DNA of 34,591 bases from Nitrospina sp. LS_NOB (GTDB lineage Bacteria; Nitrospinota; Nitrospinia; Nitrospinales; VA-1): assembly GCA_001542995.1 (NCBI GenBank), contig LFLA01000010.1:1-34591 (forward strand). The letters are read 5' to 3'. Positions 1-34,591 of this stretch are shown here, piece by piece (the stretch's first letter is position 1; each line of letters opens with the position of its first letter). The position numbers and the translations under genes are program-made. The notes below the pieces were generated by a model. The model was not told where the DNA came from. It was given only the letters and a program-made list of their open reading frames with translations, and did no database searches.

Positions 1-659
1 GGAGTGGCATGGCGGAGGTGTATAAGGCCATGCGGCAGTATGATATGGCTTTGGAAAAGTATGAGAAGGCTCAGGAGCTTGATCCCGCAAATGTGATCGC
101 GTGGGCCGGTTTGGCTGGGGTGTACAAATCCATGCGGCAGTACGATATGGCGTTGGAAAAATATGAAAAAGCTCAGGAACTTGATCCCTTGGATGTGGTT
201 TCGTGGTGTGGCATGGCGGAGGTGTACAGGGCGATGAGCCTGTTTGACGAGGCTGAAAAGAAATATCTTTGGGTAAAGGAAAAACTTGTATCTGACCCTT
301 ATAGCTTTTGTGGTTTGGGGTTTCTTTGGCTGAAGATAAAACCGAATGAAAAATGGGCTGAGTGTGACGACTTATTTAAATCTGCTTTAAATATAGACCC
401 TGGTAACCCCGTTGCTTCATTAGGTCTGGAAGTGATCGGCCGCCTGTACCATCAATCTGCCAAAGGATTGGCAGATCAAGAATGGTTTGAAAGGGCGTTG
501 GCTTTTCTATCCGAAGACAAAAATCCGGAAGCAAAGAATCACGTTTACTTCTTGAGAGGCTTGGAAACCATTAATAGGGATGATCCTCTCATCAGAATAG
601 AGACTCTAGAAAAACTGAGTGATACAGGGAGTTACCTATTACAGGAAATGCCCTTATAG
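1..659 (+). CDS. TPR-repeat protein, 5' end outside the window
   Basis: The reading frame is open to the first base. The bases before the first ATG (position 9) encode Ser-Gly in the same phase as the Trp-x-Gly-Met/Leu-Ala start of each later repeat, so the gene begins upstream and this is its C-terminal part. Three 34-residue TPR units are visible (x-G-M/L-A-x-V-Y ... YEKAQELDP), followed by a degenerate helical region with another ALNIDPGNP-type TPR turn. TPR arrays form helical solenoids that bind protein partners; the partner cannot be told from here. The first two full units are nearly identical at DNA level, indicating recent duplication. No enzymatic domain is seen in the visible part. 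The stop codon is followed by 295 bases without a gene. Confidence 0.85.
   Translation, partial: SGMAEVYKAMRQYDMALEKYEKAQELDPANVIAWAGLAGVYKSMRQYDMALEKYEKAQELDPLDVVSWCGMAEVYRAMSLFDEAEKKYLWVKEKLVSDPYSFCGLGFLWLKIKPNEKWAECDDLFKSALNIDPGNPVASLGLEVIGRLYHQSAKGLADQEWFERALAFLSEDKNPEAKNHVYFLRGLETINRDDPLIRIETLEKLSDTGSYLLQEMPL
9..212 (+). repeat. Two tandem 102-bp units encoding TPR repeats
   Basis: Bases 9-110 and 111-212 are two copies of a 102-bp (34-codon) unit. They share long stretches with mostly synonymous differences, for example the segment encoding MRQYDMALEKYEKAQELDP in both. A third, more diverged unit begins at 213. The array probably continues upstream of the window. Confidence 0.85.
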
Positions 660-775
660 AATTTCCATCCATCTCCTCTGAAAGTACAATTTTCCGCATA
701 ATCCCGCCATTTCCCGCGCTATCTTAATGTTGCAAACCAGCTGGCCCCCTACACATTTACAGAAAAATATGTCAA

Positions 776-800
776 AAATCCGGCAAAAATAGCCGGATTT
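776..800. other. Perfect 9-bp inverted repeat in the gap before flgB
   Basis: AAATCCGGC (776-784) and GCCGGATTT (792-800) flank a 7-base A/T loop. On the plus strand no T-run follows; read on the minus strand the stem is followed by a T-rich stretch. It may be a weak terminator for the TPR gene or a protein site. The rest of 660-914 shows no convincing coding sequence. Confidence 0.4.
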
Positions 801-914
801 CAGACGCTTTCCCGAACGCCGTTGGGGGAAGGGAGGTGGCTGGAGCCACTTCCTATATCTTTAAATATAATAGTTTACGGGTCCAATATAAAAAATATCG
901 CGTTTTAGCCTCCG

Positions 915-930
915 TGGCATACGTTTTGCT
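915..930 (+). promoter_or_regulatory. Sigma-54-type (-24/-12) promoter of flgB
   Basis: The sequence TGGCAT-N5-TTGCT matches the RpoN consensus TGGCAC-N5-TTGCA. The invariant GG (916-917) and GC (928-929) are exactly ten bases apart. The predicted transcript start near 941 leaves a short leader containing the AAGGAGAG ribosome-binding site of flgB. RpoN control of flagellar basal-body genes is common in several phyla, which fits the location. No enhancer-binding protein site was identified. Confidence 0.7.
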
Positions 931-954
931 CTATAAAAGGCAAGGAGAGTTGAT

Positions 955-1383
955 ATGCCACTGATTGATAAACTTTTATTTTCAGATAGCGTACCCACAG
1001 TCATGAGAAAGAGCTTGGATATGATGTCCACCCGTCAAAGCCTGATTTCCTCGAATATCAGTAATGTGGATACTCCCGGATTCAAGGCCAGTGACATCGA
1101 TTTTCAGGCGCAGTTGCGCGAAGCCCTGGGTTCTAAAGGGTCTTTAAATCTTAGAGCCACCAACGCCAAGCATTTTGGCCCGTCCACTTCCGACATCGGG
1201 GATTTGACGCCAGACCCTTTTGAAGAGGATGCCGCCGCGAAATCCAATGGAAATAATGTGGATATCGACAATGAAATGGCAAAAATGGCCGAAAACCAGA
1301 TTATGTACAACGCCACGGTCCAGTTGATGATGAAAAGAGGTGGAACCATCCGTGCTACTGTGACCGAATTGCCGCAACAGTAA
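955..1383 (+). CDS. flgB: Flagellar basal-body rod protein FlgB
   Basis: FlgB is a proximal rod subunit of the flagellar basal body, exported by the flagellar type III apparatus and assembled in the periplasm. The 142-residue length is normal. The N-terminal rod signature is clear (RQSLISSNISNVDTPGFKA, about residues 28-46), and the C-terminal helix holds the conserved MAxNQxxYxATVQLM pattern, as expected for proteins that polymerise through both terminal helices. The start is supported by an AAGGAGAG site a few bases upstream and a sigma-54-type promoter before it. The usual next gene flgC is absent; fliE follows after 97 bases. Family assignment is secure. Confidence 0.95.
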   Translation: MPLIDKLLFSDSVPTVMRKSLDMMSTRQSLISSNISNVDTPGFKASDIDFQAQLREALGSKGSLNLRATNAKHFGPSTSDIGDLTPDPFEEDAAAKSNGNNVDIDNEMAKMAENQIMYNATVQLMMKRGGTIRATVTELPQQ

Positions 1384-1413
1384 GGCGGAGTGCCTCCGCA
1401 GGCAAATATTGAT
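1384..1413 (-). repeat. Short palindromic interspersed repeat after flgB
   Basis: GCGGAG-TGC-CTCCGC (1385-1399) starts one base after the flgB stop codon and is followed by AGGCAAATATTG. In reverse complement it matches the elements before mfd and folP (TTGCC-type arm, then GCGGAGG-ACTCCGCC). It could also serve as a hairpin at the 3' end of the flgB message. Confidence 0.5.
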
Positions 1414-1438
1414 TTTTAGGGTGTGCATAGTTCGATTT

Positions 1439-1447
1439 TGGTATACT
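1439..1447 (+). promoter_or_regulatory. Possible extended -10 promoter before fliE
   Basis: TGGTATACT (1439-1447) fits an extended -10 element (TGnTATAAT) 33 bases before the fliE start. No good -35 box is present, so this is a weak call. fliE may instead be read through from the flgB promoter. Confidence 0.3.
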
Positions 1448-1480
1448 GACAACTAGTAAATTATTATTGATTCAGGAATT

Positions 1481-1801
1481 ATGAAAGACATTACTGTATC
1501 CAGTCATTTAAAAGGGTTGCAGGGGCCGGGACCTTCTCAGGGATTAAGTAAGCCCTCGGGTGGTACTTCGGGCACCGATGGCCCGTCTTTTGCCGATACG
1601 CTTGCGCAATCGCTGAATGAGGTTAATTCTTTGCAAAAAGACGCGGATGTCGCTATTCAAGATTTTGTCGCCGGCGATACCCGCAATATTCACGAAACCA
1701 TGATCGCAGTGGGCAAAGCTGATCTCGCTTTTCGTTTGACCATGCAGGTGCGCAACAAAATTGTTGAAGCTTATCAGGAAGCGATGCGTACCCAGGTTTA
1801 A
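1481..1801 (+). CDS. fliE: Flagellar hook-basal body protein FliE
   Basis: FliE links the MS ring to the rod and is needed for export of rod subunits. The 106-residue protein has the standard family form: a variable Gly/Ser/Pro-rich N-terminus, then a conserved helical region with FADTLAQSLNEVNSLQKDAD (about residues 35-54), the DFVAGDTRNIHETMIAVGKA segment and the C-terminal KIVEAYQEAMRTQV. It starts at an ATG preceded by a modest CAGGA site. It lies directly after flgB, whereas the frequent order is flgB-flgC-fliE. A strong terminator follows, so the flagellar unit ends here and no other flagellar gene is in the window. Confidence 0.95.
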   Translation: MKDITVSSHLKGLQGPGPSQGLSKPSGGTSGTDGPSFADTLAQSLNEVNSLQKDADVAIQDFVAGDTRNIHETMIAVGKADLAFRLTMQVRNKIVEAYQEAMRTQV

Positions 1802-1826
1802 TAGTCGGTTCCAAAATATAAATTTC

Positions 1827-1860
1827 AAAAGCCTCCGGATTTTTCCGGGGGCTTTTTTTT
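1827..1860 (+). terminator. Rho-independent terminator after fliE
   Basis: A GC-rich stem (AAAGCCTCCGG / CCGGGGGCTTT) with an A/T loop is followed by eight T residues. It sits 25 bases after the fliE stop and closes the flgB-fliE transcript. Confidence 0.9.
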
Positions 1861-1985
1861 GCGGCGCAGCCGCCGCTGGCAATAGGGCGGTGATACCCCT
1901 CCGGGGCATGAAGCTAAGGTAGGGACCTTACACGCACTCGCGACCGCCAAAGGCGTGGAGCCTGTTCTACCGGGCGTCGCCCGGT
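1861..1985. repeat. Intergenic element bounded by small palindromes
   Basis: The segment between the fliE terminator and the SmbP-like gene begins with GCGGC-GCA-GCCGC followed by CGCTGGCAATA, and ends with a 7-bp stem and 3-base loop, ACCGGGC-GTC-GCCCGGT (1969-1985). Both ends resemble the hairpins found after flgB, after the SmbP-like gene and before mfd, folP and metF. No credible gene is seen between fliE and position 2098. Confidence 0.4.
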
Positions 1986-2097
1986 GATATTTTTCCTGAG
2001 TTTTCATGTTCTGGAGGCGTATAATGGGTTCTTGCCCAATTGCTTTCCCAGGGCTCGCGTGGCTTGGGAGAATTTATAAATGAGGGAGATTGAAGCT

Positions 2098-2475
2098 ATG
2101 AAGAAGTTTTCAGTAATGTTTTTGGGGTGGGCTCTATTTGTTTTCGTGTCTACAAATCCTGTCTGGGCGCAATCGGGCGGGCATGCCAGTGTCGGGTTGG
2201 GTCACGGTGAAGAGGGTTATCTTCACTTGGAAGAAATGGTCAAACATCTGGAGTACAGTCTGAAAATGCCGGATGCCAGCGAGGAGTTGAAAATGCATGG
2301 TCCCATGGCTTTGCAACACGCTAAGGAAGCATTGAAACATTATAATGAAGCGTTGAAACATGGTTCGGAGTCACTGGGCCGACGGGCTTCAATGCCTATG
2401 GCTGAGGGTTCTGGTGGCGGCCCCGGCTACCGCGATGAAGGTTCTTCCCATAGCCATGACGAAGGTTCTCATTAA
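2098..2475 (+). CDS. Exported His-rich small metal-binding (SmbP-like) protein
   Basis: This 125-residue protein starts with a typical signal peptide (MKKFSVMFLGWALFVFVST, cleavage probably after VWA-Q), so it is periplasmic. The mature part is helical with histidines at regular spacing (HLEEMVKHLEYSL, MALQHAKEALKHYNEALKH). That pattern is known from SmbP of Nitrosomonas europaea, which binds copper and other divalent metals. A Gly/Ser-rich tail ends in another cluster of histidines and acids (SHSHDEGSH). The ATG at 2098 is preferred over one at 2080 because GGGAG lies nine bases before it and it opens the signal peptide. A role in metal buffering is inferred from family resemblance and His content. 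Confidence 0.65.
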   Translation: MKKFSVMFLGWALFVFVSTNPVWAQSGGHASVGLGHGEEGYLHLEEMVKHLEYSLKMPDASEELKMHGPMALQHAKEALKHYNEALKHGSESLGRRASMPMAEGSGGGPGYRDEGSSHSHDEGSH

Positions 2476-2574
2476 CCAGCGTGACGCTGGACCCAGAGAG
2501 TAAAAGCCTGTTGGGCCGAGGATGGTGTTGCTAGCGGTAAGAAGATATTGCAGTTGGCCCCACGCCTAGTGGGC
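2476..2574. repeat. Palindromic element after the SmbP-like gene
   Basis: CCAGCG-TGA-CGCTGG (2476-2490) begins immediately after the stop codon. At 2528-2560 the stretch TTGCTAGCGG...ATTGCAGTTGGCC resembles the element before mfd (TTGCTGGCGG...ATTGCTAATTACC). A CCCAC/GTGGG hairpin (2559-2573) covers the end of the convergent Rieske gene and may help terminate either transcript. Confidence 0.45.
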
Positions 2575-2880
2575 GGAGCCTACGAGGATTTTGCCACCCT
2601 CTATTTTTACCTGATAGACTTTTGTATCCCATTCTTCGCCGCGGTCACATTTTCCTGTTTTGAGATCGAACCGGTAACCGTGGTTGGGGCATTTGATGCC
2701 GATGCCGTTTAACGTTCCGCGTACCAGCGGTGCGGTTTTTTTGTGCGGGCAGCGGTCGTAAATGGCGAACAGTTCACCATCGAGATTAAAAAGGGTGATG
2801 AGTTCGCCGTTGATGTCAACGCGCTTTCTTTGCCCCGGGAGAACTTCCCCAAGATCGGCCACTTCGGTAAACTCTGTCAT
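2566..2880 (-). CDS. Small Rieske [2Fe-2S] ferredoxin
   Basis: A 104-residue soluble Rieske protein with both cluster loops: C-P-H (RCPHKKTAPL) and C-P-N-H (KCPNHGYRFDLKTG), giving the two Cys and two His ligands. The TAPL in the first loop and the short form resemble ferredoxin components of dioxygenase or NirD-type systems rather than the membrane bc-complex protein. The start at 2880 has GGAG eight bases upstream. It overlaps the stop of the rhodanese gene by four bases (ATGA), so the two are translationally coupled. An earlier in-frame ATG at 2922 lies inside the rhodanese gene and is less likely. No oxygenase or nitrite reductase is nearby; the electron partner is unknown. Confidence 0.85.
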   Translation of the reverse strand: MTEFTEVADLGEVLPGQRKRVDINGELITLFNLDGELFAIYDRCPHKKTAPLVRGTLNGIGIKCPNHGYRFDLKTGKCDRGEEWDTKVYQVKIEGGKILVGSAH

Positions 2881-3812
2881 CCACTTTGCTCCGCAGGAAA
2901 AGAAGACCGACTCCAGTCCCACCAGGAACCGTCATAGTTCCTGACTTCATATCCCAGATAGCGGAAAACAAAATAGGCCATTGCCGAGCGAACTCCACCA
3001 GTGCAATAAACGATGATTTCCTGATTCGGGTGGATTTCATTTTGTTCCAACAAAGAATTCAGAGCCGACAGGGATTTCAAGTTTCCATTGGATTGAAAAA
3101 ACTCAGGCCAGTGGATATGGATGGCGTTGGGGATATGTCCTCCTCTTGGCGAACCATAGGGTGTGGCGCCCTCGAACTCCTTGCGTGTCCTGTTGTCGAT
3201 CAGTCTGAAATTATTTTTATAAAAGTTATTATTTATCAATAATTTAGTGGCAATAACCTCATTATTTAGTTTGATACTGTTCAGGGCCGGTTCCGGTGAA
3301 GGAGATGGGTTTTGCCGACCTCTTTGAATTTTTTTTCCAGCCCGTTTCCAGCTAGTGAGTCCGCCGTCCAAGAGGGCTACTTTCTCGAATCCATAACGCT
3401 CGAACATCCAGAAGAATCGGCCATCCGTTCTCCAGGGGTTATCCGGCTCGCCATAGATAATGATGGTTTTGTCTGGAGAAAAACCCAGTGGACCTAGTTT
3501 TTGAGCGATGAAGGCTTTGTCGTCTTTGAGTAATCCTTTGACCCCATTTAGCTTATGTGTGAACTCCCACCAGTCGTTGAGATTAACCGCCCCGGGGATA
3601 TGGCCGAGCAGAAATTTCCAGGACGGACGAGTGTCGACCACGACTCTCTGGTCTTCGGGAAGGGTGTTCACCATGGCCGGGGTCATAAGAAGCTCGCTTG
3701 CAAGGCATTGAGAGGTATGGATTATTGATAAAAACAGGCCCAGAATGAGCAGTATATTGACCCTGATTTTTCTTGACAAAATACGGACTCCGCTTGTACT
3801 ATCAGGCTTCAT
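2877..3812 (-). CDS. Exported two-domain rhodanese (thiosulfate sulfurtransferase)
   Basis: This 311-residue protein has an N-terminal hydrophobic segment (VNILLILGLFLSIIHTSQ, about residues 19-36) and two rhodanese domains. The first (VVVDTRPSWKFLLGHIPGA) lacks the catalytic cysteine (IIIYGEPDNPW at that place). The second has the active loop VYCTGGVRSA. This arrangement of an inactive first and active second domain is normal for thiosulfate and 3-mercaptopyruvate sulfurtransferases, which move sulfane sulfur to cyanide or a thiol acceptor. Start at 3812 is chosen because GGAG stands eight bases before it and it opens the leader; a longer frame to 3902 has no such support. The CTGGVRS loop favours thiosulfate. 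It is cotranscribed with the Rieske ferredoxin. Confidence 0.88.
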   Translation of the reverse strand: MKPDSTSGVRILSRKIRVNILLILGLFLSIIHTSQCLASELLMTPAMVNTLPEDQRVVVDTRPSWKFLLGHIPGAVNLNDWWEFTHKLNGVKGLLKDDKAFIAQKLGPLGFSPDKTIIIYGEPDNPWRTDGRFFWMFERYGFEKVALLDGGLTSWKRAGKKIQRGRQNPSPSPEPALNSIKLNNEVIATKLLINNNFYKNNFRLIDNRTRKEFEGATPYGSPRGGHIPNAIHIHWPEFFQSNGNLKSLSALNSLLEQNEIHPNQEIIVYCTGGVRSAMAYFVFRYLGYEVRNYDGSWWDWSRSSFPAEQSG

Positions 3813-3956
3813 TTTTTCACTCCGTTTCTTAAAAACCGGAGCATTTTTGTGAAAATGGCTCTGAAAAAAGACTTGATGGTTAACGCTCTTGTCCCCAGTC
3901 ACCTTAACGATTATATATGATTTAGATGTCGCGTGGCGGGATTAGATTGATTCAAA

Positions 3957-3984
3957 TTGGACTGAAAGCAGCCGGGCGTATAAG
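3957..3984 (+). promoter_or_regulatory. Possible sigma-70 promoter for the gene at 4012
   Basis: TTGGAC (3957-3962) and TATAAG (3979-3984) are separated by 16 bases and lie 28 bases before the ATG at 4012, in the gap shared with the divergent rhodanese gene. Match is moderate. Confidence 0.35.
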
Positions 3985-4011
3985 AAATTTATTTTAATTA
4001 AAGGTTGAACT

Positions 4012-4815
4012 ATGACAACGGATGATCAAGGCAAGGAAAAACGGTTGGAGGAGATCAAGCGGGAAGAGAAAGAAGACGCAAGCGGTTATTATTCCCAGGG
4101 ATCCTCCAAGGATACCGTGAGCGAAGAAGCCGAACACAGTAAGCCCGTTGTTCCGGTTCAACAGGAGCAGGAAGAAATGAATATGCTGAAGGCCGTTGCC
4201 TTTCTGGGTTTTGGAATGGCGGCTCTGGCGATTATTTTCATCCTGTTTTTTGTCCGCGATCTGGATACCCGGGTAGTGGGTATGGACGGTGCCGTGACCA
4301 GCCTTGAAGATAAAATTGCCCCTCTGAAAAGGCATGTGGACGATAGCTTTAGCAAAATTAATGAAGATATTTCCGGACTGAAAAACAAGGTTGGTAACTA
4401 TGAGCGCATGATGGCGGTGATGGAACTCAAACGCGCATTGGTCACCGTTCAGGAAATGTCTATGGGTAACTCACCCAATATTGAAGCCAAGTCCGGTGAA
4501 GTGGTAGCCGGTATAGAAGCATTGTTGACAGAATTGGGAGCGGGACCAACCGCCACCAAAAGCCTACCTGCAGGATTCGTAAGTCTGGAGGAAGCTCCTG
4601 CACCGGCAGTTGCTGAAGAGCCCGCCGCTCTCGTTGAGGGGCCTGCGGCAGAAGAACCTGCTCCGGCTGAAGAGACTCATGCCGCTGCTGAGGCCGCGCC
4701 CGAGCCTGAAGCTTCTGAGTCTGCGCCTGCTGAAGAAGCTCCCGCAGAAGAAGAAAGTTCTGAAGGTGGAGAAGAAGGCGGAGACGATGAAGAAGAGGAA
4801 GACGACGACGAATAG
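4012..4815 (+). CDS. Single-pass membrane protein with Ala/Glu/Pro-rich acidic tail
   Basis: Family not recognised. The 267 residues divide into a charged cytoplasmic N-terminus (1-57), one membrane segment (about 59-81, LKAVAFLGFGMAALAIIFILFF), a probable coiled coil (about 92-150), and a low-complexity tail from about 192 rich in Ala, Glu and Pro that ends in an almost wholly acidic run (GGDDEEEEDDDE). Such tails often act as extended spacers or bind cations or basic partners; no function is claimed. The start has AAAGG a few bases upstream. A LapA-like gene follows after 38 bases on the same strand. The last residues resemble the acidic end of the octaheme cytochrome at 28028. Confidence 0.75.
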   Translation: MTTDDQGKEKRLEEIKREEKEDASGYYSQGSSKDTVSEEAEHSKPVVPVQQEQEEMNMLKAVAFLGFGMAALAIIFILFFVRDLDTRVVGMDGAVTSLEDKIAPLKRHVDDSFSKINEDISGLKNKVGNYERMMAVMELKRALVTVQEMSMGNSPNIEAKSGEVVAGIEALLTELGAGPTATKSLPAGFVSLEEAPAPAVAEEPAALVEGPAAEEPAPAEETHAAAEAAPEPEASESAPAEEAPAEEESSEGGEEGGDDEEEEDDDE

Positions 4816-4853
4816 TTCAGTCTTAACTTTCACCTTTTAGTTCTCTTCAATTC

Positions 4854-5180
4854 ATGCCAGCCATAAAATTTATTTTATCCATCCTGTTGCTGATCGTTAT
4901 TGCTTCATTCGCCGTACAAAATATGGATTCGGTGGAGATCAGCTATTATGATCTGAAACTCGAACTCCATACAATTGAACTACCATTGATAGTGGTGCTC
5001 GTGATCTCTTTAGTATTGGGGTTTTTAATGGCCTGGTTCATGGGAATGTTCGACCGGTTCAAATTAAAGTCCACCATCCGCCAGCAAAACCGATCCATCT
5101 CTTCTATGGAAGAAGAGTTGGAGAGGCTTAAAAGCACTCCCCAGCTTCCCACTCAGGCAGAATCTTCTACCGACTCTTGA
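4854..5180 (+). CDS. LapA-domain (DUF1049) inner-membrane protein
   Basis: A 108-residue protein with two membrane segments (about 4-22 and 44-65) and a C-terminal coiled coil (RQQNRSISSMEEELERLKS). The QNMDSVEISYY motif after the first helix and the hydrophobic second helix followed by basic residues are typical of the LapA/YciS family. In E. coli LapA (YciS) works with LapB to control LpxC degradation by FtsH and thus lipopolysaccharide synthesis. No lapB follows here, so only the domain name is supported. No clear ribosome-binding site is seen. It runs convergently into the CBS-domain gene with no bases between the two stops. Confidence 0.8.
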   Translation: MPAIKFILSILLLIVIASFAVQNMDSVEISYYDLKLELHTIELPLIVVLVISLVLGFLMAWFMGMFDRFKLKSTIRQQNRSISSMEEELERLKSTPQLPTQAESSTDS

Positions 5181-5618
5181 TTATCTCAATCGCGGATTGG
5201 CGAAAAACGCAACCAGGTCTTTGACCGAAATCACCCCTACAATCTTGTCGTTCTCCGTCACCGGGAGGTGGCGAATCTTTTTTTGCGCCATAAAGACATT
5301 GGCATCTGTCACTGGCTGATGGCAATCCAGAGTGAAAAGCGGTTGCGGGGTCATGACAGCATCTACTCTCGTTGTTTTAGGATCCAACCCTCCGCCCAGG
5401 ACTTTGCGTGATAAATCGGTTTCCGTTACGATCCCGACGTATTCATCATTTTCCTTGATAAGAACCGAGCCTATGTTTTTTTCATGCATGAACTTGGCGG
5501 TTTCTTGAATCGTGGAATCCGAGCCGACACTGATTACGGAGGGACTCATGTAATCAGATATTTCTGTCCGGGTAGTTGTGTCTTTTGCGTACCTGTGAGG
5601 CTTGTGTTTTGGAGCCAT
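5181..5618 (-). CDS. Two-CBS-domain protein
   Basis: The 145 residues contain a CBS pair: residues about 20-75 (MSPSVISVGSDSTIQETAKF ... VGIVTETDL) and about 85-140 (VMTPQPLFTLDCHQPVTDAN ... VGVISVKDL). Such stand-alone pairs form a Bateman module that binds adenosine nucleotides and acts as a sensor, but the target is unknown. The start is well supported by GGAGG six bases upstream. Its stop codon directly abuts the stop of the convergent LapA-like gene and no terminator is visible there. It lies 104 bases beyond the aguA stop on the same strand and may be transcribed separately. Confidence 0.9.
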   Translation of the reverse strand: MAPKHKPHRYAKDTTTRTEISDYMSPSVISVGSDSTIQETAKFMHEKNIGSVLIKENDEYVGIVTETDLSRKVLGGGLDPKTTRVDAVMTPQPLFTLDCHQPVTDANVFMAQKKIRHLPVTENDKIVGVISVKDLVAFFANPRLR

Positions 5619-5722
5619 GATGAACCTCCAAATTAGGGTGCGGTTGGTAATCCAGTTCCTTTCCTAGAATCTAGGGTCCGATGACCTCCTTGTCAATTGG
5701 ATGCCCGGCTTTTGAAGGGGAT

Positions 5723-6772
5723 TCATTTTCGGAGGCTATCGGGTTGCTGCTGGGTAAGACAATGGACACCTCCCAGTCCCCATATGAGGGTTTTGCACTG
5801 AATCTGGATGATCTTGCGTTCTGGAAACAAAGGAGTTAACAGGTCCAGGGCTCTCTGGTCATTAGGGTGATCATAGCTGGGGACCAGTACCGCATGGTTG
5901 GCAATATAAAAGTTGGCGTAGCTGGCAGGCAGACGTTCTTCCTTGGAGCCGACATAACCCGGCATGGGCAGGGGGATAATATGAAAGGGATTGCCGTCCG
6001 GGTCTTTGGCCGTTTCCAGGCGCTCATAATTTTGTTTTAATCCGAGAAAGTTTACGTCTCTTTCACTTTCTTCCAAAGCACAGACAATGGTGTTGGGATT
6101 GACAAATCGGGCCAGATTATCGATATGCCCATCGGTGTCGTCTCCTTCCAACTCACCATGCAGCCAGATGATTTTTGAAACTCCCAGATAATTTTTCAGA
6201 AATTCTTCCATGCGTTCCCGGCGTATGCCGTCATTACGGTTAGGATTGAGGATGCAGGAATCGGTGGTCAGGCACGTTCCGCGACCATTCACCTCTATGG
6301 CTCCGCCTTCCAAAACAATCCCCGGTTTGAAACTTGGAAACTGTAATTGTTCGGCAATGATACTGCACGCAAGATCATCAAGCTCCCATTTATACTTCCG
6401 TCCCCAGGAATCAAAATCCCAATCGTTGATGGCCACCTCCCCATCTTCTTCCCGAATCAGAAAATTAGGGCCGTAGTCACGAATCCACGAGTCATTGGTG
6501 GGGATGTCATAGAGGAGAACTTGATTCATATTTATGCCGTTGGTCTGTAGTTTCTTATGCAGGTCTTCTTCGGCGGATTTATCCTGAACCAGAATATGGG
6601 TCTTTTCCCCTTCGGTGAGGGCTTTGACGATTTGCAGGTAGTCGAACTCGACCTGTTCCATATCCTGATCGGGCCAGGTTTCCAGGTTATGAGGCCATGT
6701 CAGCCAGGTGCCTGCATGAGGTTCCCATTCGGCGGGCATGCGATAGCCGTTGGGGAAGGGAATTTCATTCAT
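5723..6772 (-). CDS. aguA: Agmatine deiminase
   Basis: AguA hydrolyses agmatine to N-carbamoylputrescine and ammonia in the arginine-decarboxylase route to putrescine. The 349-residue protein shows the guanidine-modifying-enzyme family motifs in order: EPHAGTWLTWP (N-terminal), NDSWIRDYGP, VLEGGAIEVNGRG, GDDTDGHIDNLARF and the catalytic cysteine near residue 338 in WGLGGVHCLTQQQP. Length matches the family. The start overlaps the end of aguB by eight bases, so both belong to one operon, and AguB uses the AguA product. Porphyromonas-type peptidylarginine deiminase is a related alternative, but the pairing with aguB decides for agmatine. Confidence 0.95.
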   Translation of the reverse strand: MNEIPFPNGYRMPAEWEPHAGTWLTWPHNLETWPDQDMEQVEFDYLQIVKALTEGEKTHILVQDKSAEEDLHKKLQTNGINMNQVLLYDIPTNDSWIRDYGPNFLIREEDGEVAINDWDFDSWGRKYKWELDDLACSIIAEQLQFPSFKPGIVLEGGAIEVNGRGTCLTTDSCILNPNRNDGIRRERMEEFLKNYLGVSKIIWLHGELEGDDTDGHIDNLARFVNPNTIVCALEESERDVNFLGLKQNYERLETAKDPDGNPFHIIPLPMPGYVGSKEERLPASYANFYIANHAVLVPSYDHPNDQRALDLLTPLFPERKIIQIQCKTLIWGLGGVHCLTQQQPDSLRK

Positions 6773-7637
6773 CGGTATCTAAATATAATTTAGAGAGACC
6801 CTGATAAGCGTCGACCCTTCGGTCCCTTAAGAAGGGCCAGTTTTGTCTTGTCGATTCGATCTCCGACAGGGCGCATTGGGCAATCACGATCTGAGGTTCA
6901 TTTTCAGCCTGCCCGATAACTTTTCCAAATGGATTGCAGATGAAGGATCGACCCCAGAAGGTCAGGGCGTTTTCGCGACCCACCCGGTTCACCGAACCTA
7001 AAAAAACACCATTGGAAATGGCGTGAGATTTTTGTATGGTTTCCCACGCGGAAATTTGCTGTTCAGAGACTTTGGCATCTTCATCCTGATACCCGATAGC
7101 GGTGGGATAAAATAAAAATTGTGCTCCGGATAAGGACGTTAGCCGGGCCGCTTCCGGAAACCACTGGTCCCAGCAGATGAGGACCCCAACTTTTCCATAG
7201 CGGGTAGCAAAGCTTTTGAACCCTGTATCCCCGGGAGTGAAATAGAATTTTTCAAAGAAGCAGGGGTCATCGGGAATATGCATTTTGCGATAGGTTCCGA
7301 CGACGCTTCCATCCGCATCAATGACAATGGCGGTGTTGTGGTAAATGCCCTGCGCCCGTTTTTCAAAAAGAGGCACAACCAGTACAACCTGTAACTCTTT
7401 TGCCAGCTTTGAGAGTGCTTCGCTCGTCGGACCCTCCAGAGGTTCGGCCATTGCAAAATTCTCAGTCGATTCCGTTTGGCAAAAATATTGAGTCAGGAAA
7501 AGTTCTGGAAGGCAAATAATTTGCGCTCCCTTTTTCGATGCGGCCCGAATGGAATCCACCGCGTTTTCCAGGTTTTTGCCCGCGTCCGGGGAACAGGCCA
7601 TTTGAACAAGGCCAACTGCTATTGTTGTGTTAGTCAT
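6765..7637 (-). CDS. aguB: N-carbamoylputrescine amidase
   Basis: AguB, a nitrilase-superfamily amidase, converts N-carbamoylputrescine to putrescine, CO2 and ammonia. The 290 residues hold the Glu-Lys-Cys triad: Glu45 in LPELFLTQYF, Lys118 in YRKMHIPDDP, Cys155 in GVLICWDQWFPEA. The motif KFYFTPGD and overall length fit bacterial AguB closely. The ATG at 7637 has no strong ribosome-binding site. It is the first gene of the aguB-aguA operon. A perfect 9-bp palindrome 35-57 bases upstream of the start could bind a regulator. Speculation on polyamine control is limited to that. Confidence 0.95.
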   Translation of the reverse strand: MTNTTIAVGLVQMACSPDAGKNLENAVDSIRAASKKGAQIICLPELFLTQYFCQTESTENFAMAEPLEGPTSEALSKLAKELQVVLVVPLFEKRAQGIYHNTAIVIDADGSVVGTYRKMHIPDDPCFFEKFYFTPGDTGFKSFATRYGKVGVLICWDQWFPEAARLTSLSGAQFLFYPTAIGYQDEDAKVSEQQISAWETIQKSHAISNGVFLGSVNRVGRENALTFWGRSFICNPFGKVIGQAENEPQIVIAQCALSEIESTRQNWPFLRDRRVDAYQGLSKLYLDTDE

Positions 7638-7671
7638 GAAAATTTAAATAGTTATGTCTGGTAAAGGAATT

Positions 7672-7694
7672 TGTTATGATAAAATATCATAACA
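7672..7694. promoter_or_regulatory. Perfect palindrome, candidate operator upstream of aguB
   Basis: TGTTATGAT-AAAAT-ATCATAACA: two 9-base arms with a 5-base centre, located between the divergent aguB and the gene at 7792. The A/T-rich symmetric form is typical of a helix-turn-helix dimer site and overlaps possible -10 sequences. No regulator gene is adjacent, and a hairpin role cannot be excluded. Confidence 0.45.
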
Positions 7695-7711
7695 TGATAG
7701 CGGTTTTCCTC

Positions 7712-7737
7712 CCACTTGCCGTGGAGATTCTCCGGCA
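7712..7737. repeat. Fragment of the palindromic interspersed repeat
   Basis: CCACTTGCCGTGG (7712-7724) matches CCACTCGCCGTGG at 17655-17667 before folP in 12 of 13 bases, and lies in an imperfect hairpin (TGCC...GGAG-ATT-CTCC...GGCA). It sits before the GTG-start gene at 7792. Confidence 0.35.
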
Positions 7738-7791
7738 GTTTCTGGTGAAATGCCCCCGCTTTTAATTAAATATCCTTAAATAAAATTACCC

Positions 7792-8169
7792 GTGTGGATC
7801 AAGCAGGCGTTCAGAGATTATTACAAACCAAAATTAAGGCGTGGACTGGAGAGGGACCCCAGCCAAGAGGAACTGGACCAGCGTTTTGAAGAAATTTACA
7901 GCCAGGTCAATTGCATTCTTCTTGCGGGAGTTCTCGAAGGGGTTGCCATCTATTTTTATGAGATCGCAAAATTCACTAAAGAGGAACTGGATGGTTTCAG
8001 AGATCGTCCTGAAGAATACCTTTTTGAGCGTTTTGGCGGGGGTAACTACAAGTTAAACTTCTATGAAGGTCTATCTTTTATTGTTTGCGTCAATTTTAAA
8101 CCTAAGGGAGAGCCCAAATGGATTCCCTTACTTCCCGAAAAAGCCGGCTCTGATCCTAAACCGGCGTAA
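7792..8169 (+). CDS. Hypothetical protein
   Basis: A 125-residue protein starting at GTG; no family recognised. Visible features are a basic N-terminus (WIKQAFRDYYKPKLRRGLER), an acidic helix (DPSQEELDQRFEEIYSQVN), one hydrophobic stretch (CILLAGVLEGVAIYFYEIA) that is probably amphipathic rather than membrane-spanning, and a C-terminal part with FERFGGGNYKLNFYEGLSF. Composition and codon use look like neighbouring genes, so it is probably real. It precedes mfd with a 117-base gap that contains a palindromic repeat. Confidence 0.6.
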   Translation: MWIKQAFRDYYKPKLRRGLERDPSQEELDQRFEEIYSQVNCILLAGVLEGVAIYFYEIAKFTKEELDGFRDRPEEYLFERFGGGNYKLNFYEGLSFIVCVNFKPKGEPKWIPLLPEKAGSDPKPA

Positions 8170-8224
8170 CTGCCCCTTGACAGGGGAGGCAACTGGCAGT
8201 GGCTTCTTAAGCCGAGTGGATTTG

Positions 8225-8272
8225 TTGCTGGCGGATAGAGACATTGCTAATTACCAGCGGAGGTACTCCGCC
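8225..8272 (+). repeat. Palindromic interspersed repeat before mfd
   Basis: TTGCTGGCGG...ATTGCTAATTACCA followed by the hairpin GCGGAG-GTA-CTCCGC (8257-8271), ending 15 bases before the mfd start. The last 30 bases match those before folP (17710-17739) in about 24 positions. A GGAGG sequence is locked in the stem. Confidence 0.6.
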
Positions 8273-8286
8273 TTGAGTTTTGATTT

Positions 8287-11200
8287 ATGAACGAAAGGGC
8301 CTCTATTATTGAGAGTGAAGATTTTTCATTCCAAGTCGATCAAGTTCAAAAATGGACTGAAGAATCGGGCCGCCCTGTTGTTGTTGAGGGTTTGAGAGGT
8401 TCCTCCCGGGCTTTTTTTCTGTCGCGATTGATCAAGCTCAAAAACCGGCCTGTGGTTATTTTTACCGCAGATCAAAACCGGGGCGAGGTTTTACTGGACG
8501 ACCTCAAATATTTTTTCCGCCTCGATAAAATAAAGCGCTCGCCATGCTTTTTTCCTGCTTGGGAGCTCCTCCCTTACGAACCACTTTCCCCTTTAAACGA
8601 AATATCCGGAGAAAGGCTGGACATTCTCAACCGGCTTCGAACCGGGGAGCCTTTAATTCTGGTCGTACCTTTGGAGGCAGGTCTGCAAAGAGTCATGCCT
8701 CGCTCGGTTCTGGAAAAACTGGTTTTTCCGGTTGACCGTAAAATGAGCCTGGAGCGGGAGTTTTTGGAAGCCTGCCTGTCTGACAATGGTTTTGCGCGTT
8801 CTCCGTTGGTGGAAAACAGGGGCGAGTTCAGCGTGCGGGGAGATATTGTTGATTTCTTCCAGCCCGGCAGGATGAACCCGATTCGCATCGAATTTTTTGG
8901 CGACGAAGTGGAATCCATTCGAGAATTTGATGTGTTATCCCAGGTCTCGATAAATGAACTGGAAAGCGTGAATATTCTTCCTGTGCGGGAGCTTTGCCTG
9001 AACGATGCAGAAAAAAAACAGGGCGTGGAAGCCATCAATAACTTCGCCGGGAAAAATGAGAGCGACCGCTTGGCCCTGAAGGAGCTTCTGGAAAAAATTC
9101 AGCATCTCGGGGTGTTTTCCGGCATGGAATTTCTGGCCCCTTTTTTCTATTCCACTGGCGAAACGCTTTTTGACTATTTGCATCGGGATTCCCTGATTGT
9201 GTTTGAGGAGGAGGACCGGTTACAGGATAAATCTGAACAGTTTCACGATCTCATTGAGATGGAGTATCACGCGATTATGGAAAATGGGGATATCGCCGCT
9301 TCTCCAGAAGAATTGTATTTGACGATGGATGCGTTCAAAAATCATGTGACCGAATTTAATGGATGCATTGCCTTGAACAGCCTGAAAACTTCAGATGATG
9401 AAGCGGGTCGTACCCTTGGTCTGGAGATGAAACCTATTCCCTCTTTAGCCGGAAGGTTTGAAGCTTTCAGCGAACAAGTCCTTAAATGGCAGGAAGATGA
9501 AAATAAGGTGGTGGTTGTGGCACCGACAAAGGGCCAGGTTCGCCGTATTCATGAGTTGCTTCATGATTGGGGACTGGAAATCGATGTAGACCTTGGACGA
9601 ATCAGTGAAGGCTTTCAATTAAAATCATTCAATCAGATTTTCATTGCCGAGCACGAAATATTTGGTAAAACCCACAAGCACCGGCATCGCAGAAAGCCCC
9701 GTTCGCAAGCTTTTCAACGGGGACTAAAGGATTTAAAAGAAAGTGATTTTCTGGTGCATATTGATTATGGCATTGGCCTGTATCAGGGGACACGGGAACT
9801 GCAAACCGGGGTGGGCGGCGGAGAGTTTTTGGAAATTATATATGCTGATGACGAAAAACTGTATCTCCCAATGGAAGCGCTTGGGCTCGTTCAAAAATAT
9901 GTAGGGTCAACTGAAACTCCGCCGCCATTGAGCAAAATGGGAGGAGCTTCCTGGAAGCGCCAGAAGAAAAAAGTCAGAGATTCGATTCAGGAAATGGCGG
10001 GGGATTTACTGAAACTTTATGCTTCCCGGGAACTGGCTCACGGTCATGCTTATTCAAACAATACTCTTATGATGCGAGAGTTTGCCGACGCGTTCGAGTA
10101 TGAGGAAACCGAGGATCAATCCAAAGCCATTGAGGATGTGGAAGCGGATCTGGAAAAGGACAAACCCACCGACAGGTTGATCTGCGGGGATGTAGGCTAT
10201 GGTAAAACGGAAGTCGCCATGCGGGCGGCTTTTAAGGTGGTCCTGGATAAAAAACAAGTTGCCGTATTGGTGCCAACCACGATTCTCGCTCAGCAACATT
10301 TGCAGACCTTTCGTGAACGTTTTCGTGAATACCCGGTCAATATTGACATGGTCAACAGGTTCCGTACTCCGAGTGAGCAAAAGGAGACTTTAGCGCAGCT
10401 GAAAAAAAGTAATGTTGATATTATTATAGGAACGCATCGATTGTTGTCGAAGGATGTAGAGTTTGCCGCGCTCGGCTTGATCATTATCGACGAGGAGCAA
10501 CGGTTTGGCGTCAAACATAAAGAAAAATTGAAGAAGCTCAGAAACTCTGTGGATATTCTTACGCTCACAGCGACACCGATTCCTCGCACCCTGCATTTTT
10601 CCTTGATGGGGGTGCGTGATATGAGCGTCATCGAAACCCCTCCTGTTGACCGCCTTGCGGTAAAAACCTTTATTCGCAAGTTTGATGAAAAAGTGATCCG
10701 TGAAGCAATCATGAGGGAAGTAGACCGTGGCGGGCAGGTATTTTTTGTGCATAACAAAATTCGCAGTATCCATTCTATCGCCGAAATGATTCGAAGGTTG
10801 GCTCCCGGAGTAAAAATAGATATCGCCCACGGCCAACTGCCGGAACACCAGTTAGAAACGGTGATGAAAAAGTTTATGGATAAGGAAGTGGATCTTTTGC
10901 TAAGTACATCCATTGTTGAGTCTGGACTTGATATTCCCTCCGCTAATACCATCATTATTAATCGTGCCGACCAGTTTGGACTGGCTCAACTTTATCAATT
11001 GCGCGGCAGGGTGGGGCGATACAAGCACCAGGCCTATGCCTATCTGTTGATCCCGGGAACGGGGGGGTTGAGTGATGAGGCTCGTAAACGACTTAGTGCG
11101 ATTGAGGAAATGAGCGAGCTTGGGGCGGGTTTTCAGCTTTCAGCGCGTGATATGGAAATCCGCGGAGTGGGTAATATGCTGGGGCACAACCAATCTGGTC

Positions 11201-11742
11201 ACATCACGTCAGTGGGTTTTGATCTTTATTGCAAACTGGTTGAGGACATGGTGAAAGATATCCGTGGGGAAAAAACCGATTCCCGCATTGAGACGGAACT
11301 GGATTTGATGGTAAAAGGATTCATTCCAAAGGATTATGTCCCGGACCTGAATCAGCGCCTGGATTTTTACCGGAGGATACAGGTTGCCAGCGAACATGAC
11401 GAAGGCCTAGCGATAGCAAGTGAATTGGCAGACAGGTATGGCCCGCACCCTGACCCGGCGGCAAAACTTCTGGCTCTCTTAGAGATACGCATATTTTGTC
11501 AGCAGATCCATATTTCCAAAATCGAAATGAAGCAGAATGAAGTTATTTTGCATCTGTTGCCTTCAACGCCTATCAATCCACAAGCATTAACTTCCATGTT
11601 CGATGAACGTTTGAGTATCCGGTCGGAATACAAAGTTAGTATACGTTTGGATCGGAAGGGATGGAAAATGGATTTAAAACTTATCGGTAGTTATTTGCAA
11701 AAGCTGGCGCATTTGTTGCGGCCCATCGAGGTGGAAAATTGA
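8287..11742 (+). CDS. mfd: Transcription-repair coupling factor Mfd
   Basis: Mfd removes RNA polymerase stalled at DNA lesions and recruits UvrA. The 1151 residues show the full family architecture: an N-terminal UvrB-like region (LKNRPVVIFTADQNRGEVLL; WELLPYEPLSPLNE), a CarD-like RNA polymerase interaction domain (about 478-540, DFLVHIDYGIGLYQG and DDEKLYLPMEALGLVQKYVG), a RecG-like translocase with Walker A CGDVGYGKTE (about 633) and DEEQRFGVKHKEKL (about 735), the motif VI region QLRGRVGRYKHQAYAYL, and the C-terminal TRCF domain that masks UvrA binding. The ATG is fixed by an in-frame stop just upstream; no good ribosome-binding site is free, and the nearest GGAGG lies in a hairpin. Confidence 0.98.
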   Translation: MNERASIIESEDFSFQVDQVQKWTEESGRPVVVEGLRGSSRAFFLSRLIKLKNRPVVIFTADQNRGEVLLDDLKYFFRLDKIKRSPCFFPAWELLPYEPLSPLNEISGERLDILNRLRTGEPLILVVPLEAGLQRVMPRSVLEKLVFPVDRKMSLEREFLEACLSDNGFARSPLVENRGEFSVRGDIVDFFQPGRMNPIRIEFFGDEVESIREFDVLSQVSINELESVNILPVRELCLNDAEKKQGVEAINNFAGKNESDRLALKELLEKIQHLGVFSGMEFLAPFFYSTGETLFDYLHRDSLIVFEEEDRLQDKSEQFHDLIEMEYHAIMENGDIAASPEELYLTMDAFKNHVTEFNGCIALNSLKTSDDEAGRTLGLEMKPIPSLAGRFEAFSEQVLKWQEDENKVVVVAPTKGQVRRIHELLHDWGLEIDVDLGRISEGFQLKSFNQIFIAEHEIFGKTHKHRHRRKPRSQAFQRGLKDLKESDFLVHIDYGIGLYQGTRELQTGVGGGEFLEIIYADDEKLYLPMEALGLVQKYVGSTETPPPLSKMGGASWKRQKKKVRDSIQEMAGDLLKLYASRELAHGHAYSNNTLMMREFADAFEYEETEDQSKAIEDVEADLEKDKPTDRLICGDVGYGKTEVAMRAAFKVVLDKKQVAVLVPTTILAQQHLQTFRERFREYPVNIDMVNRFRTPSEQKETLAQLKKSNVDIIIGTHRLLSKDVEFAALGLIIIDEEQRFGVKHKEKLKKLRNSVDILTLTATPIPRTLHFSLMGVRDMSVIETPPVDRLAVKTFIRKFDEKVIREAIMREVDRGGQVFFVHNKIRSIHSIAEMIRRLAPGVKIDIAHGQLPEHQLETVMKKFMDKEVDLLLSTSIVESGLDIPSANTIIINRADQFGLAQLYQLRGRVGRYKHQAYAYLLIPGTGGLSDEARKRLSAIEEMSELGAGFQLSARDMEIRGVGNMLGHNQSGHITSVGFDLYCKLVEDMVKDIRGEKTDSRIETELDLMVKGFIPKDYVPDLNQRLDFYRRIQVASEHDEGLAIASELADRYGPHPDPAAKLLALLEIRIFCQQIHISKIEMKQNEVILHLLPSTPINPQALTSMFDERLSIRSEYKVSIRLDRKGWKMDLKLIGSYLQKLAHLLRPIEVEN

Positions 11743-12704
11743 TGAAAAATGAATGGCTGGCAGGAATCGCCTTGGGAATGTGTTTGAGTTTTGCTTCCTG
11801 TTCCAATGGTTCGTCCCCTGATGAATTGGATAATAGTGTTGCCATTTTAACTATCAACAATGAAGAAGTTCTTTTGGATCGGTTCAAGATCGAGCTTAAA
11901 GCTCATAAGAAGAAATTCCGGATTCAGGGGGCAGGAGAAATTACAGAGGAGGAATTGATCTGGCTCAAAAATAGGACCTTGGAACAAGTAGTACAAAATA
12001 CCCTATTCAGACAGGAAGCTAAAATAAATAATATCGAAATTAGTCAGGAAGAGCTGGGTGAAGCGCTATTGAAATCTGAGGTAGGATATCCTGAAGACTC
12101 ATTTGGTAGGCGGCTGGAGTTTGAAGGATTGTCCCGTAAAGAATGGGAAAATGCGATAGAAAACAACCTGTTGATAAATAAATTGATTAACAATTTTGTC
12201 AATAGTAAAGTATCAGTGAGTGATGATAAAATGCTTAGTTATTTTGAGGCCAATGAAGCCAGGTTTCATAAAAGCGAGCAGGTGAGGGCTCTTCATATTA
12301 TGGTGGAGACCGAAGAAGAGATCCGTGAAATTCAAAAAGAATTGCAGTCGAAGCAAAATGATTTCTCTGGTCTGGCCAAAGAATATTCGCTGGGTCCGGA
12401 AGGAGCCCGGGGAGGGGATTTGGGTTATTTTGAGTCCGGTCAAATGCCCGAAGAATTTGATAATGTTTTTAAACTAAAAATTAATGGCATCAGTGACATC
12501 ATTCGCACTCCTTATGGTTTTCATCTGTTCAAGGTTGTCGATAAAATTGAAGATCGAAAAATGAGCTTTGATGAATCAAAAAAGCAGATTGAACAAGTTT
12601 TGCTCCAGGGCCTTCAGGACAAGGCTTTCCAGAAATGGATGATCCAGTTAAAAGAAAAATCAGTGATTGAGATCAACTATGATTTCCTTGAAAAAATTAA
12701 CTAA
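11742..12704 (+). CDS. Parvulin-type peptidyl-prolyl isomerase, probable lipoprotein
   Basis: A 320-residue periplasmic foldase of the SurA/PrsA type. The N-terminus is a short leader ending in FASC at Cys20, a possible lipobox, so the protein is probably anchored to a membrane by lipid. A SurA-like helical chaperone domain follows, then one PpiC parvulin domain (about 175-268: VRALHIMVETEEE ... FSGLAKEYSLGPEGARGGDLG ... TPYGFHLFKVVD). The ATG at 11742 shares its A with the mfd stop (TGATG) and has GAGG ten bases upstream; a TTG one codon earlier is an alternative. It overlaps the next chaperone gene by 26 bases, forming an mfd-foldase-foldase operon. Confidence 0.88.
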   Translation: MKNEWLAGIALGMCLSFASCSNGSSPDELDNSVAILTINNEEVLLDRFKIELKAHKKKFRIQGAGEITEEELIWLKNRTLEQVVQNTLFRQEAKINNIEISQEELGEALLKSEVGYPEDSFGRRLEFEGLSRKEWENAIENNLLINKLINNFVNSKVSVSDDKMLSYFEANEARFHKSEQVRALHIMVETEEEIREIQKELQSKQNDFSGLAKEYSLGPEGARGGDLGYFESGQMPEEFDNVFKLKINGISDIIRTPYGFHLFKVVDKIEDRKMSFDESKKQIEQVLLQGLQDKAFQKWMIQLKEKSVIEINYDFLEKIN

Positions 12705-13953
12705 AGCGGGTTTTGCCCTGGCTTTGGTATTGGTGCTGGGCCTATTTCCAGTTCATGCCAAGGTGTTTGACAAGGTGGTCGCGAAAGTGAACACAGAGAT
12801 CATTACCTTAAGCACTATCGAAGAGCGGGCTGAACTTTTGCGGCAAAAGTATGCGCGGTCTCCTGCGACTGTTTCTGGGCAGGAACTGTTGAAAGAAGCG
12901 CTTAACATGATTATTAACGAAAGGCTTCAGCTTCAGGAGGGAAAAAAACTTGGTTTTGTCGTTGATGAAGATGCCATTGATGCAGCAGTTAAGGATATCT
13001 CAGATAAAAATGGTCTTGTCGATGGGCAGTTGCAGGAAATGCTCGAGCGGGAAGGGAGGACCCTGAGTTCCTATAGAGATCATATTCGTGATCAGATACT
13101 GGTTTCAAAAATTACCCGGTTTGAAATTGGCAACCGGGTGAAGGTCAGTGATAAAAACATTAGTCAATATTATAAGAAACACCAAAAGGATTTCTGGGAA
13201 GATGGGCAGGTGCGAGCCCGCCACATCCTTTTTATTGCTGAGCGCGGTTCTTACGAGGCAAATAGAAAAGCGAAGTTACAGCAGGCAAAAAAAGTTCTCA
13301 GTGAGATTCGAAAAGGGGGTGACTTTGCCGAGCTTGCTACGGAATATTCGGAAGATGTTTCTGCCGGTGATGGAGGGAACGTGGGTTTGATTGTGAGAGG
13401 TAAAGTGGTTCGCGAATTTGAAGAGGCGGTCTTCAGTTTAAAGCCGGGGCAGATCAGTGACATTGTGGAAACGGAGTATGGCTACCATATCATCAAGGTG
13501 GATGAGGTTTTGCCTGGTAAAACTTTAGCTTTAAAAGATGCTAAGGATCGTATTACTCAGATTCTTCGTATGCAAAAGCAAAAACAGGGTTATGACGATT
13601 GGATGGAAGAATTAAAAAAGTCAGCTTTTATTGAAGTGATTTTATTTGATGAGTCTGACAAAAATAAGAGTCTGGTTTCAAGAGGATCATATAAAAAGAA
13701 ACCCGACAGTGAATTGAAGGCAAAAAAGAAACTGAGTTCGGGTGCCGATTCCCGGCAAAAAACGTTGCAGAAAAAATGGGAGGAAATGTATAAGTCCGTT
13801 GAGAAATCAAACGGAGGCTCGGGGAAATACGAAGATTCGGAGCTTGCTTCCCTGGAGGAAAAACTCAGGCAAATTAAAAAATTGCGAGATCAAAACAAGA
13901 TATCTGAAAAGGAATATCAAAAACGCAAAGAAAATTTTTTGAATCGTCTTTAA
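12679..13953 (+). CDS. surA: SurA-like periplasmic chaperone/peptidyl-prolyl isomerase
   Basis: Signal peptide (KAGFALALVLVLGLFPVHA, cleaved probably before KVFDKVVAKVN), then the SurA N-terminal chaperone domain (VVAKVNTEIITLSTIEERAE; NMIINERLQLQEGKKLGF), then one parvulin domain (ARHILFIAE ... GGDFAELATEYSEDVSAGDGG ... EYGYHIIKVDE). Unlike E. coli SurA, which has two parvulin domains, only one is present. A Lys-rich linker leads to a C-terminal module (LEEKLRQIKKLRDQNKISEK) resembling the SHOCT motif. SurA assists outer-membrane protein folding. The ATG at 12679 is preferred; a TTG at 12667 is possible. Gene symbol is by domain similarity and position, not proven orthology. Confidence 0.85.
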   Translation: MISLKKLTKAGFALALVLVLGLFPVHAKVFDKVVAKVNTEIITLSTIEERAELLRQKYARSPATVSGQELLKEALNMIINERLQLQEGKKLGFVVDEDAIDAAVKDISDKNGLVDGQLQEMLEREGRTLSSYRDHIRDQILVSKITRFEIGNRVKVSDKNISQYYKKHQKDFWEDGQVRARHILFIAERGSYEANRKAKLQQAKKVLSEIRKGGDFAELATEYSEDVSAGDGGNVGLIVRGKVVREFEEAVFSLKPGQISDIVETEYGYHIIKVDEVLPGKTLALKDAKDRITQILRMQKQKQGYDDWMEELKKSAFIEVILFDESDKNKSLVSRGSYKKKPDSELKAKKKLSSGADSRQKTLQKKWEEMYKSVEKSNGGSGKYEDSELASLEEKLRQIKKLRDQNKISEKEYQKRKENFLNRL

Positions 13954-14142
13954 CTTCCCGAGACCATTTTTAATTTTGGCTTGATTTTATATTCCCGCCT
14001 CTGTTTTCCCTCTGAGTTCTTTTCCTTTTTTGATTCTGCACTAAACGGGAATATTGGTCTGTATTTATTAAGTAGCGTATCACTGAGTATCTCTAAAAGT
14101 GGGAGTGAATGGGAAAGGTTTATCCGCTTCGACAAAAAATCC

Positions 14143-15546
14143 ATGCCAGAATTTTTAAAAAAGGTAAAGTCAGCAATTGTTGAATTGATCGCACCGGAGG
14201 ACAAGGTTTTAGTGGCTGTTTCCGGCGGGGCTGATTCGTTGGCGTTGCTTTACCTTTTGCAGCAGTTCTCGAAGGAACTTGGCTATGAATTGTTTGTTGC
14301 ACATTTAAACCATTTGACCCGAGGCGGGGAATCTGATGAGGACGCAAGGTTTGTTGAGAAAGAGGCGGGTAAGCTTTCTCTTCCTGTTTTTGTCGAAAAT
14401 ATAGATGTAGCCGCGGAAAAATCTATTCTGAAATCTTCTTTCCAGGAATCTGCCCGTATTTTAAGGTACCGGTTTTTGGAAAAAACCCTGATGTCTATTA
14501 AAGGGAACAAGATTGCCTTGGGGCATAGTGCGGATGACTGCGTTGAAACGGTTTTGATGAACCTGTTGAGAGGAACAGGATTGAGAGGACTTGCAGGGAT
14601 ACCGGAAACGAGGGGGCATGTGGTTCGACCTCTTTTGCACTTTACCCGATCTGAATTAGAGCAGTTTCTAAATGATCGGAACCTGGACTATCGTACGGAT
14701 TCCTCGAACAACGAAAAAAAATATCTGAGAAATAAAATCCGCCACGAAGTAATTCCTTTTTTACGGACATTCAATAAGGATATTTCTCGGAACCTGTTGA
14801 GTCTGGCAGAAATCGCTCGGGGAGAAGAGCAATGGATGACAGAAAAAACCCGTGAACTCTATTCACAACTTGTGAAAACCGAGAGCGGGGGCCTATGCTT
14901 TGAGGTGACCGAATTTGAGGAGCAACCTCAGGCAATGAAAAGGCGGTTGATTCGCGAAGCTTTTTACCGACTAACGGAAAGTTTGCGTGAAATCACAGCT
15001 TTGCATGTCCGGCAGGTTCTTGATCTTTTTGCCCGTGCCAGAGTGGGGAGTGGATTAAAACTTCCCGGAAATGTGCGGGTGGCCTGTGGGTATGGAACGG
15101 TGAGCTTTTCCTTGTCCAAAGGTTCGAAAAATGATGGCCTTCCTGAAATTGATAGAAAGACGATAAGTTTAGAAGTTCCGGGTGTGACGAGTTTAGCCCA
15201 GTTAGGAATTCAACTGAATGTGCGGCTTGTTGAACCGTCTGCAGATTTGCCGCAACCGGTCGATAAAAAACAGGCTTATTTCGACTTCGATAAGACCGGT
15301 GAAGACATTCGAGTTCGGTTTTTCCAGCCGGGCGATCGTTTTATGCCACTGGGCATGCTGGGACATAAAAAAGTGAAGTCCTATTTTATTGACCAAAAGA
15401 TTCCCCGTGAAAAAAGACTTTCTATTCCCATATTGACAAATGGCAAAGACGATATCATCTGGATATATGGAGAACGGACCTCTGGTCAATTCTGTGTTGC
15501 CGAAAATACCAAAAAGGTGCTTTTTATAGAAGGAAAAGGGCTTTAA
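14143..15546 (+). CDS. tilS: tRNA(Ile)-lysidine synthase TilS
   Basis: TilS attaches lysine to C34 of tRNA-Ile(CAU), using ATP, so that it reads AUA. The N-terminal PP-loop ATPase has VAVSGGADSLALLYLL (about residues 24-39), followed by HLNHLTRGGESDEDARF, ALGHSADDCVETVLMNLLRG and RPLLHFTRSELEQFL. The C-terminal TilS domain carries RVRFFQPGDRFMPLGMLGHK and the YFIDQKIPREKR segment. With the ATG at 14143 the protein has 467 residues, a usual length. The frame is open further upstream to 13981, but that extension resembles no TilS sequence. No clear ribosome-binding site precedes 14143, so the start is uncertain. About 190 non-coding bases separate it from the SurA-like gene. Confidence 0.95.
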   Translation: MPEFLKKVKSAIVELIAPEDKVLVAVSGGADSLALLYLLQQFSKELGYELFVAHLNHLTRGGESDEDARFVEKEAGKLSLPVFVENIDVAAEKSILKSSFQESARILRYRFLEKTLMSIKGNKIALGHSADDCVETVLMNLLRGTGLRGLAGIPETRGHVVRPLLHFTRSELEQFLNDRNLDYRTDSSNNEKKYLRNKIRHEVIPFLRTFNKDISRNLLSLAEIARGEEQWMTEKTRELYSQLVKTESGGLCFEVTEFEEQPQAMKRRLIREAFYRLTESLREITALHVRQVLDLFARARVGSGLKLPGNVRVACGYGTVSFSLSKGSKNDGLPEIDRKTISLEVPGVTSLAQLGIQLNVRLVEPSADLPQPVDKKQAYFDFDKTGEDIRVRFFQPGDRFMPLGMLGHKKVKSYFIDQKIPREKRLSIPILTNGKDDIIWIYGERTSGQFCVAENTKKVLFIEGKGL

Positions 15547-15639
15547 AATGTTGATATTAAAGAAGGCGACAAAGAGTATTTTTGTGGTAAGCTTGTGGAG
15601 GCCCATTGTTGGCGAGAATAACTCTGTGAGGAGATAGTT

Positions 15640-17571
15640 TTGAATCAATTTTATAAAAATTTAGCGCTCTGGTTAGTGATCGGCATCGTCCTGATCGCTT
15701 TATTCAATATATTTAATCAGCCTATAACCACTCAATCGGAAGTGGTTTTCAGTGATTTTATGGACCAGGTTGAGCAGGGGCAAATCACTGAAGTAATGAT
15801 TCGTGGTGATAGCATTAGCGGTACGTATATGGATGGCAAGTCTTTCCAGACCACCGCTCCGCCAAAAGATCCAGATCTCATCAAATCGCTCAGGGAGAAA
15901 AGCGTCCGTATTGTCGTGGTGCCTCCTGAACAAACAAGCTGGTATATGAGCATTCTTATTTCCTGGTTTCCCATGATTTTATTATTGGGAATCTGGATAT
16001 TTTTCATGCGCCAGATGCAGGCTGGCGGAGGCAAAGCTATGTCTTTTGGAAAAAGCCGTGCCCGACTCTTAAATGACACGAAAAATAAAACCACCTTTAA
16101 GGATGTTGCGGGTGTTGATGAGGCGAAAGAAGAGCTTCATGAAATTATTGAGTTTTTAAGGGAGCCCCAGAAGTTCAGCAAATTGGGAGGCAAAATTCCC
16201 AAAGGAGTATTGCTTGTCGGCCCTCCGGGTACTGGAAAAACTCTTTTGGCTCGGGCTATTTCCGGCGAAGCGAACGTCCCATTTTTCAGCATCAGTGGTT
16301 CTGACTTTGTTGAAATGTTTGTCGGGGTTGGCGCGTCACGGGTTCGTGACCTGTTCGAACAAGGTAAAAAGAACAGCCCGTGTTTGATTTTTATTGATGA
16401 AATTGATGCTGTGGGTCGGCATCGTGGTGCCGGTCTAGGTGGTGGCCATGATGAGCGAGAACAGACTCTCAACCAACTTCTGGTCGAGATGGATGGTTTC
16501 GAAAACAATGAGGGAGTCATTCTCATCGCCGCGACCAACCGTCCTGATGTTCTGGACCCGGCTTTGTTGAGGCCGGGACGATTTGATCGGCAGGTCGTGG
16601 TCAGTCGTCCTGATATCAAAGGCCGGGATGGAATTTTGAAAGTTCATACCTCTACGGTTCCACTTACTGATGAAGTGGACTTGAAAATCATTGCCAGGGG
16701 AACCCCCGGATTTACTGGTGCGGACCTGGCTAACCTCGTCAATGAGGCGGCCTTGTTAGCCGCTCGGAACGATAAGAAAGCCGTAGATATGGATGACTTT
16801 GAGCAAGCCAAAGACAAAGTCCTGATGGGAGTAGAGCGTCGGAGTATGGTTATTTCTGAGAAAGAGAAAAAAACCACGGCCTATCATGAAGCGGGGCATG
16901 CCTTGGTAGCCTCCTTTTTGCCCGATACGGATCCTCTCCATAAAGTTACGATCATTCCGAGAGGAAGTGCTTTGGGAGTGACCATGCAGTTGCCGATAGA
17001 TGAGCAACATACATATCAAAAAAAATACCTCTATAATAGCCTTGCTATCCTGATGGGTGGAAGGTGTGCAGAAGAAATTTGCCTTGGTGAAATGACCACC
17101 GGCGCGGGTAACGATATTGAACGAGCCACAGAAATGGCCCGGAAAATGGTCTGCGAATGGGGGATGAGCGAAAAAATGGGCCCGCTTACCTATGGCTCCA
17201 AGGAGGAGCAGGTGTTTTTAGGCAGGGACTTTTCTACCCAGAAAAACTTCAGCGACCAGACGGCTAAGTTGATTGATCAGGAAGTCAAGACGCTGGTTAT
17301 GGGAGGATATAATTGCGCTACTGAATTACTGAAACAGAACCGCGACATCCTCGAAAACCTGGCTCAGGCTCTGCTGGAAAGAGAAACCCTGAATGCGGTT
17401 GAGGTTAACAATATTATTGAAGGAAAAAGTGATATTGAGCCTGATCCTTCCGGTGGGGAACCACAAGAAATAGCGCCTGAGGTTCCTGCTGAAAAGCCGA
17501 AAACTAAAACAGATTCTGAAGAAGAAGGACTCTTGGGCGGCGGTGGCATGCCTGATCCTACGCCTGCCTGA
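15640..17571 (+). CDS. ftsH: ATP-dependent zinc metalloprotease FtsH
   Basis: FtsH is a hexameric inner-membrane AAA+ protease that degrades misassembled membrane proteins and short-lived regulators. The 643 residues contain a first membrane helix (about 7-26), a periplasmic domain, a second helix (about 105-124), then AAA motifs: Walker [14 protein letters not shown] (from 194), Walker [14 protein letters not shown], the second region of homology ending in [11 protein letters not shown], and the zinc motif HEAGH (416-420). The C-terminus is Pro/Glu/Gly-rich. It starts at TTG with GAGGAGA five bases upstream, an unusual codon for this gene. A terminator follows. Proximity to tilS is widely seen in bacteria. 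Confidence 0.98.
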
Positions 17572-17602
17572 TCATTGCTTTAAATATAATTTGTTTCCAA
17601 CC

Positions 17603-17647
17603 AACTCCACATTTTATCCGGCTTGATGCCGGAGTGTGGAGTTTTTG
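17603..17647 (+). terminator. Rho-independent terminator after ftsH
   Basis: An outer stem AACTCCACA / TGTGGAGTT encloses an inner CCGGC-TTGAT-GCCGG hairpin and is followed by T residues. It lies 31 bases after the ftsH stop. Confidence 0.8.
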
Positions 17648-17654
17648 GTTTCCA

Positions 17655-17739
17655 CCACTCGCCGTGGGGGCAGATAGCAAGAGATTATCGTTGTGCGCAT
17701 GAAAACGCTATTGCAATTTATCAGCGGAGGTTCTCCGCC
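17655..17739 (+). repeat. Palindromic interspersed repeat before folP
   Basis: Begins with CCACTCGCCGTGG and ends with ATTGCAATTTATCA plus the hairpin GCGGAG-GTT-CTCCGC (17724-17738), six bases before the folP start. The right end matches the element before mfd and, in reverse, the one before metF (ATTGCAATTT). The GGAGG that could be the folP ribosome-binding site is inside the stem. Confidence 0.6.
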
Positions 17740-17744
17740 CACTT

Positions 17745-18575
17745 ATGATTCCATTCAAGTTTCCTAATCCGGGTGAAGCAGCGTCAGTGATGGGTATTAT
17801 TAACCTGTCACCCGATTCATTCTACGGAGAGAGTCGGTGCGGAACCATTGAACAGGCGCTCCGCGTTGCAGAAAAAATGATTGCCGAAGGCGCAGACATT
17901 TTGGATCTTGGCGCAGAAAGCTCGCGACCAGGCTCTATTCCTATTTCGAGGCAGGAAGAATTAGACCGTTTGCTTCCTGTGATAATGAAACTTGTGGGGA
18001 TCGCTAATGTTCCGATTTCGGTAGATACCTATAAATCTGCGGTTGCCCATGAAGTGCTGCAAGCCGGAGCCAGTATCATCAATGATATAACGGGCCTGCA
18101 ACGGTCTGAGGAAATGGCCCAAACGATTTCCCGGTTTCATGCGGGAGTGGTTTTGATGCATATGCAGGGGCTGCCAGAAACCATGCAGGAGAATCCACAA
18201 TATGCCGACGTGTTGACGGAAGTTTCAGAGTATTTACAGCAGAGTATAGCCATTGCTGTTTCCGCTGGAATTGATCCGCAAAAAATTGCCATAGACCCTG
18301 GCATAGGATTTGGTAAAACAGACTCCCATAATCTTCTAATATTGAAAAATCTGAATCGGTTAAATAAATTGGGTAAGCCAGTACTTTTGGGGGTTTCAAG
18401 AAAGTCCTTGATAGGAAATATTTTAAATGTGCCCGTTGAAGAAAGATTGGAAGGTTCACTCTCCGCAACTGTATTCGGGTTGACACAGGGAGCGTCCATA
18501 ATTCGTACTCATGATGTTCAGGCCACCCGCCGGGCAGTAAAAGTCGCTGAAGCAATAATGAGGGAAGAGGGATGA
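17745..18575 (+). CDS. folP: Dihydropteroate synthase
   Basis: FolP joins 6-hydroxymethyl-dihydropterin pyrophosphate to p-aminobenzoate in folate synthesis and is the sulfonamide target. All family motifs are present in the 276 residues: GIINLSPDSF (residues 17-26), ILDLGAESSRPG, VPISVDTYK, INDITG, IDPGIGFGK, LLGVSRKSLIG and the C-terminal IIRTHDV. The ATG lies just after a hairpin that contains GGAGG about 14 bases upstream. That is a long spacing, so initiation may depend on hairpin state. Its stop overlaps the pdxJ start by four bases (ATGA), giving a folP-pdxJ pair. Confidence 0.97.
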   Translation: MIPFKFPNPGEAASVMGIINLSPDSFYGESRCGTIEQALRVAEKMIAEGADILDLGAESSRPGSIPISRQEELDRLLPVIMKLVGIANVPISVDTYKSAVAHEVLQAGASIINDITGLQRSEEMAQTISRFHAGVVLMHMQGLPETMQENPQYADVLTEVSEYLQQSIAIAVSAGIDPQKIAIDPGIGFGKTDSHNLLILKNLNRLNKLGKPVLLGVSRKSLIGNILNVPVEERLEGSLSATVFGLTQGASIIRTHDVQATRRAVKVAEAIMREEG

Positions 18576-19306
18576 TCCGCTTATTTGTAAATGTAGACCA
18601 TGTTGCCACCATCCGTGAAGCCAGAAGGACCATTGAGCCGAGTCCACTAAAAGCGGCCTTGTTGGCAGAAAAGGCCGGGGCTCAGGGGATCACTATCCAT
18701 TTGCGGGAAGACCGCCGCCATATTCAGGATAACGATGTGCGAATCATTCGAAAAGGGATTAGCACCCCATTGAATCTGGAAATGGCTCCAACCCAGGAGA
18801 TGGTTAATCTGGCTTTGGAGATTCAGCCCTATCAGGTTTCTCTGGTCCCGGAAAAGCGTCAGGAAATTACAACGGAGGGAGGTCTTGATGTTTGCTCTCA
18901 AGAAAAAAGGTTGTCAGAAATTGGAGAAAAGATAAATGGCAGAGGGATTTTGTTCAGCCTGTTCATTGACCCTGATGCAAAGCAGGTGGACGCTTCAAAA
19001 AGAATAAAGGCGGATAGTATAGAAATTAATACCGGTAAATACACGGAACTTGAGTCGGCTGAAGAAATTGAAGCAGAACTGGAACGGATACGGAAAAGTG
19101 CTAAAAGGGCCGACGAAAAGGGGTTGAAGGTTTTTGCCGGGCATGGTTTGAATTACGAGAATGTAAAGGCCATCGCCGCGATCCCAGAAATTGAGGAACT
19201 TAATATTGGACACTTCATAGTCGGGCAGGCGGTTTATGGGGGCATGGAAAATGCCGTGACTGAAATGATTCGCTCCATTAAAATGGGCAGGGGGCAGCAA
19301 AGTTGA
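18572..19306 (+). CDS. pdxJ: Pyridoxine 5'-phosphate synthase
   Basis: PdxJ closes the pyridine ring of vitamin B6 from 1-deoxyxylulose 5-phosphate and 3-amino-1-hydroxyacetone 1-phosphate in the DXP-dependent route. The 244-residue TIM barrel shows NVDHVATIREARR (residues 7-19), GITIHLREDRRHIQDNDV, NLEMAPTQEM, VSLVPEKRQEITTEGGLDV, IEINTGKY, and the C-terminal GHGLNYENV and LNIGHFIVGQAV. The start overlaps the folP stop by four bases, indicating translational coupling. pdxA is not in this window. Length and motifs are standard. Confidence 0.97.
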   Translation: MIRLFVNVDHVATIREARRTIEPSPLKAALLAEKAGAQGITIHLREDRRHIQDNDVRIIRKGISTPLNLEMAPTQEMVNLALEIQPYQVSLVPEKRQEITTEGGLDVCSQEKRLSEIGEKINGRGILFSLFIDPDAKQVDASKRIKADSIEINTGKYTELESAEEIEAELERIRKSAKRADEKGLKVFAGHGLNYENVKAIAAIPEIEELNIGHFIVGQAVYGGMENAVTEMIRSIKMGRGQQS

Positions 19307-19372
19307 ATTGAAATTTATATAGAACTCTTTGAAAATATTGTAGTTTTAATGAGTTTGGTATAAAATTTGCCG

Positions 19373-19378
19373 TATAAT
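19373..19378 (+). promoter_or_regulatory. Candidate -10 box before the coiled-coil gene
   Basis: A consensus TATAAT at 19373-19378 and an extended -10-like TGGTATAAA at 19357-19364 lie 41 to 62 bases before the start at 19419. No good -35 element is visible at the right distance for either, so the call is tentative. Confidence 0.35.
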
Positions 19379-19418
19379 ATCCCAAGTTAATTTTACCAAA
19401 ATATTGACGGATGTGGTG

Positions 19419-20252
19419 ATGACAGATTTCAACCAGTCTTCTCAAATTATCCAGGATAATTTATCCATTCGGGAGCGAGGGATTTCCAGTACGCGAGAAT
19501 ATTCCCGTGTTGTGGAAACTTTTAGCAGGGTCTTGGAGTATAAAGAGACCTTTCGCTTGTCTATCGAGGAAAAGCTGGCCTCCATCGGCCAGCAGGTGAA
19601 GGATAATATAGAGAATTTGGAAACCCTCATGCGGAATATCGATATATATGTCCAGAATATAGACAAAATTTCCAACAACCTGGGGCAACTACAAACTGAG
19701 GAAAATTCTATTAAGGCCCGATACGAAGAACTTTTAAGCGGGTCTACGGAAACGATGCTTATCGATGATGGTAAAAATGATGATCTGGATTCTGCGGATT
19801 CCCGGGAATACCTGATACAGAGGCGGCGAAATTATTTGGAAAGTCTGGACCAAAGTTTCAAGCGTCTGGATGGAGAATTATTTTCTATTGAAAAGCTTCG
19901 CTCTGAACTGGCAAGAGCTCGCGGTGAAATTCTCGTTAAAAAAGATGAAGCCCAGAAGCAAATGAAAACTCTGGAAGAGAATGGCGTCCGGCATTTGGAG
20001 GATGTTAAGCGAATAGAAATGGAACTCGAATCATCGATGGATGAAGAGGGGCTTTTGATCAATGAATTTAAGCGTTTGGTGAATGGCGCTGAGAGAACTT
20101 TAGAAATCAGTGATGAAATAGACCATATTTTATTCACCTATCTCACCGCAGCCGAATCGAAGGATAGATCCTCAAGAAATCCAGTCCCCACGGCAGATCA
20201 ACAACTCCCTGTTTTTGATTTTAGGATTGCCCACAGGTTTGTATTGACTTGA
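19419..20252 (+). CDS. Long coiled-coil protein of unknown function
   Basis: Family not recognised. The 277 residues have no signal peptide, membrane helix or Cys cluster. Most of the chain is heptad-like helix: residues about 40-105 (EKLASIGQQVKDNIENLETL ... KISNNLGQLQTEENSI) and 140-225 (SLDQSFKRLDGELFSIEKLR ... DVKRIEMELESSMDEEG). It is therefore probably a cytoplasmic rod-like or oligomeric protein. Start choice is uncertain: TTG 19404, GTG 19413 and 19416, and ATG 19419 are in frame; ATG has GGA eight bases before it. It stands alone between pdxJ and gap, with candidate promoter boxes upstream. Confidence 0.75.
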   Translation: MTDFNQSSQIIQDNLSIRERGISSTREYSRVVETFSRVLEYKETFRLSIEEKLASIGQQVKDNIENLETLMRNIDIYVQNIDKISNNLGQLQTEENSIKARYEELLSGSTETMLIDDGKNDDLDSADSREYLIQRRRNYLESLDQSFKRLDGELFSIEKLRSELARARGEILVKKDEAQKQMKTLEENGVRHLEDVKRIEMELESSMDEEGLLINEFKRLVNGAERTLEISDEIDHILFTYLTAAESKDRSSRNPVPTADQQLPVFDFRIAHRFVLT

Positions 20253-20376
20253 ATTTGTAAATTTTGCATACTCCCCCTAGTTTCCGAGTGATTGAGCTTT
20301 CCTGTTGTTTTGCTACCCTCGATTAGTTTAACTCACATATTTTCAATAAGTTTTCTTGAAAGGCTGTTTAATAAAA

Positions 20377-21381
20377 ATGACAACGAAGGTCGGCATCAAT
20401 GGGTTTGGGCGCATAGGCAGGGCGGTATTGAAATGCATATTGAATGATCCGGAATGCTCGAAATTTGAAATCGTGGCTATCAATGATTTGACGGATTCCG
20501 CTACGTTGGCGCACCTTTTTAAATATGATTCTATCCAAGGGGTTAGCCCTCAGGAAGTGAAATTTGATTCCGAGGGATTGATCATAAGCGGCAAGCATAT
20601 AAAAATTATTGCTGAACGCGACCCCGGCAAACTGCCTTGGAAACAATTAGGAGTGGATATTGTTATTGAGTCCACCGGGCTATTCACCAAGCGTGAGGCG
20701 GCCAGTAAGCATATTGCCGCAGGCGCAAAAAAAGTTATTATTTCAGCGTCGGCAAAAGATCCGGATGTGACCATTGTTTTGGGTGTGAACGAAGGATCTT
20801 ATGTTTCTTCCGACCATCAGATTATTTCCAACGCTTCCTGCACCACAAACTGTCTGGCTCCAGTCGCCAAGGTTTTGCATGAAAGCTTTGGTATTAAAAA
20901 GGGGCTGATGACGACCATTCATTCGTATACGAATGACCAGAAGATTCTGGATTTGCCTCATTCAGACCTGAGGCGGGCAAGGGCGGCGAACCTCTCAATG
21001 ATTCCGACCACCACCGGCGCCGCAAAAGCAGTGGCATTAGTGTTGCCGGAGATTAAGGGTAAGCTTGATGGTATGGCCATTCGTGTTCCGACCCCTAATG
21101 TGTCCCTGATTGACCTGGTGGTTGAGGTGGAGAAAAATACCAGCGTCGAGGAGGTTAATCAAGCCTTTAAGAAAGCGTCTCAAGGATCCTTGAATAAAAT
21201 AATGCGGTTTGAAGAAAAACCCCTGGTGTCTATCGATTTTAATGGAGATTCCTGCTCATCAATCATTGACGGAATTTCCACCAAAGTCATTGAAGATAAT
21301 ATGGTGAAGGTTTTAGCCTGGTATGACAATGAGTGGGGTTACTCCAACAGGGTTAAAGATCTTTTGAAGTTTATAGGCTGA
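20377..21381 (+). CDS. gap: Glyceraldehyde-3-phosphate dehydrogenase
   Basis: GapA interconverts glyceraldehyde 3-phosphate and 1,3-bisphosphoglycerate with NAD(P). The 334 residues from the ATG at 20377 show [10 protein letters not shown] at the N-terminus, the nucleotide-binding VAINDLTD with Asp as expected for NAD use, [13 protein letters not shown] with catalytic Cys155, [10 protein letters not shown] with His182, and the C-terminal [12 protein letters not shown]. An in-frame TTG at 20356 would add seven residues that family members lack. tpiA follows after 48 bases; the phosphoglycerate kinase gene often found between them is missing here. Confidence 0.97.
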
Positions 21382-21429
21382 TACCTTCGATATCCGGTTC
21401 ATTTTTATATTTCCTGTCAGGATAAAAGT

Positions 21430-22191
21430 GTGACTCTCCCGCTTGTCATCGGCAATTGGAAAATGAATATGTTGGCCTCCGAGGCCTGCGACATGGCTCG
21501 ATCTCTCGTGGACAGATTGTCAGCCACCGAGGGAGCGGAGGTGGTCGTAGCCCCCCCCTTCACATCGTTATATCCAGTTAGCCAGATTGTAAAAGGTTCG
21601 AGATTGGGCCTGGCAGGGCAAAATTTTTGCTCTGAAAAGAAGGGTGCCTATACCGGCGAAGTCTCGATTGAAATGTTAAAGGATGTGGGATGTGGTTATG
21701 CGTTGATAGGGCATTCAGAAAGGCGCCAGTTGTTCGGCGAAACGGATGAAGAGGTTAACAAAAAGGTCCACCTTGCCATGCAGATGGGGATCACCGCCGT
21801 GGTTTGCGTCGGAGAGACTCAGGATCAGAGAAAGGCGGGGGAAACTCTGAATGTTATCGAAACCCAATTGTCAGGGTGCCTAGCTGGTTTGTCGAGTGAG
21901 AGCATAGCCCATCTGGCAATTGCTTATGAACCGGTTTGGGCTATCGGAACGGGCAGCAATGCCACTCCGGATCAGGCTGTGGAAATCCATAAATTTATCA
22001 GAAAATTTTTGTTTGGGAGCCAGGGTTTCTCTGAGGAGATTGGTGCGAGAATCCTTTATGGTGGGAGTGTGACTCCCGAAAATTGTAAAGAACTATTGGG
22101 CGAAGAAGAAATAGATGGGGCGCTGGTTGGCGGGGCGAGCCTGAATTTTGAGTCATTTTGTGCTATTATCAAATCCTCCCTTGAATCGTGA
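21430..22191 (+). CDS. tpiA: Triosephosphate isomerase
   Basis: TpiA interconverts dihydroxyacetone phosphate and glyceraldehyde 3-phosphate. The 253-residue TIM barrel has the N-terminal GNWKMN with the active Lys, IGHSERRQ with catalytic His95, AYEPVWAIGTG with catalytic Glu167 and the phosphate-binding ILYGGSVTPEN and GALVGGASL. The start is GTG with AGGA seven bases upstream. It follows gap closely and precedes secG; the tpiA-secG order is conserved in many bacteria and supports both assignments. Confidence 0.97.
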   Translation: MTLPLVIGNWKMNMLASEACDMARSLVDRLSATEGAEVVVAPPFTSLYPVSQIVKGSRLGLAGQNFCSEKKGAYTGEVSIEMLKDVGCGYALIGHSERRQLFGETDEEVNKKVHLAMQMGITAVVCVGETQDQRKAGETLNVIETQLSGCLAGLSSESIAHLAIAYEPVWAIGTGSNATPDQAVEIHKFIRKFLFGSQGFSEEIGARILYGGSVTPENCKELLGEEEIDGALVGGASLNFESFCAIIKSSLES

Positions 22192-22260
22192 CAGATATTT
22201 AGTCATAATCAAAAATTCTGAATGAATAATCTGTAACGAATTAGTAATTTAAAAAACCTG

Positions 22261-22581
22261 ATGAATACAATAATAACAGTGTTGCATGTGCTTGCGGCTT
22301 TTTGTTTGATCCTCACCGTGCTTTTACAGGCGGGCAAGGGCGCAGCAATGGGCTCGGGACTTGGTGGGGGTAGTAGCCAAACCATGTTTGGCAGTAGTGG
22401 GGCTGGAAATTTTCTTACCAAATTGACAACCGGAATCGCTATTTTGTTTATGGTCACCTCTCTGACCTTGGCGACCTTTTCTAACAAGAAAAAATCAAAC
22501 TCTGTTATCCAGGGTATTGAAGCACCTCTTCCTGATAAAGCCACAGAGTCCAGGGACTCATCTGATAATTCTTCGAATTAA
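22261..22581 (+). CDS. secG: Protein translocase subunit SecG
   Basis: SecG is the small third subunit of the SecYEG channel and promotes SecA cycling. The 106 residues have two membrane helices (about 3-22 and 53-73) joined by the typical Gly-rich loop [20 protein letters not shown], followed by a hydrophilic Ser-rich tail. The first helix motif [20 protein letters not shown] is characteristic. No strong ribosome-binding site is visible. It lies 69 bases after tpiA and 11 bases before a tRNA-Leu gene, an order found in many genomes. Confidence 0.95.
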
Positions 22582-22592
22582 AACCTCAGGGT

Positions 22593-22677
22593 GCCGATGT
22601 GGTGGAACTGGTAGACACGTGCGCTTGAGGGGCGTATGGAGCAATCCGTGGGAGTTCGACTCTCCCCATCGGCACCA
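22593..22677 (+). tRNA. tRNA-Leu (anticodon GAG)
   Basis: An 85-base class II tRNA with encoded CCA. Acceptor GCCGATG (22593-22599) pairs with CATCGGC (22667-22673), discriminator A, then CCA (22675-22677). The D-arm region has GGTGGAACTGGTAGACAC typical of bacterial tRNA-Leu. The anticodon stem TGCGC/GCGTA holds loop TTGAGGG, giving GAG at 22627-22629. A long variable arm and the T arm GGGAG-TTCGACT-CTCCC complete the fold. It reads CUC and CUU. Confidence 0.97.
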
Positions 22678-22723
22678 ATTTTAAATACTCGGGTTCTATG
22701 ATTTTTTCAAATGAGCATTTGTT

Positions 22724-23022
22724 GTGGCTAGTAAGCAAAAGCCTAAAAAATCCATCGATCCAAAACCGGATAAATCTGTTGCTCCGCCGCTTGAGTTTTC
22801 TGAGCGTATAGCCAGCTTGCTGGTTTCCTGCATTCAAGGCCTTTAAAAGGCACTTCCCGTTGACGATGAGTTGACTAAAAAACTTAAGGATATGGAGGAT
22901 GTGGTGAGGAAAGGTGTCCGGATCAACCCTGCTACTGAGTTGGCAAGGATATTGAGGAATTTTTTGACAGGCAGATCATCAAGCAGGAGTTCATAGAAGA
23001 GGAAAAGGATATCGTTAAAACA
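22724..23022 (+). pseudogene. Disrupted 5' part of the diguanylate cyclase gene
   Basis: Codons from GTG 22724 read a Lys/Pro-rich start and then LEFSERIASLLVSCIQGL, ending at an in-frame TAA (22844-22846). The same frame then continues KALPVDDELTKKLKDMEDVV to near 22944. From about 22945 the coding sense passes to the frame of the downstream GGDEF gene (DIEEFFDRQIIKQEFIEEE). Loss of one A in the GCAAGG stretch would explain the shift (ELAKDIEEFF restored), and one substitution would explain TAA from GAA. So the region held an N-terminal helical domain now out of frame, unless the assembly has errors. Confidence 0.65.
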
Positions 23023-23763
23023 ATGGTCCTTGAAGTGGTAGATACCATTAAGTCCTTGGTGTCCAACTCCAGTGGGGTTGATTCCAACATCAGCAAATGT
23101 GCGGAGAAGATAGAAAGCGCCGACAATATTCAGGATATTGTGAAGTTGAAGGATAGTGTTGTCGGGGAGATGCAAAAAGTACGGCAACATTCCCGCACGT
23201 TGCAGGATGAGTTGGAAGAACACAGAAAGAATTCCATTGTCCTGGCTAAGAAACTGGAGCAGAGTGAAGCCCAGGCCTTGGTAGATCCTTTGACGGGGGT
23301 GCTCAACCGGGGTGCCTATAATTTAAAGATGGGGCAAATGATCCATGAATTTAAGCGCTATAAAGAGGAATGGGCACTTTTGATTCTGGATATCGATCAT
23401 TTTAAAAAATTTAATGACGACCACGGACACCATGTCGGGGACAAGGTTTTAAAATCGGTCACGGGGACGGTGAGAAATAGCATTCGTATCTCCGACCAGA
23501 TTTTCCGGTACGGTGGGGAAGAATTTGTCGTTCTTTTAAGCCGGATAAATACAAAAACGGCCAGCCAGTTAGCAGAAAAAATCTGCCGAGAGGTTGAAAG
23601 AGATTATTTTGTCGATGGTGATAAAAAGCTGCAAGTCACGATCAGTATTGGGGTTGCCATTGTCGGCAAGGATGATACGGAATTGAGCTTGTTTGAAAGG
23701 GCCGACAAGGCCATGTATAGAGCCAAAAATAATGGGCGAAACCAGGTTGTGATGGATTTGTAA
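23023..23763 (+). CDS. Diguanylate cyclase (GGDEF), probably N-terminally truncated
   Basis: GGDEF enzymes make cyclic di-GMP from two GTP. From the ATG at 23023 there are 246 residues: a helical and coiled-coil part (1-85), then a complete GGDEF domain with the DPLTGVLNRGAYN start, LDIDHFKKFNDDHGHHVGDK metal-binding Asp region, the active-site GGEEF and the ending ADKAMYRAKNNGRNQV. An RxxD inhibitory site (RISD) stands five residues before GGEEF, so product feedback is expected. No ribosome-binding site precedes 23023, and upstream coding sense is interrupted by a stop and a frameshift. It is unclear whether an active protein is made. Confidence 0.85.
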   Translation: MVLEVVDTIKSLVSNSSGVDSNISKCAEKIESADNIQDIVKLKDSVVGEMQKVRQHSRTLQDELEEHRKNSIVLAKKLEQSEAQALVDPLTGVLNRGAYNLKMGQMIHEFKRYKEEWALLILDIDHFKKFNDDHGHHVGDKVLKSVTGTVRNSIRISDQIFRYGGEEFVVLLSRINTKTASQLAEKICREVERDYFVDGDKKLQVTISIGVAIVGKDDTELSLFERADKAMYRAKNNGRNQVVMDL

Positions 23764-23813
23764 AGTTTTACCCTATTTGTTATACCTGTTTTTTTTGTTG
23801 TTCCTCATATTGA

Positions 23814-24170
23814 ATGCCTCCCACCACCTTAGAAGATTTATTCTCTTCACCCGGCTTCCTGGCCATATTTTTTGCATTACTTTTAACCATCGCCAATATT
23901 ACTGTTGGGGTCAGTATGCTTCCCAGCGACAAGCGGGAAAAGAGGTTCCGCATTCATCGCCTGCTTTTTGGGGCAGTGATTACAAGCTATGCTTTGTTTT
24001 TATTCCATCTTTACCAAATTGAGCGAGAGTCTGTTTTTGCCTATATTGTTTTTGGCTACCTTCTTCTAGTTGTTCCATTCACTCGAAGGCTCAACGTGAC
24101 ATTGCATGCTGTTATTGCCTCCATAGGCCTGGTCCTTATTTCCGTTGTTGCGGTGATTAACTTGATATAG
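23814..24170 (+). CDS. Small multi-pass membrane protein
   Basis: Not recognised. The 118 residues contain four hydrophobic helices: about 12-34 (FLAIFFALLLTIANITVGVS), 50-68, 72-88 and 95-117. Basic residues between helices one and two (SDKREKRFRIHR) suggest that loop lies in the cytoplasm. No conserved polar or cysteine motif inside the membrane is evident. No ribosome-binding site is clear. It follows the diguanylate cyclase gene after 50 bases and precedes a flavoprotein gene. Confidence 0.65.
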   Translation: MPPTTLEDLFSSPGFLAIFFALLLTIANITVGVSMLPSDKREKRFRIHRLLFGAVITSYALFLFHLYQIERESVFAYIVFGYLLLVVPFTRRLNVTLHAVIASIGLVLISVVAVINLI

Positions 24171-24259
24171 TTAAACCCGGGTGGTGTAAACTTATTGTTC
24201 TGGACTTTGCGAGTGAAAGATATTTAATATTTTTTTTCATTTTTGGTTGGTCTGATTAT

Positions 24260-25594
24260 ATGGAAGAATTTGATGTGTTGGTGTTGGGTGGAGGCTTGGC
24301 CGGGGTTTCGGCCGCTCTCAGAGCGGCCGAACTGGGTGGAAGAGTTTGCCTTATTGAAAGGAACCATATAGGCAAAGCGGGTTTTCAAAGAAGAAACACG
24401 CTTTTTATTGAAAACCGTTGCTCCATTGCACCTTCGGTAAGTTGGGAAGAATATAGAAATATTTTACATTCCGAGACTGAGCAATATTCCCAGTCTGTGA
24501 GAGAAAAACTAAACGTCGCGGGCGTGTCTGTCATAGAAGGGGAGGGAAGGCTTGCGAGTCCGACAGAGATTAACGTTGAAAAAAGTGATGGTGAACATTT
24601 GCTCTTAACGGGCAGGTCGGTGATTCTAGCTTATGGTTCTGATCCTCGATTCTCGGCCACCTTACCCCATGAGGAGGGCATTGTAATATCCATCGATGAG
24701 ATTCCCCAACTTGCCGCACTTCCTGAAAAAGTTCTTGTCGTCGGGGGTGGTCCCTTTGCCAGTGAGACGGCACTCGGGCTTCATAAAAGAGGATGCAAAG
24801 TTTTTCTTTGCTATGAACAAAAAGAATTGTTCCCACAATTGGATGAAGACTTTAATGCTGCGATAGAACCCCGGTTTAAAGAGAAAAAAATTAAAATCCT
24901 TCCGGGAAAGAAGTTGATTTCGATATACAAAAATAGCGATGAACTTGAAATTACTTTGGAGACGGGCATCAAGTTCTCCGTCCATCAAATAATAATTACT
25001 GGGGACAGGATGGGGGTTAAAGAAAATGACATCGCTGAAAAACTGGGGATTCGTTTGGGTGAACATCAAAAAGTCTTTGTAGACGATTCCATGATGACCA
25101 GCTTGCCTGGAGTGTATGCGGTGGGAAGTATAAGCGGCGAGTTGACCAGCGACACGCTTTCTCAGGCAGAAGGTAAAATTGCTGCAGAAAATGCCATGGG
25201 GAAAAAAAGGATACTGAACCGGGAGTGGGTTTCACAGGTCGCTCGGCTGATTCCTGATGTGGCATATGTGGGGTGTTCCATGAAAACAGCCCCTCAGCAA
25301 GGATTTCATCCTGTCGAGGGCGTATTCGAGGAGGGTTTCACAGGCGCTGAAAATATGTCCTCTCCCCAAACCGGGGGAAGATATAAAATAGTAGCAGATA
25401 AAAGATCACGTCTGATTGTGGGGGCACAGATTATTTCACATCAGGCTGCTGATTGGATTCCGATACTGTTATTATTAATTAAAAAGGGGGTCACGGTGGG
25501 TAATCTGGCCAATTCCATCACTTCTGAAGGGGCGAAAATTAGTGGCTTGTGCGAGGCGGCGCGGAATTGTGCAAGAGCCTTGAAGTCCCCATAA
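24260..25594 (+). CDS. Lipoamide-dehydrogenase-like flavoprotein lacking redox cysteines
   Basis: A 444-residue protein with the class I pyridine nucleotide-disulfide oxidoreductase fold: FAD motif VLGGGLAGVSAALRAAELGG (residues 7-26), second nucleotide motif VLVVGGGPFASETALGLHKR, an ATG-like VYAVGSISG region and a C-terminal dimerisation domain. The active CxxxxC after the first motif is absent (GKAGFQRRNTLFIEN in its place), and the C-terminal His-Pro-x-x-x-Glu is replaced by NSITSE. Dithiol chemistry of lipoamide dehydrogenase or mercuric reductase is therefore unlikely. A quinone- or NAD(P)H-linked oxidoreductase is possible. It lies 147 bases before the Rieske gene on the same strand. 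Confidence 0.85.
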   Translation: MEEFDVLVLGGGLAGVSAALRAAELGGRVCLIERNHIGKAGFQRRNTLFIENRCSIAPSVSWEEYRNILHSETEQYSQSVREKLNVAGVSVIEGEGRLASPTEINVEKSDGEHLLLTGRSVILAYGSDPRFSATLPHEEGIVISIDEIPQLAALPEKVLVVGGGPFASETALGLHKRGCKVFLCYEQKELFPQLDEDFNAAIEPRFKEKKIKILPGKKLISIYKNSDELEITLETGIKFSVHQIIITGDRMGVKENDIAEKLGIRLGEHQKVFVDDSMMTSLPGVYAVGSISGELTSDTLSQAEGKIAAENAMGKKRILNREWVSQVARLIPDVAYVGCSMKTAPQQGFHPVEGVFEEGFTGAENMSSPQTGGRYKIVADKRSRLIVGAQIISHQAADWIPILLLLIKKGVTVGNLANSITSEGAKISGLCEAARNCARALKSP

Positions 25595-25741
25595 AAAAGG
25601 TGGTTTCAGGCCAATTACTTCTTGCCTTGACTCGATATTTTAATTATGTTAAAAACCAACACTTTGACAGTCTATTCCGGCTTGTCAACCGGGTCTTAAA
25701 AAGTCCATGAGTCCACATAAAATTAGGTATTATTGAGCTTT

Positions 25742-26293
25742 ATGGCTGATGAGAAACCAAAAGAAAAAACGGCATCCAAAGAGGCAAAGGGAAAGGATGA
25801 GGCGCTGGAAACAATCTGGTCGCGCCGGGAATTTTTCTCGCTAGCGGGTTGGGCCGGATTTTTAGCTTCCCTGGGGCTATCTGCCTTATATTTTGCGCGG
25901 TTACTATTCCCTCGTGTTCTCTTTGAACCTTCCCCGATATTCAAGGCAGGAATACCCAGTGACTACACGGTTGGTGAAGTCAGTACCAAGTGGGTTACGG
26001 ATCAGCGTGTTTGGATTGTTCGCGATGAGGAAGGTATTTATGTCATTTTTGCGTTATGCACGCATTTAGGATGTACTCCGCGTTGGTTGAGATCAGAGAG
26101 TAAATACAAATGCCCCTGTCACGGTAGTGGTTTTACCAAGCAAGGGATAAACTTTGAAGGCCCGGCACCAAGGCCTCTGGAACGGTTAAAAATTGCTTTG
26201 GCTCCGGATGGGCAGATCATTATTGATAAAAGTAAGAAATTTCTTTTTGAAAAGGGTCAGTGGGGCAAACCGGGCGCTAAACTTTTTGTCTAA
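25742..26293 (+). CDS. petC: Rieske iron-sulfur subunit of the cytochrome bc complex
   Basis: This subunit takes one electron from quinol and passes it to a c-type cytochrome. The 183 residues begin with a Lys/Glu-rich stretch, then SRREFFSLAGWAGFLASLGL, a twin-arginine-like motif and membrane anchor. The soluble domain has both cluster loops, CTHLGCTPRW and CPCHGSGF, with the two extra cysteines that form the stabilising disulfide in bc and b6f proteins. That distinguishes it from the small ferredoxin at 2566. The ATG at 25742 is preferred over TTG 25733. The cytochrome b genes follow on the same strand. TTGACA/TGTCAA arms lie upstream at 25664-25688. Confidence 0.93.
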   Translation: MADEKPKEKTASKEAKGKDEALETIWSRREFFSLAGWAGFLASLGLSALYFARLLFPRVLFEPSPIFKAGIPSDYTVGEVSTKWVTDQRVWIVRDEEGIYVIFALCTHLGCTPRWLRSESKYKCPCHGSGFTKQGINFEGPAPRPLERLKIALAPDGQIIIDKSKKFLFEKGQWGKPGAKLFV

Positions 26294-26378
26294 TTGCTCG
26301 GAGACTTTTTTTAATATTTTTAGCCAAAAAGAATTGGGTACAAGATAGTAAAATTCCATTTTGATGGAGGTCTAAGTT

Positions 26379-27209
26379 TTGGCAAGTAATTCACCTAAGA
26401 TTCCGAATATCGCGGAATTGATGGATAAAATTAAAAGCGGCAAGATCTTCAGTGATATTGCCAAGGAAATTACAGAATCGCAGATATGGACATCTAGTTT
26501 CCGACATGGTTATGCAGACACTCCTCGAAACCGTGTACTGCAAATTGCCAGTAACGTCTGGTTGCATCTTCATCCAGTCAAGATTCAACGTCACGCTCTG
26601 CGAATAAAATTTACATGGTGCATGGGAGGAATCACTTTTCTCCTGTTTCTTTCCACGGTAGTGACTGGCGTGATCCTGATGTTCTATTACAGGCCTGTTG
26701 GTGAATATGCTTACTACGATATGAAGTATCTGCAATACGATGTTCCCTTTGGCATGCTCATGAGGAATATGCATCGTTGGGCGGCGCACGCTATGGTTAT
26801 CACTGTGTGGTTGCATATGTTTCGGGTCTTTTTAACCGGCTCGTATAAACCACCGAGAGAATTTAACTGGGTCATTGGGGTGCTCTTGGTAACGTTCACC
26901 CTGCTCCTAAGTTTTACCGGTTACCTTCTGCCTTGGGATCAATTGGCGATGTGGGCGGTCACCGTAGGCACCAATATGGCGCGTGCCACCCCGTTTCTGG
27001 GCAATGAAGGTCCATTTGCGGAATTCGTCGGGGCGACTCCAAGGTATGATGTCCGTGCCTTGTTGATTGGAGGGAGCGTAGTAGGGCCTCCTGCTCTATT
27101 AAGGTTTTACGTATTGCATTGTATTTTCATTCCTTTGGTTGCCGGAGCCTTGATGATCGTGCATTTCTGGCGAATCCGCAAGGATGGTGGAATTTCCGGC
27201 CCTCTTTAA
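26379..27209 (+). CDS. petB: Cytochrome b6-type subunit of the bc complex
   Basis: The 276-residue protein has four membrane helices like cytochrome b6. Heme ligands are His132 and His146 ([19 protein letters not shown]) and His247 and His262; the second pair is separated by 14 residues, as in b6 proteins. Cys81 in [13 protein letters not shown] lines up with the cysteine of b6 (YCLGGITLTCF) that binds heme c_i covalently. It starts at TTG with GGAGG eight bases upstream. The first 70 residues form a longer N-terminal extension than plant b6. Together with the next gene it forms a split cytochrome b. Function: quinol oxidation and reduction in the cytoplasmic membrane. Confidence 0.95.
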
Positions 27210-27242
27210 AGGGCAGATTTTTTATTAAGGGGCAAGGAAAAT

Positions 27243-28004
27243 ATGGCTCAAGCGGCGGCACCAAAGAAAAAGGCAGAAGGGTTGGGTGGGGAAAAGCTCC
27301 ATGTTTGGCCGTACTTGGTCCGGTTGGAGTTTCTTTGCGCTATTCTCACCATTGTGGCTCTTACAGTATGGTCGATCGTTATTGATGCGCCGTTGGAAGA
27401 AGCGGCAAATCCGACCAAAACCCCAAATCCTTCCAAAGCGCCCTGGTATTTCCTCGGGCTTCAAGACATCCTGGTTTATTTCGATCCCTGGTTCGCCGGT
27501 GTTGTGGCTCCCGTCCTCATCATCGTTGGGCTGATGCTGATTCCGTATCTGGATGTGAATCCCAAAGGGAACGGATATTACACCTATCACGAAAGAAAAA
27601 CGGCGATATGGGTTTACTCCTTTGGTTTTCTGGTGCTCTGGATCGCTTTGATCATTATGGGGGTGTTCCTAAGGGGGCCGGGTTGGAACCTTTTTATGCC
27701 TTGGCAGTATTGGGACCCGCATAAGGTTGTGGCCCTGGTCAATGTTGATCTTCCTTATGCGTTCGGGGTTCGAACCTACAATGGGGCCATGCTTTTTGGT
27801 GGAGCGGTGATACTGGGATATTTTGCCGTGGGTACTGGGATCTATTTTTTCATGGAACGTAAGGCGCTCAAGAGTGTTGGTTTCTTGAGAATGTTTCTGA
27901 AAATTGAACTTTTCCTTATCATGATGGGCATTGTCATCAAAATTGTTCTCAGGCTGGGTTTTAATATCAAGTATGTATGGGTGACACCCTGGTTTAATAT
28001 TTAA
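27243..28004 (+). CDS. petD: Cytochrome b C-terminal (subunit IV-like) protein of the bc complex
   Basis: It supplies the C-terminal half of the split cytochrome b, with part of the quinol-oxidising site. The 253 residues are longer than the ~160 of plant subunit IV and hold about five membrane helices (near 27-47, 83-103, 121-145, 185-207, 217-238). The quinol-site motif normally PEWY reads APWY here (residues 66-69, in SKAPWYFLGLQDILVYF), so the proton-accepting Glu is missing at that place. AAGGA precedes the ATG closely. It is 33 bases after the b6-type gene and 23 bases before the cytochrome c gene. Confidence 0.9.
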   Translation: MAQAAAPKKKAEGLGGEKLHVWPYLVRLEFLCAILTIVALTVWSIVIDAPLEEAANPTKTPNPSKAPWYFLGLQDILVYFDPWFAGVVAPVLIIVGLMLIPYLDVNPKGNGYYTYHERKTAIWVYSFGFLVLWIALIIMGVFLRGPGWNLFMPWQYWDPHKVVALVNVDLPYAFGVRTYNGAMLFGGAVILGYFAVGTGIYFFMERKALKSVGFLRMFLKIELFLIMMGIVIKIVLRLGFNIKYVWVTPWFNI

Positions 28005-28027
28005 CGGCTTCAGGATCGGGAAATACA

Positions 28028-30676
28028 TTGGCTGAAGAAGAACAAAAAAAGGAATATAAAGAAGGGGAATTTGACGAGCATACCTCGTACAGCTTCCTCT
28101 TTTTTCTGGTCTCAACAGTAACGCTTTTTGTCACGCTTTGGGCGTTCTGGGATGATGAATATGCCCGCCGGGGCTACAAGGTTTATCAGGACCAGTTTCA
28201 CAAGGAGCAATATGCCGTAGCAGAAGCAAACTGGAAAAAGCTCAACGCGGAAATTGAAGAGACTGAGAAGCAAATTATAGAAAGCCTGGCTCAAAGTGAA
28301 GGCGAACTGGATTCTTCGGATTCCTATCAGGAACTGGTTGAGGAAGTTCGGCTCAAACAAGTAGCGGTGGATGAGCAGAAAGAACAGCAAAAGTTTTCCG
28401 GCAGCATGGTTGATGAAGCTTATTACTGGTATAAAAAAGCCTTGCATGCGGGGGAAAACTTTGATGTGCAATTGGCCTCTCTTCATTCCAGGCAAGGCGA
28501 GGTGGAATCTTTTAACCCGATCATCGCAGAAAAACAGGCGATTTTGCAGGAGGCGGAAAACAGGCTGTTAGAAGTCAAGGCTGATCAGATCAAGCTGGAT
28601 AAAGATCTGGCTCAGCTAACCACGGAACGAAGTAAGTTTGAATTGACCATGGACTATTACAAGCCGTTTCCTTTTTTCTGGAAGCCTGCGGAAATCCTTC
28701 AAACCGTAATTCCGGGCTTTGGCAAAAATGCCTTTAAAGAAATTATTTACCGGGTAGACCGGTGTATGACCTGCCATATTGCATATCAGGACGAACATTA
28801 TAAGGATTTTAAGCAACCTTTAAAGTCCCATCCCAATCTTGATATTCTGATTAAAAAGCATCCCCCTGAAGTGACAGGTTGTACCTGGTGTCATCTGGGG
28901 CAGGGAACGGTCACGGCTCCGGCTGAGCATGCTCATGGTTCGCATCATGAAACGGATCAAACGGTTGAAGTCAATGAACCCATTCTCCAAGGTGACTACC
29001 AACAGGCAACGTGTAGAAATTGTCATGCTGAAGTGATCAATTTGGATGGTGCTCCGCTTTTGTCAGAGGGGAAAAGGCTCTTTATCAAACTGGGCTGTCA
29101 TGGTTGCCATTTAGCGGATGGTTATGCCACACAGGCTAAGGTTGGACCCAGGCTTTATAGAGTTGCCAGCAAGGTTGATCCGAGTTGGTTATACCGCTGG
29201 GTAAAAATCCCCAGGGACTATCTGCCTAAAACCCGAATGCCGGAATTCCAGTTCGATGAAAAAGACGCAATGGCGGTTACGGCTTACCTTCTTGCGTCTT
29301 CGGATAAAGATTATAGTTTGCGTGTGAAGTTTGAATCGGGCGATGCAGAAAAAGGCAAGAAATTATTTGAATCTGTAGGCTGCCAGGGTTGCCATGAACT
29401 CGATGGCAGGGGAGAAACCCATGGGCCGGATCTAAGTCGTATTGGTAACAAGGTCAATGCTGATTGGCTGGTGACTTGGATCAGTAGTCCCCACAGTTAT
29501 AACCCCGCGAGTAAAATGCCTGACCTTCGGTTGGGTGATGAGAAGGCCACCGACATAGCTTCTTACTTAATCCAGTTCGGCAAAAAAGAAGTGATTCCCG
29601 GACTTGAAGCAAAACTTAAAGATCCCGAGTTGATCAAACACGGGAAGACAATAGTTCGCCGTAGGGGTTGTTTTGCCTGCCATGATATCAAGGGGATGGA
29701 AAGCGAGGGCCGAATTGCGCCGGAGCTATCCTCCTTTGGCAGAAAAATGATTGTGGAACTGGAGTTTGGTGACACGCATATTTCTCATACCTGGGATTCC
29801 TGGGTTAGAACCAAATTAAAAAAGCCGGATTCTTTCAAAACCGAACGGGTTTTAGACAAGATGCCCAATTTTCACCTTGCACCAGGTGAAATTGATGCAT
29901 TGGTTGTGCTCCTGAAAGGTTTCAATGGTACTAAAGTGCCTGTGCAATACCGCAGGATACTTTCTGATAAAGAGGAAATAATTGAAACAGGTCGCCGTAT
30001 AATCACCAAATACAATTGTAAGGCTTGCCATAATGTTGAAGGCGAAGGTGGACGGATTCAGAAATATCTCAAAGCGAAAGCGCAGTATCCTCCTCCATTA
30101 GATATGGGAGATTATCATGTAGGGGAACGCCTCAAAAGTTCCTGGTTGTATTCATTCTTGAGAGATCCGACACCCGTTAGAACCTGGCTTAAAGTAAAAA
30201 TGCCCACTTTCTCTTTTTCCGATAAAGAAGTGAGGGATCTGACGGCCTATTTTGAAGCGTTGTCTCCCGCTAGTGGTTATGAGGCCGGTGTTCATAAAAG
30301 TAAAGATGATGCAGTGGCGCAAAAAGGCGCTGAAATGGTCAACTACATGGATTGTGGCCGTTGCCATGATGAGGGGGAAAAAGGCATTGAGTTTTCACTG
30401 GCCAGCCAAAGGCTTCGCTCTAAATGGATTCCAAAATGGCTCAAAAATACCCGAGAAATGATCCCTTGGACCAAGATGCCTTCGCATTGGGTTAAGAAAG
30501 GGGATAAATACACGGTTCCAACCAAGTACAGCGAGATTGAAACGGTTGGTGATGTGGATACCCAGGTAAAGACAGTGGCAGATTTGATTGTTGCCTATAA
30601 TACCGCCGAACTGGACTTTGACTTGAGTCTGGGGGAAGGTGGTGGAGATGATGAGGAAGAAGAGGACGAAGAATAA
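28028..30676 (+). CDS. Octaheme membrane-anchored cytochrome c of the bc complex
   Basis: The 882-residue protein has one N-terminal membrane helix (about 22-40), a long coiled coil (about 50-205) and eight CxxCH heme sites, at residues 246 (CMTCH), 285 (CTWCH), 329 (CRNCH), 357 (CHGCH), 452 (CQGCH), 548 (CFACH), 664 (CKACH) and 776 (CGRCH). The later sites are in cytochrome c-like domains with the GxxLFxxxGCxGCH and KMPDLRL patterns, the latter providing a Met ligand. The C-terminus is acidic (GGGDDEEEEDEE). It probably faces the periplasm and accepts electrons from the Rieske protein in place of cytochrome c1 or f. The start is TTG after CATCA-type weak ribosome-binding sequence (AGGATCGGG upstream). 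Exact function is inferred from position. Confidence 0.93.
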   Translation: MAEEEQKKEYKEGEFDEHTSYSFLFFLVSTVTLFVTLWAFWDDEYARRGYKVYQDQFHKEQYAVAEANWKKLNAEIEETEKQIIESLAQSEGELDSSDSYQELVEEVRLKQVAVDEQKEQQKFSGSMVDEAYYWYKKALHAGENFDVQLASLHSRQGEVESFNPIIAEKQAILQEAENRLLEVKADQIKLDKDLAQLTTERSKFELTMDYYKPFPFFWKPAEILQTVIPGFGKNAFKEIIYRVDRCMTCHIAYQDEHYKDFKQPLKSHPNLDILIKKHPPEVTGCTWCHLGQGTVTAPAEHAHGSHHETDQTVEVNEPILQGDYQQATCRNCHAEVINLDGAPLLSEGKRLFIKLGCHGCHLADGYATQAKVGPRLYRVASKVDPSWLYRWVKIPRDYLPKTRMPEFQFDEKDAMAVTAYLLASSDKDYSLRVKFESGDAEKGKKLFESVGCQGCHELDGRGETHGPDLSRIGNKVNADWLVTWISSPHSYNPASKMPDLRLGDEKATDIASYLIQFGKKEVIPGLEAKLKDPELIKHGKTIVRRRGCFACHDIKGMESEGRIAPELSSFGRKMIVELEFGDTHISHTWDSWVRTKLKKPDSFKTERVLDKMPNFHLAPGEIDALVVLLKGFNGTKVPVQYRRILSDKEEIIETGRRIITKYNCKACHNVEGEGGRIQKYLKAKAQYPPPLDMGDYHVGERLKSSWLYSFLRDPTPVRTWLKVKMPTFSFSDKEVRDLTAYFEALSPASGYEAGVHKSKDDAVAQKGAEMVNYMDCGRCHDEGEKGIEFSLASQRLRSKWIPKWLKNTREMIPWTKMPSHWVKKGDKYTVPTKYSEIETVGDVDTQVKTVADLIVAYNTAELDFDLSLGEGGGDDEEEEDEE

Positions 30677-30738
30677 ACTTGCTCCACCTGCCAAAGATAT
30701 CATATTATTAATCATTAACAATCAATTGAGCGTATAAA

Positions 30739-30921
30739 ATGGAAAACTCAGGACTAGAAAACTTTCTTTTAATCGCGACCAAACCGGATAATATTCCCAT
30801 CGGAACTATGTTGCTGTTTGTGGGTTGGGTATTCTGGGTGGCTATTAGTCAGATGATCAAAAATGATCGTTGGATAAAAGAAGGTAAAAAAGAAAAAATT
30901 TGGGATGAAATGATAAAATAA
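30739..30921 (+). CDS. 60-residue single-pass membrane protein of the bc cassette
   Basis: Not recognised. The sequence has a polar N-terminus, one membrane helix (about 20-38, PIGTMLLFVGWVFWVAISQM) and a basic C-terminal tail (KNDRWIKEGKKEKIWDEMIK) placed in the cytoplasm by the positive-inside rule. It lies 62 bases after the octaheme cytochrome and its stop touches the start of the next gene. Size and position fit a small accessory subunit of the complex, comparable with small subunits of b6f, but this is inference. Confidence 0.65.
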   Translation: MENSGLENFLLIATKPDNIPIGTMLLFVGWVFWVAISQMIKNDRWIKEGKKEKIWDEMIK

Positions 30922-31437
30922 GTGGCCATTTTTGGGATTATATTCGTAGCGTTTTTTATTGGTATCATCCTGATTTTTTTCTTGAAGAAAACCTCGCCTC
31001 CCGCTCCACAAGAACAAATCCATTTCGACAGTCCTTCGGACGTCCCTGTCTATCTCACCGATAGAGACGCTTTCAAATCAAAGTGCGTTGAATTCATGGA
31101 AAAATTCAATCTTGAATATGTGCATTCTGTTTGGGCAGATGATCATGAGTTGGAAATTGCCATGAACGATGAAACGCCTGTTGTCGGTGGCAGTTATATC
31201 GCCCTTTGTATTATTGACCCCCCTGGCAAAACGGTCAATGCAATGAAGGTTAAAGGCTTTCTGGATACGGTGAAGGGGGAGGGCGCGTCACGGGGAATTT
31301 TGATCACCACGGGATACTTTTCCAATGAAGCGATTAATTTGATTGAGGAGGAGCCTGTTGAGCTGGTAAATGTGGTTTCATTTTTATCCTACCTGAAGAA
31401 ATTTGATATTTACGAAAATTCACCCGACCCATCCTGA
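30922..31437 (+). CDS. Membrane-anchored protein resembling the Mrr/restriction-endonuclease fold
   Basis: A 171-residue protein beginning at GTG directly after the preceding stop. It has one N-terminal membrane helix (about 3-21) and a soluble C-terminal domain. The segment KVKGFLDTVKGEGASRGILI followed by TTGYFSNEAINLIEEE and VELVNVVSFLSYL has the order seen in Mrr-type nuclease folds (GA..GI(F/L)(V/I)TT..F..EA ... (I)ELI(D/N)). However, the catalytic Asp...Q/E-x-Lys is not evident (ALCIIDPPG in that region), so a nuclease activity is not supported. It could be a non-catalytic derivative. Cytoplasmic or periplasmic side is uncertain. It ends the respiratory cassette; a palindromic repeat follows the stop. 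Confidence 0.6.
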   Translation: MAIFGIIFVAFFIGIILIFFLKKTSPPAPQEQIHFDSPSDVPVYLTDRDAFKSKCVEFMEKFNLEYVHSVWADDHELEIAMNDETPVVGGSYIALCIIDPPGKTVNAMKVKGFLDTVKGEGASRGILITTGYFSNEAINLIEEEPVELVNVVSFLSYLKKFDIYENSPDPS

Positions 31438-31487
31438 CCGGCGTACCGCCGGGGGCAAATTGCAATTGCCTGCCTCGCTAGAGGCGC
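31437..31487 (-). repeat. Palindromic interspersed repeat after the bc cassette
   Basis: CCGGCG-TAC-CGCCGG (31438-31452) overlaps the last base of the preceding stop, then GGGCAAATTGCAATTGCC and a second hairpin GCCTC-GCTA-GAGGC. In reverse complement ATTGCAATTT plus the palindrome follows the same order as before folP. It stands between the bc cassette and metF. Confidence 0.55.
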
Positions 31488-31506
31488 CTTGTGTTATTAT
31501 CGGGCC

Positions 31507-32376
31507 ATGAAAATAAATGAAAAACTAAACTCATCATCCCCCGTTTTTTCTTTTGAATTTTTCCCTCCTAAAGATTCCGAGGGTTTTGCAACCTTATATG
31601 AAACGATTGGCAAGTTAAAACCTGCTGCTCCGGGTTTTGTATCCGTGACATATGGGGCGGGCGGGAGTACACGTTCTAAAACCGTTGATCTGGTCGGAAA
31701 AATAAAAAATGACATTGGTATTGAGAGCATGGCCCACCTGACCTGTGTTGGGCATGACCAGCAGGAAATCCGTTCGGTGCTCGAAAGTTTGCAGGCTCAA
31801 AATATTGAGAATGTCCTTGCGCTAAGGGGTGATCCTCCTCAAGGAGAGGAGAAATTTGTAAAAACAGACGGTGGCTTTGAATTTGGCAATGAGCTTGTGG
31901 CCTTTATAAAAAAAAAATTTTCATTTTGTATTGGTGCGGCCTGCTACCCTGAAGGGCATGTGGAATGTAAGGACCTTGACAAGGATATTGAAAATTTAAA
32001 ACGAAAAGTTGACAGTGGGGTGGACTTCCTTGTTACCCAGTTGTTTTTTGATAACCGGTACTATTTTGAATTTATGGATAGAGCGCAAAAGGAAAATATC
32101 AATGTTCCTGTGATTCCTGGAATCATGCCTATTTTAAATCTCAAACAGATACAGCGATTTACCAAAATGTGCGGGGCGAGTCTTTCTCAATCTTTGATGG
32201 CTAAATTTGAAGGGGTTCAGGATGATAAAGAAAAGGTTCGGCAGATAGGTATTGAGCATGCCATTGGACAGTGCAGGGATTTGTTGGAGAACAAGGCCCC
32301 CGGTATTCACTTTTATACTTTAAATCGATCTAAGGCAACACTGGCCATATTGGGGGCACTTAGAGAATTCGCGTGA
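31507..32376 (+). CDS. metF: Methylenetetrahydrofolate reductase
   Basis: MetF reduces 5,10-methylene-THF to 5-methyl-THF with FAD and a reduced nucleotide, supplying methionine synthase or the Wood-Ljungdahl-type carbon route. The 289 residues from the ATG at 31507 show VFSFEFFPPKD near the N-terminus with catalytic Glu, FVSVTYGAGGSTR, HLTCVGHDQQEI, ENVLALRGDPPQGEE, ACYPEGHVE and DFLVTQLFFDN. An in-frame TTG at 31489 would extend it by six residues and is less likely. Its stop overlaps the next gene's GTG start by four bases (GTGA). No MetV-type partner lies beside it. Confidence 0.96.
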   Translation: MKINEKLNSSSPVFSFEFFPPKDSEGFATLYETIGKLKPAAPGFVSVTYGAGGSTRSKTVDLVGKIKNDIGIESMAHLTCVGHDQQEIRSVLESLQAQNIENVLALRGDPPQGEEKFVKTDGGFEFGNELVAFIKKKFSFCIGAACYPEGHVECKDLDKDIENLKRKVDSGVDFLVTQLFFDNRYYFEFMDRAQKENINVPVIPGIMPILNLKQIQRFTKMCGASLSQSLMAKFEGVQDDKEKVRQIGIEHAIGQCRDLLENKAPGIHFYTLNRSKATLAILGALREFA

Positions 32377-33155
32377 GTTTTCCGAAGCTTACTTATATTG
32401 CTGGATTATTGCAGCGCTTGTGCGTGGGTGTCATTATTATTGTCTGCACTCAGCCTGCCTTTGGACAAGAACCCGTTATTACGGAAAATATGGTTCTGAT
32501 TCCAGGGGGCACGTTCAAAAGAGGTTGTGACCGTTTTGGACCGCAACATGGAGCCCCGGAACAGAAGGTTCATCTGGATGCGTTTTGGATCGATAAGTTT
32601 GAGGTCACCAACAAAAATTTTGAAAAATTATTTCATGAACATTATCTGCGCCGCAGTATTTTTTCCGATTGCGACAACTGTCCGGTTTCAAAACTCAGTT
32701 GGTATGAAGCAGCGGACTACTGTCACTTGATTGGCAAGGCGCTCCCCAGTGAAGCCCAATGGGAAAGAGCGGCGGGCAACGGTGATGGCTGCCAATTCTC
32801 CTGGGGTGAAGGATTCGATCTAATGAATCCTCCTGCCAGAGGAGGGCTGAAGTTAAACGATAAAGCTTTCCCGGCCGGGTCTTTTCCGGTCAATTCGAAC
32901 GGACTTCATGACATGGCCGGGAATGTATGGGAATGGGTTGCGGACTGGTTTTCGGTCAAGTTTTATTACACCGATATCCTTCATAACCCCAGAGGGCCAA
33001 CACGAGGAGTTATGAAGGTTAGAAGAGGCGGTTCATGGTCAGACTCGGTGGTGGCGATGGCATCGGGCTATCGGGATTGGAGCTATCCCGTGTCGCGTGG
33101 CTTCAATGATATCGGTTTTCGCTGTGCCCTCAACCTGAAGCTCGAGAGAAATTAA
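32373..33155 (+). CDS. Exported FGE-sulfatase-fold (SUMF1-like) protein
   Basis: A 260-residue protein with a signal peptide (LLQRLCVGVIIIVCTQPAFG before QEPV) and a formylglycine-generating-enzyme-type domain: VLIPGGTFKRGCDRFG, APEQKVHLDAFWIDKFEVTN, LPSEAQWERAAGNGDG, GLHDMAGNVWEWVADWF, RRGGSWSD and the ending GFRCALNL. FGE itself uses two cysteines five residues apart near the C-terminus; here the second is present (FRC), the first is Asp, so true formylglycine generation is doubtful. Many such domains have other or unknown roles. Start GTG overlaps the metF stop. A leucine-rich-repeat gene follows after two bases. Confidence 0.88.
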   Translation: MSFPKLTYIAGLLQRLCVGVIIIVCTQPAFGQEPVITENMVLIPGGTFKRGCDRFGPQHGAPEQKVHLDAFWIDKFEVTNKNFEKLFHEHYLRRSIFSDCDNCPVSKLSWYEAADYCHLIGKALPSEAQWERAAGNGDGCQFSWGEGFDLMNPPARGGLKLNDKAFPAGSFPVNSNGLHDMAGNVWEWVADWFSVKFYYTDILHNPRGPTRGVMKVRRGGSWSDSVVAMASGYRDWSYPVSRGFNDIGFRCALNLKLERN

Positions 33156-33157
33156 AT

Positions 33158-33886
33158 ATGATCACCCAGGTCAAGCTGGATTATATTAATCGGCTTATTG
33201 ATGAGTGCCTCGACGGCGAGGCATTGGAATTGAATGGAAAATTCATCGGGGATGAGGGGGTTGAAGCCCTGGTCCAAACAAACCGTATCTTTGAAGTGGA
33301 GAACCTGGACCTTTCCAGGAATAAACTGACCTGGCGCGGCGCCCACCATTTATTTCACTGCCACCTGTTTAAAAATTTGAAGCGGTTGTATCTTGGGGAA
33401 AACAATATTTCAGATAAAGGGGTTAAGGAGTTGCCATCGGCTGATTTTGCGGGAAACCTCTCGCTCCTCGATTTACGCTACAACAATATTGGCCCTGAGG
33501 GTGGGTTGGCCGTTGTGCAATCAGAAAAGTTTAGAAAACTACAGGTTTTAATTTTTCAGGAAAATCCTGTCGGCGATGAAACCCTGATAACACTGGCGAA
33601 AGCTCCTGCTTTTGCGAATCTGAGAAAATTAAATTTTTATCGAACGGAAATTACCCCGAAAGGTATTAAGACTCTGGCTAAGTCGAAAGTATTGCAAAGG
33701 GTGAAACATTTTAATCTGGCGCGAAATTATCTGTATTTGGAATCGGCCAAACTGCTGGCCAACACTAAAACCCTGACCAATATAGAAAGCCTCTTGTTGT
33801 TCGACACAGGAATAAGGGATGATGGGGCTAAATTGATTACGGAATCTGAAGCATTTGCCAAGTTGAAAAATTTGCGGATTACGTGA
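33158..33886 (+). CDS. Leucine-rich-repeat (RNI-like) protein
   Basis: A 242-residue protein made of irregular leucine-rich repeats of the ribonuclease-inhibitor type: VENLDLSRNKLTWRGAHHL, LKRLYLGENNISDKGVKEL, LSLLDLRYNNIGPEGGLAV, LQVLIFQENPVGDETLI, LRKLNFYRTEITPKGIK, VKHFNLARNYLYLESAKLL, IESLLLFDTGIRDDGAKLI. Such horseshoe structures bind proteins. There is no signal peptide or membrane helix, so it is probably cytoplasmic, in contrast to the exported protein encoded just before it. Function unknown. It starts two bases after the preceding stop and is likely in the same transcript as metF. Confidence 0.9.
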   Translation: MITQVKLDYINRLIDECLDGEALELNGKFIGDEGVEALVQTNRIFEVENLDLSRNKLTWRGAHHLFHCHLFKNLKRLYLGENNISDKGVKELPSADFAGNLSLLDLRYNNIGPEGGLAVVQSEKFRKLQVLIFQENPVGDETLITLAKAPAFANLRKLNFYRTEITPKGIKTLAKSKVLQRVKHFNLARNYLYLESAKLLANTKTLTNIESLLLFDTGIRDDGAKLITESEAFAKLKNLRIT

Positions 33887-33911
33887 GAGACTGTAATAAA
33901 CCGAACGGTGT

Positions 33912-34562
33912 TCCTCAGAATGACAAAATAGCCTTGTATCGTCATTCTGAACGGTTTGCGCTGTCATTCTGAATACTTCGACTTCGCTCAGCACAGGCTC
34001 CGTGAAGAATCCCGCTTCTCTTGTCATTCCGGGAGGGATCCTTCGTCGCCTCCGGATCCTCGAGGATGACAAACTGGCGTTTCCTGTCATGCTGAACGGG
34101 ATCGCATTGTCATTCTGAACGCAGTGAAGAATCCCGCTTTTCTTGTCATTCTGAACGCAGTGAAGAATCCCCAGGTTAGTGCAAGGCGAGATCCTTCGTC
34201 GCCTCCGGCTCCTCGAGGATGACAAACTGGCGTTTCTTGTCATTCTGAACAAAAGGATGACAAATTGGCGTTTCTTGTCATTCTGAACGCAGTGAAGAAT
34301 CTCGCTTTTCTGTCATTCCGGGAGGGATCCTTCGTCGCCTTCGGCTCCTCGAGGATGACAAACTGGCGTTTCCTGTCATGCTGAATACTTCGACTTCGCT
34401 CAGCACAGGCTCCGTGAAGAATCCCCAGGTTAGTGCAAGGCGAGATCCTTCGTCGCCTCCGGCTCCTCAAGGATGACAAACTGGCGTTTCCTGTCATGCT
34501 GAACGGGATCGCATTGTCATTCTGAATACTTCGACTTCGCTCAGCACAGGCTCCGTGAAGAC
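33912..34562. repeat. Mosaic of short intergenic repeats
   Basis: The 705 bases after the last gene are built from recurring blocks. GTCATTCTGAA occurs at 33941, 33963, 34109, 34145, 34239, 34277 and 34516, with variants GTCATGCTGAA (34086, 34376, 34493) and GTCATTCCGGGAGG (34023, 34312). AGGATGACAAACTGGCGTTTC recurs at about 34063, 34217, 34353 and 34470. A block with ATACTTCGACTTCGCTCAGC is at 33973, 34385 and 34526, and CCCAGGTTAGTGCAAGGCGA at 34170 and 34424. GTCAT and ATGAC ends are mutually inverse, so hairpins can form. Frames in this region have Arg/Ser-rich repeat translations and are not genes. Confidence 0.9.
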
Positions 34563-34591
34563 GTGATATTGTTCCAAAGCCCTCGTGCCCC

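Follow-up and report, generated by a model that had tools for sequence, protein, structure and literature searches.

The bc-like operon of N. gracilis carries a split cytochrome b whose sole neighbouring cytochrome c is, according to the passages of Lücker et al. (2013, PMC3578206) on this locus, an "atypical octaheme cytochrome c", and the same operon with its octaheme is reported there for Kuenenia and Methylomirabilis. A model of the Kuenenia protein Kustd1485 published in 2025 shows long helices wound about the complex, its Rieske protein included, and c hemes that approach the cofactors of the membrane domain to 26-28 Angstrom, a distance taken from a model rather than a structure (PMC12954380). 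Among the genes of the operon concerned (R/b-2, Kustd1480-1485) is also one for a putative NAD(P) oxidoreductase (PMC12954380).

Here we analyse an octaheme cytochrome c encoded in a window of 34,591 nucleotides, the whole stretch of DNA under study, from Nitrospina sp. LS_NOB. In having its gene next to those for cytochrome b6 and subunit IV, it agrees with the Nitrospina/Kuenenia R/b octaheme type. A known family of identical architecture and assigned function had been named as counting against the original prediction and, to a large extent, there is one: since the operon passages of Lücker et al. describe an octaheme beside the N. gracilis operon (PMC3578206), the present protein is an instance of one published in 2013, the parts of which can now be defined more exactly (Table 1).

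Table 1. Coordinates of the octaheme cytochrome c, its parts, its operon neighbours and related loci
Feature	Position	Strand	Residues, motifs or content	Basis
Rieske [2Fe-2S] subunit	25733-26293	+	N-terminal membrane anchor	PF00355 over cut-off
Cytochrome b6-type subunit	26379-27209	+		PF00033
Subunit IV-like protein	27243-28004	+		PF00032
Octaheme cytochrome c subunit	28028-30676	+	882 aa	ORF, heme motifs, AlphaFold2, homologues
N-terminal membrane helix	28091-28165	+	22-46	hydropathy, AlphaFold2
Helical arm	28166-28660	+	47-211	AlphaFold2, periodicity test, conserved length
Heptad-periodic arm helix	28319-28447	+	98-140	periodicity test
Heptad-periodic arm helix	28463-28660	+	146-211	periodicity test
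Triheme module	28694-29056	+	223-343; CxxCH 246, 285, 329	also in short pentaheme and nonaheme relatives
Monoheme domain 1	29057-29317	+	heme 4, CHGCH 357; Met 404
Monoheme domain 2	29333-29593	+	heme 5, CQGCH 452; Met 497
Monoheme domain 3	29621-29947	+	heme 6, CFACH 548; Met 612
Monoheme domain 4	29963-30262	+	heme 7, CKACH 664; Met 725
Monoheme domain 5	30299-30565	+	heme 8, CGRCH 776; Met 817
60-aa single-helix protein, probable fifth subunit	30739-30921	+		conservation, fusion to subunit IV elsewhere
Pentaheme c subunits	L071 1217-2473; L072 1510-2778		triheme module, short arm, two monoheme domains
Tandem Rieske/b6/IV operons	L069 3770-14066		first with nonaheme and separate diheme cytochrome, next with octaheme

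Operon context and type of complex

The octaheme gene is the fourth in a row, following those for the Rieske protein, cytochrome b6 and subunit IV with short gaps between them, so that Rieske, cytochrome b and c-type cytochrome genes stand together in one operon, as expected of a complex III-like system. Promoter and terminator scans gave results no better than chance. The best PDB match of the Rieske protein is 9rk3, Kuenenia Kustd1480 (E=1.6e-46), while the b6 subunit has b6 proteins of b6f complexes as its best PDB matches, can be aligned to b6 from plants and cyanobacteria, and has the heme c-n cysteine conserved (TWCMGG aligned to FYCIGG). Subunit IV, aligned to its b6f counterpart, has APWY at the quinol-site motif where b6f has PEWY, and is the longer of the two, with about five hydrophobic segments counted by eye. 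Within the octaheme itself no cytochrome c1 or f domain was found among Pfam matches at E<=1. The only other cytochrome b gene of the genome (L058, G000:C22) is unsplit, as has been reported likewise for N. gracilis, and no Rieske gene lies in the 3.5 kb surrounding it. We consider it highly likely that the octaheme is the cytochrome c subunit, in place of c1 or f, of a b6-type complex that would act as a menaquinol:cytochrome c oxidoreductase.

A complex that bifurcates electrons to NAD(P)+, as proposed for Kuenenia, and runs no normal Q cycle seems very improbable to us. Such an activity would accord with the nearest Rieske relative, Kustd1480, coming from an operon with a putative NAD(P) oxidoreductase (PMC12954380), and with the presence of a flavoprotein gene (24260-25594) directly upstream of the present operon. 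However, no NAD(P) oxidoreductase gene occurs between 25733 and 30676, and the flavoprotein is lipoamide-dehydrogenase-like, its evolution is far more rapid than that of the operon genes, and outside Nitrospinota it was not detected next to the operon; no CxxxxC redox disulfide is visible at the position typical of the lipoamide dehydrogenase family.

Heme grouping and distribution

The octaheme reading frame opens with a TTG codon and encodes one N-terminal hydrophobic helix (19-residue hydropathy windows starting at 19-24 exceed 1.6, the single membrane segment), a long, charged, cysteine-free helical stretch, the hemes and an acidic tail. Where 2000 shuffled sequences average 0.0065 CxxCH motifs and none has more than 1, the protein has eight, and these take up every one of its 16 cysteines. 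Hydropathy, AlphaFold2 and these motifs thus bear out the original prediction of one membrane anchor and eight hemes c, for which the coordinates and heme spacing had also been given correctly. A search of PDB sequences returned ordinary cytochrome c domains, whereas a PDB fold search returned nothing significant (best E 0.015, followed by coiled coils of unrelated proteins, SMC arms among them); further copies were sought in the genome itself, with only partial cytochrome c similarities as the outcome.

The protein contains just five Met-Pro pairs, one after each of the last five CxxCH motifs, and the Met of such a pair is the usual distal ligand in cytochromes c. In monoheme domains 1-4 this Met is conserved wherever an alignment row has the region; that of domain 5 is missing in some Desulfobacterales. 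The three front motifs are without Met-Pro but are accompanied by invariant histidines (268, 278 and 303), which are likely to be the distal ligands of the triheme module. From this pattern of residues, hemes 1-3 are probably bis-His and hemes 4-8 His/Met coordinated. Because Met-Pro follows hemes 4-8 and the invariant additional histidines are at the front, we group the hemes as 3+5. The heme at 357 accordingly belongs to the first monoheme domain: a tight group of four (246-357), as proposed earlier, describes the positions but not the domains, and the idea of a multiheme front followed by repeating monoheme domains stands with a division of 3+5 rather than 4+4. Any resemblance of the front part to the family Cytochrome_C554 is at most weak (15.9 bits, with the cut-off at 20.8; 21.8 bits and E=8e-4 when the triheme stretch was used in a genome search).

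Profiles built from the five monoheme domains detect each other, and the phylogeny that had been suggested as a check groups each domain with its same-position counterpart in other phyla (5 label changes, minimum 4), in a tree built on 88 columns only and with many unresolved forks. This grouping by position suggests that the five-domain array predates the spread of the gene.

All eight CxxCH motifs are present in each complete homologue detected, across phyla. Wherever the flanks are covered, the gene order Rieske-b6-IV-octaheme recurs in Nitrospinota and at loci carrying the labels Deltaproteobacteria, Desulfobacterales, Ignavibacteriales, Caldithrix and Chlamydiae. Another eight loci, from two other phyla, have it too, except that the Rieske gene was not detected in one of them. 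The supposed pairing of the octaheme with b6, subunit IV and Rieske proteins is correct. Nearly all sampled genomes of the window's own order have the octaheme, whole or as contig-end pieces, Nitrospinota genomes outside that order have mostly partial matches only, and elsewhere its occurrence is scattered (4 of 198 genomes in one further phylum, 11 of 46 in another). In some more distant Nitrospinota the c subunit of the Rieske/b operon consists of the triheme module, a short arm and only two further hemes. Since the triheme module is constant while the arm and the number of monoheme domains vary, we regard it as the constant core of these subunits.

That the octaheme might be a catalytic protein of the HAO or hydrazine dehydrogenase kind, placed beside the operon by chance, is a reading to which we give almost no weight. 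Eight hemes c in a nitrogen-cycle organism would be in keeping with it, but of the eight heme domains five are ordinary, Met-ligated cytochrome c domains, there was no HAO-type family match, and the gene adjoins the Rieske/b operon also in groups not known for nitrite oxidation.

The helical arm and a small downstream gene

Between the membrane helix and the first heme, AlphaFold2 (single chain, shallow alignment of 29 sequences, pTM 0.62) predicts helices at residues 50-95, 98-140 and 146-211, with pLDDT mostly 86-94 and breaks at 96-97 and 141-145, and the same series is predicted for a Calditrichota homologue (pTM 0.55). The length of this region is well kept: Trp38 and the first heme cysteine are 208 residues apart in 15 of 15 close (Nitrospinaceae-type) rows and 197-218 elsewhere. 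As a heptad test on the octaheme sequence alone was clear only for residues about 150-212, periodicity was tested across the family, which yielded a hydrophobicity period of 3.5 for 98-140 (p=0.004) and for 146-211 (0 of 2000 shuffles). Helix 50-95 peaks at 3.71 (p=0.016, likewise family-wide) and is not a clean coiled coil. Since only the second and third helices show heptad periodicity, the coiled coil comprises these two and a short turn; the long helices of the original prediction are thus retained, but not its continuous coil of about 150 residues.

The same prediction had the coil hold the heme domains away from the membrane or drive oligomerisation. Heptad periodicity in two arm helices, and long helices predicted at high confidence in two homologues, are what a stalk or oligomerisation element keeping the hemes far out in the periplasm would call for, yet three observations make it unlikely. 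The breaks would let the chain fold back; related operons have the triheme module even where the arm is down to about 40-90 residues; and, in the Kuenenia model, the helices wrap and the hemes remain near the membrane, which argues against a spacer (PMC12954380). We lean instead towards an arm that would be packed against the periplasmic side of the b6/IV core and wound round the Rieske protein, where it would brace the complex and position the heme module, by analogy with the wrapping helices of that published model (PMC12954380).

Directly downstream of the octaheme gene, a 60-aa single-helix protein is encoded in every Nitrospinota locus covering the spot. Among close relatives, synonymous changes in its gene exceed nonsynonymous ones by 10 to 0 against L025 and by 11 to 2 against L006, and the two are about even against the most distant relatives; no Pfam or NCBIfam family matches the protein. 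At loci L044, L046 and L049-L051, which come from Caldithrix, a Chlamydiae-labelled MAG and, in three cases, Desulfobacterales, a homologue forms the N-terminus of subunit IV, and an Ignavibacteriales locus has a segment of weak similarity in the same place. In one Deltaproteobacteria locus the counterpart of this segment is encoded on its own, by a 55-aa gene elsewhere on that contig, and in eight other loci no counterpart was detected in the vicinity of the operon. Because it is fused to subunit IV in some lineages and adjacent in another, the 60-aa protein is probably a fifth subunit of the complex, to judge from these gene arrangements. It is possibly a new partner, overlooked so far, and is worth including whenever the complex is modelled or purified.

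The next reading frame (30922-31437) begins at the stop codon of the 60-aa gene, encodes a membrane-anchored protein with an Mrr-type endonuclease-like domain and is conserved beside that gene in Nitrospinota loci. Farther along the window, a minus-strand frame (33629-34252) contains repeated short peptides (HCVQNDK, SSSRSRRRRRI) and resembles a dispersed repeat rather than a gene.

Proposed electron path and comparison with known systems

Nitrospina is a major marine nitrite oxidiser in which the uphill electron route from nitrite to quinone is unsettled, and this complex is the obvious candidate. The octaheme beyond its N-terminal helix presumably lies in the periplasm. Gene order, heme count, ligand pattern, helices and conservation are observed directly. 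In the most likely scheme, menaquinol would be oxidised at the b6/IV site and one of its electrons would reach the triheme module by way of the Rieske cluster; the quinol oxidation and Rieske steps are established for Rieske/b complexes. The triheme module would sit near the membrane, trading electrons with the Rieske [2Fe-2S] head, and the five His/Met monoheme domains would relay them to an acceptor, be it a soluble cytochrome, an oxidase or nitrite oxidoreductase. When the cells grow on nitrite, electron flow is probably reversed, from high-potential cytochrome c to menaquinone, thereby yielding reductant, a direction that rests on the physiology presented in the relevant passages of Lücker et al. 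(PMC3578206).

The distinction between a triheme core and an added arm with its monoheme array offers testable parts. A bolder arrangement, in which an undescribed 60-aa fifth subunit is combined with an arm clamping the Rieske head and a five-domain heme chain in direct contact with nitrite oxidoreductase or the terminal oxidase, strikes us as unlikely; if true, it would hard-wire electron flow in both the forward and the reverse direction and dispense with diffusible cytochrome c.

Among known systems, cytochrome b6f shares with the window operon a split cytochrome b with subunit IV, a Rieske protein and the heme c-n cysteine, but the operon is without cytochrome f, carries eight c hemes on an N-terminal anchor, and has APWY instead of PEWY and a longer subunit IV. 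The ExtP, ExtQ and ExtS families of NCBIfam (selenite/tellurite reduction operon cytochromes) are related b-type and c-type cytochromes, to which the matches all score below the curated cut-offs (94/100, 270/290 and 58/150 bits), and the window operon differs in additionally having a Rieske gene. With N. gracilis, compared by description, the locus shares the bacterial group and an operon of Fe-S protein, split cytochrome b and octaheme c; the account of that operon by Lücker et al. does not describe the heme grouping, the arm or the small downstream gene, nor does it report an NAD(P) oxidoreductase as a feature (PMC3578206). The NAD(P) oxidoreductase gene of the Kuenenia R/b-2 operon sets it apart from the window operon, in which there is none. 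R/b-2 is otherwise alike in its b6-like cytochrome b, long subunit IV and large, long-helix octaheme c, with Kustd1485 compared by description (PMC12954380) and the Rieske protein Kustd1480, the best PDB match of the window's own, by sequence.
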